Below, one piece after another: positions 1 to 64,000 of a DNA stretch of 64,000 nt (position 1 is the first letter of the stretch; every line of letters starts with the position of its first letter). The DNA is from Prevotella sp. (GTDB lineage Bacteria > Bacteroidota > Bacteroidia > Bacteroidales > Bacteroidaceae), in assembly GCA_017548605.1 (NCBI GenBank), contig JAFYZT010000018.1, forward strand, positions 1-64,000, given 5' to 3'. The notes below the pieces were generated by a model. The model was not told the DNA's origin. It worked only from the letters and a program-made list of their open reading frames with translations, and did not search any database. The position numbers and the translations under genes were made by a program.

Positions 1-2
1 AC

Positions 3-980
3 TACTACCTCAGGGACCATCTGGGCAGCGTGAGGATAGTGATGAGGCAGGACGGCACGGTGGAGCAGCGGAACCAGTACTACCCCGACGGCACGCTCTT
101 CGGCAAGCAGAGCACGGGCGGCACGGTGCAGCCCTACAAGTACGGCGGGAAGGAACTGGAGCGCACGCTGCCCCTGGATGAGTACGACTTCGGCGCGAGG
201 TGGATGGACCCGGTCGTCGGGGGAAGGTTCACCACGATGGACCCGCTCTGCGAGAAATACTACAGCGTAAGCCCGTATGCGTATTGCGGGGGAGATCCGA
301 TTAATGCGTTTGACCCAGATGGGAGGGACTGGTATCAAAATAATGAAACAACGTACTACACATGGTTTGACGGGAATATAGGTAGAGAAGGATTTACTTA
401 TATAGGAGGTAAAGGAAGTTTGCTTGGTGAATTTGAATCTAAAATTAATAATATTTTAATAAACGTATTTCATAATAAGAATGGATTATATTCTGAGGGA
501 CGTACAATTGATTTTACAGATCCAAACAAGGGTGCTATTTTACCTTCAGACTTAATGAAGATGGATGATTTTCTTGATGAATTTGTTTTTGGATATGGTC
601 CTGAAATATCCATATTAACGAGTAATCACCCTTATACAAAAGCATTACAGACAGACGACGTGGTCGTTGAAAGCCAGCAAAAATTGCGTTCGGGCAAAAC
701 TGATATCCCTGGGCAAATAACAGAAGTTAAGAAAGATTGGGGTATATGGGATTATATCTCAACATTTTCTATAGCTAAACAGTTTGTTGGATCTTATTCA
801 TTTGATTCATACACATCAAATGATGGGAAACATCTTTTGAATATTATTTATGATACTAAAAATTTACGATCACTTGTTTATCATCTACCTGGAAGTGGAT
901 ATTTGAATCATTCAAGAAATAGTGGTTTTAATCCACTAGCAAATACATATCAATTTTATATATGGAAATCAACAAAATAA
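3..980 (+). CDS. Rhs-family protein, 3' end, with C-terminal toxin-like tip (5' end outside window)
   Basis: The frame is open from the window edge, so the N-terminus is missing. The first ~110 residues are Rhs core (DHLGSVR, YYPDG, YDFGARW, SPYAYCGG) ending in the hallmark DPDGRDW at bases 312-332. There the GC-rich core switches abruptly to AT-rich sequence, and the last ~215 residues match no family I recognise. In Rhs and other polymorphic toxins the core forms a shell, and the variable tip after the DPDG motif is the toxin. The tip here is therefore inferred to be an exported toxin of unknown activity. The stop lies 19 bases inside the next gene, a lipoprotein, which fits toxin-immunity coupling. 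A non-toxic displaced tip is the alternative. Confidence 0.85.
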   Translation, partial: YYLRDHLGSVRIVMRQDGTVEQRNQYYPDGTLFGKQSTGGTVQPYKYGGKELERTLPLDEYDFGARWMDPVVGGRFTTMDPLCEKYYSVSPYAYCGGDPINAFDPDGRDWYQNNETTYYTWFDGNIGREGFTYIGGKGSLLGEFESKINNILINVFHNKNGLYSEGRTIDFTDPNKGAILPSDLMKMDDFLDEFVFGYGPEISILTSNHPYTKALQTDDVVVESQQKLRSGKTDIPGQITEVKKDWGIWDYISTFSIAKQFVGSYSFDSYTSNDGKHLLNIIYDTKNLRSLVYHLPGSGYLNHSRNSGFNPLANTYQFYIWKSTK

Positions 981-1399
981 CAATAATAATTATAGTTGCT
1001 GTTCTTCTGTCTTTTCCCATATTGTTATCTTGTGACAACACGCAATATAAGCAGATTGGGGATACGTATTATTATTTGATGGAAGATTCGCAAGGAAATG
1101 CTCACCTATATTACAAAGAAGGCTCTGAACATTTTTTTTATGCTATTGCGCATGAAGGTGTTATCAGTGATGTATATTGGAATCAAAAATTCATTATTAT
1201 TAAATGCTGCCAATCAGATAATGATACTATTAAATTTTGGTATGTAATGAAGAATATAAAGGAATATGTTTGGAACGATTTGGAGATTAAACCCTATTTT
1301 AATAGAAAAGAATATGAAATAGCAATAGACTCAATAGGGTTATCTGAAGAACATATGGAACACACTGATGGGACAATACCTTGGCGCATAAATTTATAG
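962..1399 (+). CDS. small lipoprotein, candidate immunity protein for the Rhs tip
   Basis: A 145-residue protein with a charged start, a hydrophobic stretch and a lipobox ending LLSC (Cys24), so it is predicted to be lipidated and held in the envelope. The mature part is rich in Tyr, Trp and acidic residues and matches no family I know. It starts inside the last codons of the upstream Rhs gene and shares its AT-rich composition, unlike the GC-rich Rhs core. This position is where immunity genes of Rhs toxins sit. An envelope-anchored immunity protein would imply a toxin acting in the periplasm or at the inner membrane. The lipoprotein call is firm; the immunity role is inferred from position only. 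Confidence 0.7.
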   Translation: MEINKITIIIIVAVLLSFPILLSCDNTQYKQIGDTYYYLMEDSQGNAHLYYKEGSEHFFYAIAHEGVISDVYWNQKFIIIKCCQSDNDTIKFWYVMKNIKEYVWNDLEIKPYFNRKEYEIAIDSIGLSEEHMEHTDGTIPWRINL

Positions 1400-1429
1400 G
1401 TGATAATATCAGCTGTTGAATGAATCATG

Positions 1430-1482
1430 ATTCTTACCGCCGGTGACACGTACTATGTCTATAACGACCACAGCCAGATGCC
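1430..1482 (+). pseudogene. remnant of Rhs core
   Basis: About 50 bases translate to TAGDTYYVYNDHSQMP, closely resembling TAAGDTYYVYNHLGQLR in the Rhs-type gene at about 3097-3147. The fragment is isolated between AT-rich genes and has no open frame around it. It looks like a recombination scar left when an Rhs tip cassette was inserted or displaced. Confidence 0.65.
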
Positions 1483-1603
1483 AGTATTAAACAAGTGCTA
1501 TACCTACTGTAAATGCACAAATAACCCTCTTTCTCTTTGGTAATAAACACTTATGAGTAATAGTGTTCGATTTTGTAGTATTTCATAACACATTTAATAT
1601 AAT

Positions 1604-2302
1604 ATGGTATTTCACAATAAATACAACACTTTTCTATTGTATGCAGCAATATGTTTATTAACATCCTCTTGCGTATATCTGGAAAGAATACAAGATAGAA
1701 AAGAAAAATCTCAATTGAGGTTTGATGATTGTTTGGAAAAAACTGACGGGATAATCCGTACAGATGGTGTATATATTGATGAATATTATGTTAAGTACCC
1801 GAAATGGAATCCTTGGGGCGTATTCGAACCTATAGATAATATATCATGTGTCAAATTTTTTGAAGATGGCACATTTTTTAATCTTGGATTACATGGCAAC
1901 GTAATAGATAGTATAAGACCATGGTTGGAGGGATTTGATATCGAAAGAATCCAAATAAGAGATTTGGGACTATATAGCTGTTCAAAGAACAACGTCATTC
2001 GTGTGGAATCTTATTGGCAAAATGACATATTATTGTTTAGGCATTTATTTCCTTACCAATTATATGTGGATTCTTTCCTTGTATATAACGATTCTGTTAT
2101 TATTGAAAAAAGACATAATCCTGTTCTTTCTGGAACACTTGTTTTTATCCCTTGTTCCATTCCCATTACATCTCATCATCCTTTCAAATCCAAAAGGTTT
2201 TTATGGAATGACAAAAAGGCCAGAAAACAGTATCTGAGGGAATGGAAAAAGATAAAGAAAGAACGGAAGAAATCAAAAAATAAATATGTATATCGGGAAT
2301 AA
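1604..2302 (+). CDS. lipoprotein of unknown function in Rhs locus
   Basis: A 232-residue protein with an N-terminal hydrophobic segment and a lipobox ending LTSSC (Cys23), then a mature region of mixed composition and a very basic, Lys/Arg-rich C-terminus. No family was recognised. It is AT-rich like the preceding lipoprotein and is bracketed by two GC-rich Rhs scraps (about 1430-1482 and 2320-2397), suggesting it arrived with a displaced toxin-tip cassette whose toxin part is now gone. It may be an orphan immunity protein. The start is the first ATG before the signal sequence; no clear promoter box was seen close upstream. Confidence 0.65.
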   Translation: MVFHNKYNTFLLYAAICLLTSSCVYLERIQDRKEKSQLRFDDCLEKTDGIIRTDGVYIDEYYVKYPKWNPWGVFEPIDNISCVKFFEDGTFFNLGLHGNVIDSIRPWLEGFDIERIQIRDLGLYSCSKNNVIRVESYWQNDILLFRHLFPYQLYVDSFLVYNDSVIIEKRHNPVLSGTLVFIPCSIPITSHHPFKSKRFLWNDKKARKQYLREWKKIKKERKKSKNKYVYRE

Positions 2303-2319
2303 TCTTGTTATCGGGCATA

Positions 2320-2397
2320 CCACCAGGAGGGGAATTTTAAACACCGACCACGACGGCAACGTCGTCTCCACCAACAGTTACAACTACAGGAGGCCGT
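2320..2397 (+). pseudogene. GC-rich scrap, probably Rhs-derived
   Basis: Composition jumps back to GC-rich here. One frame reads LNTDHDGNVVSTNSYNYRRP before a stop at 2395-2397, reminiscent of the DHLGNV and Y-rich repeats of Rhs cores. It has no start of its own and is read as a truncated 3' remnant just before the next Rhs-type gene. Confidence 0.4.
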
Positions 2398-2403
2398 AAC
2401 GGA

Positions 2404-3491
2404 ATGATGAACTTGACAAAGACAATGACGATGGACAGTAAGGAGAGATATATGACAGTCACGGCGGTGATGGCCGTGACTGTGCTGGTTGCACTCTTGG
2501 CACTGCCTTGCCCCGCCCGGGCACAGGACACCTCGCGCAACTTCGTCAAGTCCGTGACGATGCTCGATGCCAACGGGACGGACTCCCTCGAGGCCGTGCA
2601 GTACTGTGACGGGCTGGGCCGTCCGACCGTCGCCGTCGCCACTGTGGGGTCGCAGGGCGGCACGGCATGCACCATGACGACATATGACGGCTCGGGACGC
2701 GAGAGGCGCAGGTACGTCCCCGTGCCGGGCAGCGGCCTCGGCTATATGGGCGAGAGCGACGTACAGGCGGCTTCCTACGGCTTCTACACGGACGGCGGGG
2801 GCTTCACCGAGAACCACTACGATGCCCTGAACAGGGTGACGGCCGTCGATATCGCCGGCGACGCATGGCGGCAGGCGGGCAGGCGGGACAGGACCGTGTA
2901 TCTCGCCAATACCCTCGCCGACGGGGTGCTCCACTACGAGGCTCCCGAGGACGGGACCTTCAGCCTGACGCTGCCGGAGAGCACTTCCTTCCAATACTAC
3001 CCGGCGGGCTCTCTTGTCAAGACGGTGTCCCGGGACGCCGACAGCACGTGCGTCACCGTCTTCACGAATCTTCTCGGGGAGAAGGTGCTCGAGCGCACCG
3101 CGGCGGGAGACACGTACTACGTCTATAACCACCTCGGGCAGCTCCGCTTCGTGCTCACCCCGGCATTTGAAATAATCTCACGCTCGAAGGCAATGTTTGC
3201 CTATGAATACCGTTATGACTATAGGGGGAGCGTCATTGAGAAAATACTGCCCGGCGACATGGTGACGACATACACCTACGGCATGGTCGACCGCCTCACG
3301 GGGGCTACTCCAAGGCGACCCGCCTGAACAGCACGACATACGGCTTCAAGCTCAACTATTACAACCACGACCATCTGGGCAACGTCCGCGAGGTGGTGAA
3401 TGCCAGCAGCGGGGTCCTGCAGGTGGCGGCTCGGAAAAGCTCAAATAAATTTGGTTTTTCCCTCACCTTGCACTATCTTTGCATAAGATAA
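2404..3491 (+). pseudogene. Rhs-type gene with signal peptide (DUF6443-like N-terminus), frameshifted and truncated
   Basis: The reading frame 2404-3327 encodes 307 residues: a signal peptide ending PARAQ, a DUF6443-like start (YCDGLGRPTVAV) as in secreted Bacteroidetes Rhs proteins, and YD-type repeats (YVYNHLGQLRFVLTP, YEYRYDYRG). The frame is lost at the G-run near 3300-3304; one extra G would continue as GGYSKATRLNSTTYGFKLNY and DHLGNVREV, an Rhs-core motif. Even then the frame ends at 3489-3491 inside an unrelated repeat. Family members are usually over 1000 residues, so most of the core is missing. It is probably a dead gene. A sequencing error at the G-run would restore only about 55 residues. 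Confidence 0.75.
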
Positions 3492-3568
3492 GCTGCATCT
3501 CGGAATAAAAAATGAACACGTTCATTTTGTTCTCCACTCAATTTGCATTATCTTTTCATAAAATAGGC
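3425..3568 (+). repeat. 144-bp promoter-bearing repeat, copy 1
   Basis: Nearly identical to 3569-3712, offset exactly 144 bases. It interrupts the Rhs remnant. It holds one intact Bacteroidetes promoter (TTTG at 3450-3453, 20 bases, TATCTTTG at 3474-3481), an inverted repeat AATGAAC-AC-GTTCATT, and a second promoter (TTTG 3526-3529) whose -7 box has decayed to TATCTTTT. Confidence 0.8.
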
Positions 3569-3712
3569 GGCGGCTCGGAAAAGCTCAAATAAATTTGGTT
3601 TTTCCCTCACCTTGCACTATCTTTGCATAAGATAAGCTGCATTTCGGTATAAAAAATGAACAAGTTCATTTTGTTCTCCACTCAATTTGCATTATCTTTG
3701 CATTCTCAATCA
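3569..3712 (+). repeat. 144-bp promoter-bearing repeat, copy 2, upstream of dnaX
   Basis: Second copy, directly abutting the first. Both promoters are intact: TATCTTTG at 3618-3625 and again at 3693-3700. The internal inverted repeat reads AATGAAC-AA-GTTCATT. It ends 17 bases before dnaX. Shorter relatives occur at 7258-7347 and, on the minus strand, at 43711-43802. Confidence 0.8.
3670..3700 (+). promoter_or_regulatory. dnaX promoter
   Basis: TTTG at 3670-3673, 19-base spacer, TATCTTTG at 3693-3700, the Bacteroidetes sigma-ABfr consensus. Predicted transcription start is about 3706, giving a leader of about 25 bases. Confidence 0.7.
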
Positions 3713-3729
3713 ATTAACCAAAGCCAATT

Positions 3730-5496
3730 ATGGATTATATCGTTTCCGCCAGGAAATACCGACCCATGACTTTCGACAGCGTGGTGGGACAGTCGTCGCT
3801 GACCATTACACTGAAGAACGCCGTGAAGAGCGGCAAACTGGCCCACGCCTTCCTGTTCTGCGGACCGCGCGGGGTAGGCAAGACCACCTGCGCCCGTATA
3901 TTTGCCAAGGCCATCAACTGCCAGAACCCGTCACCCGACGGTGAGGCCTGCAACGAATGTGAAAGTTGCCGTTCCTTCAACGAGCAACGGTCGATGAACA
4001 TCTTTGAACTCGATGCAGCGAGTAACAACGGCGTGGATGATATTCGCGACCTGATACAGCAGACGCTTATCCCGCCTCAGACCGGCAAATACAAGGTGTT
4101 TATCATCGACGAGGTACACATGCTCTCGCAAGCAGCATTCAACGCCTTCCTAAAGACGTTGGAAGAGCCGCCATCATATGTCATCTTCATTCTGGCCACC
4201 ACCGAGAAACACAAGTTGCTGCCCACTATCATCTCACGCTGCCAGATTTACGACTTTGAGCGGATGAGCGTGGCCGACACCATCAACCACCTGAAGATGG
4301 TGGCCGAGAAGGAGGGTATCACCTACGAGGAGGAGGCCTTGAACATTATCGCCGAGAAAGCCGACGGCGGTATGCGTGACGCCCTGTCGATTTTCGACCA
4401 ATGCGCCAGCTTCAGCCAGAACAACCTCACCTACGCCAAGGTGATAGAAAACCTGAACGTGCTCGATGCGGAATACTACTTCAAGATTGTGGACCTGGCC
4501 ATCGATAATAAGGTGAGTGACGTGATGCTGTTGCTCAACGATGTAATTACCAAGGGGTTCGACGGCGGTCATCTCGTCAACGGACTGGCAGCACACATCC
4601 GCAACGTGATGATGGCCAAGGACGAGAAGACACTGAAACTGCTGGAAACAAGTGCCCGTCATCGCGAGCGTTATCAGGAGCAGGCCAAACGCTGTCCCGA
4701 CCGTTTCCTATACAAAGCCCTGCGACTAACCAACCGCTGCGATATGGACTATCGCCAGAGCAGCAATAAACGGCTGTTGGTGGAACTGACGCTCATCGAG
4801 ATAGCACAGATCACCCAAGAGGATGACAGCGAGGGTGCGGGGCGCCGCCCTGCAAGAAGATTGAAAACCCTGTTTAAGAAATTGGTGCCCGCCTCCCGGC
4901 AGCAAGCGACCCAGCAGGTGGCCGCGTCGGGACAGACCGCCCAGACCATCACCATGGCACCCGTGGGCACCAACCCCGCTGCAACGACCCCTGCCGTCAC
5001 ACCTCAAAAGCCGATGGTGAAACCTCCCGTGCTCAACCTGAGCCAGATCACCCATTCTTTCGACAAGCTGCGCAACGAACCCAAAGACACGGTCTACCAG
5101 CGTGTGGACGAGCGCGTTGACATCAAGGAAAACAAGCCATTCACGCAGGAAGACCTGGAACGTGAATGGCTTGCCATGTGCATGCGCATGCCCCAGCCGA
5201 TGCATGGTCTGGCATCACGTCTGAAGAACGTGAAGCCCCGCATCACCGACTATCCGAATATAGAACTTGTGGTAGACAACCAGAGTGTGCAAAGTCAGGT
5301 GGCCGCCATCAGCGGTCGCATACGCGCCACCATGGCCAAGGCATTGAACAACGGGGAGATACAGTTCACCGTCCGTCTTGCTGCCATAGAAGAAGTAGGA
5401 AAGGTTCTCTCCAAACGTGAACTGTTCGCCCAATTGCGCGAACAGAACCCCGCCATCGACCGTTTGAGCACATTGCTCGACTTGGAGGTGTCGTGA
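3730..5496 (+). CDS. dnaX: DNA polymerase III subunit gamma/tau
   Basis: Clamp-loader ATPase of the replicative polymerase, 588 residues. Seen in order: Walker A GPRGVGKT (45-52), a zinc module with Cys64/74/77/80, Walker B IIDEVHML, and the sensor motif SRCQ. These are standard DnaX AAA+ marks. After about residue 370 comes a low-complexity Gln/Ala/Pro/Thr linker, then a C-terminal tau-like domain. The ATG at 3730 starts the conserved MDYIVSARKYRP. It is transcribed alone from a repeat-borne promoter and converges with asnA. No obvious slippery heptamer for a short gamma form was noticed, though I did not search exhaustively. Confidence 0.97.
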   Translation: MDYIVSARKYRPMTFDSVVGQSSLTITLKNAVKSGKLAHAFLFCGPRGVGKTTCARIFAKAINCQNPSPDGEACNECESCRSFNEQRSMNIFELDAASNNGVDDIRDLIQQTLIPPQTGKYKVFIIDEVHMLSQAAFNAFLKTLEEPPSYVIFILATTEKHKLLPTIISRCQIYDFERMSVADTINHLKMVAEKEGITYEEEALNIIAEKADGGMRDALSIFDQCASFSQNNLTYAKVIENLNVLDAEYYFKIVDLAIDNKVSDVMLLLNDVITKGFDGGHLVNGLAAHIRNVMMAKDEKTLKLLETSARHRERYQEQAKRCPDRFLYKALRLTNRCDMDYRQSSNKRLLVELTLIEIAQITQEDDSEGAGRRPARRLKTLFKKLVPASRQQATQQVAASGQTAQTITMAPVGTNPAATTPAVTPQKPMVKPPVLNLSQITHSFDKLRNEPKDTVYQRVDERVDIKENKPFTQEDLEREWLAMCMRMPQPMHGLASRLKNVKPRITDYPNIELVVDNQSVQSQVAAISGRIRATMAKALNNGEIQFTVRLAAIEEVGKVLSKRELFAQLREQNPAIDRLSTLLDLEVS

Positions 5497-5507
5497 ACCC
5501 ACCTAAT

Positions 5508-5535
5508 ACCCACCCCGACCCTCCCAAAGGGAGGG
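5508..5535 (+). repeat. outer inverted repeat, left arm (asnA segment)
   Basis: 28 bases whose exact reverse complement occurs at 7222-7249. It is GC-rich and itself contains a small palindrome (CCTCCCAAAGGGAGG). Confidence 0.75.
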
Positions 5536-5582
5536 TGCAGGAGCCCCCCACCAACTCCCCCGAAGACAAAGCCCCCCACCAA

Positions 5583-5598
5583 CTCCCCCGAGGGGGAG
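5583..5598. terminator. GC-rich hairpin between convergent dnaX and asnA
   Basis: CTCCCCC-GA-GGGGGAG forms a perfect 7-bp stem. There is no strong T-tract on either side, so termination is plausible but unproven. It belongs to the family of CCTCCCC/GGGGAGG palindromes in this window. Confidence 0.4.
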
Positions 5599-5620
5599 CA
5601 TGATTACCCTGTGGAGTATT

Positions 5621-5656
5621 TACGCCCTCCCCTCGGGGAGGGATGGGGAGGGGGCT
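5621..5656 (+). repeat. inner inverted repeat, left arm (asnA segment)
   Basis: 36 bases exactly reverse-complementary to 7148-7183. It ends two bases before the asnA stop codon and contains an internal palindrome (CCCTCCCCTCGGGGAGGG). Confidence 0.8.
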
Positions 5657-5657
5657 C

Positions 5658-6695
5658 CTATATCAGCGGCATGCCGAGGGCTTCGCACTGCTGACGCATT
5701 TCGTCGGGCCAGATGCTGGCCTGAATCTCACCGATATGCGCTTTGTGGAGCATCACCATGCAGAGACGGCTCTGACCGATGCCACCGCCGATGCTCAGAG
5801 GCAGGTTGCCCTCCATGAGCTGACGGTGGAAGAAAAGTTGTTCGCGTTCTTCCTGATTCTCTTCTTTTAGCTGTCGCAGCAACGCCGCCTTGTCGACACG
5901 AATACCCATCGACGACAATTCGAGTGAGCGACCGAGGACAGGATACCAAATGAGGATGTCGCCATTGAGTCCCATGCGTCCGTCCTCACCGACAGTCGAC
6001 CAGTCGTCGTAGTCGGGAGCGCGTCCGTCGTGTTTCTCCCCATTCGACAGTTTTCCTCCTATACCACCGATAAACACTGCACCATATGCCTTGCAGATGG
6101 CATCCTCACGCTCGTGGGGTGCTTTATCGGGGTACATCTGAAGAAGGTCTTCGCTATGGATGAAATGAATCTTTTCCGGCAGGAATGGTTTGATTTGCGG
6201 ATAGGTCTCGCAAGTGAGGTATTCGGTGCGCAGGATAGCCGCGTAGATACGTTCCACCACCTCGTGCAGGTATTTCACTGAGCGCTGTTCGGGTTTGATG
6301 ACCGACTCCCAGTCCCACTGATCGACATAAAGAGAATGGATATTATCGAGTTCCTCGTCAGCACGAATAGCATTCATATCGGTATAGACACCATAGCCTG
6401 GTTCGATATTGTATTCAGCCAACGTCAGTCTCTTCCATTTCGCCAACGAATGGACCACCTCCGCCTTGGCATCACCCAAGTCCTTAATGGGGAACGTAAC
6501 TGCCCGCTCCACACCGTTGAGGTCGTCGTTGATGCCCAGTCCCTTCAATACGAACAGGGGTGCCGTGACACGTCGCAGGCGCAGTTCGGTGCTTAGGTTC
6601 TGCTGGAAAAAGTCCTTGATTAGTTTAATGCCCTGCTCCGTCTGCTTGGTGTCGAGCAGGGCCTTGTAATCGATGGGTTGGATGAGTTGGCTCAT
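5658..6695 (-). CDS. asnA: aspartate--ammonia ligase (asparagine synthetase A)
   Basis: Makes asparagine from aspartate, ATP and free ammonia in the cytoplasm; related to class II aminoacyl-tRNA synthetases. The 345-residue length is close to the AsnA norm (about 330-345), and the sequence carries AsnA-like stretches (GLGINDDLNGVERAV, YVDQWDWE, GGIGQSRLCM). The single gene has its own promoter and converges with dnaX. It sits between two nested pairs of inverted repeats (5508/7249 and 5621/7183). asnS lies far away at 38.9 kb. Its codon use and composition look ordinary for the window. Confidence 0.96.
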   Translation of the reverse strand: MSQLIQPIDYKALLDTKQTEQGIKLIKDFFQQNLSTELRLRRVTAPLFVLKGLGINDDLNGVERAVTFPIKDLGDAKAEVVHSLAKWKRLTLAEYNIEPGYGVYTDMNAIRADEELDNIHSLYVDQWDWESVIKPEQRSVKYLHEVVERIYAAILRTEYLTCETYPQIKPFLPEKIHFIHSEDLLQMYPDKAPHEREDAICKAYGAVFIGGIGGKLSNGEKHDGRAPDYDDWSTVGEDGRMGLNGDILIWYPVLGRSLELSSMGIRVDKAALLRQLKEENQEEREQLFFHRQLMEGNLPLSIGGGIGQSRLCMVMLHKAHIGEIQASIWPDEMRQQCEALGMPLI

Positions 6696-6720
6696 ACTAT
6701 ATCGTTTTTGAAAATCGCGG

Positions 6721-6728
6721 CAAAGGTA
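6721..6728 (-). promoter_or_regulatory. asnA promoter -7 box
   Basis: TACCTTTG on the minus strand, about 26 bases before the asnA ATG. A weak -33 candidate (CTTG) lies 19 bases upstream. Confidence 0.5.
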
Positions 6729-7147
6729 CGAACATTTTGCGTAATAGCAAGCAAAAATCCAAAATTTTTGTCATATCGTTATTAAAATATGGCAAAATTG
6801 TTACAAAATGAGAGGGAAACGGCATTGCCTTTAACCACCATGTTGGTTTGCAAGAGGTTTTACACGAACATCCCGCTTTGAAGAGTTTGTCTGCTTAAGG
6901 ACTAAATCGCTTTGCTGGTATTTTTCACAACCACCCCGCCCCCTCCTTGCCTAAGGAGGGGTACCTACCCTCCCCAAGCCCCTCCCGACATCGGGAGGGG
7001 ATGTAACCGTTGCCTTCGGCGATTTTTCCTCGCCATGGCATAGTTGAAACAAGTTTCACTCTGCTCATGGCTTAACGGAAAAATTGTCTCCCGTCGCTCA
7101 GACATTAAAGTACTGCTCCCTTTTTCTGCCGGTCGCAGTATTATTTA

Positions 7148-7183
7148 GCCCCCTCCCCATCCCTCCCCGAGGGGAGGGCGTAG
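7148..7183 (-). repeat. inner inverted repeat, right arm (asnA segment)
   Basis: Exact reverse complement of 5621-5656 over 36 bases. Confidence 0.8.
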
Positions 7184-7221
7184 AGTGTTGAATGTTGAGT
7201 GTTGAGTGTTCTCAATCTACT

Positions 7222-7249
7222 CCCTCCCTTTGGGAGGGTCGGGGTGGGT
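7222..7249 (-). repeat. outer inverted repeat, right arm (asnA segment)
   Basis: Exact reverse complement of 5508-5535 over 28 bases. Confidence 0.75.
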
Positions 7250-7257
7250 GTCAATTT

Positions 7258-7347
7258 TTCCTTATCTTTACATAAGATAAGCTGCATTTCGGGATAAAAA
7301 AGGAACACATACATTTTGTTCTCCTCTCAATTTGCATTATCTTTGCA
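7258..7347 (+). repeat. promoter-bearing repeat, copy 3
   Basis: Matches the distal ~90 bases of the 144-bp repeats upstream of dnaX. It contains a perfect CTTATCTT-TACAT-AAGATAAG inverted repeat and the same promoter spacing. Its first -7 box has decayed to TATCTTTA, while the second (7338-7345) is intact. Confidence 0.75.
7315..7345 (+). promoter_or_regulatory. promoter of the lipoprotein gene at 7364
   Basis: TTTG 7315-7318, 19 bases, TATCTTTG 7338-7345. Carried by the repeat at 7258-7347. Confidence 0.65.
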
Positions 7348-7363
7348 TAAAAGTTATTATATC

Positions 7364-7957
7364 ATGAAAAAGGGTTCTATCAGTATTATATCTATATTAT
7401 TCTTTGTGGGCATAATTATATCGTGCAACGGCACAAAGACACCCGAGAAAAGTGGCACCCCTACAGATAGTATCAGTTCCACAAAAGCCGACAGTATGGG
7501 ACTTGCAGTTGACAACATGGAAGGAAGCGACAGCCTGCTGTATGCCAACGAAGATGCCGAAAACGAATCGCTCAACGACATCCGTTTTGCCAACTTCAAA
7601 GATGAGGATTGGCTCGACAATGAATATATACGGACATTGCGCCAGTATATCGATGATTTCAACAACAGGAAAATCGAAGACGAAGAACTGGAGCCCCACA
7701 GGAGTCTGCTGAAAGGAAAATTCGTGATTGGTAACGTTGAGCCTTTTATGCTCGGTGGTCTATTTATCCAGATTACATTTATCGAAAACCCCGAGAACGT
7801 GTTCTCCGCTTGGGTCTATAGTGATGTGGACCCAGAAAAGAGAACTATATCCAATTACTCTGTGCATCACGTGCGTCTGGAAAAAGAGAAACTTGAATTC
7901 ACCCGTGAGCAGATTCTCCAAGAAATGGAAATCCACCCGGAACTGAAACTGTGGTGA
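7364..7957 (+). CDS. lipoprotein of unknown function
   Basis: 197 residues when started at the ATG at 7364 (MKKGSISIISILFF), which places a typical signal sequence first and a lipobox ending IISC at Cys21. A longer frame from 7316 would overlap the promoter and lacks a sensible signal peptide. Residues ~22-70 are a Ser/Thr/Asp-rich linker; the remainder is a compact acidic domain I do not recognise. It is transcribed from a repeat-borne promoter and is followed by an outer-membrane barrel gene 94 bases downstream, so co-transcription is possible. Confidence 0.75.
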   Translation: MKKGSISIISILFFVGIIISCNGTKTPEKSGTPTDSISSTKADSMGLAVDNMEGSDSLLYANEDAENESLNDIRFANFKDEDWLDNEYIRTLRQYIDDFNNRKIEDEELEPHRSLLKGKFVIGNVEPFMLGGLFIQITFIENPENVFSAWVYSDVDPEKRTISNYSVHHVRLEKEKLEFTREQILQEMEIHPELKLW

Positions 7958-8051
7958 CCACCGACAACAATGGATTTTCTTTGGGTATTTTAAACTTTTA
8001 GGATGGGTTCACGTCAAAATAATATAGAATTACACTCAACTCCTAGCCTTT

Positions 8052-11000
8052 ATGGAATTGAAGCGACGCATCCCACTTCTGATTTTCATGCTCGTATTGA
8101 GAGCATTGTCCGTTTCTGCCCAGCAAGAATCTATTGTTGGGCGGGTCATCGACAAAGAAACCCGTACCGCCATGACGCGGACGACACTGCAACTGTATCA
8201 CTTGGGGACTAGCAGGAACGGTAAGCAGGACACGACTTTCGTGAAAGGCGTATATACGGATAACAACGGTCTGTTCGAAATCACCCCGGTGAAGGCAGGG
8301 TCCTATCTCCTCAAAATCACTTTCCTTGGTTACAAGGAGCAACAACGCAAGTTGACGAAAACCAACGGGCAGAAGTTGGACCTTGGCAACATCCTGTTGG
8401 AGACAGATGCCATACAATTGAATGAAGCCGTGGTGACTGCCAATGTGCCGAAGATGGTGGTAAGGGATGACACGCTCATCTACAACGCCGATGCTTTCCG
8501 CGTACCTGAGGGTTCGGTGATTGAGGCCCTTGTGGAAGCCCTCCCCGGTGCAAAAATTGAAGAAGACGGTGGTGTCTCCATCAACGGCAAGAGCGTCAAG
8601 CGGTTTAAGATGGACGGTCGCGATTTCATGACCGGGAACAACGACGCCGTAATGAAAAACCTGCCCTCGTACGTGGTAGACCAGGTGAAGGCCTACGATG
8701 AGAAAAGTGACAACTCGCGCCTGACGGGCATTGACGACGGCGAGGACGACTTCGTGCTGGAATTCGTGACCAGACGCAGTGCCCGAAACGGTCTGCAGAT
8801 GAACCCGGACCTGGGCATCGGCACCGATGGCAGGTACGGCATCAGGCTCACCGCCATGAAACCGATGGGTGCCACGAGATACACTTTCATGGGTAATGCG
8901 AACAATGTGAACGACAGGAATTTCACGGGCAGAGGCGGTCGAGGACGAGGCAACAACAATGGTCTTCGCCACACAAAAACCGCCGCTCTCGATATCAGTT
9001 ACGAGAACGACAAGAACCTGAAGATTAGCGGTCGTGTGACCTGGACACATAGAAATGTTGACGATTGGAATCGTTCCAATTCCGAGAGTTTTGTCATGAC
9101 CCGAAATGGCGCTTTCTCCAGCAGCCTGAACCAGAACTATTCCAGGAATAACAACTGGACGGGGAACATGAACCTTCAATGGACCATCGACTCACTGACC
9201 ACCCTCTCGTTTCGTCCCAATCTCAGTATATCGACCAACGATGGCAGAGGATTTTCCAAATCTGCCTCTTACAGCGACAATCCTTTCGACTTAAATTTCG
9301 ATCCATTAAGTGACGAAGGCATGGATTATTTCGACACCCAAAACATGATTCTCAACGGACGAAACAACAAGTCGATGAGTTATGGCAGCAACAAAAACCT
9401 CAGTTCGCAAATCCAACTCTTCCGTCGTCTGAACAGCAAGGGACGAAATATGTCCATCAACTCCAACATCAACTATCGCGACGGTTCCAACAAAAACGCG
9501 AACCTTTCGGCTGTGACACTCTTTCAACAGGCTGACCATTTAGGAAATGACTCCACTTACCAAACCAACCGTTACACAGTTTCGCCCTCGGACAACTTCA
9601 GTTGGTCGTTAGGCTTCACCTATACAGAACCCATCTACATTTTCAAGTCTAAGCCAAAAGACCAGGAACAACAAGAAGGACGTTTTGGCAGAGGATATGG
9701 CGGTTTCGGGGGAGGACGTGGTGGCGGACGCGGTGGTGGCGGACGTGGTGGTCGTGGACGCCAAATGGTGGGCCAAGAGGGCATTTTCTTCCAGACCAGT
9801 TATCGCTACAACTACAGCCATCAGAAGAGCGACCCTTCCACTTACGACTTTCCAGAATTCAATACCGAGGCATATAACGATGTCTTGCAGGAGTATCGCG
9901 ACTGGACCCGTCTTTTCGGCTATCTGGAAAATCCCTATGAGGCCTATCTATCAAGAGAACTCAGCCGTTATTCAGAGCGCACGGAATATAGACAGAACAT
10001 CGACTTGCAAATACGCATCTCGCGTCAGAAGTACAATATGAATGTGGGAGTGTCGATACAGCCGCAACGCTCTCATTACATCCAACAGTACTTGGGACAG
10101 CCTGTGGACACTGTCAGGAACGTGACAAACATTTCGCCCACACTGAATCTGCGTTACCGTTTTAATGAGCAGACCAACCTTCAGGTGACTCTGCGCGGGC
10201 AGACCCAGCAACCGAGCATCAACCAATTGCTGGAAATCTATGATGACACGAACCCCCTGTCCATCACGATTGGTAATCCAGGACTGAAGCCTTCGTATAC
10301 CAGCAATCTGAATGCCAATTTCCAGATGCAACGACGATATCAGTTGGTGGAAGACAGTCTGGGTGCCATGGTGCCCAAGAACCAGCGCCACTGGAGTTTC
10401 AACGCCAACGGCAGTTTTCAGCACACCAGCAACGCCATCGGTAATGTAGTCACCTATAACGAGACCACCGGTGGAAGTGTCAGTCGTCCAGAGAACATCA
10501 ACGGCAACTGGAACATCAGCGGCGGCGCCACCCTCAATATCAACCTCGACACCTTGAACCGATGGGATGTGAGTGGTTCAATCAGAGGAAGCTATAACCA
10601 TCGTGTGGGTTATGTGAATTTGAACCGCACTTCCATTGCCGACAGGAATGTGACACATACCTATAACCTGTCGCCCGAGTTATCGCTGAGTTACCGTAAC
10701 AGTTGGCTGAGTTTCTCACTCAACACAAGGACTACCTATGCCCATACAGAAAACCGCCTGCAGGCATCGAACAACCTGACCACTTGGAATTTCTCGTATG
10801 GAGGAAACACCAAGATAACCTTTCCGTGGGGCAGTAACCTTTCGACAGAAATCCATATGTTCAGCAGGCGAGGATATAGCGACGCCACACTGAATACCAA
10901 CGAATTGATATGGAACGCCCAAATCTCGCATAGTTTCCTGCGTAGCAAGCAACTGACCGTCATGTTGCAGTTGTATGACATCTTGCACGAGCAATCCACA

Positions 11001-11255
11001 TTCTCCCGAATCATCAATGCCAACGGATGGACAGACCGCGAGGTAAATGCCATCACGTCGTATGCCATGCTTCACATCAGTTACCGTCTGAATCTTTTTG
11101 GCGGTCGCGGTAATGGTGAAGGAGAGAGAAGGGAAGGTAGAAGAGGTCGCTTTAACGGTCCACCATCCGGAGGTTTCCCGGGTGGTAGCGGTGGAGGATT
11201 CCCTGGTGGCGGCGGATTCCCAGGTGGTGGATTCCCCAGTGGAGAATCCATGTGA
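8052..11255 (+). CDS. TonB-receptor-like outer-membrane beta-barrel protein with Gly-rich segments
   Basis: 1067 residues. A signal peptide ending SVSAQ is followed by a carboxypeptidase-regulatory-like domain (GRVIDKETRTAMTRTTLQLY; ~26-110), a plug-like region (LNEAVVTANVPKMVVRDDT onward) and a long barrel rich in alternating aromatic and polar residues. This architecture fits the outer-membrane beta-barrel family related to TonB-dependent receptors (PF14905-like), as opposed to SusC, and no SusD partner is adjacent. Two low-complexity stretches stand out: Gly/Arg-rich at ~541-576 in the barrel, and a FPGGG-type tail at ~1035-1065. The substrate is unknown. Export of or receptor activity for a metal or peptide is only a guess. 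Confidence 0.85.
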   Translation: MELKRRIPLLIFMLVLRALSVSAQQESIVGRVIDKETRTAMTRTTLQLYHLGTSRNGKQDTTFVKGVYTDNNGLFEITPVKAGSYLLKITFLGYKEQQRKLTKTNGQKLDLGNILLETDAIQLNEAVVTANVPKMVVRDDTLIYNADAFRVPEGSVIEALVEALPGAKIEEDGGVSINGKSVKRFKMDGRDFMTGNNDAVMKNLPSYVVDQVKAYDEKSDNSRLTGIDDGEDDFVLEFVTRRSARNGLQMNPDLGIGTDGRYGIRLTAMKPMGATRYTFMGNANNVNDRNFTGRGGRGRGNNNGLRHTKTAALDISYENDKNLKISGRVTWTHRNVDDWNRSNSESFVMTRNGAFSSSLNQNYSRNNNWTGNMNLQWTIDSLTTLSFRPNLSISTNDGRGFSKSASYSDNPFDLNFDPLSDEGMDYFDTQNMILNGRNNKSMSYGSNKNLSSQIQLFRRLNSKGRNMSINSNINYRDGSNKNANLSAVTLFQQADHLGNDSTYQTNRYTVSPSDNFSWSLGFTYTEPIYIFKSKPKDQEQQEGRFGRGYGGFGGGRGGGRGGGGRGGRGRQMVGQEGIFFQTSYRYNYSHQKSDPSTYDFPEFNTEAYNDVLQEYRDWTRLFGYLENPYEAYLSRELSRYSERTEYRQNIDLQIRISRQKYNMNVGVSIQPQRSHYIQQYLGQPVDTVRNVTNISPTLNLRYRFNEQTNLQVTLRGQTQQPSINQLLEIYDDTNPLSITIGNPGLKPSYTSNLNANFQMQRRYQLVEDSLGAMVPKNQRHWSFNANGSFQHTSNAIGNVVTYNETTGGSVSRPENINGNWNISGGATLNINLDTLNRWDVSGSIRGSYNHRVGYVNLNRTSIADRNVTHTYNLSPELSLSYRNSWLSFSLNTRTTYAHTENRLQASNNLTTWNFSYGGNTKITFPWGSNLSTEIHMFSRRGYSDATLNTNELIWNAQISHSFLRSKQLTVMLQLYDILHEQSTFSRIINANGWTDREVNAITSYAMLHISYRLNLFGGRGNGEGERREGRRGRFNGPPSGGFPGGSGGGFPGGGGFPGGGFPSGESM

Positions 11256-11283
11256 ACGATGGGTAAATATCTTATTGTATTGG

Positions 11284-11802
11284 CTAAATCTTTCTAGTCA
11301 GCGAAAGATGACCTGATTCTTTCTTTTCACCAACAACAGATGTGTAGGAGCCAGTCAGATCACCGTATGGCGTGGGACGTAGTTCTGCCTTCAATGAGGA
11401 AAACTCATTGGAGTTGTCTTTCTTGTCAAACAGGCGCAATACGCCATTGTTCCATGAACAGTCGAGATTAAAAGCAGCCGTGCTGCCATAGATGGTACAT
11501 TCGTCCACCGTAAGAGTTCCCTTGTCACCAAGCACGAGTGAGAGCGTTAGTTGGATATCGCTGGGATCCTCACCCTCCACATCTTCTCCAGCTGACTTCC
11601 ATACCCACTCACCAACAAGACTTTCCATCGACGGAATGTGGACTTCTTCTTGTACAGAATCGGTTGGCGTGGCCGTTTGTTGTGTAACGGATGAACTATC
11701 GGTTTTTCCCGTCACATCTTGGTTGGCGTCCTTTTCTTTATTACCACAAGAAAGCAGAAGACACGAAAGAACTGCAAAAGCAAAATAAAAAACAGGTTTC
11801 AT
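11284..11802 (-). CDS. lipoprotein, possibly lipocalin-like
   Basis: 172 residues with a signal sequence and a lipobox ending LLSC (Cys19), then a Thr/Ser/Gln-rich linker to ~55. The mature domain begins LVGEWVWKS and continues with alternating beta-strand-like segments (TLTVDECTIYG, GVLRLFDKK), which recalls lipocalin-like lipoproteins of Bacteroidetes. That fold is an inference from pattern only. It converges with the barrel gene (29 bases between stops) and has its own consensus promoter at 11825-11855. Confidence 0.75.
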   Translation of the reverse strand: MKPVFYFAFAVLSCLLLSCGNKEKDANQDVTGKTDSSSVTQQTATPTDSVQEEVHIPSMESLVGEWVWKSAGEDVEGEDPSDIQLTLSLVLGDKGTLTVDECTIYGSTAAFNLDCSWNNGVLRLFDKKDNSNEFSSLKAELRPTPYGDLTGSYTSVVGEKKESGHLSLTRKI

Positions 11803-11824
11803 AGGCTGATGTTATTAGTTTTTG

Positions 11825-11855
11825 CAAAGATAATGTAAATCATGAGTTTTTCAAA
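11825..11855 (-). promoter_or_regulatory. promoter of the lipoprotein gene 11284-11802
   Basis: On the minus strand TTTG (11852-11855), 19 bases, TATCTTTG (11825-11832); about 22 bases before the ATG. Confidence 0.7.
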
Positions 11856-11939
11856 ACTAATGTTGACTTTTTTACTTGCAACAATCATGGCTGTTCATCA
11901 TGAAAACCACCCCTTTGGTGTACTTTCCATATCTTTTCA

Positions 11940-11970
11940 TTTGTATCACGGAAATAATGCATTATCTTTG
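11940..11970 (+). promoter_or_regulatory. promoter of the BspA-type gene
   Basis: TTTG 11940-11943, 19 bases, TATCTTTG 11963-11970, about 40 bases before the ATG at 12011. Its location excludes the upstream in-frame start at 11876. Confidence 0.7.
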
Positions 11971-12010
11971 CATTATCATTTCAATAGAACATGAACTAAT
12001 CATAATCATT

Positions 12011-14461
12011 ATGAAACGATTCTGTCTTCTGTGCGTCCTATTCCTTAACATCGCTGTTATAGCGGTGGCACAAAGGAGCTCCGATAAATTCCGGTATGGC
12101 AATTTCCAATGTGAAGTGACCTCGGCCACAACGGTCAAAGTTGCCGGTATTGAGACACGCAGGCCCGACAGGCCACGTCCCTTCACCTATTATTATGAGC
12201 AATATGTTATTCCCTCGACAGTGACAACGGAAGACGGCAAGACATATACCGTGACTGAGATTGGTGAAGAGGCGTTTGTCCTTAATGGCCAAGGTGAGTT
12301 CAGCGTCGTGGTTCCGAGTACAGTGAAACGAATCGGCAAACGTGCTTTCTATCATCTTCCCATTGTTGACATCCAGTTGGCAGATGGTTTGGAAGTCATT
12401 GAGGAAGAGGCTTTTGCCTCTTCCGAGTTGAAATCGTTAACCATCCCCGGCAGCGTTAAAGAAATGGGCAAGAACATTTGTGAGTACGCCCGTGCGTTGG
12501 AAATCGTAACCATCAACGACGGTGTCACGCAGCTGCCCGAAGAAATGTGTTTTGAAGCAAAGAACCTGAAAGAGGTGAAGATGGGCAACAGTGTCCGCAA
12601 GATAGGCCATCGAGCTTTTGGCGGTTGCGAAGCACTGACCATGGTCAACTGGCCCGCGCAGTTGAGAGTCATTGCTTCACATGCCTTTGAAGGTACCGCC
12701 GTTGAGAACGGCATTTTCCCCACACATTTGGAGACCATCGAAGAATTTGCGTTTGACGGTGCCGCTATCAAGAAGGCTATACTTCCTGCTTCGCTCAAGA
12801 GTGTTTCGGAATGGTCGTTCCATAGCATGAAGACTGAGGCTATTGAGGTGAACAATGCCAACCCTACCTACGCCTCGCATCAGGGTATCCTTATGGACAA
12901 GAAAAAGACTACTATCCTTTTTGCTCCATTGGGTTTGAAAGGCCCTCTGACGCTACCTTCCACACTTCGTGAGGTGGGCGAGATGATGTTCCTCAACTGT
13001 GCCATCGAAGAGGTGACCATCCCTTCATCGGTGAAGGTCCTCCGCAATGGTGCTTTCGAACAGTGTGAGCAATTGAGGACCGTCCATCTCAGCGAGGGAC
13101 TGGACACCATCTGTCGCGATGCTTTCCGCCGTTGTGCCAAGCTCAACCATGTGGTTCTTCCTGCCTCGCTCCGTTCTTTTACTGGTTCCGCGTTCTTCTT
13201 GTGCGACTCACTGACCGACCTGCAGCTTGCTTCTGGCAGCAAATATTTCACGATGGTTGACGGCGACCTCTTCAATGCCGCGAAGACCACGTTGGTTTTG
13301 GTGCAGCACGGCAAGGGGGGAACCTACCGCGTGAGAGACGGTGTTAAACACATCGGCGACTATGCCTTCGCCCCCAGTGACAACATCACCGAGGTGGTGA
13401 TGCCCAACACGGTGACAGTCATCGGCGACGGTGCGTTCTCCGGGTGCAAGGACATGAGCCAGCTGACCATCTCGGAACGTCTGGAGGAAATCGGCAAATG
13501 GGCGTTTAGCGGCTGTGAGCAGATGACTGGTTACAGACTACCATCCACGCTTCACTCCATCGGCGACTATGCTTTCGACAACAACGCTTCGCTGACAGAG
13601 TTCACCGTCCCTTCGGGTGTCAAGCAGTTGCCCGATGGCGTGTTCCGTGACTGCAAGAATTTAGTGACGGTGCATCTGCCAGAGGGTATCACGGAATTGA
13701 GCCAGCTGGTATTCCAGGACTGTTCATCGCTCACCTCTGTTGTATTGCCCTCGTCGGTCAAGACCATCGGCCATGCCGCCTTCACGGGATGCAGTTCACT
13801 GAGCCGGCTGACATTGCCTTCCGGTCTACGTACCATCCCGTCCTACATGGCAACGAAATGTATATCTCTGCAACATATTGACATTCCCGAGGCCACCGAC
13901 AGCATCATGGATTACGCATTCTCCGAGAGCGGTCTCACCACGATATCCATCCCGTCGCATGTCCAGCATGTAGGCAAGTATGTCTTCCACAAATGTCATC
14001 AGTTGACAGATGTGTCGTTGCCCAAAGGGTTGCAGGTCATCAACAACGGCACGTTCTGCGAATGCACGTCGCTGCAGGCTATCACCCTCCCGACGACGTT
14101 GTCGAGCCTAGGCGACTATGCCTTCTCGCATTGCGAGGCGCTGCAAGGAATCGTTGTTCCCGAAGGTGTAGACAGTCTAGGGTTGCGCTGTTTTGAGTTC
14201 TGTTATGCTCTTGACACCATCGACCTGCCTTCGACATTGAAGAAGTTGGGACGTGAAGTGTTTGTCAGGGTGGAGAAGGCAAAGACCATCATCATCCGTG
14301 CCACCACCCCACCCGACGGTTACATCGGCATTCCCAGTACATATCTCAACCGAGCTACGATATATCTGCCAGAGGGCACTTTCAAGGCTTACGCCGAGCG
14401 TTTCTTCCGAGATTATTACAGTCTGGAGAGCAAGGCGAAAAGCCTCCCCCCTACCCCCTGA
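12011..14461 (+). CDS. secreted BspA-type leucine-rich repeat protein
   Basis: 816 residues from the ATG at 12011, which starts a clean signal peptide (MKRFCLLCVLFLNIAVIAVAQ); the longer frame from 11876 overruns the promoter. After ~100 residues come about 25-30 repeats of the LRR_5/BspA type, recognisable from recurring blocks such as IGDYAFSGC, LTEVVLPSSV and IPSSVKTIG. BspA proteins of oral and gut Bacteroidetes are surface or secreted adhesins that bind matrix proteins. The C-terminus ends KSLPPTP, encoded by part of a GC-rich intergenic repeat, so the stop may have shifted. I see no clear type IX sorting domain. Monocistronic. Confidence 0.9.
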   Translation: MKRFCLLCVLFLNIAVIAVAQRSSDKFRYGNFQCEVTSATTVKVAGIETRRPDRPRPFTYYYEQYVIPSTVTTEDGKTYTVTEIGEEAFVLNGQGEFSVVVPSTVKRIGKRAFYHLPIVDIQLADGLEVIEEEAFASSELKSLTIPGSVKEMGKNICEYARALEIVTINDGVTQLPEEMCFEAKNLKEVKMGNSVRKIGHRAFGGCEALTMVNWPAQLRVIASHAFEGTAVENGIFPTHLETIEEFAFDGAAIKKAILPASLKSVSEWSFHSMKTEAIEVNNANPTYASHQGILMDKKKTTILFAPLGLKGPLTLPSTLREVGEMMFLNCAIEEVTIPSSVKVLRNGAFEQCEQLRTVHLSEGLDTICRDAFRRCAKLNHVVLPASLRSFTGSAFFLCDSLTDLQLASGSKYFTMVDGDLFNAAKTTLVLVQHGKGGTYRVRDGVKHIGDYAFAPSDNITEVVMPNTVTVIGDGAFSGCKDMSQLTISERLEEIGKWAFSGCEQMTGYRLPSTLHSIGDYAFDNNASLTEFTVPSGVKQLPDGVFRDCKNLVTVHLPEGITELSQLVFQDCSSLTSVVLPSSVKTIGHAAFTGCSSLSRLTLPSGLRTIPSYMATKCISLQHIDIPEATDSIMDYAFSESGLTTISIPSHVQHVGKYVFHKCHQLTDVSLPKGLQVINNGTFCECTSLQAITLPTTLSSLGDYAFSHCEALQGIVVPEGVDSLGLRCFEFCYALDTIDLPSTLKKLGREVFVRVEKAKTIIIRATTPPDGYIGIPSTYLNRATIYLPEGTFKAYAERFFRDYYSLESKAKSLPPTP

Positions 14462-14521
14462 CGACTGACTAGGAAAGAAATTAGAATAATACGTATAATT
14501 AACAACTAATTATATATAACA

Positions 14522-15187
14522 ATGAAAAAGTTTATTCTTACCCTGGGCATATTTGCCCTTACGGCTGTATGCGCTAATGCGCAGAACAAGCCATTGTTGA
14601 GTCTTAATGACATGCCCCATACAGCCAAAGGCATGCGTGTGGAACTGACCAAAGACGGGATGATGGCCGTAGAGGCCCGCATCATGAAGAATGGTCAACT
14701 TATGCAGACAATCCGCGATGAAGAAGGTCTGTGCACCGACTGGTATGAGCAAGATGCGCAAGACCTGGTACATTTCGTAGATGTCAACTATGATGGTCAG
14801 CCCGACCTCTTCATCGGCGTGGGTGGCTCTCGCACTGCCAACAGTGTGTTGTTGTGGAATCCTGCTACTAACCGCTTTGAAACGATGGTAGACGGACCGA
14901 ATTGGCAAAACCCCATCTTCTCGCCGAAAGACAAGGCGGTTTACACAGGCGGCTCAAACAGCGCTTGGGAGATGTTCTATGCCAAATCGGTATGGCGCGG
15001 CAACAAGTTGGTGACGGTGGAAACATTGGAATATGTGACCAACCTCAACGACTACAACCGTGTCTTCCCAGAAAGCAGGAAGAGCCATGCCTACACACTG
15101 AAAAACGCCAGTGGCAAGGTCATCAAACGGACCAACAACCTCAACCAGCTGCCTAAAAACTGGCAGAAGGTGGTAAGGGCGATTTAA
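14522..15187 (+). CDS. secreted protein with a calcium-site-like DVNYDGQPD motif
   Basis: 221 residues with a signal peptide ending CANAQ. The centre carries HFVDVNYDGQPDLFIGVGG, similar to the Asp-rich loops of FG-GAP or XAC2610-type repeats that bind calcium, followed by a Trp/Asn-rich C-terminal half. I infer a periplasmic or secreted single-domain protein of unknown role. It starts 60 bases after the BspA gene on the same strand and may be co-transcribed. It converges with the membrane-protein gene at 15372. Confidence 0.75.
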   Translation: MKKFILTLGIFALTAVCANAQNKPLLSLNDMPHTAKGMRVELTKDGMMAVEARIMKNGQLMQTIRDEEGLCTDWYEQDAQDLVHFVDVNYDGQPDLFIGVGGSRTANSVLLWNPATNRFETMVDGPNWQNPIFSPKDKAVYTGGSNSAWEMFYAKSVWRGNKLVTVETLEYVTNLNDYNRVFPESRKSHAYTLKNASGKVIKRTNNLNQLPKNWQKVVRAI

Positions 15188-15189
15188 GA

Positions 15190-15223
15190 AAGCCTCCCCC
15201 ATCCCCTCCCAAGGAGGGGGAGA
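15190..15223. repeat. GC-rich palindromic intergenic repeat
   Basis: AGCCTCCCCCATCCCCTCCC followed by AAGGAGGGGGAG; member of the dispersed CCTCCCC/GGGGAGG family, directly after a stop codon. Confidence 0.6.
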
Positions 15224-15280
15224 AGGGAAAGGTATGAAGTATGTAAGATTTCTGCGGCAAGACCGCTGCTTTCAGATAAA

Positions 15281-15334
15281 AATCGTTATAAGGTGAAGAA
15301 TGCTTTAATGGGCATTTTTCACCTTATAACGATT
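15281..15334. repeat. 23-bp near-perfect inverted repeat (long hairpin)
   Basis: Arms 15281-15303 and 15312-15334 are complementary over 23 bases with a single G:T-type mismatch and an 8-base loop. It lies between convergent genes. Neither flank has a T-tract, so it is not a textbook intrinsic terminator. Confidence 0.75.
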
Positions 15335-15371
15335 AGGCAAAATGACCTTACAACGCAAAAGCGAAGCAGCC

Positions 15372-15743
15372 TTATTCAGCATTTCTTTTCTTGAACAGCA
15401 TTTTGAGCAGGCAGGCTACCAAAGCTGCTCCTGAGGCGCAGACACCACCGGTGAGCAAGTCTGTGTCAGGCCGCTTACTGGCGTCGAAGAGGAAATAGCC
15501 CAACGCACAAGCCATGAGCAGGGTGAGTACCCAACCCATCTGCCATTTATGCGACGGTGCGACACCACAGCCCACACTCATATAAATGAGTCCGCCAATA
15601 AATCCACCGCCAAGGAAAACGATGTACCATAACAACGGTCCCGACATGTTGAAATTGGTTATCAACCAGAAGAACAAGAACAACACACCTACGCCAATGG
15701 CGGCAGCCAAAGGAATGGCCAAAATCCAACGAAGAATTTTCAT
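15372..15743 (-). CDS. small integral membrane protein
   Basis: 123 residues with four hydrophobic segments (approximately 5-30, 37-57, 68-85 and 97-113) and a basic end KKRNAE. No family was recognised. A Bacteroidetes inner-membrane protein of unknown function is the best description. It is read alone on the minus strand, divergent from dxs across 273 bases that contain another GC-rich palindrome (15765-15793). The ATG at 15743 gives MKILRWILAIP, a natural membrane start. Confidence 0.7.
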   Translation of the reverse strand: MKILRWILAIPLAAAIGVGVLFLFFWLITNFNMSGPLLWYIVFLGGGFIGGLIYMSVGCGVAPSHKWQMGWVLTLLMACALGYFLFDASKRPDTDLLTGGVCASGAALVACLLKMLFKKRNAE

Positions 15744-15764
15744 ACAGTTAATAAATTAAATAAC

Positions 15765-15793
15765 CTCCCCCGACTCCCTCCCAGGAGGGGGAG
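15765..15793. repeat. GC-rich palindromic intergenic repeat
   Basis: CCTCCCCC and GGAGGGGGAG arms separated by about 12 bases, same family as 15190-15223. Confidence 0.55.
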
Positions 15794-15924
15794 AAAATAG
15801 TTTAAAGGTTAGAAACATTTAGATTGCAAAAATACGTAAAATAATATGGGATAAAAAACTTTTTGTCGTTTTTTTATAAACAATAGTGTGCCTTTCCGTC
15901 ACGAAACAACATTTGTGCGAAAGA

Positions 15925-15956
15925 TTTGGCCAATTCGGAATAAATGCTTATTTTTG
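15925..15956 (+). promoter_or_regulatory. dxs-trkA-trkH promoter
   Basis: TTTG 15925-15928, 20 bases, TATTTTTG 15949-15956; predicted leader about 55 bases. Confidence 0.6.
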
Positions 15957-16016
15957 CACGGTTTATGCCCTTTACTAAAAGAACCCTTGGGCTATGTTGT
16001 TCATGACACATGAATA

Positions 16017-17921
16017 ATGGAACAAGAAAAATACACCTTACTCAACGACATAAACACCCCTGCCGACCTGAAAAAGCTGAAGGTGGACCAGTTGCCGACC
16101 CTGTGTAAGGAGTTGCGGCAAGACATCGTGGAAGAGTTGTCGGTGAACCCTGGGCATCTGGCTTCCAGTCTTGGTGCCATAGAGATTACCGTGGCCTTGC
16201 ACTATGTTTACGACACCCCTCATGACCGCATTGTATGGGACGTGGGACATCAGGCCTATGGGCACAAGATTCTAACTGGCCGACGAGACTCTTTTTGCAC
16301 CAACCGTAAGTTGCATGGTTTGCGTCCCTTCCCCTCACCCAACGAGAGTGAATACGACTCTTTCATCTGCGGCCACGCCTCCAATTCCATCTCAGCAGCT
16401 CTGGGTATGGCTGTGGCAGCAGAAATGAAGAAAGAAGAGCGCCATGTGGTGGCTGTCATCGGCGATGGAGCCATGAGCGGCGGTCTGGCCTTCGAGGGAA
16501 TAAACAATGTGTCGTCGACCTCCAACGATATCCTCATCATCCTCAATGACAACAATATGAGCATCGACCGTTCCGTCGGTGGCATGAAACAATACCTGCT
16601 CAGCCTGAACACCAACGAAACCTACAACAAGGTACGTTTCAAGGTGTCGAAATGGCTCAACAAACGGGGTATGATGAGTGACGACCGTCGGCACGGCCTC
16701 ATACGTCTGAACAACGCACTGAAATCGGCCATCAGCCACCAGCAGAACGTGTTCGAGGGTATGAACATCCGCTATTTCGGTCCTTTCGACGGTCACGACG
16801 TGAAGAACATCGTTCGTCTGCTCCGCCAGTTAAAGAACATGAAAGGGCCGAAGATGTTGCACTTGCATACCACTAAGGGTAAGGGTTACAAACCTGCTGA
16901 GAAAGCAGCCACCACGTGGCACGCCCCTGGTAAGTTCGATGTGGAAACAGGTGAGCGCAGCGTGAGCAACAACGACAACAAACCACCCCGGTTTCAAGAT
17001 GTATTTGGAGAAACACTGTTGGAACTGGCCGAAAAGAACGAAAGAATTGTCGGCATCACCCCCGCCATGCCCACTGGTTGTTCGATGTGCATCCTTATGG
17101 ACAAGATGCCTGAACGTGCCTTCGATGTGGGTATCGCCGAAGGGCACTCCGTGACCTTTGCTGCCGGACTAGCCAAGGAGGGACTTCAGCCCTTCTGCAA
17201 TATTTACAGTGCCTTTGCCCAACGTGCTTACGACAATATCATCCACGATGCCGCCATCCTTCGATTGCCTGTGGTAATCTGTCTCGACAGGGCTGGATTA
17301 GTCGGTGAAGACGGACCCACTCACCATGGTGCTTTTGACCTGGCCTACTTACGTCCCATCCCCAACCTGACCATCGCCGCACCCCTTGATGAGCATGAGT
17401 TACGCAAGATGATGTACACGGCTCAGTTGCCTGACCATGGTACCTTCGTCATCCGTTATCCCCGTGGCAGGGGAGTCTTGACAGACTGGCGGTGCGAGAT
17501 GGAAGAGATTGCCGTTGGCAAGGGACGTTGTCTGCGAGAAGGGCATGACGTGGCCGTGTTGAGCATCGGTGCTATCGGCAATGAGGTGACCGCTGCCATT
17601 GATGAACTCAACGCAGAACACAGCACCCTTTCCATCGCCCATTATGACATGCGGTTCCTAAAACCCATCGATGAGGATATCCTAACGGAAGCATCACGTT
17701 GCAAGCGCATCATCACCGTGGAAGACGGTGTGAGGAACGGTGGATTGGGTAGTGCCGTAGTGGAATGGCTCTCTGACCACGGTCTGAACATCCCCGTCTG
17801 TCGCATGGGGTTGCCTGATGCCTTCATAGAACACGGTACGGTAGCCGAGTTGCGCGACATTACAGGAATCGACAAACAGCATATCAAGAATGAAATCGTG
17901 CGATTACAGTCTATTAAATAA
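16017..17921 (+). CDS. dxs: 1-deoxy-D-xylulose-5-phosphate synthase
   Basis: Thiamine-diphosphate enzyme that condenses pyruvate and glyceraldehyde 3-phosphate, the first step of the MEP isoprenoid pathway. 634 residues, normal length. Visible: GHLASSLG (His47), [10 protein letters not shown] (His78), the ThDP/Mg site GDGAMSGG (149-156) with NDN (177-179), and the later transketolase pyrimidine-binding region with [12 protein letters not shown] and the C-terminal domain. trkA starts six bases after the stop, and trkH one base after that, so the three form an operon. The pairing of an isoprenoid gene with potassium uptake genes appears to be only positional. Confidence 0.97.
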
Positions 17922-17927
17922 ATTGAC

Positions 17928-19274
17928 ATGAAAATCATCATTGCAGGCGCACACGCCATAGGAAGCCACCTGGCCAAGTTACTCTCAAGAACTAACCAAG
18001 ATGTGGTACTCATCGATGATGACGAGGAGCGGTTGGCCAATGTGAGCGGTGACTATGACCTTATGACGCTCCATGCCTCTCCCACCAGCGTAAGAGCTCT
18101 CAAAGAAGCCGGTGCCGAAGATGCCGACCTGTTCATCGGTGTCACTCTTGACGAGAGCGTCAACCTGAACAGCTGCATCCTCGCCCATGCCGTGGGCGCC
18201 AAACGTACCGTTGCCCGCATGGATAACTACGAATATTCTGACGACAGCTACAAAGAATTTTTCAAGCAGTTAGGTGTTGATTCACTCATCTATCCCGAGA
18301 TTCTGGCCGCCCGCGACATCACCAACGGCTTGAAGATGAGTTGGGTGCGCCAGCGGTGGGACGTGCATGATGGAGCCTTGGTAATGCTTGGTATCAAGTT
18401 GCGAGAAAGCTGCGAGATACTGAACCAACCCCTCAAACAGCTCTGCGGACCACAAGATCCCTATCATATTGTGGCCATTAAACGCGGTGGCGACACCATT
18501 ATCCCTGGTGGCGACGACGAGCTGAAGCTCTATGACCTGGCCTATTTCATGACCACGAAGAACTATATCCCCTATATCCGCAAAATCGTGGGCAAGGAAC
18601 ATTATGTTGACGTGAAGAACGTGATGATGATGGGTGGAGGCAAGACCGCCATCCGCGCCGCCACTACGATGCCCGAATATATGGACGTGAAGATAATTGA
18701 GAGTGACGAGGAACAATGTCACCGTCTGAATGAAGAGATTGACACCGATCATGCCATGGTTATCCACGGTGATGGACGTGACCTGTCGCTGCTCATGGAA
18801 GAAGGCATCAAGAACACCCAAGCCTTCGTGGCCCTCACTGGTAACGCTGAGGCCAACATTCTTGCCTGCCTCACAGCCAAGCGGTTAGGCGTGCGCAAGA
18901 CAGTGGCCATGGTGGAGAATTTCGACTATGTGAGTATGGCCGAGAGTCTCGACATCGGCACCATCGTCAACAAAAAAGCGTTGGCCGCCAGCTACATCTA
19001 TCAGATGATGCTCGATGTGGACGTGCAGAATATCCGTTTCTTGATGACCGCTAATGCCGACGTGGCCGAGTTTACGGCTCAGCAAGGCTCTAAGGTGACG
19101 CGCAAAAGAGTTTTCGAACTGGGGTTGCCCAAGGGAGCCACTATCGGCGGTCTTGTGCGCCATGGAGTGGGACAGTTGGTGAGCGGTGGTACACAGATAG
19201 AGGCCGGCGACACCGTGGTGGTATTCTGCCATGAAGTGAACATGAAGAAAATAGAGAAATATTTCAAGGACTGA
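17928..19274 (+). CDS. trkA: Trk potassium uptake regulatory subunit TrkA
   Basis: Cytoplasmic nucleotide-gated partner of the TrkH channel. 448 residues, the standard tandem RCK arrangement: first Rossmann fold from residue 1 (IIAGAHAIGSHLAKLL) with its C-terminal lobe, then a second Rossmann fold near 225-340 (VKNVMMMGGGKTAI) and second lobe. In the family NAD(H) or ATP binding controls potassium flux. It is six bases after dxs and one base before trkH, strongly suggesting translational coupling with trkH. Confidence 0.95.
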   Translation: MKIIIAGAHAIGSHLAKLLSRTNQDVVLIDDDEERLANVSGDYDLMTLHASPTSVRALKEAGAEDADLFIGVTLDESVNLNSCILAHAVGAKRTVARMDNYEYSDDSYKEFFKQLGVDSLIYPEILAARDITNGLKMSWVRQRWDVHDGALVMLGIKLRESCEILNQPLKQLCGPQDPYHIVAIKRGGDTIIPGGDDELKLYDLAYFMTTKNYIPYIRKIVGKEHYVDVKNVMMMGGGKTAIRAATTMPEYMDVKIIESDEEQCHRLNEEIDTDHAMVIHGDGRDLSLLMEEGIKNTQAFVALTGNAEANILACLTAKRLGVRKTVAMVENFDYVSMAESLDIGTIVNKKALAASYIYQMMLDVDVQNIRFLMTANADVAEFTAQQGSKVTRKRVFELGLPKGATIGGLVRHGVGQLVSGGTQIEAGDTVVVFCHEVNMKKIEKYFKD

Positions 19275-19275
19275 G

Positions 19276-20733
19276 ATGATCAACGGCCGCCTGATATACA
19301 AGGTTTTGGGTTCACTGCTCCTATTGGAAGCCGTGTTCATGAGTTGGTGTGTCATCATGGCTTTCTGCTATGGCGAGAAGGATGCCATCCCTTTCCTCAT
19401 CTCCACTGTTATTACTACGGCTGCCGGCATATTTCTGAAATACCGAGGTAAAGATGCCACCAACGATATGAACCGCCGCGATGCCTATTTGGTTGTTACG
19501 CTCACGTGGTTGGTTTTCAGTATCTTTGGTTCCATACCCTATATGTTAAGCGGTATCCTGGTGAACCCCACCGATGCCTTTTTTGAGACGATGTCGGGCT
19601 TCACGACCACCGGTGCATCGGTTATCAACGATGTGGAGCACTCCCTCTCCCACTCTATCCTTTTCTGGCGTTCGCTGTCACAATGGGTGGGCGGTCTGGG
19701 TATCGTGTTCTTCACTATCGCCGTGCTGCCCTCGATGGTAGGCGGAAGCATGAAAGTGTTCTCTGCCGAAGCCACGGGCCCGATGCGTGCGAAGATGCAC
19801 CCGCGCCTGAGCACCAATGCCAAGTGGATATGGACAGTGTATCTGGTTCTCACCATCGCCTGCTGTCTTGCTTTCTTCTTCGGTGGTATGGATTGGTTTA
19901 GCAGTATCAATTACGCCATGACCACCACGGCCACAGGCGGTTTTTCCATTCACAACGACAGCATCGGCCATTTCAATTCGCCCCTGATAGAATACATCGG
20001 CATATTATTCCAGTTCCTTGCCGGCATAAATTTCACTGTTATCTACATGTCCATCTTCAAAGGCAAGATCAAGCAGTTGTTACGGAATTCCGAAGTGAAG
20101 TTCTACTGTCTGCTGCTGCTCATCGCCACAGTGTGGATTGGTTTGCTATTGCTCACCCGCAACGGCTATGATGTAGAGCATGCCTTTCGCAGTTCGCTCT
20201 TCCAAGTGGTGTCGTTCATCACCACCACTGGTATTTTCTGCGATGACGTGGGTCTGTGGCCCCACCTCACATGGCTCATTTTGGCCATCGTGATGTTCAT
20301 CGGCGCCTGTGCCGGCAGTACGAGCGGTGGATTTAAGAGTGTTCGTGCCCTGATGATTTTGCGTGTGCTTCAGAACGAGCTGCGGCGCATCCTTCACCCC
20401 CGTGCCGTGCTGCCCGTGAAAATCAACGGTCAGAGCATTCCTGCCGCCCAGATTAACAATCTGCTGGCGTTTCTCGCCTTATATGTCATGGCCTGCTTCG
20501 CCACTGCCGCGCTGATGACCGGCATCGGGCTCGACAGTGCCAACTCGATGGTCATCGCGCTCAGTTGCATCAGCAATGTGGGTCTACCCCTAGATGTCAT
20601 CGGTCCCGACTTCACGTGGGGTGCACTGCCAGCACTTGTAAAATGGATATGCTCAGTGCTCATGCTCATGGGGCGTCTTGAGATTTTCAGTGTGATAGTG
20701 CTCTTTACCCGCTCGTTCTGGAAAGACAACTGA
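19276..20733 (+). CDS. trkH: Trk potassium transporter, channel subunit TrkH
   Basis: 485 residues with about ten hydrophobic segments, typical of SKT-superfamily TrkH/KtrB. Selectivity-filter-like loops are visible: SGFTTTGASV, TTTATGGFS, ITTTGIF and SCISNVGLP. Inner-membrane protein that imports K+ with TrkA, directly upstream. It ends the dxs-trkA-trkH operon and is followed by a 100-base stretch of short AT-rich direct repeats before manA. Confidence 0.95.
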   Translation: MINGRLIYKVLGSLLLLEAVFMSWCVIMAFCYGEKDAIPFLISTVITTAAGIFLKYRGKDATNDMNRRDAYLVVTLTWLVFSIFGSIPYMLSGILVNPTDAFFETMSGFTTTGASVINDVEHSLSHSILFWRSLSQWVGGLGIVFFTIAVLPSMVGGSMKVFSAEATGPMRAKMHPRLSTNAKWIWTVYLVLTIACCLAFFFGGMDWFSSINYAMTTTATGGFSIHNDSIGHFNSPLIEYIGILFQFLAGINFTVIYMSIFKGKIKQLLRNSEVKFYCLLLLIATVWIGLLLLTRNGYDVEHAFRSSLFQVVSFITTTGIFCDDVGLWPHLTWLILAIVMFIGACAGSTSGGFKSVRALMILRVLQNELRRILHPRAVLPVKINGQSIPAAQINNLLAFLALYVMACFATAALMTGIGLDSANSMVIALSCISNVGLPLDVIGPDFTWGALPALVKWICSVLMLMGRLEIFSVIVLFTRSFWKDN

Positions 20734-20836
20734 GAATGTGGAATTTTGATTGTTGAATTTTGAATTGTCGCTTCGCGATGAAGTATAATCAATGAAGAAT
20801 TCGTAACTCGTAACTCGAAACTCATAAACTATATAT
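20734..20836. repeat. AT-rich intergenic short direct repeats
   Basis: Runs of TTGAATTTTGAATT-like and CGTAACTCGTAACTCGAAAC units. Similar low-complexity text recurs at 26815-26847, 45228-45318 and 63255-63305. No promoter of the TAnnTTTG form was clear here. Confidence 0.5.
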
Positions 20837-21796
20837 ATGATTTTCAAATTCAAACCAATATTGAAATCCACCCTTTGGGGAGGTGACAAGATAGTGCCAT
20901 TTAAGCATTTAGAGAGCGACCAACAACAAGTGGGCGAGAGTTGGGAAATCTCTGGTGTGGAAGGATACGAGACTGTCGTGAGCGGCGGTCCCCACAAAGG
21001 CCAACCACTGAATTCCCTATTGCACGAGATGAAAGGCCTATTAGTGGGTGCCGAGAATTACCGTCGTTTCGGCGATGAGTTCCCCCTGCTTATCAAATTT
21101 ATTGATGCTCGCCAAGATTTGTCTATCCAGGTACATCCCAACGACGAGATTGCCCAACGCCAAGGCAAGGGTCATGGGAAGACAGAGATGTGGTATGTAA
21201 TGGAGAGTGAGCCGATGGCACAGCTATACTGTGGTCTGCGTCAGGCCATCACACCCGAACGATATGAGGAGATGGTAGCCAATGATACCATTGTTGATGC
21301 CATAGCCAAGTACAATGTGAAGGAAGGTGACGTGTTTTTCCTGCCTGCCGGGCGCATCCACGCCATCGGTCCAGGTTGTTTCCTGACCGAGATACAACAG
21401 ACGAGTGACGTGACCTACCGCATCTATGATTACAAACGCAAAGACAAAAACGGCAACTACCGTGAGTTGCACACCCGCGAGGCAGCCGAATGTATCGACT
21501 ATCATGTGGAGAGCAATTACCGCACTGAATATGTGCCACGTAAGAACCAAGGCGTGACACTGTTGCAATGCCCCCATTTCAACACTGCCGTCTACGACCT
21601 TAATGAGCCGATGATACTCGACTACAGCGAATTGGACAGTTTTGTTATCCTTATCGCCCTGCGTGGCGAAGGCACATTGACAGATGATGAAGGAAACGAA
21701 GTGTCATTCCAGATGGGTGACACCCTGTTATTGCCTGCTACCACACAGAGCGTGGATGTGAAGGGCACCGTAAAATTCTTGGAAACATACGTTTAG
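20837..21796 (+). CDS. manA: type I mannose-6-phosphate isomerase
   Basis: Zinc enzyme interconverting mannose 6-phosphate and fructose 6-phosphate, feeding mannose catabolism or GDP-mannose synthesis. 319 residues, the short class found in Bacteroidetes and Firmicutes. The four expected metal ligands are visible: Gln98 and His100 in IQVHPND, Glu117 in GKTEMWY, His175 in AGRIHAIG. The ATG at 20837 begins the conserved MIFKFKPILKSTLWGG. It converges with the DUF4435 gene, 23 bases between stops; I see no terminator there. Confidence 0.95.
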   Translation: MIFKFKPILKSTLWGGDKIVPFKHLESDQQQVGESWEISGVEGYETVVSGGPHKGQPLNSLLHEMKGLLVGAENYRRFGDEFPLLIKFIDARQDLSIQVHPNDEIAQRQGKGHGKTEMWYVMESEPMAQLYCGLRQAITPERYEEMVANDTIVDAIAKYNVKEGDVFFLPAGRIHAIGPGCFLTEIQQTSDVTYRIYDYKRKDKNGNYRELHTREAAECIDYHVESNYRTEYVPRKNQGVTLLQCPHFNTAVYDLNEPMILDYSELDSFVILIALRGEGTLTDDEGNEVSFQMGDTLLLPATTQSVDVKGTVKFLETYV

Positions 21797-21819
21797 GGCA
21801 CCTACCCAAACGCTTTACA

Positions 21820-22887
21820 CTACAAGGCATCCAATGTTGACGAGAGTTCAGCGACAGCATTTGATGCCTGTTCTTTTGCCGAAGGGCTTTTTCCTTTCCC
21901 TATGAGAAACCTACGTATATCTTCCTTCAAACGGAGGTAAGGTTCCGAATGGAAATAGCCGGTATTTTTCTTGAGCATCGAGACCACTTGTTCTATGCTA
22001 TGCGTATAACACGATAGTTCATTATGCATCTGCGTACTATGGACTGCCTTATGGCGTATTTCCATCTCGCGGTCACGACGCAGACGGTCACAAATCTTGT
22101 TCATCATAGGCAGCGTCACCTTATCGAAGAGATGATGGCCCTGAATATAGAGATAAGCCGTGTCGGCAGTAACGCCGAGCTCTTTCAAACTATCCTTGGT
22201 GGCAAGGAAAGACTCTTTGGCATCGGGGTTCTCCTCCTGCAGTTGTCGCACCTTACGCCCCACTTTCTTGCGAACATTCATGATGCCACGCAAGGGGTCC
22301 TGCAGATTGAAATTGCCCGTTTCTATCACGCGGTTGAAGTCGGTCATGGTGAAGTCACCATAATGATTGGTTCGGTAGAGCATGATGTTCCACACAAAGA
22401 GTGGGAATATGGCTTGGGAGAAGAGTTTGAAATATTCCTCGAAATCCACCATTACCCGATCGTTGAGTGTCACCATTACGCACACATCGTGCAGCGAGGG
22501 CGCATAGCACTGGTAGTTCTCGATGGCATAAACATAAGTATGAAACACGTATGGACTCTCGATAATCTGTCTTGATACGGCTGTAGCCCCTTGAATGAGG
22601 AAATCGTAGTCAGCATCTACACATGCTATCATATTCTTGCCCACCTTGTCCCTGACCAGGTTCATTAGTACCTGTTTCTTTCCTTTCGACAGGTTGATCT
22701 TCGAAGGGAGCATCACCTCGAAATAACGTTTATCATTCTCGAACTCACTGAGCACCATCCGCCAGAAGAACACATCGTCGTAGCTCTCCACATAAGCCAC
22801 GATGCGTTGGCGCGCCTGTTTGGACCTCATACGGTTAGCCGCGCTGATATAATCCGACGAAAGGTTGTCACCCAGTCTCTTTCCCAT
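21820..22887 (-). CDS. DUF4435 protein, TOPRIM-like, AriB-like partner of an ATPase
   Basis: 355 residues. The N-terminal part matches the DUF4435 pattern and looks TOPRIM-like: IVAYVESYDDVFFW places an acidic residue (Glu34) after a beta-strand, and MIACVDADYDFL gives the DxD pair Asp91/Asp93, followed by AIENYQCYAPSL. DUF4435 is the family of AriB, effector of the PARIS anti-phage system, where it pairs with an AAA ATPase. Here the ATPase stop and this ATG overlap by one base (TGATG), so the two are translationally coupled. Nuclease activity is inferred from family knowledge and was not shown. Ordinary composition argues for long residence. A housekeeping DNA-metabolism role is the alternative. 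Confidence 0.8.
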   Translation of the reverse strand: MGKRLGDNLSSDYISAANRMRSKQARQRIVAYVESYDDVFFWRMVLSEFENDKRYFEVMLPSKINLSKGKKQVLMNLVRDKVGKNMIACVDADYDFLIQGATAVSRQIIESPYVFHTYVYAIENYQCYAPSLHDVCVMVTLNDRVMVDFEEYFKLFSQAIFPLFVWNIMLYRTNHYGDFTMTDFNRVIETGNFNLQDPLRGIMNVRKKVGRKVRQLQEENPDAKESFLATKDSLKELGVTADTAYLYIQGHHLFDKVTLPMMNKICDRLRRDREMEIRHKAVHSTQMHNELSCYTHSIEQVVSMLKKNTGYFHSEPYLRLKEDIRRFLIGKGKSPSAKEQASNAVAELSSTLDAL

Positions 22888-23708
22888 CAGTCAACGTCAG
22901 TAATGTCCGACACTTCCGTCACACTGTCTAACCAGCCATTCATAATGATGGCAGGTGAGTGGGTGGTCAGAATAATTTGCACATGGGGATTCAGTTCGAG
23001 CACCAAGTCAATGAGGCGTTTCTGCCATTCCACGTGCAAACTAACCTCTGGCTCATCCATGAACAGCACATAGTCCTCCCCGTCTTGGACCAGCACGGTG
23101 AGCATGATGGCCAGAATCTGTTTCTCACCGCTGGAGAGTTGATAAGGTACCAGTGTCTCGCCGATTTGAGAGAAACGTATCTCATTCTCTGTGCGCACAA
23201 TTTTCTTTCCCGTGTCAGCGAACAGTTCATCAATGATATCTTGGAAACGTTTTTTGGGCTCCGATATGTCCTGTGCTTGTTGCGCAGCATCGGGAGCACC
23301 ACTCTGCAGTACCTGGATGATACGATTACCCATGTTCACCTGATAGTCAAGGTATTTTCGTTGTAACTTAAACAGTTGCCAGTCGAGCTCCGTAGCCAGT
23401 GACAGATCCATCTTTCCTATCATGTCGTTACTCATGAGCGGCCGGTCGAAGGAACGAATCACGTCGTATCGTATCCACTTCGCCTCAGCGGGATAAACCT
23501 TCAGGTGTACTCCCTTAAGCATGTGGGAAGGGAATTCTCCGCCCGCCGACAGTCCTTTCACTACCTTATTGATAATAGTGCTCTTTCCCATACCGTTGAC
23601 ACCGCTCAGGATATTCACCCGTCGGTCGAGCCTCCACTTAATGTGTTTCTTGCCGCTCCACAGCGAGTCAATCTCTATCTCTTCTATGTATTCCGCGTAT
23701 TTCTGCAT
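22887..23708 (-). CDS. ABC/SMC-like AAA ATPase paired with DUF4435 (AriA/OLD-like)
   Basis: 273 residues with complete ABC-type ATPase motifs: Walker A GVNGMGKS (36-43), signature LSSGEKQ (191-197), Walker B LFMDEPEVSLH (Asp218/Glu219) and the switch histidine in TTHSP (His250). There is no membrane segment. The insert between Walker A and the signature is only ~150 residues, so this is a compact member of the AAA_21/OLD group and lacks the long coiled coil of SMC/Rad50. It is first gene of a two-gene operon with DUF4435, as in PARIS (AriA-AriB) and other split OLD-like systems. It would act as sensor or scaffold for the effector. PARIS AriA proteins are usually longer, so this is at most a divergent or minimal form. 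Confidence 0.85.
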   Translation of the reverse strand: MQKYAEYIEEIEIDSLWSGKKHIKWRLDRRVNILSGVNGMGKSTIINKVVKGLSAGGEFPSHMLKGVHLKVYPAEAKWIRYDVIRSFDRPLMSNDMIGKMDLSLATELDWQLFKLQRKYLDYQVNMGNRIIQVLQSGAPDAAQQAQDISEPKKRFQDIIDELFADTGKKIVRTENEIRFSQIGETLVPYQLSSGEKQILAIMLTVLVQDGEDYVLFMDEPEVSLHVEWQKRLIDLVLELNPHVQIILTTHSPAIIMNGWLDSVTEVSDITDVD

Positions 23709-23755
23709 GTTAAGTAAAAGGTTAATGGATAAAGGTGAACATATCTTGTCCAGTG

Positions 23756-23763
23756 CAAATATA
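23756..23763 (-). promoter_or_regulatory. promoter -7 box of the ATPase-DUF4435 pair
   Basis: TATATTTG on the minus strand, about 48 bases before the ATPase ATG; no clear -33 box. Confidence 0.45.
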
Positions 23764-23825
23764 ACGTTTTTTTCGGAAAATGTACTCTTTTGACCACATT
23801 TTTACAAAGTTATCGAAAAAAGTCG

Positions 23826-23833
23826 TATCTTTG
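23826..23833 (+). promoter_or_regulatory. susC promoter -7 box
   Basis: TATCTTTG on the plus strand with a weak TTTA 21 bases upstream. Predicted start near 23840 leaves an unusually long leader of about 270 bases. Confidence 0.55.
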
Positions 23834-24108
23834 CCTACGAGATGAGAATATAAAATATTGAAAAATCTTTCCAGAGAATACCATCTCAGGGGCATTATTA
23901 GCCTTTGGCCTTTGTACGTAGCACAAACCTCATGCGACAATAAAAGAAGGTTTGCTTCCCATTTGTCGCAAAAAGAATGTCTTGTCGCATCAAGTTGAAG
24001 AAAAAGATGAAGAAACACTATTACGTGTACGGAATACACTATTACCTTTGACAACGAATTATCATAAACCCACCTATAACGTGATTAACAAACTTACATT
24101 TTTACCGG

Positions 24109-26814
24109 ATGAAAAGTATCACCATCAAGAACGTAACTAAGAAGGCATTTACCCTACTATTGTTAAGTCCGTTCCTTTTTGTACCTGTCCATGCACAAAG
24201 TTCAGGGACACATACAGAAAATGACAGTCTGAGGACAGAACGAATGATTAGGAATGGTTCTGTGGACCAAGTGACTGAGGACCGTATGAACAAAGGTTTG
24301 GTCACCAACCCTATTTCCGCCTTGAGCGGACAGGCAGCAGGTGTGAATGTCAGCAATGCCGACAACCGCATGGCCATGCTGTCAAGCGTGCGTGTGCGTG
24401 GTACCACCTCACTTACCGGTGGCAACGACCCGTTGGTGGTTATCGACGGTGTGACAGCCGACCTGGCCACGCTGTCGAGCATCTACCCTGCTGACATCGA
24501 GAGTTTCACCATCCTCAAGAATGCCTCCGAGACGGCACAGTACGGTTCACGTGGTGCTTCGGGTGTCATCCAGGTGAAGACGAAGACCGGCCATGGTGGA
24601 CAGTTCCATATCTCCTATGACGGCAACATCGGTTTCCAATCGGTGTACAAAAACATAGAGATGTTGGATCGTGCCGGCTATATCCAGACAGCGAAAGACC
24701 TAGGGTTATACTACAACGACGGCGGTTTTGACACAGACTTCCCCTCGGCGATCACTCGCACGGGCGTCGTGCAGAACCACCACGTAGCTTTTAGCGGTGG
24801 CACTGAGCAGTCGAACTACCGTGCCTCGGTAGGTCTGATGGATCACCAGACGGTGATTCGCGACCGTTCGTTCAACAATTTCGTAGCCAAGCTCGACTTG
24901 ACACAAAAAGCATTCGATGACCGTCTGACCATTGACCTCGGGGTGTTCGGTTCTTCGCAACGCAACAAATACATTGTAGACCAACAAGACCTGTTCTATT
25001 CGGCTGCAGCACAGAATCCGACCTATTCCGAGGGTATGACCGACGGGGCGTGGAAGAAGAATACCACGGCTTTGTGGATTAACCATCCCTTTGCCGTGCT
25101 CCAGAAGAAAGATCATGACAAGATGCTCAGCTTCAACAGCCATTTGCAATTGGCATTCGATATCCTTCCCGGACTGAAAGCGACCGCTTTCGGCTCGTAC
25201 TCCTTCAACTCCACCGAAAACATGCAGTATTTCCCCACATGGGTATGGGCACAAGGACAGGCCTACCGTGGTGAGAAAAAAGCCGAGGACTGGTTGGCCA
25301 ACCTCAAATTAGACTATTCCCACACGTGGGGTATCCACCAGTTGCAACTCACCGCCATGGGCGAATACCAACAGAACAACCTTTCAGGGTTTTATACCAC
25401 CGTGAGAGGGTTCACAACCAACAACTTCGGTTACGACAACCTGATGGCTGGCGCACTCCGTCCCTACGGAGGCACGGGATCAAGCTACGAAAAGCCAATA
25501 CTCGTCTCTTTCATGGCCGGTGCCAAATATACTTTGATGGATCGTTACACTTTAAGCGTTAACGCACGTTATGACGGTTCGTCGATGATGGGCGAGAACG
25601 ACCGGTGGGGTTTCTTCCCCTCCATCTCTGGCGAGTGGGACATCAAGAAAGAGCCGTTCATGGCCAATGTGTACTGGCTCACCCAGTTGAAGCTCCGCAG
25701 CGGTTATGGTGTTTCTGGAAATCTGGGCGGTATTGCTTCGTTCTATTCGTTGCAGATGCTCCAACCCACGGGAGTAGTACCCCTGAACGGAGCGTCTGTC
25801 GTCACCTTGGGCTACACCCAAAACGCCAATCCCGACCTGAGGTGGGAGTCACGTTCATCGTTCAACATTGGTGTGGACCTGGGTGTATGGAACAACCGTT
25901 TGGTAATGACAGCTGAGTATTACTATTCAAAGACCACCGACATGCTTTACATGTACGACGTGAGCGTGCCCCCCTTCGCTTACAACAAACTGCTGGCCAA
26001 CCTCGGTTCGATGAGCAATGGCGGTTTCGAGTTGGGCATGGGCATCACCCCGTTACAGACCAAAGACATAGAACTGAACGTGAACGTGAACATGTCATGG
26101 CAGCGCAACAAGCTCATCTCGCTCTCCGGCTACTACCAAGACCAATTCATCACCGCCGACAACATCACCCCCATCGGGAGTCTTAGCGGTGCCGGATTCC
26201 ATGGCAACAGCGACGTGGTGTTCCGTATCGTTGGTGAGCCGCTCGGTGTGTTCTACCTTCCTCACTGCAAGGGACTGGAGGAATATGCTGACGGAGGCAA
26301 ATACTATGACTTGGAAGATGCTGACGGAGACGGCACTCCCGAAAAGCATATTTGTGGTCAAGCCACGCCGAAGATGACACTGGGTTCAAACATCAGTTTC
26401 CGTTATAAACGCTTCGACATGTCGCTGCAGATGAATGGAGCTTTCGGTCATAAGATTTACAATGGCACCGCGAACACTTACATGAACATGGGTTCATTCC
26501 CCGACTACAATGTAATGAAGGGTGCTCCAGAGCAACATATTTACGACCAGACTCCCTCTGACTATTGGTTGGAGAGCGGCAACTACTTGAATTTCGATTA
26601 CCTAACACTGGGCTACAACGTACCGATACGTTCCCGATTCATCAGTTCGCTGCGCCTGTCGCTCAGTGTGAACAACCTCGGTACCATTACGAGTTACAGC
26701 GGGTTGACCCCAATGATCAACAGTTTCGTTGTGAACAACACCCTTGGTGTCGATGACAAGCGTACCTATCCCGTTTACCGTTCCTACAGTATGGGAGTGA
26801 GCATCAGTTTCTGA
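24109..26814 (+). CDS. SusC/RagA-type TonB-linked outer-membrane transporter
   Basis: 901 residues. After a signal peptide (to VHAQ, ~30) the plug appears almost at once: ALSGQAAGVNVSNADN, SVRVRGTTSLTGGNDPLVVIDG and ESFTILKNASETAQYGSRGASGVIQVKTK, the SusC signature. A 22-strand-type barrel and an aromatic C-terminus (MGVSISF) follow. Usual SusC proteins are ~1000 residues with an N-terminal carboxypeptidase-like domain and TonB box; only about 35 residues separate the signal peptide from the plug here, so that extension is missing. Imports a large substrate with the SusD downstream. No glycosidase is nearby, so the substrate (glycan, peptide or other) cannot be told. Confidence 0.93.
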   Translation: MKSITIKNVTKKAFTLLLLSPFLFVPVHAQSSGTHTENDSLRTERMIRNGSVDQVTEDRMNKGLVTNPISALSGQAAGVNVSNADNRMAMLSSVRVRGTTSLTGGNDPLVVIDGVTADLATLSSIYPADIESFTILKNASETAQYGSRGASGVIQVKTKTGHGGQFHISYDGNIGFQSVYKNIEMLDRAGYIQTAKDLGLYYNDGGFDTDFPSAITRTGVVQNHHVAFSGGTEQSNYRASVGLMDHQTVIRDRSFNNFVAKLDLTQKAFDDRLTIDLGVFGSSQRNKYIVDQQDLFYSAAAQNPTYSEGMTDGAWKKNTTALWINHPFAVLQKKDHDKMLSFNSHLQLAFDILPGLKATAFGSYSFNSTENMQYFPTWVWAQGQAYRGEKKAEDWLANLKLDYSHTWGIHQLQLTAMGEYQQNNLSGFYTTVRGFTTNNFGYDNLMAGALRPYGGTGSSYEKPILVSFMAGAKYTLMDRYTLSVNARYDGSSMMGENDRWGFFPSISGEWDIKKEPFMANVYWLTQLKLRSGYGVSGNLGGIASFYSLQMLQPTGVVPLNGASVVTLGYTQNANPDLRWESRSSFNIGVDLGVWNNRLVMTAEYYYSKTTDMLYMYDVSVPPFAYNKLLANLGSMSNGGFELGMGITPLQTKDIELNVNVNMSWQRNKLISLSGYYQDQFITADNITPIGSLSGAGFHGNSDVVFRIVGEPLGVFYLPHCKGLEEYADGGKYYDLEDADGDGTPEKHICGQATPKMTLGSNISFRYKRFDMSLQMNGAFGHKIYNGTANTYMNMGSFPDYNVMKGAPEQHIYDQTPSDYWLESGNYLNFDYLTLGYNVPIRSRFISSLRLSLSVNNLGTITSYSGLTPMINSFVVNNTLGVDDKRTYPVYRSYSMGVSISF

Positions 26815-26847
26815 AGATTGAAAAATGAATATTGAAAATTGAAAATT
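26815..26847. repeat. AT-rich low-complexity spacer between susC and susD
   Basis: Units resembling TTGAAAATTGAAAATTATG. They create an in-frame TTG nine bases before the true susD ATG. Confidence 0.4.
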
Positions 26848-28482
26848 ATGATTTCCAAGTTATTATCAATATCGAAGAAAACGGCATGGTTGCTGATGTT
26901 GTGCTTAGGCACCTGCCAACTGACTAGTTGTCTTGACGAGAATCCACGTGACCGTCTTACCGAAGAAGAGGCTTTTGACAATGCCGAAAACCTGTTCATC
27001 AATGCGGTGGTCACGCTATATAACCACATCGGCGGCAACAGCGACGGCCAAGGCTTGCAGGGCACTGACCGCGGTTTGTACGACCTGCAGACGTTCTCCT
27101 CCGACGAGGCCATGCTTCCCACGCGCGGCGGTGACTGGTACGATGGCGGACTGTGGCAAAGTTTGTATCTGCATACGTGGGATGCTGGCTGTTCTGCCAC
27201 AAACGACACTTGGTACTATCTCTACAAGGTCATCATGCTGTGCAATCAGTCGCTGGAACACATGGATAAATATCGTTCTTTCCTCGACGAGAAGCAATAC
27301 ACGGGTTTGAATGCCGAGGTGAGAGCCCTTCGCGCCATGTATTACTGTTACCTGCTCGACCTATATGGACGAGTGCCTTATATCACCTCCACCGACATTG
27401 ATTTTGCCAAGGCTAAACAGTTAGAACGTAGCGAATTATTCAACACTATCTATAATGAGTTGACAGAGGTGCTTCCAAAATTACAACCTGACCGCAGTAA
27501 CCTCAAAGGCGAATACTATGGGAGGATGACTCAGCCCGTGGTGTGCTTCGTTTTGGCAAAGATGGCTCTCAATGCCGAGGTGTGGATGGACGATAACTGG
27601 ACCGACGGTGTACGTCCTGATGGCAAGACTCTTCTTATGCCTGACGGCCTTACTGCCTGGGAAGCTTGCCTTAAATGGTGCGACGAGTTGAAGACCACCT
27701 ATGGCTATACCCTTGAAGAAGACTACAGCACGAATTTCTCCGTCCACAACACCAAGTCGGTGGAGAATATCTTCGTTATCCCCATGGAGCCTGACACCTA
27801 TACCAACGTGTACAACTATCTTTTCCGTTCACGCCACTACAACCATGGTGCTGCCCTTGGTATGGCCTCGGAGAACGGCACCTCGGCCACCGTATCAACT
27901 GTGAAGACTTACGGTTACGGCACTGACAACGTGGACAAACGTTTCGACTTGAACTTCTACGCTGGCAACGTGATTGTCGACGGCAAGATGGTGTTGCTCG
28001 ATGATGGACAACCTCTGTTCTATGACCCCTTGGCAGTTGAACTTGACCTTACGGGTATGCCCTATGAAGACACCGCCGGTGCCCGCGTGAGCAAATACGA
28101 AGTGGACCGCACGGCACTTGAGAACGGCAGGCTGCAGGACAACGACATTGTGCTCTTCCGCTATGCCGATGTGTTGCTCATGATGGCTGAGGCCAAGGTA
28201 CGCAATGGCGAGGACGGCTCAGTTGAATTGAATATGGTCCGTTCGCGTGTGGATATGGAAGAAAGACCAGCCACGCTCGATAATATCCTCGACGAACGTC
28301 TCATGGAACTGGCATGGGAAGGATGGCGACGTCAAGACCTCATCCGCTTCGATAAGTTCCACAAGGCCTACGACCAACGTCCGCAGTTATCCAACGAAGG
28401 TGATCGCCACACCATTGTGTTCCCCATCCCCGCCCGAGTGATAGCACTCAATCCTTCGAACCGCCAGAACCCTGGTTACTGA
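26848..28482 (+). CDS. SusD/RagB-type nutrient-binding outer-membrane lipoprotein
   Basis: 544 residues starting at ATG 26848, preferred over a TTG at 26839 that lies in a repeat. Signal sequence with lipobox ending LTSC (Cys28), then CLDENPRDRLTEEEAF, the usual SusD opening, tetratricopeptide-like helices (EVRALRAMYYCYLLDLYGRVPY) and the C-terminal RagB part (DNIVLFRYADVLLMMAEAKVR-like stretch, ELAWEGWRRQDLIRF, FPIPARVIALNP). SusD caps the SusC barrel and captures substrate on the cell surface. Its stop overlaps the next start by one base. Confidence 0.95.
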   Translation: MISKLLSISKKTAWLLMLCLGTCQLTSCLDENPRDRLTEEEAFDNAENLFINAVVTLYNHIGGNSDGQGLQGTDRGLYDLQTFSSDEAMLPTRGGDWYDGGLWQSLYLHTWDAGCSATNDTWYYLYKVIMLCNQSLEHMDKYRSFLDEKQYTGLNAEVRALRAMYYCYLLDLYGRVPYITSTDIDFAKAKQLERSELFNTIYNELTEVLPKLQPDRSNLKGEYYGRMTQPVVCFVLAKMALNAEVWMDDNWTDGVRPDGKTLLMPDGLTAWEACLKWCDELKTTYGYTLEEDYSTNFSVHNTKSVENIFVIPMEPDTYTNVYNYLFRSRHYNHGAALGMASENGTSATVSTVKTYGYGTDNVDKRFDLNFYAGNVIVDGKMVLLDDGQPLFYDPLAVELDLTGMPYEDTAGARVSKYEVDRTALENGRLQDNDIVLFRYADVLLMMAEAKVRNGEDGSVELNMVRSRVDMEERPATLDNILDERLMELAWEGWRRQDLIRFDKFHKAYDQRPQLSNEGDRHTIVFPIPARVIALNPSNRQNPGY

Positions 28483-29105
28483 TGAAAGCACCGCTAATAG
28501 GCATCAGTCGACACCGCATCATGGTCGACGGCAAGGGCATCACTACGTTGGTGGCCTTCCATGACTGTCCGTTGCGCTGCCGCTACTGCTTGAATAGGCA
28601 ATGCCTAGAGCCTAACGGTATTCTGCGAACCATTACCCCCGAGCAGCTGTTGGAAGAGACACGTATCGACGACCTCTATTTCCAAGCCACAGGAGGCGGC
28701 ATCACTTTTGGGGGCGGCGAGCCGTTGCTGCGCAGTAGGTTCATTGAGGCGTTCTGCCGCATAGCCCCTCCGGAGTGGAATATTGCCGTGGAGTCGAGCC
28801 TAAACGTAACGCAAATCCACCTGCAGCGGCTGTTACCTTTCATCAACCAATATATTATTGATGTGAAGGATATGAATCCGACCATCTACCGAAACTATAC
28901 TACGAAGAACAACACACGAAGCATCGCCAACTTACATTGGCTTGTCAGTCAGGGCATGGCCGACAAGGTGAAAATTCGTCTGCCAGAGATACCCGAATAC
29001 AATACCCCGTCCGATGTGGACGAAAGTCAAAAAACGCTCGAAGCCATGGGATACCATGACTTCGAGCGGTTTACGTATTTGACAGAAGTGAAGATTAGAA
29101 GTTAG
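28482..29105 (+). CDS. radical SAM protein, glycyl-radical-activase-like
   Basis: 207 residues. The cluster motif is DCPLRCRYC (Cys29, Cys33, Cys36), preceded by GKGITTLVAFHDC and followed by TFGGGEPLL, as in pyruvate formate-lyase activating enzymes. It is shorter than PflA (~245). No glycyl radical enzyme is adjacent. It overlaps the susD stop by one base (TGATG), so it is translated with a surface nutrient system, an unusual pairing. The target protein is unknown; it might act on a glycyl radical enzyme encoded elsewhere or on another substrate. Confidence 0.82.
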   Translation: MKAPLIGISRHRIMVDGKGITTLVAFHDCPLRCRYCLNRQCLEPNGILRTITPEQLLEETRIDDLYFQATGGGITFGGGEPLLRSRFIEAFCRIAPPEWNIAVESSLNVTQIHLQRLLPFINQYIIDVKDMNPTIYRNYTTKNNTRSIANLHWLVSQGMADKVKIRLPEIPEYNTPSDVDESQKTLEAMGYHDFERFTYLTEVKIRS

Positions 29106-29128
29106 GAGCGAGAGCATGAGAGGCTCGC

Positions 29129-30526
29129 TTACTCATCCATCTGGAACAAGGGGTCTTCTGGCATCACCATCACAGGTTTTTGTTTCTCCATCTCGAGGAG
29201 GTTCTGCGGCACATATTTCTTATCGACCACCAGTCGGAACATGTATTCTCGCATCCACCGTTCAGTCATGATAAGGCATCCCGCTTGTCCGTAAGACGGT
29301 CCCCATGAGTTCTCCACCTTCCATTTCTTAGCGTTGCCCGCCTCGTCTAAATCCACAGCTGTGAGTGTCATGGCGTGAGTGGAACCACTGTCGAAAGTGG
29401 CAATACGCTGCGCCTTGTCCATCGGGAACGTTGTTCCAAAGAGCGACTCATAGTCATAGTTTTCCAGATCAAGGAATCCACGTTTTCGGTCAAACTGCTT
29501 ACCTACATCGTAGGAAGAGTACAGTTTATGTCCGTCTTTGAGCGATGCTATGGCCAACCTTTCAATCTCTTCCATAGGCAAGTTGAGGTATTTCCAGTTG
29601 TGTCCATCGTAGGTGTGGCGGTCATATTCCACCTCGTAAGTTTTGTAGTATTCACGTCGTGGGTCATTCATCACCATGATGAACGTGCCATTGATGGGTC
29701 CGCCCACCGTCTCCTGATAGAACGACATAGGTGTGTATTTCTTCGCCTCGCCAATCTGCTTGCCGTCTTTGTTTTTGAAAGCGTAAGTGAACTCTTTCAC
29801 CGGTTCGCCGATGGTAATGGTCAGGATGTGGTATATGGTGCCAAGCATCTCCGTCTTGCGTTCTTTAAGCGCAGCCGCTTTTTTACCGTCGGCCACCATC
29901 TGGCGAAGTTCCAGTCCGTACTCACGAAGTTTCGATGAAATAATCTTTGCCATGCGACTGGTGTTCTCCGCCGAATAGGTCTCGGGCATCACGTCCATAG
30001 GAACCAGTCCATATTTCTCTGCCAGGTCGGCCACGCCGCAGAACGTACCTCCGTCACCGATAGGGTTTTTGAAGAAGAACTGCACCCGTTGGTCGTCGAT
30101 GGGTTTGCGTGCATGGTCGATGCAGCCTTGCAACATCAGGTTCGCCTTCTCCAGCTGATCGTAGAAAAAGAGGTATGCCTGTGAATATTCCACGGTGAGT
30201 GAGTCCGTTTTCAGCGCAAAGTTGGAGCGCAGCACGTTCAATCCGCTGAACATCCAACATCGTCCGCTACTCTTCTGGTCGTGAATAGACTGTTTCTTTG
30301 TTTCCACACAGAAATAGGTATCTACGGGCCCCTGGTTGGCAAAATTCTGCGCCAGGTTATCAATAGCATTGGAAGCAATGGCATTGAACAGTGCGCGGTC
30401 GCTGGTGCTGCTCTTCTGCGACCGTTGTATCTGCTGGAGCATCTGTGCAGAGATGCCCCCGTCATTGGTTTGGGCATTACTAATTACCGCAGCCACGAAG
30501 AAAAGGATGAAAGAGATTTTTCTCAT
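29129..30526 (-). CDS. C1B-family cysteine peptidase (bleomycin hydrolase/PepC type) with signal peptide
   Basis: 465 residues from ATG 30526 (MRKISFILFFVAAVISNAQ), a clear signal peptide; the frame extends nine codons upstream without improving it. Catalytic residues are in place: Cys90 in SSGRCWMFS, His384 in STHAMTL, Asn406 in VENSWGPSYG. The family acts as an aminopeptidase. Cytoplasmic forms are hexameric cages, while Bacteroidetes often export theirs, as predicted here. It probably works on peptides in the periplasm or outside. Single gene, convergent with the susCD operon 23 bases away. Confidence 0.92.
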   Translation of the reverse strand: MRKISFILFFVAAVISNAQTNDGGISAQMLQQIQRSQKSSTSDRALFNAIASNAIDNLAQNFANQGPVDTYFCVETKKQSIHDQKSSGRCWMFSGLNVLRSNFALKTDSLTVEYSQAYLFFYDQLEKANLMLQGCIDHARKPIDDQRVQFFFKNPIGDGGTFCGVADLAEKYGLVPMDVMPETYSAENTSRMAKIISSKLREYGLELRQMVADGKKAAALKERKTEMLGTIYHILTITIGEPVKEFTYAFKNKDGKQIGEAKKYTPMSFYQETVGGPINGTFIMVMNDPRREYYKTYEVEYDRHTYDGHNWKYLNLPMEEIERLAIASLKDGHKLYSSYDVGKQFDRKRGFLDLENYDYESLFGTTFPMDKAQRIATFDSGSTHAMTLTAVDLDEAGNAKKWKVENSWGPSYGQAGCLIMTERWMREYMFRLVVDKKYVPQNLLEMEKQKPVMVMPEDPLFQMDE

Positions 30527-30691
30527 ATTGATTGTAATGGGTAAATTATACAAAGGGATTTACAAAAATACCACAATTAGTAAACACCACAAAAAAAGCA
30601 GTGCTTTTTTATTCCTTGTTAACAAAAAGGAGAGGCCGAGACTGTCCGTTGAGTACGATAGCGGCCTACGACACAAGGCACACACAAAAAC

Positions 30692-31600
30692 CTAAACGTG
30701 AGCAGATAAGAATTCCAGTTCGTCAGCTAACATGGAGAGTTTGGGCATGGGGAAACCAGCTTCAGCAGCAATGCGGATAGGCCGGTGATAGAGGTATTCC
30801 AGTTCCATGGGCCGATGGAAATCATAATCGAGACGCATGCTGGGTGAATAAGGAACCATCACCTTAGTGGTGGCAATCATCTGGTCGGCAAAAGAGGGAT
30901 CAAGACCTGTCACTCCCAGAGCGTGAGCCGCCCCGATGACCTCCATCATCTGCTCATGGATGAGCCGTTCGGTTGAGGGATGCGCCAGTAATTGGTCCGT
31001 CTGAGTATGCAAAGCAACCGTCATACCGTTGAACGGCATGTTCCACACTGCTTTTTTCCACCGCGCCTCGAAATAAGGCACCTCACCCACCGTGATACCT
31101 GCCTCGCGGAAATCATTAACCAAAGAAGACACCAATTCTGTATCTTTACATGAATAATTGCCTATATTGATACTACCATAGCATTGGTGGGAGACTAATC
31201 CCGGTCCCGCCTTGGCACTGCAAATGAACGCCAAGCCGGCCGCCAGTGCCATCTCAGGGAACATCGCCTGCACATCCTGTTCAACGCCTATGCCATTCTG
31301 TATGAGCAACACCAATGACCGTTCATGGAGCAGTGGTGGTAAAAGCGTTGGCAGGAGATGGTTGCGTGTGGTTTTTAAGGCCACTATCACCACATCGACC
31401 TTAGGCATGTCAGTCGTTGTGCAGTATGCATTGACATGTTCAAGGTGGAAAGAGCCATCGCAGGAATCCACCTGCAAGCCATGTTCGCATACATATTCAT
31501 AATCGCTATGCAACAAGAAATGCACTTCTTTGCCAGCATGTGCCAAACGACCTCCATAAAAGCCGCCGATAGCGCCAGTACCTATTATTGCGTAAGTCAT
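30692..31600 (-). CDS. ketopantoate reductase family protein
   Basis: 302 residues with the NADP-binding glycine motif GTGAIGGFYGG (7-17) and an ApbA/PanE C-terminal domain (FNGMTVALHTQTDQLL). The family reduces 2-dehydropantoate to pantoate for coenzyme A synthesis, but many paralogues have other 2-oxo acid substrates, so panE is not assigned with certainty. Its ATG overlaps the paaK stop by four bases (ATGA), giving an operon with a phenylacetate-CoA-type ligase. Confidence 0.85.
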   Translation of the reverse strand: MTYAIIGTGAIGGFYGGRLAHAGKEVHFLLHSDYEYVCEHGLQVDSCDGSFHLEHVNAYCTTTDMPKVDVVIVALKTTRNHLLPTLLPPLLHERSLVLLIQNGIGVEQDVQAMFPEMALAAGLAFICSAKAGPGLVSHQCYGSINIGNYSCKDTELVSSLVNDFREAGITVGEVPYFEARWKKAVWNMPFNGMTVALHTQTDQLLAHPSTERLIHEQMMEVIGAAHALGVTGLDPSFADQMIATTKVMVPYSPSMRLDYDFHRPMELEYLYHRPIRIAAEAGFPMPKLSMLADELEFLSAHV

Positions 31601-32895
31601 AGTTTGCGTTTGTCGATAACACGGCGGGCCTTTCCTTCGGAGCGCTCGATTCCCTTGGGTTCGACGAGACGCACCTTGAACCCCAAACCGATCACCGAAC
31701 GCAGTTCTTGTTCTAGTTTTCGTTGCAAACCAACCATTTGCCCCATCTCGTCGGTGAAATATTCCTCACGAACCTCGACACGCAGCTCGCTTGTGTCGGT
31801 GTTGTTCACACGGTCGACAACCAGCATAAAATGCGGCTCGAACTCCGGCAGTGACAGAATGACCGCCTCAATCTGGGACGGGAACACATTGACACCACGA
31901 ATAATGAGCATGTCATCGCAACGTCCAAGAATACGGTCCATGCGTACCAGTGTTCGGCCACAAGCACATTTCTCGTAGTGTAGTGCTGTGAGGTCGTGCG
32001 TACGATAGCGGAGTAGTGGCATAGCTTCTTTGGTGAGGTGGGTGAATGTCAGTTCACCAAAAGTGCCTTCGGGGAGTTGTTCACCCGTAACAGGATCAAC
32101 TATTTCGGGATAGAAATAATCCTCGTTAAGGTGTGTGCCATGCTGGCATTCACACTCATAGCCCACTCCCGGACCCGCCATCTCACTCAGTCCGTAAATA
32201 TCATATGCCTTGAGGCCCAATGTCTTCTCCAATTTCTCGCGCATCTCCTCGGTCCAAGGCTCAGCACCGAAAGCACCGATACGCAGGCGGAACTCTTCAC
32301 GAGGCCACTCCGACTCACGCAGCGCCTCCCCCAGAAACATTGCATAAGAAGGGGTGCAGCAGAGCACTGTGGCACCCAAGTCATGCATAAGGGTAATCTG
32401 TTTCTGCGTATTTCCACTCGACATCGGTATAACGCCCGCACCAATATTCGTTGCACCATCGTGGGCACCCAAACCACCAGTAAAGAGTCCATAACCGTAG
32501 CTTATTTGGAACAAGTCGTCTTTGGAAGCGCCATAGGCATAGAAAGCGCGCGAAATAGACTCAGCCCACATGGCCAAGTCCTTACGTGTATTAAGCACCA
32601 CGATAGGTTTTCCTGTCGTTCCACTGGAAGCATGGATGCGCACCACCTGGCTCATAGGCACCGCCGCCAATCCATAGGGGTAGGTGTCGCGCAGGTCGAG
32701 TTTATTGGTGAACGGCAATTTATGAAGGTCGTCCAATCCTTGTATATCACCCGGCTCCAGTCCCATCTCCTGGAATTTTTTGCGGTAAAACGGCGTATTG
32801 TGATACACATATTCCGCCATTTTCTTAAGTCGCTTGCCCTGTAGTTCCCGCAGTTGTTCGCGGTCCATACATTCGATGTTCTCGTTCCAAATCAT
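31597..32895 (-). CDS. paaK: phenylacetate--CoA ligase family protein
   Basis: 432 residues from ATG 32895 (MIWNENIECMDREQL), the typical PaaK length and opening; a longer frame to 32964 would run past the promoter. The adenylate-forming motif HASSGTTGKPIV and the DIYGLSEMAGPGV stretch are clear. It activates phenylacetate or other aryl acids to CoA esters, and in anaerobes often works on acids made from aromatic amino acids. It is first in a two-gene operon with the ketopantoate-reductase-like gene. No oxidoreductase for indolepyruvate is nearby. Confidence 0.93.
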   Translation of the reverse strand: MIWNENIECMDREQLRELQGKRLKKMAEYVYHNTPFYRKKFQEMGLEPGDIQGLDDLHKLPFTNKLDLRDTYPYGLAAVPMSQVVRIHASSGTTGKPIVVLNTRKDLAMWAESISRAFYAYGASKDDLFQISYGYGLFTGGLGAHDGATNIGAGVIPMSSGNTQKQITLMHDLGATVLCCTPSYAMFLGEALRESEWPREEFRLRIGAFGAEPWTEEMREKLEKTLGLKAYDIYGLSEMAGPGVGYECECQHGTHLNEDYFYPEIVDPVTGEQLPEGTFGELTFTHLTKEAMPLLRYRTHDLTALHYEKCACGRTLVRMDRILGRCDDMLIIRGVNVFPSQIEAVILSLPEFEPHFMLVVDRVNNTDTSELRVEVREEYFTDEMGQMVGLQRKLEQELRSVIGLGFKVRLVEPKGIERSEGKARRVIDKRKL

Positions 32896-32929
32896 ATTGT
32901 ACTGTAATGTTTCCGTGAAAAAATCGAGG

Positions 32930-32961
32930 CAAAAGTACTCATTTTTTACCAATACGGCAAA
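32930..32961 (-). promoter_or_regulatory. paaK operon promoter
   Basis: Minus strand TTTG (32958-32961), 20 bases, TACTTTTG (32930-32937), about 34 bases before the paaK ATG. Confidence 0.65.
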
Positions 32962-33092
32962 CATTGTTTATAAATAGTTACAATACGCCACCAACAAATA
33001 GTTAGTATTTCTTAATTTTTCGCAAACTAAAGAGAAATTTTACTAGAAAAAGCCTTAATAAATGTTGTAAAAAGGGCTTACTTCATAAAATT

Positions 33093-33104
33093 ACGGAAAT
33101 CCGT
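33093..33104 (+). promoter_or_regulatory. possible operator upstream of the LuxR-type gene
   Basis: ACGGA-AA-TCCGT inverted repeat centred about 30 bases before the -7 box. Its role is conjectural. Confidence 0.25.
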
Positions 33105-33128
33105 GAAGATAATAAGAAACAATCAGAC

Positions 33129-33136
33129 TACTTTTG
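33129..33136 (+). promoter_or_regulatory. -7 box of the LuxR-type gene
   Basis: TACTTTTG ends only six bases before the ATG at 33143, so the predicted transcript would be leaderless or nearly so. Confidence 0.5.
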
Positions 33137-33142
33137 CAGCCG

Positions 33143-33796
33143 ATGAAAGATTCGAACAGTTATTTACTCCAAGGCAAGCATCTTGCCGTGGCGGATTGTC
33201 ATGATTTGGTGCTTGAGGGAATGGAAAGTATTCTAACCCGTCATGGAGTGAAGGGCGTAGACTTATATAAGTCGGGCCAGGAACTGCTTGCGGCAATCGA
33301 GCAACAGCATTACGACCTTTACATCACTGACATCCAGTTTCTCGACATGAAAACGCCGTCGTTGATTACTTCTATACGCGAGCGTCATGCCAATGCCCTC
33401 ATTCTGGTGAACACGATGATAAAAGACCTGCCCTTGTTCAGGAAACTCATCAACCAAAGTGTTAACGGCATCATCTTCCGCAACAAGAACAGTGAGGACA
33501 TTATCAGTGCCATCGAGAACATCTTTCAGGGGAAGCAGTATTTCAGTCGTGAGTTTAAAAAGATGGCCGAAGAATCGTTTCTCATGCAAGACCAACCGTC
33601 GCAGCGTGAGATAGATGTAATGCAAGCCATGGCTCAAGGTCTCACATCAAAACAGATTGCAGAGCAACTGTTTATCTCGGAAAACACCGTTGAGGCGCAC
33701 CGTAAGAATCTTTTTATCAAACTCAAAGCCCGCAATATTGCGGACTTGATTGTCAAGGCCATATCAAGAGGGTATATTAACCCAACAGAAATTTGA
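33143..33796 (+). CDS. LuxR/NarL-type response regulator
   Basis: 217 residues from ATG 33143; a TTG nine bases earlier is inside the promoter. Receiver-like domain 12-125 with Asp18/Asp21 and the phosphoacceptor Asp63 in DLYITDIQF. The usual invariant Lys of strand 5 appears replaced by Arg113 (GIIFRNKN). The C-terminal helix-turn-helix (QREIDVMQAMAQGLTSKQIA, ISENTVEAHRKNLFIKL) is typical of LuxR/NarL DNA binding. No histidine kinase is adjacent, so it is an orphan regulator, and target genes are unknown. A hairpin follows at 33804-33835. Confidence 0.9.
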   Translation: MKDSNSYLLQGKHLAVADCHDLVLEGMESILTRHGVKGVDLYKSGQELLAAIEQQHYDLYITDIQFLDMKTPSLITSIRERHANALILVNTMIKDLPLFRKLINQSVNGIIFRNKNSEDIISAIENIFQGKQYFSREFKKMAEESFLMQDQPSQREIDVMQAMAQGLTSKQIAEQLFISENTVEAHRKNLFIKLKARNIADLIVKAISRGYINPTEI

Positions 33797-33803
33797 TAAA
33801 TGG

Positions 33804-33835
33804 AAGAAAGAGCTACCGTGAGGCAGCTCTTTCTT
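33804..33835 (+). terminator. terminator after the LuxR-type gene
   Basis: AAGAAAGAGCT and AGCTCTTTCTT form an 11-bp stem with a 10-base loop, followed by TGTATTTGG. The A/T-rich stem base supports a bidirectional terminator. Confidence 0.6.
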
Positions 33836-33844
33836 TGTATTTGG

Positions 33845-33868
33845 CCATCCCTACCCCCCAAAGGGGGG
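33845..33868. repeat. GC-rich palindromic intergenic repeat
   Basis: CCCCCC-AAA-GGGGGG core, same family as near asnA and 15.2 kb. Confidence 0.5.
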
Positions 33869-33894
33869 AATAGGAATTGGTGATTTGAACGCCT

Positions 33895-34908
33895 TTATCC
33901 TTTAACTTTTCCTACCTTTATCAAATATTCCGCTATCTGTACGGCATTGAGTGCTGCTCCCTTGCGTATCTGGTCACCACTGAGCCAGAAAGTCAACCCA
34001 CAGTCATTAGCCAAATCCTTGCGCACACGACCTACAAAGATATTATCCTTACCAGCGGTTTCAAGAGGCATGGGATAAATGAGTTGCGTCGGGTCGTCAT
34101 GGAGCGTCACGCCCGGCGCATTGGCGAACGCCTGTTGAGCCTCTTCCACACTAATAGGTCTTTCTGTTTCCACCCAAACGCTCTCCGAGTGTGCCCTGAG
34201 CGACGACACCCTTACGCACATAGCCGAACAACGCACGTCAGAGTGCATAATCTTACGCGTCTCGTTAAACATCTTCATTTCCTCCTTTGTATAGCCGTTA
34301 TCCTGGAACACATCGATTTGCGGTATGACATTATAGGCCAGTTGGTGTGGAAATTTCTTTACTGTAACCGGCTGCCCGTCGAGAATTTCCCTGTATTGCT
34401 GTTCCAGTTCAGCCATGGCTGCTGCACCCGCACCACTGGCACTCTGGTAACTGGCCACATGGATACGTTTGATGTGTGAAAGCTGTTCAAGGGGTTGCAG
34501 ACAGACCACCATCATGATTGTAGTGCAGTTAGGGTTGGCAATGATTCCCCGCGGACGATTGAGAGCATCCTCGGCGTTGCACTCCGGCACCACCAGTGGC
34601 ACATCTTCATCCATGCGGAAAGCACTTGAATTGTCAATCATCACTGCCCCATAGCGAGTGATGGTTTCTGCAAACTCTTTCGACGTACCAGCACCTGCCG
34701 AAGTGAAGGCAATGTCGATATCTTTGAAATCGTCATTATGCTGCAGCAGACACACCTCGCAGTCCTTACCCTGGAAAACATAATGGCTGCCCGCGCTTCG
34801 GGGCGAGCCGAAGAGTACCAACTCATCGACGGGGAAATGTCGCTCATCCAACACACGCAGGAACTCCTGTCCCACGGCACCACTGGCACCAACAATAGCT
34901 ACTTTCAT
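33895..34908 (-). CDS. asd: aspartate-semialdehyde dehydrogenase
   Basis: Reduces aspartyl phosphate to aspartate semialdehyde, the branch point to lysine/diaminopimelate, threonine and methionine. 337 residues. NADP fold at the N-terminus ([14 protein letters not shown]), catalytic Cys128 in IIANPNCTT, and the substrate motif [11 protein letters not shown]. Single gene on the minus strand, converging with the LuxR-type gene; promoter box at 34943-34950. Confidence 0.97.
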
Positions 34909-34942
34909 CTCTTTGTTGTATTATTATATCGTTTTTCGTGTG

Positions 34943-34950
34943 CAAAATTA
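34943..34950 (-). promoter_or_regulatory. asd promoter -7 box
   Basis: TAATTTTG on the minus strand, about 35 bases before the ATG. Confidence 0.5.
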
Positions 34951-35075
34951 CGATTTTTCGGGCGATAAAGGCAAGGTATGTCATTTTTTTTGCCTTTTAC
35001 CAGTCATTTGGCAACAATCGGCCTGTGAAAGCACAAGAAAATGGCTTTTAATTCCACCTTTTCGGGATTTTTGGC

Positions 35076-35083
35076 TAATTTTG
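35076..35083 (+). promoter_or_regulatory. promoter -7 box of antiporter-lolD-cvfB operon
   Basis: TAATTTTG on the plus strand, 20 bases before the antiporter ATG at 35104. Confidence 0.55.
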
Positions 35084-35103
35084 CAGCGTAGATCGGCTGA
35101 AAC

Positions 35104-37248
35104 ATGTTTCTCGACATCGCCCACTATTTCCCCATCACCAACCCCACGGCTATTTTCTTCGTGGTGTTGTGCATCATTCTCTTCGCACCCATCATCATGG
35201 GCAAATTGCGAATACCACACATTGTGGGTATGGTGTTGGCCGGTGTACTCATCGGGCAATATGGTCTTGATATTCTCCAACGCGATGCCTCCTTCGAATT
35301 ATTCGGTCAGGTAGGAATCTATTACATCATGTTCCTAGCCGGATTGGAGATGAATATGGAAAATCTGAAGAAAAACAAATGGCGCATGTTGCTTTTTGGT
35401 TTTACCACTTTTTCCATCCCTTTCATCATTACTTTTTTCCTGGGCACCACCACATTACATTACGGTATCACAGCATCATTGATTCTAGGTTGTATCATGT
35501 CGTCGAACACCCTTGTGGCCTATCCTATCGTAGGCCGTTATGGTGTGCAGCGTCATAACAGTGTAGTTCTCAGTGTTGGCGGCACCATGGTAGCGTTATT
35601 TCTGGCCTTGGTGGTACTGGCCTCCATCGCCGGTGCCCATCAACATGGCGGTGGTGTGATGTTCTGGGTATGGTTCATCCTGAAACTTATCTTATACGTC
35701 GTGGGCATGGTAATGCTTGTGCCCCGTCTCACCCGTTGGTTCCTGCGCCGTTATTCCGATGCCGTGATGCAGTTTATCTTTGTGTTAGCCGAGCTGACAC
35801 TGAGTGCCATCCTATCAGAGATAGTCGGCCTGGAAGGGATTTTCGGTGCATTCCTCGCCGGTATCATCCTTAACCGCTATATCCCCCGTCTATCGCCCCT
35901 CATGAACCGCATTGAGTTCATCGGTAATGCCCTGTTTATCCCCTATTTCCTCATTGGCGTGGGCATGCTCATCGATGTGAGGATTCTATTCCACGGTGGT
36001 GGTATTGTTTGGGTCGTATTGTTATTCGTATTCGTGGGTACATTTGGCAAAGCTATCGCCGCCTATCTGGCGTGCATCGGTTTCCGCCTGCCCCTGACCT
36101 CCGGGCACATGATGTTCGGTCTAACGTCGGCTCATGCTGCCGGTGCCATCGCCATGGTGATGGTAGGCAGACGGTTGCTAACCTCCACCGGCCAACCTCT
36201 GGTAAGCGACGACATGCTTAACGGCGTGGTCATTATGGTACTTATCACCTGTATTATCAGTACGTTGGTAACAGAGCGCACTGCCAAGCGGCTCATTATT
36301 GCCAACAAGGCCCATCCAGATGAGACAGAGCAGACCGACGATGAGAAGATACTTATCCCCGTAAAATACAAAGACGTGGCCGACAAGTTGCTTGATACTG
36401 CCATCTTGATGCGCAACGCCAAGTTAAACCGTGGACTGGTAGCCTTGAATGTGGTTTACGATGACAAGAAACGTCAGAAAAACCAAGTGGCCGGTCGTGA
36501 ATTGTTGGACATGTTGGTTAAGATGGCCAATGCCTCTGACGTGCGTATGCAGACCCAGGTTCGCGTGGCTGCGAATATAGCCAACGGCATCAAGCATGCC
36601 TTCAAGGAGTTCGATGCCTCGGAGATTGTCATGGGCATGCATATCCACAAAGAAGTGTCTCCAAAATTCTGGGGTGAATTTGCACAAAGTCTGTACAACG
36701 GTCTAAACCGACAGATTATCTTTGTCAGGTTGAAACAACCGTTGAACACATTGCGACGTATTCAGGTAGCCGTACCCTCACGTGCAGAGTTCGAACCCGG
36801 TTTCCACCGCTGGTTGGAGCGTTTGGAGCGTTTGGCAGGTAACCTGGAATGCCGCATCGATTTTCATGGACGGGAGAGTACCCTGCAACTCATTGAATAT
36901 TATACACAAGAGAATCATCCCAATATCCGTGCCCATTACGTGGTTATGAGACATTGGAATGAAATGCCTCAACTGGCTGAAAGCATCAATAACGACCACT
37001 TGTTTGTAGTGGTGACAGCCCGTCAGGGTACTTTGTCGTACAAGACCGCCTTGGAGCGGTTACCAGACGAGATAGAGCAACATTTCTCCGGCACCAACCT
37101 CATGATTGTCTTCCCTGACCAATATGGTGAACGCATGGACAGCATGACCTTCTCTGAGCCCCAGCATCAGGAGGAAAAGAGTGCCTATCAGACTATACAC
37201 TACTGGCTACGCCATTTATTTACACGAGATAAAACTACGAACACATGA
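35104..37248 (+). CDS. CPA2-type cation:proton antiporter with C-terminal cytoplasmic domain
   Basis: 714 residues. The first ~400 hold about 12 membrane segments of the Na+/H+ exchanger family (PF00999), starting [17 protein letters not shown] and including [17 protein letters not shown] and [12 protein letters not shown]. The remaining ~300 residues are soluble and look like tandem universal-stress-protein-like domains ([15 protein letters not shown]), not the RCK domain of KefB/C. It likely exchanges Na+ or K+ for H+ at the inner membrane. The stop overlaps the ABC gene start by four bases, so it leads a three-gene operon. Confidence 0.9.
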
Positions 37249-37976
37249 TTACCATCCAAGGCATCACCAAACGCTTCGGTCAACTGGAAGTGCTCAAAGG
37301 TATCGACCTGCATATCGACAAAGGCGAAGTGGTAAGCATCGTGGGTCCTAGCGGAGCAGGCAAGACCACGTTGCTACAAATCATTGGCACACTCGATAAA
37401 GCCGACAGCGGCACCATCATCATTGACGGCGTAAACGTCGACGGATTGAAAGCCTCGAAGCTTGCCGAGTTCCGCAACCAACATCTCGGATTCGTGTTTC
37501 AGTTTCACCAATTATTGCCAGAGTTTACCGCTATCGAGAACATTATGATACCCGCTTTCATCGCCGGCATATCACCTTCGGAAGCACGAAACCGCGCCAA
37601 GCAGCTGCTTGACTTTATGGGACTCGCCGACCGTGCCACTCATAAACCCAATGAGTTGTCAGGCGGTGAAAAGCAGCGAGTGGCCGTTGCCCGTGCTTTG
37701 ATGAACAACCCTGCCGTAGTACTGGCCGACGAACCTTCGGGGAGTCTCGATTCGAAGAACAAAGCCGAGTTACACCAGTTATTCTTCGACCTACGAGAGC
37801 AGTTCGGGCAGACCTTCGTCATCGTTACTCACGACGAAAGCCTGGCCCAGCTCACAGACAGAACTATTCACCTGAAAGACGGGTTGATCGTATCACCGCC
37901 AGAGGCGACGGTTACCATAGAAGAATCTGCAGCCAGCACTGACGGAAAAACTAAAAATCCGGAGGAAGAGTCATGA
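37245..37976 (+). CDS. ABC transporter ATP-binding protein, LolD/MacB-like
   Basis: 243 residues. Walker [10 protein letters not shown] (34-42), Q-loop [14 protein letters not shown], signature [15 protein letters not shown], Walker [10 protein letters not shown] and switch THDES. The [12 protein letters not shown] and [10 protein letters not shown] stretches are typical of LolD, which powers release of lipoproteins from the inner membrane with LolCE. No permease is adjacent, so the partner must lie elsewhere. A ~20-residue Ser/Thr/Glu-rich tail follows the domain. Overlaps both neighbours by four bases. Confidence 0.88.
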
Positions 37977-38857
37977 ACACGACATTACGATTAGGAGACT
38001 ATAATCTATTGCGCATGATACGCAAGGTAGATTTCGGGATGTATCTTGACGGAGGTCCAGAGGGAGATATCCTTCTTCCTTCACGTTATGTGCCAGAAGG
38101 ACTGAAGGAGGGCGACGAAGTGGAAGTATTCCTCTACCTCGACCAAGACGAGCGTCTCACTGCCACCACCGAACATCCCAAGGCCAAAGTAGGTGATTTT
38201 GCTTGGCTGGAATGCACCTGGGTGAATCAGTTTGGGGCGTTTCTAGATTGGGGACTGATGAAAGATCTGTTCTGTCCGTTCCGCGAGCAGAAGATGAAGA
38301 TGGTGAAAGGACGTTTCTATCTGGTGTATATCTATGTGGACCGCGAGAGTTATCGAATCGTAGCCTCTGCCAAGGTAGAACGTTTTCTCGATGATGATTT
38401 TCCACCTTACAGAGGTGGTGAGCAGGTGGACTTACTCGTTTGGCAGAAGACCGACCTGGGTTTCAAAGTGATTGTCGACAATCGCTACCCTGCCCTGCTA
38501 TACGACAATCAGATATTCCGTTCCTTGCGCAGTGGAGACCGCACCGTGGGTTTCATTGACCAAGTGCGTGAGGACGGCAAGATTGATGTGTCGTTACAAG
38601 CCCACGGCCGGCAGGGTACGGAAGACTTTGCCGAACGTCTGTTGCAATACCTTGAGGAACATGACGGCTATTGTCCATTGGGCGACAAGAGCGATGCACA
38701 AGACATACGCGACACCTTCGAGGTGAGCAAAAAAACGTTCAAACGCGCCATTGGCGACCTCTACAAAAGGCGGCTCATCACAATAGAGGAAGAAGGAGGA
38801 ATAAGAAAAAGCCTCCCCCACTCTAAAGGGTGTGAGCAAAGGGCAGAGAAAGGTTAA
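37973..38857 (+). CDS. S1-domain RNA-binding protein, CvfB/YitL-like
   Basis: 294 residues: three S1/OB-like segments ([15 protein letters not shown] at ~22-36; [43 protein letters not shown]) and a C-terminal winged-helix ([21 protein letters not shown]), the CvfB arrangement. CvfB is an RNA-binding regulator in Firmicutes; the role in Bacteroidetes is unclear. The last ~16 residues (KSLPHSKG onward) are encoded by a dispersed GC-rich repeat, so the native C-terminus probably ended earlier. Last gene of the antiporter operon. Confidence 0.85.
38808..38830 (+). repeat. GC-rich intergenic repeat fragment inside the cvfB 3' end
   Basis: AAAGCCTCCCCCACTCTAAA is the same 5' half as the repeat at 15190, here within the reading frame. 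Confidence 0.5.
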
Positions 38858-38874
38858 AAAGAAAAAGTAAAAAA

Positions 38875-38902
38875 CGTGGTGTGCATCAACCTGCACACCA
38901 CG
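38875..38902 (-). terminator. asnS terminator
   Basis: Perfect 11-bp stem CGTGGTGTGCA/TGCACACCACG with a 6-base loop. On the minus strand it is followed at once by a long T-rich tract (complement of 38854-38874). It may also stop cvfB transcripts. Confidence 0.85.
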
Positions 38903-38947
38903 AATTGTATAGAGAGGGTTATAGATGCTATAGCTTCTACAGTACAA

Positions 38948-40360
38948 TTAGAATTCAGCGTTCTTCGGTGTTCTTGGGAAGGGTATGACGTCGCGGATGT
39001 TTTGCATACCCGTTACGAAAAGAATGAGACGCTCGAAGCCAAGGCCGAAGCCACCATGGGGACAGGTACCGAACTTACGAGTATCGAGATACCACCACAT
39101 ATCCTTCATAGGAATGTCGAGTTCCTTAACACGACCCATGAGCTTGTCGTAGCTTTCCTCGCGTACACTACCGCCGATAATCTCACCTATCTGTGGGAAG
39201 AGCACATCGGTGCCCTGCACAGTACGCCCGTCGTCATTCTGTTTCATATAGAAAGCCTTAATATCCTTGGGATAGTCGGTCATGATGACAGGACGCTTGA
39301 AGTGATGCTCCACCAGATACCTTTCATGTTCGCTGGCCAGGTCCATGCCCCACGACACCGGGAATTCAAACTTATGGCCTTTGGCCACCGCCTCTTCCAG
39401 AATTTTGATACCTTCGGTGTATGGTAGTCGCACAAAGGAACCTTCCACCACTGACTGCAATCGTTCAAGCAATGTCTTGTCAATCATCTTGTTAAGGAAA
39501 TCCAAGTCATCCTTGCAATTGTCTAGTGCCCAACGCACACAATACTTGATGAAGTCCTCCTCGAGGTCCATGAGATCATCTTTGTCGATGAAAGCAACTT
39601 CCGGCTCAATCATCCAGAACTCAGCCAAGTGACGCGGAGTATTGGAGTTTTCCGCACGGAATGTCGGGCCAAAAGTATAGATAGCCCCCAGTGCTGTGGC
39701 TCCAAGTTCACCCTCTAACTGCCCGCTGACGGTAAGCGACGTCATCTTGCCGAAGAAGTCATCATCGTAGATAATACGCCCCTCCTCATCTTTCTTCAGG
39801 TCATAAAGGTTTTTCGTGGTAACCTGGAACATCTCTCCCGCCCCCTCACAGTCAGATGCCGTTATGATGGGGGAATGGAAGTAGAAATACCCATGCTCAT
39901 GGAAATAAGTATGGATAGCCATGGCCATATTATGCCGAATACGCATAACAGCCCCGAATGTATTGGTGCGCAGTCGCAAGTGTGCATACTGCCGCATATA
40001 CTCGAAACTCTGCCCTTTTTTCTGCATAGGATAGTCGCCACCGCAGAGGCCGTATATCTCCAGTTCCTCACATTGAATCTCTGAAGTCTGCCCAGCACCC
40101 TGGCTCTCCACCAGCGTACCTTGTGCGCGGATGCAAGCCCCAGTAGTGATTTGCTTCAGCATCTCTGCATCGAACTTCGTCGGGTCGACCACCACCTGTA
40201 CGTTTTTGATGGTAGAGCCATCATTGAGTGCAATGAAGTCCACCGCCTTGCTGCTGCGATGTGTACGAACCCATCCTTTGACACACACCACCGTACCATA
40301 ATCAGTTCGTCGAAGCACATCGACCACCTTGGTACGCGGCAATGATTTTGTAGGTTGCAT
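38948..40360 (-). CDS. asnS: asparagine--tRNA ligase
   Basis: 470 residues, class II synthetase that charges tRNA-Asn in the cytoplasm. N-terminal anticodon-binding OB fold ([21 protein letters not shown]) and catalytic core with class II motifs ([20 protein letters not shown] for motif 2; [12 protein letters not shown] for motif 3). ATG at 40360 is preferred over a TTG six bases earlier. It lies 21 bases after the RluB-type gene and is likely co-transcribed with it. Confidence 0.97.
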
Positions 40361-40381
40361 AATCAATCGTTATGTTGTTGT

Positions 40382-41764
40382 TTATTCAAATGCGCCCATG
40401 CGCAACATCTCAACTTCCTTTTCGGTCAGGAAGCGCCAGTCGCCACGACGCAGGTTCTTCTTCGTAAGTCCAGCGAACTGAACACGGTCAAGTTTTACAA
40501 CACGATAGCCCAGATGTTCGAAGATACGGCGTACGATGCGGTTCTTACCACTATGAATCTCTATGCCCACCTGGCTTTTATCCGTGTCAGACGCATATTC
40601 AATAGCATCGGCATGCACCTCGCCGTCAGCCAGTTCCACACCATCTGCAATCTGCTGGAGGTCGTGGGCTGTAACATTCTTGTCGAGGAACACATGATAC
40701 ACCTTTTTCTTCAGGAACTTGGGATGAGTGAGCTTGCTGGCCAGGTCGCCATCGTTAGTCAACAGGAGTACTCCCGTTGTGTTACGGTCAAGCCGTCCAA
40801 CAGGATAGATTCGTTCTGGACATACGTTTTTCACAAGGTCCATAACCGTCTTGCGCTGCTGTGGATCATCGCTTGTGGTAACACAGTCTTTGGGTTTGTT
40901 AAGCAACACATACACCTTCTTCTCTAAACTTACGAGCTGATCATGGAAATGTATCTCATCGGTACGCACCACCTTGGTTCCCAATTCTGTTACCACCTCG
41001 CCATTCACCTTAACCACGCCGGCCTGGATGAACTCATCTGCCTCACGGCGACTGCATACACCTGCATTAGCGAGAAATTTGTTGAGACGAATAGGAGCTG
41101 TGGGGTCAATGTTCACCTCTTTATATTCGATGCGTTTCTTCATATTGTATTTGGCCGAGGGATCATAGCCTGGCGTATGCTGACGATATCCATAGCCACC
41201 ACGCTGCTGATAGCCGCCGCGCTGCTGGTAACCACCCTGTTGATAGCCACCACGCTGTTGGTAACCACCTTGCTGACGTTGCTGGTAACCACCGCGCTGT
41301 TGATAACCACCCTGTTGACGTGGCTGATAACCACGCTGTTGATAGCCACCCTGCTGACGTGGTTGGTAACCACCCTGCTGACGTTGCTGATAACCACCTT
41401 GCTGACGTGGTTGGTAACCACCTTCACCCTCCTGTCCTTCGTAACGAGGACGGTAGCCATCTTGTTGGCGAGACTGATAGCCGCGCTGTTGGTAACCATT
41501 GTTGTTGTAACGTGGGCGATAAGGACGCTGAGCGCCACCTTCCATTTTCAGGCCCGAACCAAATCCTTCCGGACGGAAGCCAGCATCTTCAGCAGGTCCA
41601 TGGTCTGATGTATAGGCTCTTGTGTGAATACGTGGACGTTGCGGACGCTGTCCACCACGATAATCTTTTGAATAGTTTCCATTCTCTTCTGTCGGTCGAT
41701 AACCCTCGCGGTTACCCTCTTGTCCGGCAGCCATTCCTTCTTGCAATTTTTCGTTTTCTTCCAT
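40382..41764 (-). CDS. RluB/RsuA-family pseudouridine synthase with long Gly/Tyr/Gln/Arg repeat region
   Basis: 460 residues from ATG 41764. Residues 1-215 are disordered; ~115-193 are tandem GGYQQRQQ/GGYQPRQQ/GGYQQR units. An S4 RNA-binding domain follows (IRLNKFLANAGVCSRREADEF, ~225-285), then the RsuA/RluB catalytic core with Asp328 in YPVGRLDRNTTG and the LTNDGDLA motif. The family makes pseudouridine in rRNA (RluB: 23S helix 89 region). The repeat region is far longer than the basic tails of typical RluB and resembles RGG/prion-like RNA-binding tracts. It is followed by asnS. Confidence 0.92.
   Translation of the reverse strand: MEENEKLQEGMAAGQEGNREGYRPTEENGNYSKDYRGGQRPQRPRIHTRAYTSDHGPAEDAGFRPEGFGSGLKMEGGAQRPYRPRYNNNGYQQRGYQSRQQDGYRPRYEGQEGEGGYQPRQQGGYQQRQQGGYQPRQQGGYQQRGYQPRQQGGYQQRGGYQQRQQGGYQQRGGYQQGGYQQRGGYQQRGGYGYRQHTPGYDPSAKYNMKKRIEYKEVNIDPTAPIRLNKFLANAGVCSRREADEFIQAGVVKVNGEVVTELGTKVVRTDEIHFHDQLVSLEKKVYVLLNKPKDCVTTSDDPQQRKTVMDLVKNVCPERIYPVGRLDRNTTGVLLLTNDGDLASKLTHPKFLKKKVYHVFLDKNVTAHDLQQIADGVELADGEVHADAIEYASDTDKSQVGIEIHSGKNRIVRRIFEHLGYRVVKLDRVQFAGLTKKNLRRGDWRFLTEKEVEMLRMGAFE
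41186..41422 (-). repeat. in-frame tandem repeats in the pseudouridine synthase gene
   Basis: Imperfect 18-24-base units encoding GGYQQR(QQ) and GGYQPR(QQ), about 12 copies of GGYQ. Such arrays can expand or contract by slippage. Confidence 0.8.
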
Positions 41765-41816
41765 AATAATGTTTTGTTGTAGCCTCACGGCTGGTTAATA
41801 AAAGATATATGAATAT

Positions 41817-43163
41817 TTACAATCCTGTATAATTATATGGTGTTATGTTTCTCAATTCTTCCTTCACTTGTTCACTCACTTGCAGTTGTTCCACAAAAGC
41901 ATGTATCGTTTCTGCTGTCATTTTCTCATTGGTACGCGTAAGGGCCTTCAATGCCTCATAAGGATGAGGATAAGCTTCCCGCCGCAGTATGGTCTGTATG
42001 GCTTCTGCCACTACCGCCCAGTTTTGGTTGAGATCTTCGGTAATTTTTGTCTCGTTAAGTATCAGTTTACCCAGTCCTTTGAGTGTACTCTCCAAGGCTA
42101 TGATTGCATGAGCTATGGGGACACCTACATTACGTATTACCGTCGAGTCAGTAAGGTCGCGCTGTAACCTGCTTACAGGCAATTTCTGTGCCAGAAATTG
42201 CAATATGGCGTTGGCCAGTCCCAGATTGCCTTCACTATTTTCAAAATCGATGGGATTAACCTTGTGCGGCATAGCACTCGACCCCACTTCCCCCTCTTTG
42301 ATACGTTGTTTGAAATAGTCCATGGAGATATACATCCACACGTCACGATCAAGGTCAAGGAGAATGGTGTTAATACGCCTCATGGCATCGAAAAGTGCCC
42401 CAAGGTTATCATAATTGCTTATTTGCGTGGTATAACGTTCTCGTTGCAATCCCAAGTGTTCCTCCACAAAGCGATCTGCTATAGCCAGCCAATCGTATTG
42501 TGGATAAGCCACATGATGGGCATTGAAATTACCCGTAGCCCCTCCAAACTTTACCGTTATAGGCACCGTTTTCATGCTCTTGAGCTGTTCTTGCAGCCTA
42601 TAGACATACACTTGAAACTCCTTACCCAATCTTGTGGGCGATGCAGGTTGTCCGTGTGTCTTTGCCAGCATTGGCACCTCTTTCCAGAGTTCGGCATATT
42701 TAGACAATTGCGCAATTACCTTGTCGAGCAAAGGATAATATACATCATTGAGGGCATCCTTGATCATCAGAGGCAACGACGTATTGTTGATATCCTGCGA
42801 AGTAAGGCCGAAATGGATGAACTCCTTCACATCTTCGAATCCTCCCATCTGGTCTAACTTCTCTTTTATGAAATATTCTACCGCCTTGACATCGTGGTTG
42901 GTGGTTTGCTCAATTTCTTTTACCCTACAAGCATCGTTTTCTGTAAAATCGAGGTACAACGAACGTAACGACTCCTTTTTGGAGGTGTCGACTTTTTTGA
43001 GCTGCGGCAATGGCAGCTCACACAATGCAATGAAATACTCAATTTCCACGCGCACCCTGTATTTGATGAGTGCACATTCAGAAAAGTATCCTGTCAAACG
43101 TTCTGTTTTACCCTTATAACGTCCATCAATCGGTGAGATGGCTGTCAATCTGTCGAAATTCAT
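41817..43163 (-). CDS. purB: adenylosuccinate lyase
   Basis: 448 residues. Fumarase/aspartase-superfamily enzyme that releases fumarate from SAICAR and adenylosuccinate in purine synthesis. Signature loop GSSAMPHKVNPIDFENSEGN and the HGQPASPTRLGKE motif are present; the N-terminus LTAISPIDGRYKGKT matches the enteric-type PurB subgroup. Monocistronic or upstream of the RluB-type gene (52 bases). Promoter box at 43187-43194. Confidence 0.97.
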   Translation of the reverse strand: MNFDRLTAISPIDGRYKGKTERLTGYFSECALIKYRVRVEIEYFIALCELPLPQLKKVDTSKKESLRSLYLDFTENDACRVKEIEQTTNHDVKAVEYFIKEKLDQMGGFEDVKEFIHFGLTSQDINNTSLPLMIKDALNDVYYPLLDKVIAQLSKYAELWKEVPMLAKTHGQPASPTRLGKEFQVYVYRLQEQLKSMKTVPITVKFGGATGNFNAHHVAYPQYDWLAIADRFVEEHLGLQRERYTTQISNYDNLGALFDAMRRINTILLDLDRDVWMYISMDYFKQRIKEGEVGSSAMPHKVNPIDFENSEGNLGLANAILQFLAQKLPVSRLQRDLTDSTVIRNVGVPIAHAIIALESTLKGLGKLILNETKITEDLNQNWAVVAEAIQTILRREAYPHPYEALKALTRTNEKMTAETIHAFVEQLQVSEQVKEELRNITPYNYTGL

Positions 43164-43186
43164 ATCACCATTTTATAATTGGAGTG

Positions 43187-43194
43187 CAAAAGTA
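43187..43194 (-). promoter_or_regulatory. purB promoter -7 box
   Basis: TACTTTTG on the minus strand, about 24 bases before the ATG; a TTTG lies 22 bases further upstream. Confidence 0.5.
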
Positions 43195-43258
43195 CGAATT
43201 AATCAGCTAATTCCGACAAATAATTCCTTAAAGTTTTATAATCTTTTCCTAACTACAT

Positions 43259-43684
43259 CTACATTCTATAAAGTTCATTGGCATCGAGCAGTCCTACGTC
43301 GCAGGTCTGGAGTATTTTTTCGCAATTCTCCAGGTCGGAAGGCCTAATAATGATATTAGCCATCTCTCCATCAGCGAAGGAATACATATATTCGATGAAA
43401 ACGCCATTTTCCGACAGATGTCTTAGCACCTTCGACAAGGCGCCTGCCACATTCGCACAAGTGAAGCCGATGACATCAGTCATCTTAACGGCGAAATGAG
43501 CCTCTTTAAGAACCTTATAGGCTTTTTCAGGATTGCTGACGATGCAACGGAGAATGCCAAAATCTGAATTATCAGCAATACTCAATGCCGAGAGATTCAC
43601 ACCAGCCTCGCCCAACACCTCGGTTACCTCCGTGAGGCGACCCGACTTATTCTCAAGAAATATGGATAACTGTTTTGCTAACAT
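43259..43684 (-). CDS. tandem ACT-domain protein
   Basis: 141 residues made of two ACT domains: QLSIFLENKSGRLTEVTEVL (~5-25 opens the first) and DVIGFTCANVAGALSKVLRHL (~70-90 opens the second). ACT domains bind small ligands, usually amino acids, and the free-standing tandem form in Bacteroidetes often accompanies phenylacetate-CoA ligase and indolepyruvate oxidoreductase genes. Here paaK is 11 kb away. Probably an amino-acid sensor; the target is unknown. Its promoter is carried by a dispersed repeat. Confidence 0.88.
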   Translation of the reverse strand: MLAKQLSIFLENKSGRLTEVTEVLGEAGVNLSALSIADNSDFGILRCIVSNPEKAYKVLKEAHFAVKMTDVIGFTCANVAGALSKVLRHLSENGVFIEYMYSFADGEMANIIIRPSDLENCEKILQTCDVGLLDANELYRM

Positions 43685-43710
43685 AAGTAAGAATATTATA
43701 TAATATGTTG

Positions 43711-43741
43711 CAAAGATAATGCAAATTGAGCGGAGAACAAA
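43711..43741 (-). promoter_or_regulatory. promoter of the ACT-domain gene
   Basis: Minus strand TTTG (43738-43741), 19 bases, TATCTTTG (43711-43718). Confidence 0.65.
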
Positions 43742-43802
43742 AAGAAGTGATCTTTTTTTATTCCGAAATGCAGCTTTTCTTTTGATATGAAAAGATAAGG
43801 CT
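43711..43802 (-). repeat. promoter-bearing repeat, copy 4 (reverse orientation)
   Basis: On the minus strand it carries the same series of elements as 7258-7347: CCTTATCTTTT, AAGCTGCATTTCGGAATAAA, TTTTTGTTCTCCGCTCAATT and the promoter. It lies between the tRNA-Val terminator and the ACT gene. Confidence 0.7.
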
Positions 43803-43911
43803 ATATTTTATTAAGAGCGGGAAATGTGATTCATCATTTCTGAACGCGAGATATTTATCTAATGATTGTAGGGCAAATAGAAAGTCTTTCTCTATCGTAA
43901 TTATTTGCCAT

Positions 43912-43949
43912 CCAAAAAAATATCCCCGCAGCCCCGAAGGACCACGGGG
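43912..43949 (-). terminator. tRNA-Val terminator
   Basis: On the minus strand an 11-bp stem (with G:T pairs) closes a TTCG tetraloop (43924-43949), followed by ATATTTTTTTGG. A classic intrinsic terminator. Confidence 0.85.
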
Positions 43950-43960
43950 AATCACCCCAG

Positions 43961-44035
43961 TGGGCGTTGACGGATTCGAACCGCCGACCCTCTGCTTGTA
44001 AGGCAGATGCTCTAAACCAGCTGAGCTAAACGCCC
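43961..44035 (-). tRNA. tRNA-Val (anticodon TAC)
   Basis: 75 nt on the minus strand. Acceptor GGGCGTT pairs with AACGCCC; the D-arm (AGCTCAGCTGGTTTAGAGC), anticodon stem-loop CTGC-CTTACAA-GCAG and T-arm GGTTCGAATCC are all regular. The loop gives anticodon TAC, reading GUA/GUG valine codons. CCA is not encoded. A strong terminator follows, so it is a single-gene unit. Confidence 0.96.
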
Positions 44036-44165
44036 TTGTGTTAAAAGCGCTGCAAAAGTACACAGTTTTTATGAAACAACCAAATTTTTCCATAGTTTTT
44101 TATCAACCGTTTTCTATTAATCATAATTCCATGGTCAAAATGAAAGGGTTTTGATGAAATTTTCG

Positions 44166-44173
44166 TACTTTTG
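44166..44173 (+). promoter_or_regulatory. trpS promoter -7 box
   Basis: TACTTTTG, about 40 bases before the trpS ATG; no clear -33 box. Confidence 0.5.
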
Positions 44174-44213
44174 CAAGCTGAAATAAACACTATAATTAAC
44201 ATCAAAACCGACA

Positions 44214-45203
44214 ATGGAAAAAGTAGTAAGTGGCATCCGTCCAACGGGCAACCTTCACTTAGGTAATTATTTCGGAGCCGTTAAGAGCTTTGTGAAGATG
44301 CAAGATGAATACGACAGTATGTTTTTCATCGCCGACTGGCACAGCCTGACCACCCACCCTAAACCCGAAGACATCCAGCAGAGTGCCCGCATCATCATGG
44401 CAGAATACTTAGCTTGTGGCATCGATCCCAAGAAAGCGCCCATCTACATACAGAGTGATGTGAAAGAGACCTTGGAGCTTTATCTCTTTCTCAACATGAA
44501 TATGTATTTGGGAGAGTTAGAGCGTGTGACGACTTTCAAGGAAAAAGCCCGCAAGCAACCCGACAATGTGAATGCCGGTCTACTCACCTACCCCACACTC
44601 ATGGCTGCTGACATCCTACAGCATCGAGCAGTAAAAGTGCCTGTCGGCAAGGATCAAGAGCAGAACATGGAAATGGCCCGCAGGTGTGCCCGTAGGTTCA
44701 ACCACATCTATGGTGTCGACTTCTTCCCTGAGCCCCAGAATTTCTATTTTAACGAGAAGGCCGTGAAGGTGCCTGGGCTGGACGGTAGTGGTAAGATGGG
44801 CAAGAGCGAAGGCAACTGCATATACCTTCGTGACGACGATAAGACTATCACCAAGAAAGTGATGAAGGCAGTTACCGACCTTGGTCCACAACAGCCGAAT
44901 AGTCCCAAACCAGAAGTGATAGAGAATCTGTTCACCTTCCTGAAGATCTGTTCCACCCCCGACACATACGCTTATTTCGATGAAAAATGGAACGACTGCA
45001 CACTGCGTTATGGAGATATGAAGAAGCAAATAGCACAGGATTTGGTAGCTGTTATCAAGCCTATTCGCGAGCGCATCGAGGACTATTCTGCCAACAAGGA
45101 ATTGCTTGACAAGATAGCCCGTGAAGGAGCCGAGATTGCACGCGCCAGTGCACAGGCCACGCTCAAGGAGGTGAGAAAGATTATTGGATTTAGAGAAGGG
45201 TAA
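44214..45203 (+). CDS. trpS: tryptophan--tRNA ligase
   Basis: 329 residues, class I synthetase. Start MEKVVSGIRPTGNLHLGNYF contains the HIGH-type motif HLGN (15-18); the KMSKS-type motif reads KMGKSEGN. Length and the DQEQNMEMARR stretch fit TrpS. Single gene divergent from tRNA-Val. No tryptophan leader peptide was noticed in the short leader. Confidence 0.97.
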   Translation: MEKVVSGIRPTGNLHLGNYFGAVKSFVKMQDEYDSMFFIADWHSLTTHPKPEDIQQSARIIMAEYLACGIDPKKAPIYIQSDVKETLELYLFLNMNMYLGELERVTTFKEKARKQPDNVNAGLLTYPTLMAADILQHRAVKVPVGKDQEQNMEMARRCARRFNHIYGVDFFPEPQNFYFNEKAVKVPGLDGSGKMGKSEGNCIYLRDDDKTITKKVMKAVTDLGPQQPNSPKPEVIENLFTFLKICSTPDTYAYFDEKWNDCTLRYGDMKKQIAQDLVAVIKPIRERIEDYSANKELLDKIAREGAEIARASAQATLKEVRKIIGFREG

Positions 45204-45322
45204 TAAAAAAAGGAGTTAAAGGAATAAAGGTGAATGATGAATGACAATTCCTAACTCTTAAAATTCTTATTGCGAATCAACGACTCAACCTTCCAGATTC
45301 AAACCTCAGATATCAAACAAAA

Positions 45323-45346
45323 AAGCGCCTCCTTGTGGAGGCGCTT
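45323..45346 (-). terminator. ompA terminator
   Basis: Perfect 10-bp stem AAGCGCCTCC/GGAGGCGCTT with a TTGT loop; on the minus strand it runs into TTTTTT. It lies between convergent trpS and ompA and may serve both. Confidence 0.85.
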
Positions 45347-45368
45347 AATTCTTGTCTTTCTACTCTGA

Positions 45369-46544
45369 TTACTCAGTAATCTGGACAGTAGCACGACGGT
45401 TGAACTCAATCGGTGACAGGGTATCAACACCACCGAGGCCGCGAGTAGTAATCTTCGAGCTGCTTACGCCCATGCCTTCGAGTTCGCCGGCGAGAGTCTC
45501 AGCACGACGCTCGGACAGCCACTGGTTGTGATCAACAGAACCGGTAGCACTGTCAGCATAACCATTGACGAGCAGGTTGGAGTTGTTCTCCACAGCGTAC
45601 TTAGCAAGAGCGCGAACGTTCACGAGGTCTTTCTGAGAAGCAATCTCGGTACGGTTCAGGTTGAAGAACACAGACACCGGAGTGGTGATGAACTCATGCA
45701 CGTCGGGACAGGTCGGGCACTTGTGGTTCTTGATCAGGTTGTTCAGACGAGCAATCTCTGCATTAGCATCGTTAAGCTGTGAGTTGAGAGCGTCGATCTG
45801 AGCCTGGTACATGCGCTTGATAGCATCCACATCGGGCACGGGATCCCAAGTAGCCTTGCCAAGGTTGAAGGTAAAGCCAAGTTCACCGTAAAGGGTGTTG
45901 TCCTTGTCTTCCCATCCACGACCGTTGTGAGCATTTTTCAGAGTGTTGCCCCACATGCCGCTGAAGTCTTCCTCGCTGCGGTTCCATCCAAGTTCAAGGT
46001 TGAGAGCGATGCGCTTGCTCAGGCGGAATTCGTTGAGCAAACCAACACGCAGGTGCATTGCATAGAAGTTGTCAGTCATGTTACGTGAGATACCACCACC
46101 GAAGAAAGGAATGAAGTTCCAAACACGGTTGGGGTTGTAACCAAGAAGCATGTTGGAGAGGTTCAACAGAACATCTTCGCTCAAGGTCCAGTAACGAACG
46201 AAGCGGCCTTCCACCTGCTCACGCTGCCACTGATAAGGCATTTTGCCCCAAATACCCTGCAACTTGGTACGGAGACCAATACCAGGAGTGAACCACTTAC
46301 CGATAGCTACGGCAGCACCGAGGCTTGAACGCTCTTTCTCGAACGGGCTGTTCGAAAGGTCGAGATCACCACGTACGCCATGCTCTTCGTCAGTGTAGAA
46401 TGCATTCCAGTTGGCGCCAATCTGGATGAACCAGTTGCTCCAGAAGGAATTCGTAGCAACGCTGTAACGATTAACAGCGTCTTCCTGAGCCATAGAGGCT
46501 ACTGACACGCCGGCAAAAGCCAGCACCATGAATAACTTTTTCAT
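45369..46544 (-). CDS. OmpA-family outer-membrane protein
   Basis: 391 residues from ATG 46544 (MKKLFMVLAFAGVSVASMAQ signal peptide); a longer frame to 46565 adds nothing. An N-terminal beta-barrel (~25-255) leads to a coiled-coil-like stretch (QIDALNSQLNDANAEIARLN), a CPTCPDVH linker, and the OmpA peptidoglycan-binding domain (VNGYADSATGS, NQWLSERRAETLAGEL, NRRATVQITE). It anchors the outer membrane to peptidoglycan and is usually very abundant; the strong terminator and long leader fit high expression. Confidence 0.95.
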   Translation of the reverse strand: MKKLFMVLAFAGVSVASMAQEDAVNRYSVATNSFWSNWFIQIGANWNAFYTDEEHGVRGDLDLSNSPFEKERSSLGAAVAIGKWFTPGIGLRTKLQGIWGKMPYQWQREQVEGRFVRYWTLSEDVLLNLSNMLLGYNPNRVWNFIPFFGGGISRNMTDNFYAMHLRVGLLNEFRLSKRIALNLELGWNRSEEDFSGMWGNTLKNAHNGRGWEDKDNTLYGELGFTFNLGKATWDPVPDVDAIKRMYQAQIDALNSQLNDANAEIARLNNLIKNHKCPTCPDVHEFITTPVSVFFNLNRTEIASQKDLVNVRALAKYAVENNSNLLVNGYADSATGSVDHNQWLSERRAETLAGELEGMGVSSSKITTRGLGGVDTLSPIEFNRRATVQITE

Positions 46545-46614
46545 AACCTTTTTTATATTAAACAATCAAAAAAAATTAATATTCTTAAGAAGAGATTTAA
46601 TTCGAATTCGGTGG

Positions 46615-46622
46615 CAAAGATA
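46615..46622 (-). promoter_or_regulatory. ompA promoter -7 box
   Basis: TATCTTTG on the minus strand, leaving an AT-rich leader of about 65 bases. Confidence 0.55.
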
Positions 46623-46719
46623 ATAATAAATTTTAAAACTTCTCTATTTTTCTTCATATTTTTTCATTTTTTGTCTAAAAAAATGCCATTTTTTATAAAA
46701 AAGTTGAAAAATTTACCCC

Positions 46720-48540
46720 TTATCCGAGCATTTTCTCTATTTCTTGCTGTTGAAGTACGAAATGGATGCTTTTCCCATCGGGTGTGAGATTTACATCGGC
46801 GCACTTCAACAAACCGTTCACCAAGTGGTCCATTTCATCATTCGACAATACCTGCCCGTAGGGTATTGCCGCGCTACGTGCCATTCCCAGCACCAGAGTC
46901 TCCTGCATCCGCTCAGTGGCACCATGTTCGAGTGATGCCGCCTGAACCAGCACATCTGTCATCAACGTGTCTGGTGCCACGTCGTCAATGCCTGCAGGAA
47001 TACCTCGGAGAACAACACCCTCGTCGCTGTCATTGAAGTCGAAGCCCAAGTTACGCAACTCCAGCTCGACAGCGTGCAACGCAACCCTGTCAGCCGCCGA
47101 CAGCGACAACTGTTCCGGGAAGAGCAGTTTCTGTGTTGTCCAATGGTGGTGGCGAGTACGGTCCATGTATTCTTCATAGAGTATTCGCAGGTGCGCCCTA
47201 TGCTGGTCGATGACCATCAGTCCCGACTTGACGGCCGTCATAATATACCTTCCTTTATATTGGTAATGATTGGTCGACTTATCGGAAAGCACATCGCCCT
47301 CGTTGCCGGGTTGTTCGAAGAGAGAAAGGTCTTGTTTTCGTTCCTCCATCTCCGGGAAGAGTTGTTCCCATTGCTCAGGGATATCCTTTTTATGAGACAA
47401 TCTTGTTTGTGAATATGACGAGTTTGTCCCCGAGAATGGGTTATACGAAGGGTTAACATTCACGTTCGGCATTTTCGTTGTCCCTCCCTGCTCATGATAG
47501 ACGGGAATGTCAGGACGTCCAATCGTGTCGAAATCGATGGTCGGCACCTCGTTGAACCGTCCCACAGCATCGCGAATTGCTGCAGACAATATTTGCCATA
47601 TTGCCTGTTCGTTTTCAAATTTAATCTCCGTTTTCGTAGGGTGAATATTCACATCTATATCGGCCGGTTCCACCTCAAAATAGATAAAGTAAGGCACCTG
47701 CTCACCTTGCGGCACGATACGTTCGAAAACTGTCTGAATAGCTTTGTTGAAATACGGATGTCGCATATATCGTCCGTTGACGAAGAAGAACTGTTGTGCA
47801 CCCTTTTTTCTTGCCGCCTCGGGTTTGCCCACATATCCATAGATACGGCACATATCCGTTTCCACCTCCACAGGAAGCAGTTCCTGGTTGGTTCGTTTAC
47901 CAAAGACATCCACAATACGCTGTCGCAGTCCCGTGGCAGGGAGGTTCATCAACTCTGAATTGTTGCTATGCAAAGTGAATGAAATGTCGGGGTTTACCAA
48001 TACTATCCGTTCATATGCCATCAACACATTGCTCAGCTCCGTAGCATTCGACTTGAGGAATTTCCTTCGTGCCGGCACATTAAAGAACAGATTCTCCACT
48101 TTAAAGTTGCTTCCTTGTGGCGTTGCTACCGGTTCCTGCCCCAAAAAACGCGACCCCGAAATGTTTAGCAGTGTGCCCAATTCATCCTCCGCTCTTCGCG
48201 TGCGAAGTTCCACCTGAGCCACTGCTGCAATTGAAGGTAACGCCTCGCCCCGGAAGCCCATCGTGCGTAATGCGAATAAGTCGTCTGCCTGCCGTATTTT
48301 CGATGTTGCATGCCGTTCGAAAGCCAATCGGGCATCCGTGCCCGACATACCAACTCCATCATCTACCACCTGGATGGTTGTCCTTCCCGCATCAATCACC
48401 GACACATGGATATTTTTTGCCCCGGCATCGACAGCATTCTCCACCAGTTCCTTGACCACAGAGGCCGGTCGTTGAATCACCTCGCCTGCGGCAATCTGGT
48501 TAGCCACGCTATCTGGAAGGAGTTGTATGACATCACTCAT
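46720..48540 (-). CDS. mutL: DNA mismatch repair protein MutL
   Basis: 606 residues. GHKL ATPase at the N-terminus is complete: ENAVDAGAKNI, DDGVGM, ERHATSKI, GFRGEALPSIAAV. The C-terminal dimer domain is present, but where nicking MutL proteins have DQHA(x2)E(x4)E this one reads DQHRAHLRILYE (445-456), and no CPHGRP motif appears near the end (LTPDGKSIHF instead). So it probably couples MutS to downstream factors without its own canonical endonuclease. Last gene of the guaB-ostA-mutL series. Confidence 0.96.
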   Translation of the reverse strand: MSDVIQLLPDSVANQIAAGEVIQRPASVVKELVENAVDAGAKNIHVSVIDAGRTTIQVVDDGVGMSGTDARLAFERHATSKIRQADDLFALRTMGFRGEALPSIAAVAQVELRTRRAEDELGTLLNISGSRFLGQEPVATPQGSNFKVENLFFNVPARRKFLKSNATELSNVLMAYERIVLVNPDISFTLHSNNSELMNLPATGLRQRIVDVFGKRTNQELLPVEVETDMCRIYGYVGKPEAARKKGAQQFFFVNGRYMRHPYFNKAIQTVFERIVPQGEQVPYFIYFEVEPADIDVNIHPTKTEIKFENEQAIWQILSAAIRDAVGRFNEVPTIDFDTIGRPDIPVYHEQGGTTKMPNVNVNPSYNPFSGTNSSYSQTRLSHKKDIPEQWEQLFPEMEERKQDLSLFEQPGNEGDVLSDKSTNHYQYKGRYIMTAVKSGLMVIDQHRAHLRILYEEYMDRTRHHHWTTQKLLFPEQLSLSAADRVALHAVELELRNLGFDFNDSDEGVVLRGIPAGIDDVAPDTLMTDVLVQAASLEHGATERMQETLVLGMARSAAIPYGQVLSNDEMDHLVNGLLKCADVNLTPDGKSIHFVLQQQEIEKMLG

Positions 48541-48606
48541 TTTGAAGGGGTGTTATAGGTCGTTATTAAGATGTTATAGGATAGTTGAAGAGATTCTAAA
48601 AGGACA

Positions 48607-48810
48607 TCACTGATAAAACAGGTAAGCCAGTAGTATGATCAAGGCGACCAGGGCTATCAGTTCCAGGGGTATCACCCGTTTTTGTTTTTCTTTCCCCTTG
48701 TCCATAGTGAAGTGGAGGCGGGAAGGTTTATTTATCTCCCCCGTTGTTCTGCCCTGATATATCATCTCGTGATGGAAGGGCCGTGGTTTTCGTACACGGA
48801 AAATACTCAT
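48607..48810 (-). CDS. small membrane protein
   Basis: 67 residues: a basic N-terminal half and one C-terminal membrane helix (LIALVALIILLAYLFY, ~49-65). It starts four bases inside the end of the OstA-like gene, so it is translationally coupled to it and lies before mutL. Function unknown; a tail-anchored accessory protein of outer-membrane assembly is a guess from position. Confidence 0.6.
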   Translation of the reverse strand: MSIFRVRKPRPFHHEMIYQGRTTGEINKPSRLHFTMDKGKEKQKRVIPLELIALVALIILLAYLFYQ

Positions 48811-50426
48811 TTGGCACTCCCTTCCGTCATTTCACGTCGTTTACCTCGCCAAATGAAGATATCATCCTTGTTGAGCGGTCGCACATAGTCATACCATCCG
48901 AATCCCGGCAGCCGGTCGCGCTTCGGCGGCACCTGTGTCAAGGGATACACCACCCCTTCCGAGGCATGCATCCATATTTTTTTCAATTTTCTTTTTTCCG
49001 AGAGATACATCCGCATGGTGTCCGTCTCATTGTAGATCATTGCAATGATTGAGCTGTCGTTGTCATCGACGGGATAATACACCATTTGCACATTACCTAT
49101 TGCCTCATTAAGACGGAGTTGTCCCTTCTCGTCGAAGTAGGCATTCATTCGTTTCGATGCCACTTGGTTGTAGTGTTCATCGTCAAACATCAGTTCAATA
49201 CTCAGAGCATTGCCCTCGACCCATGCCTCGCGGATAGTTGAGTCGTTCATAAACACCGTTATCTTGTCACCCAAAAGTTGTCGGTCGTCATTCCATACAA
49301 TAGGATCACGCAACATCGTAAGTGAAGAGTCTTTAGAGCACACTACCATAGAGTCGCATACTGCCTGAACATCGATTCTATACGCGCGTACCTTATTATA
49401 ACAATATACCTCACGGTACATCGAGTCAGTATCCATGTAAAATGTTTTCACCCTCATGGTGTCGGCATGCAGATACAAAGTGTCTTTCTGGGAATAGTCC
49501 ATGAACACCGGATTGCGGGTAGCCAATCCTTCGCCCGTTGTCTCATCGTAGACAAAACTTCCCGCCCTCATGCTGTTATTATTTTTCTTATCCACATAGA
49601 CAACATTTCCCACGCCTCGGCTTTTCTTTTTCTCGCTATCGTAGAAAAGGCTGTCGCCTGTGATCATCCTTTGTTGGTTTTCTATGGTCGAACGGTCGAA
49701 CAGTTCCGTTTTATCACCTGCCATGTAATAATATCCGTTGGATGAGACAATCTGATAATTATCTTTTAGCGAATAGATAGTTGAACGGCTTACTATCTGT
49801 GCCCTTTCCAGTCGGGCATCGTAATAAAGCGTGTCGGTATGTATCTCATAGTCGGGACTTTTCAATACCACTCCATAATACACCACGGCATCGCGCGTAT
49901 CAAGGTTATAGCGTCCCCAGTCGCCCACGAGGTCCACTTTCTTTTTTTTGTCGACAAGGTGTCCCCCCTCAGCGAAGTAGACGAAGTTGTACTTCCTGTC
50001 GTAATTGAGACTGTCGGTATATAAGATGGAGGTTTTTCTATGCACTACCACTACGTTTTTCCTGGCATAGACCATTTCAACCATCGGTCGTCCGTCGTAG
50101 AAAGCATAGTCGCTCTGCATGGACAGCGTATCACCCTGCACCATGCGCACATGTCCGAACGCCTCGAATGAATTATTGTTTTGATTGAAATAAGCGCTAT
50201 CGCATGTCAGTCGTGTTCCCGTATGTCGGAAAGCCACATTTCCCTTTACAATCTGGACACCTGGTTTTTTCATCTCATCGTGACGCAGTTCATTGGAATG
50301 TTCCAAATAGATACGTTGGTCACCGCCCCGTTTCTGCGCCCACACTGTGATAGTGAAGAAACAGCACAGGGCTATCGCCAAGCATCTACGTGGCACTCTG
50401 TTATGAAATGCCCCAGCCGATGTCAT
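48807..50426 (-). CDS. OstA/LptA-like LPS transport protein
   Basis: 539 residues with a signal sequence (AIALCCFFTITVWA). The first part has the OstA pattern of short beta-repeats: VQIVKGNVAFRHTGTRLTCDSAYFN and FEAFGHVRMVQGDTLSM. Larger than LptA (~185), it matches the Bacteroidetes OstA-like family. By homology it carries LPS in the periplasm, which fits lptB elsewhere in this window and the chaperone-like isomerases upstream. It overlaps the neighbouring isomerase and small gene by four bases each. Confidence 0.88.
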   Translation of the reverse strand: MTSAGAFHNRVPRRCLAIALCCFFTITVWAQKRGGDQRIYLEHSNELRHDEMKKPGVQIVKGNVAFRHTGTRLTCDSAYFNQNNNSFEAFGHVRMVQGDTLSMQSDYAFYDGRPMVEMVYARKNVVVVHRKTSILYTDSLNYDRKYNFVYFAEGGHLVDKKKKVDLVGDWGRYNLDTRDAVVYYGVVLKSPDYEIHTDTLYYDARLERAQIVSRSTIYSLKDNYQIVSSNGYYYMAGDKTELFDRSTIENQQRMITGDSLFYDSEKKKSRGVGNVVYVDKKNNNSMRAGSFVYDETTGEGLATRNPVFMDYSQKDTLYLHADTMRVKTFYMDTDSMYREVYCYNKVRAYRIDVQAVCDSMVVCSKDSSLTMLRDPIVWNDDRQLLGDKITVFMNDSTIREAWVEGNALSIELMFDDEHYNQVASKRMNAYFDEKGQLRLNEAIGNVQMVYYPVDDNDSSIIAMIYNETDTMRMYLSEKRKLKKIWMHASEGVVYPLTQVPPKRDRLPGFGWYDYVRPLNKDDIFIWRGKRREMTEGSAK

Positions 50427-51850
50427 TTCACCCAGCCTTCATATTCAAACTTGCAATCGCGGTATTGCTCATTCATCCTCACATAGGTGTTTTTCAGTTT
50501 TTCAGCCACCCAATCATGAAGAGCCTGTTCGCGTCGTTTGGCCAGCACCTCATCCTTCATCACCTGAAAATCCTCGGTGATGGTAGCACGGTGGCTTTCC
50601 GTCCGACTTTTCAATTTTACGATGGCGCACACCCTTTTACCCTTCGAGTTAATCATCTCGAACGATGGGGAAATCTCATCCACCTGCAAACGTTCCACCT
50701 GTCGTGCCACTTCCGTTGGCAGGTCCTGCATACGGAAACGCGAGGTACGCGTCTGCTCGGTAACATTGGCCATCAGTCCATGGTTTCTACGCGTGTCTTT
50801 GTCATCGGAGATATAGGTAGCAGCATTATCGAATGAGTATTTTCCCTCACGTATGTCATTTGCCACCGAGTCAAGTCTTTCCTTGGCCTGTGTGATAGCC
50901 TCCGAACTGATACGCGGCTTAAGCAGAATATGGCGCACATTAATACGGTCACCCCGTCGGTCAATGAGCTGAATAATGTGATATCCGAATTCCGTTTCAA
51001 CTATTTTCGACACTTTCTTCGGGTCGGTGAGGTTGAATGCCACGCTGGCGAAGTCCGGGTCGAGTGCCGCACGCGGAGTATAGCCCAATTCACCGCCCTG
51101 CCGTGCAGAGCCATCCTCGGAATAGAGTCGCGCCAATGTGGCGAATGTTGTCTCTCCATTGTTTACACGGTCGGTGTATTCACGTAATTGGTTCTTCACG
51201 CGGTTTATCTCCTCTTGTGACACACGTGGTTCTGAGGTGATAATCTGCACCTCTACCATAGTAGGTATCATGGGCAGGCTGTCCTGCGGCATGTCTTTGA
51301 AATAGCTGCGAACCTCTGCCGGCGACACGTTGATATCACTCACCAGTTTCTGTCGCATTTTCTGTACCAACTCACGGTTTTTGAAGTCATCGTGCATCTC
51401 CTGTCGCATTTGCGTGATGCTCTGTTTGCGGTATTCCTCCAGTTTTTCGCGAGAGCCAATCATCTGAATCCAGTAATTCAGTTGCTCTTCGATACTTTGC
51501 GTTATTTCGCTCTCTGTCACCTCGATACTGTCAATGGCCGCCTGATGCAGGAAGAGTTTCTGCACAGCTATCTGTTCCGGTATCGTACAGTCAGGGTCAC
51601 CATTCCACTTCAATCCTTCCTGTTCAGCTTGCAGTCGCATCATCTCAATGTCGGACTTGAGTATAGCTTCGTCGCCTACGACCCATACCACCTCGTCGAC
51701 AATATTATTGCTTGACTCCGGCCTGTTCACCCGTGTAGAATCATCGTCGACAGCCATCATTGTCCGTGCCGATTGTCGGGCATTAGTTGCCATAACAACC
51801 ACGGTCATGATGGCAGCTGCCAAACCTGTCATTGTTCTCACTTTCATCAT
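50423..51850 (-). CDS. SurA-like parvulin-type peptidyl-prolyl isomerase
   Basis: 475 residues with an N-terminal hydrophobic export signal. A SurA N-domain (VDEVVWVVGDEAILKSDIEM) is followed by one clear and one weaker parvulin domain (GELGYTPRAALDPDFA, VSKIVETEFGYHIIQL; second VRHILLKPRI). Periplasmic chaperone for outer-membrane proteins by homology. It lies between a second isomerase and the OstA-like gene in one operon. Confidence 0.9.
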   Translation of the reverse strand: MMKVRTMTGLAAAIMTVVVMATNARQSARTMMAVDDDSTRVNRPESSNNIVDEVVWVVGDEAILKSDIEMMRLQAEQEGLKWNGDPDCTIPEQIAVQKLFLHQAAIDSIEVTESEITQSIEEQLNYWIQMIGSREKLEEYRKQSITQMRQEMHDDFKNRELVQKMRQKLVSDINVSPAEVRSYFKDMPQDSLPMIPTMVEVQIITSEPRVSQEEINRVKNQLREYTDRVNNGETTFATLARLYSEDGSARQGGELGYTPRAALDPDFASVAFNLTDPKKVSKIVETEFGYHIIQLIDRRGDRINVRHILLKPRISSEAITQAKERLDSVANDIREGKYSFDNAATYISDDKDTRRNHGLMANVTEQTRTSRFRMQDLPTEVARQVERLQVDEISPSFEMINSKGKRVCAIVKLKSRTESHRATITEDFQVMKDEVLAKRREQALHDWVAEKLKNTYVRMNEQYRDCKFEYEGWVK

Positions 51851-51855
51851 GTCAT

Positions 51856-53283
51856 TTATTGATGGTTATTGACCGTTGCCAGCACCGCCTGGTTGATGAC
51901 CACGGGATACCGTCTGCGGAGGTCGGCCACCCACTCACGTTCGAGTTGGTCTTGGTAGTCAGCAATAACCTGTCCTTTCACGTCAGTATAGTCTTTCGGA
52001 GCCTTGAGCACTTTTCCGAAGGTGGCATCATAGGGGAAATCGGGTGTCGGTGTCACCGTTGTAGCACGTCCGAACACCTCCTTGTCCACCAAGGCATTAT
52101 CACCCGGTTTGAACAATCCCTTCTCCACGCGTATACGATGCACAGAGTCGGCATTAAACGTGGTGCGCAGTTTGTCTGCCCATTGGTCGAAGGGGATGTT
52201 CTTGACACATTTCTTAACTGCTTTAATATCTTTCTTGTCTCTCGCATGATAAGCGATACCCTTGAACCGGGGAGTCTCCCACTTATAATCTTTCTTGTGT
52301 TTTTGGAAATAAGCGGCAAGTGCCTTCTCATCTTTTGATGCCTTGTCCCACACGTTACGGTTGCTGATTTCATACAGCAACAATCCATCGTGGTATTCAC
52401 GTATAAGATTACTCAGTTCGGAGTCCTGCGCAGTATACTGGTCAGTCATCTCTGCCAACACGCTGGCAGGTGTGGCTCCACCTCCGCGCTGTTGCGCCAT
52501 ATCTTCCAATTTATGGTCGATAATCCCCTCGCGCAACCCACGTCGGTCAATAAATGTAAGTATGTCGGTACGCAATGAATCGTATGAGAAGAATTTGCTC
52601 CTGTCTTTCATCAGCACGATATGGTAGCCGTAGGGACTGAGGAACGGGCGGCTCATCTGTCCTTTCTGCAAAGCATACGCCTCGCGTTCAAATTCCTGCA
52701 CCAATTGTCCCGGTTGGCACCATGGCAGTTCGCCCCCGTTGAGTGCCGTGCTACGGTCGTCGGAATGCAGCTTGGCCATTTCTGCAAAGTCTGCCCCTTT
52801 TTGTATTGCTCCGTAGATAGAGTCTATGCGTACCTTGGCCTTGTCTTGTTCCGCCTTTGTAGCATTCTGGTTCACCATCAGCAGGATATGGGCCGGTTTA
52901 ATCATTCCGCCAAGAGAGTCAACCTGTCGTTGGGTACGGTTGTAAATACGTCGGGCTTCTGCTTCCACGTCGGCATCAGTGATAACCATGGGTCGTATCT
53001 GTTGGTCGCGATACATAGCGAACTCAGACTGGAAAGCTTGTGTGGTATCAATGCCAGCGTCAATAGCCGCTGCTACTTTCAGCTTATAGTTAACGAACAA
53101 GTCGACATATTCTTTTACCGTCTTTTTGTCGATGACACCTTCTGAATTATTTTTGTTATACGAATATTCAAACTCCGACCGTGTTACAGGTACTCCGTTC
53201 ACTGTCATGATAACAGGGTCGTCTTGTGCTTGGGCTGCAGAAGCGCATAAGAGCAATATGCCCAATAATTGTTTTATTCTCAT
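51856..53283 (-). CDS. PpiC-type peptidyl-prolyl isomerase
   Basis: 475 residues, signal peptide ending ASAAQAQ, helical N-domain (VNGVPVTRSEFEYSYNKNN) and a parvulin domain (PAHILLMVNQNATKAEQDKA, GGELPWCQPGQLVQEFE, SPYGYHIVLM), then a long C-terminal helical region. Likely a periplasmic folding factor. It has the same length as the next gene but differs in sequence, so a distant duplication is possible. Five bases separate the two. Confidence 0.88.
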   Translation of the reverse strand: MRIKQLLGILLLCASAAQAQDDPVIMTVNGVPVTRSEFEYSYNKNNSEGVIDKKTVKEYVDLFVNYKLKVAAAIDAGIDTTQAFQSEFAMYRDQQIRPMVITDADVEAEARRIYNRTQRQVDSLGGMIKPAHILLMVNQNATKAEQDKAKVRIDSIYGAIQKGADFAEMAKLHSDDRSTALNGGELPWCQPGQLVQEFEREAYALQKGQMSRPFLSPYGYHIVLMKDRSKFFSYDSLRTDILTFIDRRGLREGIIDHKLEDMAQQRGGGATPASVLAEMTDQYTAQDSELSNLIREYHDGLLLYEISNRNVWDKASKDEKALAAYFQKHKKDYKWETPRFKGIAYHARDKKDIKAVKKCVKNIPFDQWADKLRTTFNADSVHRIRVEKGLFKPGDNALVDKEVFGRATTVTPTPDFPYDATFGKVLKAPKDYTDVKGQVIADYQDQLEREWVADLRRRYPVVINQAVLATVNNHQ

Positions 53284-53319
53284 TTTCTTATGTTTTATTA
53301 TAGGAGTGAAGAGGAGAAT

Positions 53320-54813
<1,494 letters not shown>

Positions 54814-54823
54814 TTATTGCGTG

Positions 54824-54831
54824 CAAAATTA
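54824..54831 (-). promoter_or_regulatory. guaB operon promoter -7 box
   Basis: TAATTTTG on the minus strand, about 25 bases before the guaB ATG. It lies just downstream of the recQ terminator. Confidence 0.5.
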
Positions 54832-54846
54832 GCAATATTTTTTCAA

Positions 54847-54877
54847 AAGGAGAAAAGCCTAGCTAGCTTTTCTCCTT
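54847..54877 (-). terminator. recQ terminator
   Basis: AAGGAGAAAAGC/GCTTTTCTCCTT, a perfect 12-bp stem with a 7-base loop, running into TTG then A/T on the minus strand; about 20 bases past the recQ stop. Confidence 0.75.
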
Positions 54878-54896
54878 ATTTAATTGTATTTAACTC

Positions 54897-57074
54897 CTAA
54901 TTTGCCATTTCAGAGAGGAACTTCACTCTTACCAGCCGCACTTGGTCTTCATCAGCCTCGTCACCGAGCTCTTCCATTGCCGCAGCCAAGTCGTCAGTCT
55001 CACTTTCGGAGAAATAGTCGTAAATGTCATCGACAAGGTCATCGTCCATCTCTTCTTCGAGGAAGTAGTCGATATTGAGTTTCGTACCACTGTAAACGAT
55101 GGTTTCAATGTTTTCAAGCAGCTGTTCGAAATCGAGGCCCAAGCTGGCGGCAATCTCATTCAAAGGAACTTGCCTATCGATGTTCTGAATAATCTTTACC
55201 TTGTCCATTGACCTCTTGGCCACTGTACGAACACGCAGTTCCTCGGGGCGAACAATCTCTTTCTCGTCACAATACCGTTTAATCAACTTGCAGAACTCCG
55301 TTCCATAGCGCTTAGCCTTTCCTGCTCCCACCCCTTGAATGTTCTGCAATTCCTCCAACGATATAGGATACATCGTGGCCATCTGTTCCAGGGACGGGTC
55401 TTGGAAGATTACGTAAGGAGGCACTTTCAGCTTTTTCGACATCTCCTTACGCAAATCACGAAGCATAGCATACAGCTCTGGATCAAGGGCACTGCCCAGA
55501 CCTTCACCGCCCTCCTCCTCTTCATCATCGCTGAACTCTGCATCTTCGACAATGAGGAACGACTGCGGATTTTTCATGAAGCGTTTGCCCGCTGCTGTCA
55601 ACTTGAGCAAGCCATAATTTTCCACATCTTTTTTGATATATCCCGCTATGAGCGCCTGCCGTATCACGGGGTTCCACAGTTTCTCATTTTCATCCTCTCC
55701 ACTGCCGAACTCCTCCAGTTCATCATGATGGTGTGACACTATATCCTCGGTGGGACGTCCTTTCACGAAGTCGATGACATATTCGCTCCGGAAATTCTCC
55801 TTCAAGGCCGCCACAGCTTCAAGAACGATGAGCAGTATGTCACGCCCCTCTATTTTCTTCTTCGGGTGCAGACAGTTGTCGCAATTGCCACAGTTCTCCT
55901 TGTTATATTCCTCACCGAAATAGTGGAGCAACATCTTACGCCGGCACACCGATGACTCTGCATACGCCGCTGTTTCCTGCAACAATTGTCGTCCGATATC
56001 CTGTTCTGCAACCGGCTTGTTCTCCATGAATTTTTCCAGTTTCTGCAGGTCTTTATAGGCATAGAACGTAATACATTTGCCTTCACCACCATCGCGACCT
56101 GCCCGTCCTGTCTCCTGATAGTATCCTTCCAGACTTTTGGGTATGTCGTAATGGATGACAAAGCGCACATCCGGTTTGTCAATACCCATGCCGAAGGCGA
56201 TGGTCGCCACGATAATGTCGATTCTCTCCATAAGAAAATCGTCCTGTGTGGTATTACGTGTAGCAGAGTCCAGACCAGCGTGATATGCCTTTGCCTTGAT
56301 TTCGTTGGCCTCGAGCACTGCCGCCAACTCTTCTACCTTTTTTCTTGAGAGACAATAGATGATGCCACTCTTGCCGGGATTCTGTTTAACAAACTTAATA
56401 ATTTGCTTGTCTATCTCCTTCGTTTTCGGTCGCACCTCATAGTATAGGTTCTGTCTGTTGAAAGAACTTTTGAACTCTTTTGCATCAACAATACCAAGAC
56501 TTTTCTTAATGTCAGAGCGCACTTTGTCCGTCGCCGTGGCCGTCAACGCGATGACAGGTGCCACGCCGATACGTTGTATGGTAGGTCGTATATTCCGGTA
56601 TTCAGGTCGGAAGTCATGTCCCCATTCCGAGATGCAATGGGCTTCGTCAACGGCATAGAACGATATCTTCACGCTTTTCAGGAACTCCACGTTATCGTCT
56701 TTGTTCAGTGATTCCGGAGCAACATAAAGCAGTTTGGTCTTTCCTGCCATGATGTCAGCTTTCACCTGATCGATAGCAGCCTTATTAAGAGAAGAATTGA
56801 GATAATGTGCCATGCCCTCCTCCTCGCTCATGCCGTTAATAACATCCACTTGGTTTTTCATCAAGGCGATGAGCGGCGAGATGACGATTGCCGTCCCGTC
56901 CATGATAAGCGATGGCAACTGATAACACAACGACTTACCTCCGCCCGTAGGCATGAGCACGAATGTGTCATTCCCTGCGAGCACATTGCGGATGATAGCC
57001 TCTTGGTCACCCTTGAACTTATCAAAGCCAAAATGGCGTTTTAGTTGTTCGGTTAGATTAACATCGGTTGTCAT
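54897..57074 (-). CDS. recQ: ATP-dependent DNA helicase RecQ
   Basis: 725 residues from ATG 57074 (MTTDVNLTEQLKRHFGF), the normal opening of Bacteroidetes RecQ; an upstream in-frame start at 57137 would lie in the spacer. Walker A PTGGGKS (42-48), DEAHCISEWGHDFRPEY, ETGRAGRDG, zinc cysteines in the RQC region (CRRK ... CGNCDNC) and an HRDC domain (VPPYVIFQD, NIQGVGAGKAKRYG). The C-terminus is long and very acidic. Unwinds DNA in repair and recombination. Last of the tig-clpP-clpX-recQ series. Confidence 0.96.
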   Translation of the reverse strand: MTTDVNLTEQLKRHFGFDKFKGDQEAIIRNVLAGNDTFVLMPTGGGKSLCYQLPSLIMDGTAIVISPLIALMKNQVDVINGMSEEEGMAHYLNSSLNKAAIDQVKADIMAGKTKLLYVAPESLNKDDNVEFLKSVKISFYAVDEAHCISEWGHDFRPEYRNIRPTIQRIGVAPVIALTATATDKVRSDIKKSLGIVDAKEFKSSFNRQNLYYEVRPKTKEIDKQIIKFVKQNPGKSGIIYCLSRKKVEELAAVLEANEIKAKAYHAGLDSATRNTTQDDFLMERIDIIVATIAFGMGIDKPDVRFVIHYDIPKSLEGYYQETGRAGRDGGEGKCITFYAYKDLQKLEKFMENKPVAEQDIGRQLLQETAAYAESSVCRRKMLLHYFGEEYNKENCGNCDNCLHPKKKIEGRDILLIVLEAVAALKENFRSEYVIDFVKGRPTEDIVSHHHDELEEFGSGEDENEKLWNPVIRQALIAGYIKKDVENYGLLKLTAAGKRFMKNPQSFLIVEDAEFSDDEEEEGGEGLGSALDPELYAMLRDLRKEMSKKLKVPPYVIFQDPSLEQMATMYPISLEELQNIQGVGAGKAKRYGTEFCKLIKRYCDEKEIVRPEELRVRTVAKRSMDKVKIIQNIDRQVPLNEIAASLGLDFEQLLENIETIVYSGTKLNIDYFLEEEMDDDLVDDIYDYFSESETDDLAAAMEELGDEADEDQVRLVRVKFLSEMAN

Positions 57075-57139
57075 ATTCAGAATGGGGTTATCCGTGGTAA
57101 TTAGATTTGAAAGGGGCACCTTATGGCCCCATTTCATTA

Positions 57140-58357
57140 TTACGCGAAGTGAGCATCTTGCAGCTGTTCGCGCACATAATCAGCACTGACCGAGAATTTT
57201 TTCACTTTTTGCGATGGCTTTTCAAACATCGCATCGAGCATCACCCTTTCGACGATGGAACGCAGTCCACGTGCTCCCAGTTTATATTCCATGGCCTTGT
57301 CGACGATATAGTCGAGAGCGTCATCATCGAATTTCAGCGTGATACCATCCATCTCGAACAGTTTCTGGTATTGTTTGATAATGGAGTTCTTCGGTTCTAT
57401 GAGGATACGCTGCAGTGCATCGCGGTCTAACGGGTTCAGGTGAGTGAGCACCGGCAGTCGTCCGATGATTTCCGGTATGAGTCCGAAAGATTTCAAGTCT
57501 TGTGGCAGGATATATTTCATCATATCCTCCTTGTCGATATTCCTCACGTTCTGCACCGAATTGTATCCCACTACATGCGTGTTGAGACGCTGTGCTATTT
57601 TGCGTTCTATGCCGTCAAAAGCACCACCGCAGATGAACAAGATGTTACGTGTGTCAACATGGATATATTCCTGGTCAGGATGTTTCCTACCACCTTGTGG
57701 CGGCACATTGACCATGGTGCCCTCGAGCAGTTTGAGCAGCCCCTGCTGCACACCCTCGCCACTCACATCACGAGTAATTGACGGGTTGTCGCTCTTGCGT
57801 GCTATCTTATCTATCTCATCGATGAACACAATGCCTCGTTCTGCAGCCTTAACGTTGTAGTCGGCTACTTGGAGTAGGCGTGAGAGAATACTCTCCACAT
57901 CCTCGCCTACATAACCCGCTTCAGTGAACACTGTGGCGTCAACGATGGTGAACGGCACCTTCAGCAGTTTAGCGATAGTACGTGCGAGAAGCGTCTTCCC
58001 CGTTCCCGTACTACCCACCATGATGATATTGCTCTTTTCTATCTCCACCCCGTCATTGTCCACCTTCTGGCCGAGGCGTTTATAGTGATTATACACCGCC
58101 ACCGATAGGTGACGTTTTGCATCTTCCTGTCCTATGACATATTGATCGAGATGGGCCTTTATTTCCTTCGGCTTGAGCAAGTTTTTCACAGCGAAGTCTT
58201 CATCCTTGAAATTGTCGCCCTGTCCGAGCACACCCGACGTCTTGACAATGTCGTATGCCCGTTGAACGCAGTCTTCGCAGATAAAGCCATTGATACCCGA
58301 GATGATGAGTTTCACCTCGCGTTCGCCCCGTCCGCAGAAATTACATACCTTCTTCAT
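57140..58357 (-). CDS. clpX: ATP-dependent Clp protease ATP-binding subunit ClpX
   Basis: 405 residues. Zinc-binding domain with Cys5, Cys8, Cys27 and Cys30; AAA+ module with Walker A GSTGTGKT (115-122), Walker [10 protein letters not shown] and the GYVGEDVES pore loop. Unfolds substrates and feeds ClpP. Its start overlaps the clpP stop by four bases. Length is normal. Confidence 0.97.
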
Positions 58358-59025
58358 TTCTCTTTCTTGCGGATGAGCACCTCATCAACCATTCCATATT
58401 CCTTCGCCTCCTGAGCTGTCATCCAATAGTTACGGTCGGAGTCCTGCCATACCTTGTCGTAGGGCGTGTGCGAGTGGTCGGAGATGATGGTATAGAGTTC
58501 TTTTTTATATTTCTGTATCTCCTTAGCCTCTATTTCGATATCGGAAGCCTGTCCTTGCACGCCACCGAGTGGTTGGTGAATCATCACACGACTGTGTGTG
58601 AGAGCCGACCGTTTACCTTCCGTTCCCGCCACGAGCAGTACAGCCGCCATTGATGCCGCCATGCCCGTACATATCGTAGCCACATCGCTGGAGATGAACT
58701 GCATGGTGTCATAGATACCCAGTCCCGCCGTCACGCTTCCACCTGGAGAGTTGATATAAATAGATATATCTTTTCCGCTATCCACGCTGTCGAGGTATAG
58801 CAGCTGCGCCTGAAGGGTGTTGGCCGTATAATCATCGATTTGAGTACCGAGGAATATGATGCGGTCCATCATCAGTCGGGAGAACACATCCATCTGCGTC
58901 ACGTTCAGCTGACGTTCCTCCAGAATATATGGGTTCAGATACTGCGCCTGTGCGCTTATCACATCATCGAGCACCATTCCATTGATACCAAGGTGCCTGG
59001 TTGCATATTTTCTGAAATCGTTCAT
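58354..59025 (-). CDS. clpP: ATP-dependent Clp protease proteolytic subunit
   Basis: 223 residues from ATG 59025 ([10 protein letters not shown]); the longer frame reads through a hairpin and is unlikely. Serine protease with Ser125 in GMAAS, His150 in MIHQPLGG and probably Asp195. Forms the barrel that ClpX feeds. The leader holds its own promoter (59083-59090) and a terminator-like hairpin (59045-59066). Confidence 0.97.
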
Positions 59026-59044
59026 AGTTTTAAAACATGAATAA

Positions 59045-59066
59045 AAAAGAGGTTGTCGCCTCTTTT
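59045..59066 (-). terminator. hairpin between tig and clpP (terminator or clpP leader attenuator)
   Basis: AAAAGAGG/CCTCTTTT stem with a 6-base loop, followed on the minus strand by TTATTC. It lies 20 bases before the clpP ATG and after the clpP promoter box. Confidence 0.55.
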
Positions 59067-59082
59067 GCAGTCCTTGATAGTA

Positions 59083-59112
59083 CAAAGATACACAAAAAAG
59101 TCGACAACCAAA
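59083..59112 (-). promoter_or_regulatory. clpP promoter
   Basis: Minus strand TTTG (59109-59112), 18 bases, TATCTTTG (59083-59090), between tig and clpP. Confidence 0.6.
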
Positions 59113-59144
59113 TAGAAATTTACTTTTTTTTGGAAAAAAAAGGT

Positions 59145-60518
59145 TTATTGAGCGTTTTGTTCCCTAATCATCTTATTGAATTCGTCGAGCGACACCTCTT
59201 TGATGTTCATCTTCACCATGTCTTTGAGGGCTTGGGTGAGTTTGCGGTCGATAGTACGGTCAAGCAATCCGTCGACGTTCTCCCGTTTCTTGAGCATGTC
59301 GTCAGCATAATTCTCTATATACTCATCGGGTATATTGTTCATGCCATATTGAGCGAATTGCTGGCGGGCAGCCTCCTTGGCTGTTTCTTTCACGTCCTCG
59401 TCAGCCACCTTGATGCCGCTCTGTGCCACCAATTGTTCCTTAATGAGGTGCCACTTCAGTTCGCGGATGCTGCCTGCAAAATTTTTCTCCACGTAGTCGT
59501 CACCCTTGTCCTTGTTATTGGTTTTCATCACGCGCTTGAGCAGTTCCTCGGGGAAGGTAAGCTCGCCTACTTTCTCCTCAGCGTACTTGCGTACGTTAAG
59601 CAGGAACTGGTAGTCCGTCTCGCCTTGCAACTGTGCCTGAATACCCTCCGCCACTTTCTGACGAAATTCCTTCTCGTCTTTGACAGCACCTTCACCAAAT
59701 ACTCGGTCAAACAATTCCTTGTTGACGGAAGCCTTCACATAACGGCTGATTTCTGTGATTTGGAAACTGAAATCAGAGGTCAGTTCGGCCACCTCCTCTT
59801 TCTTGAGTTTCAGCAGTGCGGCAATCTCTGCATCATTGTCGGGATATGCCTTTTTGGGATTGAAAGTGATGATGTCGCCCAAACGAGCACCATCGAACAG
59901 CGTTTTCTGTCCTTCCACCTTAATATACTGTGGCAGCAGTGAGGCACTGTCGACGGTGATACCACCCTCCAACGTATTGCCGTCGGCATCAAGCTGACGC
60001 AGGTCACCCTTGAGCATGTCGCGCTGATCAGCATCGAACTCTTCCACCTTGTCATAGTGTCCATGCTGCGAGGCATACATGTCCACTTGACGGTCGATAA
60101 GTTCATCGTCCACCTTGACGGAAATATAGTCCACCTTGTCTTTATTGGTCAGTTCGATGGAGAATTCTGGAGCCACGGCGATGTCGAACATGAACGTATA
60201 GGGAGTTTCTTTCTCCATGTCCACCGGAACCTGTTTGTCAGAAGGCATCGGTTCGCCAAGCATCTGTATATTGTTCTCACGAATATATTTATACATCTCC
60301 TCGCCGAGCAGTCGATTGATTTCATCAACCTTCACCGAGGTACCCGCCTGTTTACGTATCATGCCCATAGGCACTTGTCCTGGACGGAAACCGGGCACGT
60401 TGGCTCTTTTGCGATATTCCTTGAGTTTTTTCTCTACTTGTTCCTTGTAGTCGGATTCTTCGACGGTCATGGTCAGCAGACCATTGATTTTGTCGGGATT
60501 CTCAAATGAAATTTTCAT
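59145..60518 (-). CDS. tig: trigger factor
   Basis: 457 residues. Ribosome-bound chaperone: N-terminal ribosome-binding domain with GFRPGQVPMGMIRK (the family's G-F-R-x-G-x-x-P signature), a middle region where the FKBP-type isomerase domain sits, and a long helical C-terminal arm. The middle part has no strong FKBP motif by eye, as in other Bacteroidetes. It precedes clpP-clpX, the usual grouping. Promoter box at 60563-60570. Confidence 0.95.
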   Translation of the reverse strand: MKISFENPDKINGLLTMTVEESDYKEQVEKKLKEYRKRANVPGFRPGQVPMGMIRKQAGTSVKVDEINRLLGEEMYKYIRENNIQMLGEPMPSDKQVPVDMEKETPYTFMFDIAVAPEFSIELTNKDKVDYISVKVDDELIDRQVDMYASQHGHYDKVEEFDADQRDMLKGDLRQLDADGNTLEGGITVDSASLLPQYIKVEGQKTLFDGARLGDIITFNPKKAYPDNDAEIAALLKLKKEEVAELTSDFSFQITEISRYVKASVNKELFDRVFGEGAVKDEKEFRQKVAEGIQAQLQGETDYQFLLNVRKYAEEKVGELTFPEELLKRVMKTNNKDKGDDYVEKNFAGSIRELKWHLIKEQLVAQSGIKVADEDVKETAKEAARQQFAQYGMNNIPDEYIENYADDMLKKRENVDGLLDRTIDRKLTQALKDMVKMNIKEVSLDEFNKMIREQNAQ

Positions 60519-60562
60519 CTTATCTTCTTAACTGTTTTGTTGTATGTATTCGTTTGGGGGTG

Positions 60563-60570
60563 CAAAATTA
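60563..60570 (-). promoter_or_regulatory. tig promoter -7 box
   Basis: TAATTTTG on the minus strand, about 45 bases before the tig ATG. Confidence 0.5.
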
Positions 60571-60619
60571 CGAATAATTGGCGTAATCACCTAATATATA
60601 CGTCGAAAAATTTGTTTTT

Positions 60620-61462
60620 TTAACCCTCTTCCTCTGCGGCTTCGCGGGCGCGTCGTTCCTCGTCAATGCGGCTGAAGTCTTTCTTGCGGAACACAAAACT
60701 GGTACCAAGGTATTTCTCGCGGACGATGTTGTTCTCTGCCAGTTCTTCGGGCTTGCCTTGAAAGAGGATGCGACCCTCAAAGAGCAGATAGGAACGGTCG
60801 GTGATGGTCAAAGTCTCCTGCACATTATGGTCTGTGATGAGAATGCCGATATTACGGTATTTCAGTTTCCATACGATATACTGAATATCCTCGACAGCGA
60901 TGGGGTCAACGCCGGCAAATGGTTCATCAAGCATAATGAACTTCGGATCAATAGCCAGACAGCGTGCTATCTCCGTGCGTCGCCGCTCACCGCCCGACAA
61001 CTGGTCACCCTTGTTCTTGCGCACTTTGTTCAGTCGGAACTCCGCCAACAGACTCTCCAGTTTATCGTTGCGTTGTTTCCTGTTCAGGTCGGTCATCTCA
61101 AGTACCGCCATGATATTGTCCTCAACGCTCATTTTCCGGAACACGCTGGCCTCCTGCGGCAGGTAGCCGATGCCCGCTCTAGCCCGTTTATATACAGGAT
61201 AGTCGGTAATGTCGTTGCCGTTAATGTATATATGTCCTGCATTGGGCACAATCAGGCCCGTGGTCATATAGAACGATGTAGTCTTTCCCGCCCCGTTTGG
61301 ACCGAGCAGTCCGACGATCTCCCCTTGTCGTACATGGATGGACACATCATTGACAACGGTACGCTTTCCATAGCGTTTCACCAGACCTTCCGTCCTTAAC
61401 ACTTGTTCTTCACTCACCATGTGTTCGTCCGCGACTATAACCTTTTCGTTCGTTTCGTTCAT
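60620..61462 (-). CDS. lptB: LPS export ABC transporter ATP-binding protein LptB
   Basis: 280 residues from ATG 61462; a longer frame to 61513 would overlap the promoter. Walker [10 protein letters not shown] (54-62), signature [13 protein letters not shown], Walker [20 protein letters not shown] and TDHNVQETL, all typical of LptB. A ~20-residue N-terminal extension precedes the domain, and the C-terminus is charged. It powers LPS extraction from the inner membrane with LptFG, which are not in this window; the OstA-like protein at 48.8 kb may be its periplasmic partner. Upstream of tig by about 100 bases. Confidence 0.94.
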
Positions 61463-61478
61463 CTTGCCAATTTTTCCG

Positions 61479-61509
61479 CAAAGATAGTGCAAGTTGAGAG
61501 AAGTACAAA
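61479..61509 (-). promoter_or_regulatory. lptB promoter
   Basis: Minus strand TTTG (61506-61509), 19 bases, TATCTTTG (61479-61486). The spacer resembles that of the dispersed promoter repeat. Confidence 0.65.
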
Positions 61510-61652
61510 ACAAATAACGATGTTTTTGATTTTACTATCGAGCCGTAACCTATCTTCATGGCTGAAAGCCGATAAATGAGTGAAAATGGCGCAATTAACG
61601 TCAAAGGTTGAGAAAAACCATGCATGTCATCGTGTTTTTTCTCTTTTTTCAT

Positions 61653-61660
61653 TACTTTTG
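61653..61660 (+). promoter_or_regulatory. mlaE promoter -7 box
   Basis: TACTTTTG about 25 bases before the mlaE ATG. Confidence 0.5.
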
Positions 61661-61684
61661 CAACACTAATAAAGAGTCATACAG

Positions 61685-62425
61685 ATGATAAGGCATCTAC
61701 GTTCCTTAGGACAATACATCATTCTGATGGGCAAGACCTTTTCCCGTCCGGAGCGTTTGCGCATGTTTCTCAAGAAATATGTGAAGGAGATGGCATCGTT
61801 AGGAGTTGACTCCATCGGCATCGTGCTGCTTATCTCCTTTTTCATCGGTGCTGTGATATGCATACAGATGAAACTGAACATCCAGAGTCCGTGGATGCCG
61901 AAGTTCGTCACCGGGTACACCACTCGTGAGATCATGCTTTTGGAGTTTTCTTCCTCCATCATGTGTCTGATTCTTGCCGGAAAAGTAGGTTCGAACATCG
62001 CCTCGGAGCTGGGTACCATGCGTGTGACCCAGCAAATCGATGCTTTGGAAATCATGGGTGTGAACTCTGCCAGTTACCTGATATTGCCCAAAATTCTCGG
62101 TATGGTCACCATCATGCCCTTCCTTGTTATTTTTAGTGCTGCCATGGGTATTATTGGAGCCTATGCCACCGCTTATGTGGGACATGTGCTAAGTGCCGAC
62201 GACCTGACCATCGGTTTACAACACGATTTCAATCCCTGGTTTGTTTGGATGAGTATCATCAAGAGCATATTCTTCGCGTTCATCATCTCCAGCGTATCAT
62301 CGTTTCACGGTTACCGTGTGGAAGGCGGCTCAGTAGAAGTGGGTAAGGCCAGCACCAATGCCGTGGTATCGAGCAGTGTGCTCATTCTCTTCAGCGACGT
62401 GTTCCTCACACAATTGCTGTCGTGA
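61685..62425 (+). CDS. MlaE-family ABC transporter permease
   Basis: 246 residues with about five to six membrane segments and the MlaE signature (LLEFSSSIMCLILAGKVGS, ASELGTMRVTQQIDALEIMG). Part of the system that moves phospholipids between inner and outer membranes to keep the outer leaflet rich in LPS. The ATPase follows 85 bases downstream; the MCE-domain substrate-binding subunit is not within this window. Start at ATG 61685. Confidence 0.93.
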   Translation: MIRHLRSLGQYIILMGKTFSRPERLRMFLKKYVKEMASLGVDSIGIVLLISFFIGAVICIQMKLNIQSPWMPKFVTGYTTREIMLLEFSSSIMCLILAGKVGSNIASELGTMRVTQQIDALEIMGVNSASYLILPKILGMVTIMPFLVIFSAAMGIIGAYATAYVGHVLSADDLTIGLQHDFNPWFVWMSIIKSIFFAFIISSVSSFHGYRVEGGSVEVGKASTNAVVSSSVLILFSDVFLTQLLS

Positions 62426-62510
62426 AAAGAGGCAAGCAATAAAGAGCAAGAAAACAGCATAGAGAACACTAAATACTCATCCATAAACGCTAAACAGCAT
62501 TTTCAGCACC

Positions 62511-63299
62511 ATGATAGAAGTTAATCATCTATACAAGTCATTCGACGACAAAGAGGTGTTGCATGACATCTGCGCCCGTTTCGAAAACGGCAAGACCAAT
62601 CTGATTATTGGTCAAAGTGGTTCGGGCAAGACCGTGCTGATGAAGAACATCGTAGGTCTGCTTGACCCCACCAGTGGCGAAGTGCTTTACGACAACAGGA
62701 ATTTCGTGAACATGAGCAAGCGTGAGAAAATCAAGCTACGTCGTGAGATGGGTATGATTTTCCAGGGTGCAGCACTTTTCGACTCGCTTACGGTTTTGGA
62801 GAACGTGATGTTTCCCCTTGACATGTTCTCGACCATGAACTACCGCGAGAGAGTAAAGAGAGCACGGGAATGTCTCGATCGCGTCAATCTTATTGAGGCC
62901 CAACAGAAATATCCCGGTGAGATTTCCGGCGGTATGCAGAAACGTGTGGCCATCGCCCGTGCCATTGCCCTTAACCCCCAATACCTGTTCTGTGACGAGC
63001 CCAATTCGGGACTTGACCCTAAGACCTCGTTGGTCATCGACGAATTGCTAAGCAGTATCACCAAGGAATACAATACCACTACCATCATCAATACACATGA
63101 TATGAATTCCGTCATGGGCATTGGTGAAAACATCATCTTCATCTATAAAGGGCATAAAGAATGGGAAGGGAACAAAGACGACGTCATATCGTCGAACAAT
63201 AAACGGCTTAACGACCTTGTCTTCGCTTCCGACCTATTCAAGAAAGTGAAGGAAGTGGAAGGTTCGGGAGTTCGGGAATTCGGAAATTTGGGAGTATAG
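62511..63299 (+). CDS. MlaF-like ABC transporter ATP-binding protein
   Basis: 262 residues. Walker A GQSGSGKT (34-41), signature ISGGMQKRVAIARA, Walker B LFCDEPNSGLDP and NTHDMNS. Energises the MlaE permease just upstream. The last ~15 residues (VEGSGVREFGNLGV) are encoded by GGTTCGGGAGTTCGGGAATT-type low-complexity repeats that run on into the spacer, so the stop has probably shifted. An MCE gene would be expected near but is not present in the window. Confidence 0.93.
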   Translation: MIEVNHLYKSFDDKEVLHDICARFENGKTNLIIGQSGSGKTVLMKNIVGLLDPTSGEVLYDNRNFVNMSKREKIKLRREMGMIFQGAALFDSLTVLENVMFPLDMFSTMNYRERVKRARECLDRVNLIEAQQKYPGEISGGMQKRVAIARAIALNPQYLFCDEPNSGLDPKTSLVIDELLSSITKEYNTTTIINTHDMNSVMGIGENIIFIYKGHKEWEGNKDDVISSNNKRLNDLVFASDLFKKVKEVEGSGVREFGNLGV

Positions 63300-63317
63300 G
63301 AGTTCAGGCAATAGCCT

Positions 63318-63336
63318 GCAGGGTTACCTGCTTTCT
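63318..63336 (+). terminator. possible terminator after mlaF
   Basis: GCAGG-GTTA-CCTGC followed by TTTCT. An overlapping alternative stem CAGGC-AATA-GCCTG lies at 63305-63318. Confidence 0.4.
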
Positions 63337-63367
63337 ACTTACACCCTACTAATCTAACACTTACAAT

Positions 63368-63763
63368 TTATCTCATATACCACAGTCCACGGCGACGAAC
63401 CATGGGCACGAGTACCTGTTCTTTTGTTCCATCGCCATATTCAAACGACATGAACACCTCAGCCACCGTGCTGTCAGCTTCGCTTCGCTGAGCGGACACT
63501 GATCGCAGACCACCATGCTCCTTGTGCTGTCGTTCAGCAAACATGGCTGCGTTCCCCCGCAATTCCGCCTTGTAGGCATCTGGCAACTGTGCATAGCCGT
63601 CCATGCCTTCTACAAACGAAGTCACGTCGCCAGAGAGCAGATAGCCAAAATAAAGTTCCGCCGTTCGTGCAGCCAAGTCCGTCTTTTCCTGCTTTTCCGA
63701 GCAGGAAACAACCGCGCAAGCCAAAACAAGGGCGGCCATGACTATACGATACGACCGGAACAT
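63368..63763 (-). CDS. lipoprotein of unknown function
   Basis: 131 residues from ATG 63763 (MFRSYRIVMAALVLACAVVSC), a lipobox ending VVSC at Cys21; the extra residues from 63787 would overlap the der stop. The mature part (ELYFGYLLSGDVTSFVEGMDG, then EVFMSFEYGDGTKEQVLVPMV) resembles small Bacteroidetes lipoproteins with a DUF4878/NTF2-like fold, but I do not assign one. It follows der by a single base and is likely co-transcribed with it. Confidence 0.8.
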   Translation of the reverse strand: MFRSYRIVMAALVLACAVVSCSEKQEKTDLAARTAELYFGYLLSGDVTSFVEGMDGYAQLPDAYKAELRGNAAMFAERQHKEHGGLRSVSAQRSEADSTVAEVFMSFEYGDGTKEQVLVPMVRRRGLWYMR

Positions 63764-63764
63764 T

Positions 63765-64000
63765 TTATTTCTGACGTACAAAGACATTGATAGGACAACC
63801 CGTCATGTTCCAGTTCTCTCTAATTTTGTTTTCGAGGAAACGCCGATATGGCTCTTTCACATATTGGGGCAGGTTGGCATAAAATACAAATGAAGGAATC
63901 TGCGTATCGGGCAACTGCGCACAATACTTGATTTTGATGTACTTTCCCTTTATGGATGGTGGAGGGTAAGCCTCTATCAGCGGGAGCATCACCTCGTTGA
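63765..64000 (-). CDS. der: GTPase Der (EngA), C-terminal part, continues beyond the window
   Basis: Only the C-terminal KH-like domain is inside the window. The sequence [20 protein letters not shown] followed by [20 protein letters not shown] and the ending [14 protein letters not shown] is characteristic of Der, a double-GTPase required for 50S ribosome assembly. The frame is open to base 64000 on the minus strand, so both GTPase domains lie outside. A lipoprotein gene begins one base after its stop. Confidence 0.92.

Follow-up and report, generated by a model that had tools for sequence, protein, structure and literature searches.

A PARIS-family ATPase and nuclease pair, near-fixed and vertically inherited in Bacteroidaceae, with a probable cellular role

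The window analyzed here, a 64,000-nucleotide stretch of Prevotella sp. DNA, carries two adjoining minus-strand genes that encode a compact ABC ATPase and a DUF4435 protein. The two proteins resemble AriA and AriB of the PARIS system, and we use these names for them below. The locus contains the following features:

17928..21796, plus strand: trkA, trkH and manA, convergent neighbours common to nearer relatives (from Pfam matches of the trkA and trkH relatives and of the window's own manA)
21820..22887, minus strand: AriB-like DUF4435 protein, a predicted Toprim nuclease of 355 aa (from the ORF, profiles and fold)
22840..22875, minus strand: N-terminal stretch of AriB with L5, S11, Y13 and A16, a predicted AriA-docking motif (its presence tracks that of AriA)
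22885..22889, minus strand: TGATG, a one-base stop/start overlap joining both genes (read from the sequence)
22887..23708, minus strand: AriA-like compact ABC ATPase of 273 aa (from the ORF, motifs, and Pfam and PADLOC profiles)
23756..23763, minus strand: TATATTTG, a candidate TAnnTTTG-like -7 box about 50 bases upstream of the ATPase start (from reading the sequence)

The ATPase gene ends with TGA at 22889-22887 and the DUF4435 gene starts with ATG at 22887-22885, leaving one base in common. A first-pass annotation made from the sequence alone had described this overlap and both ORFs, along with the ATPase motifs and acidic residues E34, D91 and D93 in the DUF4435 protein. We found all of these, the ATPase motifs being Walker A GVNGMGKS at residues 36-43, LSSGEKQ at 191-197, MDEPEVSLH at 217-225 and TTHSP at 248-252. 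The motifs are not due to chance: Pfam scores lie above cut-off, and no key residue varies when 30 DUF4435 or 28 ATPase proteins are aligned, counting those of the window. G+C near the pair is 0.47-0.49, inside the range of the window, in agreement with the native composition noted earlier. We read TATATTTG (23763-23756) as a candidate TAnnTTTG-like -7 box; upstream of the ATPase, no clear -33 partner for it was seen on reading the sequence. The single promoter named in the first-pass annotation is therefore putative.

The published rule for detecting PARIS calls for an AAA_15 or AAA_21 protein and a DUF4435 protein, scoring above 32, 27 and 27 bits, in a two-gene cassette (as set out in PMC9122126). 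The pair falls under this rule, with Pfam scores of 60.9 bits for AAA_15, 72.2 for AAA_21 and 185.7 for DUF4435 (the Pfam cut-off is 27 for each of the latter two). It also matches the PADLOC profiles for AriB (7.9e-64) and short AriA (3.7e-56, positions 4-251 of a 253-position model). The predicted folds of the two proteins have AriA and AriB as their best matches: one is an AriA-type ABC ATPase with complete motifs, and the other has the AriB fold, a Toprim core with acidic metal-binding residues. The profile search and structure prediction proposed in the first-pass annotation thus bear out its term "PARIS-like", and the AriB fold removes the ground on which it would have been withdrawn, a structure without a Toprim core. 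Its other term, "OLD-like", applies only loosely, through a classification that makes PARIS class 4 of the OLD family (PMC12796447). In OLD classes 1 and 2, including Gabija GajA, ATPase and Toprim share one polypeptide, and the pair is instead two overlapping ORFs in different frames. No gene for a GajB UvrD-like helicase adjoins the pair, whose neighbours in the window are manA and an apparent SusC-type gene on the other strand; an AAA_11/AAA_12 helicase gene lies near it in 7 of 44 family loci. The PtuA ATPase with HNH PtuB of Septu and retrons is likewise a different combination. A search of the PDB with an AriB sequence profile returned no AriB chain and only unrelated rows, up to E 5, so that the AriB relation is visible by Pfam or PADLOC profile and by fold, not by PDB sequence profile.

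Compared with the E. coli B185 type of PARIS, the pair likewise encodes an ABC ATPase and a Toprim nuclease of the DUF4435 family within one operon; its predicted folds best match the solved AriA and AriB, and its catalytic acids are equivalent by motif. The ATPase differs in length, at 273 aa against 464 aa, and the greater part of the region from Walker A to the signature is absent from it (about 138 residues between the matched parts, against 313 in E. coli AriA); the E. coli-type middle region of a long AriA, typical of PARIS and not required by the rule, is therefore missing. Under the published rule the pair counts as PARIS; its clade, architecture and evolution set it apart as a core variant of its own.

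We found DUF4435 in 191 of 200 Prevotella genomes and in all 86 of those with at least 90% completeness and at most 5% contamination. For two of the 191 the match is weak and possibly to a gene other than the core one (2.7e-9 in G012, a 99% complete genome, and 2.1e-4 in G158). Across the family Bacteroidaceae, DUF4435 occurs in 192 of 199 genomes and in 22 of 22 genera, and an AriA-like match in 193 of 199; the AriA model PDLC04164 matches all 14 control genomes, so only matches at E<=1e-30 were counted as AriA. The six genomes without AriA at this threshold also lack DUF4435, three of them being single-contig genomes, and in the seventh DUF4435-negative genome (G360) AriA lies about 240 bases from a contig end; the two genes are thus missing together. 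The sampled genomes are related, and these tallies are not independent. As an anti-phage system, PARIS is described as sporadic, with a reported frequency of 5.2% of genomes (the figure given in PMC9122126), and outside the family the DUF4435 rate in our phylum sample is close to this, at 11 of 293 genomes (14 of 296 less three matched family members). In the order sample DUF4435 occurs in 48 of 247 genomes, four being family members; in both samples, family membership was checked for matching genomes only. A sporadic, mobile distribution is typical of PARIS, although outside the rule, and the core pair does not share it.

AriA and AriB lie side by side on one strand in all 44 family loci from 18 genera by direct BLAST; with proteins clustered at 40% identity, an AriB was assigned to 41 of these loci and an AriA to 38. 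A scan of Prevotella genome contigs found both genes together in all 80 loci examined. These are the 80 with the best scores among 580, hence near relatives of the window, and 56 of them have 0-49 bases between aligned gene ends. Near the pair in these best 80 loci, some of which end before reaching the genes in question, we found trkH in 58, trkA in 56, dxs in 50 and manA in 44. A wider draw gave a different picture: 9 of the 44 family loci, from six genera, have trkA and dxs nearby, among them just 2 of the 10 loci of the same genus, and 17 of the 44 have an EamA-type transporter gene, in most cases divergent. These tallies show that the locus is kept among near relatives, that parts of it recur across genera, and that the pair has often been relocated. 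None of the neighbours names a pathway. The conservation of the locus across Prevotella that the first-pass annotation had proposed to survey accordingly holds for trkH and trkA among the best 80 loci and fails in the wider draw, which weakens the argument from locus and not the argument from the tree.

Distances among the AriA and AriB proteins correlate with those of RpoB (r 0.66 for AriA and 0.80 for AriB), and 0 of 1999 permutations reached values as high. In 34 of 36 cases the closest row comes from the same genus, as it does for RpoB itself. In a joint AriA and AriB tree each of the nine multi-row genera forms a single clade, and 30 of 42 splits are in common with the RpoB tree, compared with at most 2 in 500 shuffles. 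We conclude that the pair belongs to the PARIS (class 4 OLD) superfamily and is near-fixed, chromosomal and inherited vertically. This distribution does not support the "minimal defence module" first suggested for the locus and better fits the alternative raised alongside it, a resident PARIS relative with a core cellular role. Of the observations named in advance as telling against defence, near-universal presence and vertical inheritance are both borne out, and synteny extends to nearer relatives only (2 of 10 in the wider same-genus draw).

Plasmid and phage records were also searched for the pair. A plasmid-borne pair is rejected on 2 matches in 72,556 plasmid records, both typed non-mobilizable. 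One, the Bacteroides finegoldii "plasmid 41", carries mgtE, rsmA, meaB and further genes of chromosomal type and has the same neighbourhood as one family genus (g3), making the annotated record a chromosome-like stretch; the other is a 140-kb P. massiliensis plasmid with no annotated gene in the stretch. A phage origin is rejected as well, as none of 50,697 phage records matches the pair. One IMG/VR contig carries a distant relative (28% identity), detected in a pattern-based scan that is blind to divergent copies.

The family also contains a second PARIS, of the short-AriA type (PADLOC PDLC04164/PDLC04165), whose profiles match the core pair too. We found this set in 11 of 199 family genomes, with scores of 1e-95 to 1e-118 on the PADLOC AriA model, compared with 1e-32 to 1e-66 for the best match in genomes with the core pair only. 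All 11 genomes have at least two DUF4435 matches, and the core AriA is among the matches listed for 10 of them. The 11 loci hold AriA and AriB together, two of the AriBs being short (L249, L256). Like the core pair, the second set has a compact AriA (239-280 aa) with a DUF4435 AriB beside it; it differs in its rarity, in being identical or near-identical between some genomes, and in forming a clade of its own, separate from that of the core pair, in both trees (built by a quick method with no mixture model, and with long-branch warnings). One second-PARIS locus is shared at 100% identity over 11,634 bp by genomes of two genera (g11 and g6) whose core AriBs share 66.6% amino acid identity and whose core loci give no blastn match; the same locus type is 95% identical in a further genome (G374). 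The simplest reading of the identical 11.6-kb loci is recent transfer, and contamination is possible, both genomes being multi-contig. From the separate clade and the apparent transfer, we conclude that the same superfamily is present in the family in both a mobile and a fixed form.

These results bear directly on the label that standard annotation would give the window's pair, that of an ordinary, horizontally acquired PARIS. The PADLOC and Pfam profiles do match well, as such a label implies, but near-universal presence, vertical descent, composition inside the window's range, the lack of any match among the phage records and the only two plasmid hits being non-mobilizable leave it with very little probability. 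We reject an ordinary mobile PARIS on the basis of the distribution, the RpoB-like tree and the separate clade of the mobile set.

In another Bacteroidales family (f103, 16 genera), we found DUF4435 in 59 of 60 genomes and an AriA orthologue in only 11, called with the core-family AriA profile at E<=1e-40 (a partial match of 1.9e-14 in G941 falls below this line). AriA adjoins AriB in 6 of the 11 and is unlinked in 5, at a distance of about 50 kb in one, 150 kb in two and on other contigs in two. Of the 49 genomes without AriA, drawn from nine genera, 48 retain AriB, and the catalytic acids E34, D91 and D93 are kept in 20 of 20 loci, 15 orphans among them. In an AriB tree built with the N-terminus excluded, the AriA-bearing lineages of this family fall outside and beside the orphans, a topology that points to one or two losses of AriA rather than many. 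Deleting either PARIS gene in E. coli was non-toxic and abolished defence (as described in PMC9122126), so an AriB long kept without AriA, its active-site residues intact, should have work of its own.

The N-terminus of AriB tracks AriA. At least three of the four motif residues are present in 45 of 45 Bacteroidaceae AriBs and in all 8 f103 AriBs with AriA in the genome, three of them unlinked, compared with at most one in 22 of 22 f103 orphans from six genera. The motif was chosen after seeing the data, on 20 of the 30 f103 proteins, and the other ten (three with AriA, seven without) all follow the rule. We predict from this pattern, which reflects few evolutionary events, that the segment docks AriA.

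The orphans also bear on the possibility that the pair is a chromosomal toxin-antitoxin or growth-control module, in which AriB would be a toxin held by AriA and freed under stress. The overlapping two-gene operon is consistent with such a module, E. coli PARIS AriA sequesters AriB (according to PMC12409363), and PARIS has been called a toxin-antitoxin system (PMC11455837). A toxin should not outlive its antitoxin, however, and AriBs with intact active-site residues persist as orphans in six f103 genera, with AriA missing in nine. The authors of the E. coli single-gene deletions took these non-toxic results to exclude a toxin-antitoxin system (in the account of PMC9122126), and fixation without spread would be unusual for an addiction module. 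We therefore consider this explanation improbable.

We also compared rates of evolution. Against the three nearest species, dN/dS is 0.007-0.011 for AriA, below all six neighbours measured, and 0.045-0.056 for AriB, like dxs and manA (trkA 0.012-0.033, trkH 0.044-0.063, dxs 0.046-0.065, manA 0.051-0.062, SusC 0.057-0.069, SusD 0.089-0.104); these values are rough, since dS is mostly above 0.8 against the nearest species and saturated in many comparisons. Against farther species, the ATPase gives 0.031-0.053 and the DUF4435 protein 0.081-0.100, and other core pairs give 0.022-0.070. Values for the second PARIS are 0.061-0.164, with 0.061-0.134 for its mobile AriAs (few pairs), and the f103 AriBs without AriA are evolving faster (0.093-0.191). 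All of these values point to purifying selection.

The main rival to a cellular role is a fixed innate-immune system that is now part of the core genome, in which AriA would sense a phage protein and release AriB, tRNA would be cut and growth would stop. In PARIS itself the trigger is a phage anti-restriction protein, and the AriB set free cleaves tRNA-Lys. The pair has the same two folds and active sites as PARIS and satisfies its published detection rule (PMC9122126, as quoted above); a second PARIS of the same superfamily occurs in 11 of 199 of the same genomes; the distant relative on the IMG/VR contig is compatible with it; and a few species lack the pair, as can happen with a defence gene. 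A sensor-effector cassette is ill suited, on the other hand, to f103, where AriB is kept without an AriA orthologue in nearly all AriA-negative genomes and the AriA that remains is unlinked in 5 of 11. The slow evolution of AriA compared with mobile AriAs (from few pairs, with dS often saturated) and the single clade formed by every multi-row genus also argue against it. We consider core immunity unlikely on balance, though well ahead of a toxin-antitoxin module.

Our preferred explanation, to which we assign a probability of roughly 0.6, is that the pair is a domesticated, regulated ribonuclease of the PARIS family with a cellular role. A near-fixed, vertical pair and a nuclease kept where the ATPase is gone suggest a cellular job rather than a mobile defence cassette. 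AriB would act as a two-metal-ion Toprim ribonuclease on structured RNA; the compact ABC ATPase AriA, bound through the N-terminal segment of AriB, would gate it according to ATP state; and the job may lie in RNA quality control, in the processing of RNA or in tRNA cleavage controlled by stress, instead of in mobile abortive infection. E. coli AriB uses a two-metal mechanism and cleaves the tRNA anticodon stem (as described in PMC12409363), and we infer a similar mechanism for the core AriB from its fold and residues. Conserved G69-K70 lies at the start of a short helix in AriB, with K71 nearly invariant, and as a guess from position these residues could match the AriB lysines K60/K64 that hold the anticodon loop.

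A precedent for a core role is Cran1 of Sulfolobales, an OLD-family ATPase-Toprim nuclease that is lineage-conserved and recruited to a role in the cell cycle (as reported in PMC12796447). Cran1 differs in being a single archaeal polypeptide, a DNA nickase, and undeletable, whereas the core pair is two genes and is missing in a few genomes. Against a core role, some species can do without the pair (neither gene is present in 6 of 199 family genomes), the locus is not strictly kept, the orphan AriBs reflect few losses of AriA and evolve faster, and core conservation is compatible with defence, so that conservation alone cannot decide.

If the preferred explanation holds, a major gut family provides a bacterial example of an OLD-family effector that serves a core function, and the substrate of AriB when phage is absent becomes a testable question; the orphan lineages in turn predict which segment of AriB docks AriA. 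In the open-licence literature, where five papers mention DUF4435, we found no report of a core PARIS-like pair in Bacteroidales, including among domesticated Toprim/OLD proteins. Defence-finding rules would label nearly the whole family PARIS-positive, inflating defence counts for Bacteroides and Prevotella.

DUF4435 is also near-universal in our samples of two further families. In one (f22) 75 of 79 genomes, representing 24 of 26 genera, have it, nearly always inside a single open frame of about 490-635 aa, and in the other (f54) 4 of 4 genomes do. In nine of these long proteins (L107-L115), ATPase motifs, judged by eye, precede the DUF4435 part; the core AriA profile gives weak matches to eight of them, and the core AriB profile matches none. 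They share with the core pair an ABC ATPase by motifs and a DUF4435 part, and differ in being single chains of about 520-570 aa whose divergent DUF4435 lies beyond the core AriB profile; we do not claim orthology. We tentatively propose, as a broader reading that we hold with less confidence than the cellular role itself, that AriB/DUF4435 serves Bacteroidales as a housekeeping ribonuclease, which AriA gates in Bacteroidaceae and which acts alone in most of f103 and is perhaps fused to an ATPase elsewhere. Mobile PARIS and the core module would then be two branches of one superfamily, with either an immune effector domesticated into core RNA metabolism or PARIS built from a core RNA-control module.

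Both genes of the core pair, encoding the AriA-like ATPase and the AriB-like DUF4435 protein, are missing from three single-contig Bacteroidaceae genomes of one genus, g3 (G296, G312, and G366). The pair is therefore dispensable in some species, and these genomes provide natural deletion backgrounds for it. In G012, a 99% complete genome from the genus of the window (Prevotella), the sole DUF4435 match is weak (2.7e-9), and this copy may be degraded, broken, or a different protein. A further variant was found in genus g22:

L102 (genome G221), 9852-10664: shortened ATPase gene

The encoded ATPase lacks ~40 middle residues, including the RSFDRPL...LDYQVN region that is conserved elsewhere, and its DUF4435 partner appears intact.

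We compared the neighbors of the pair across 44 family loci. Seven of them, spanning six genera, have an AAA_11/AAA_12 helicase gene (product of 457-661 aa) upstream of the pair, as in this example from a relative:

L080, 12196-14070: superfamily 1 helicase gene (AAA_11/AAA_12), upstream of the pair

An EamA transporter gene sometimes sits between the helicase gene and the pair. The helicase is a possible functional neighbor of the pair. The window itself carries a different upstream neighbor:

Window, 24109-28482: SusC/SusD-like gene pair, divergent, upstream of the ATPase gene

Two near relatives (L161 and L162) share this arrangement. The remaining 78 of the 80 best-scoring of 580 Prevotella loci did not show it, and some of these loci end early.

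In a plasmid collection, the core pair occurs on two records labeled as plasmids (OY726067.1 and NZ_OY725943.1). On the record that is annotated, B. finegoldii "plasmid 41", the pair is accompanied by rsmA, mgtE, and meaB, and this record resembles a mislabeled stretch of chromosome. The second PARIS, with a short AriA, was detected in 11 of the 199 family genomes (L246-L256); two of its loci from different genera, L246 and L247, are identical across 11,634 bp, reflecting either recent transfer or contamination.

AriA and AriB trees place the following pair among the nearest outgroups to the core clade:

L266 (IMGVR_UViG_2595699002_000001, IMG/VR viral collection contig), 4988-7017: AriA-like and AriB-like gene pair

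These two genes overlap and encode proteins of 339 aa (AriA-like) and 338 aa (AriB-like), the latter 28% identical to the window DUF4435 protein. By eye, a VRR-NUC-like gene lies close to this pair.

Long proteins joining the ATPase and DUF4435 in one chain (for example, L107-L115) are near-universal in another Bacteroidales family, f22 (75/79 genomes). In one or more Bacteroidales families besides Bacteroidaceae, such chains may have been fixed in parallel with the core pair.
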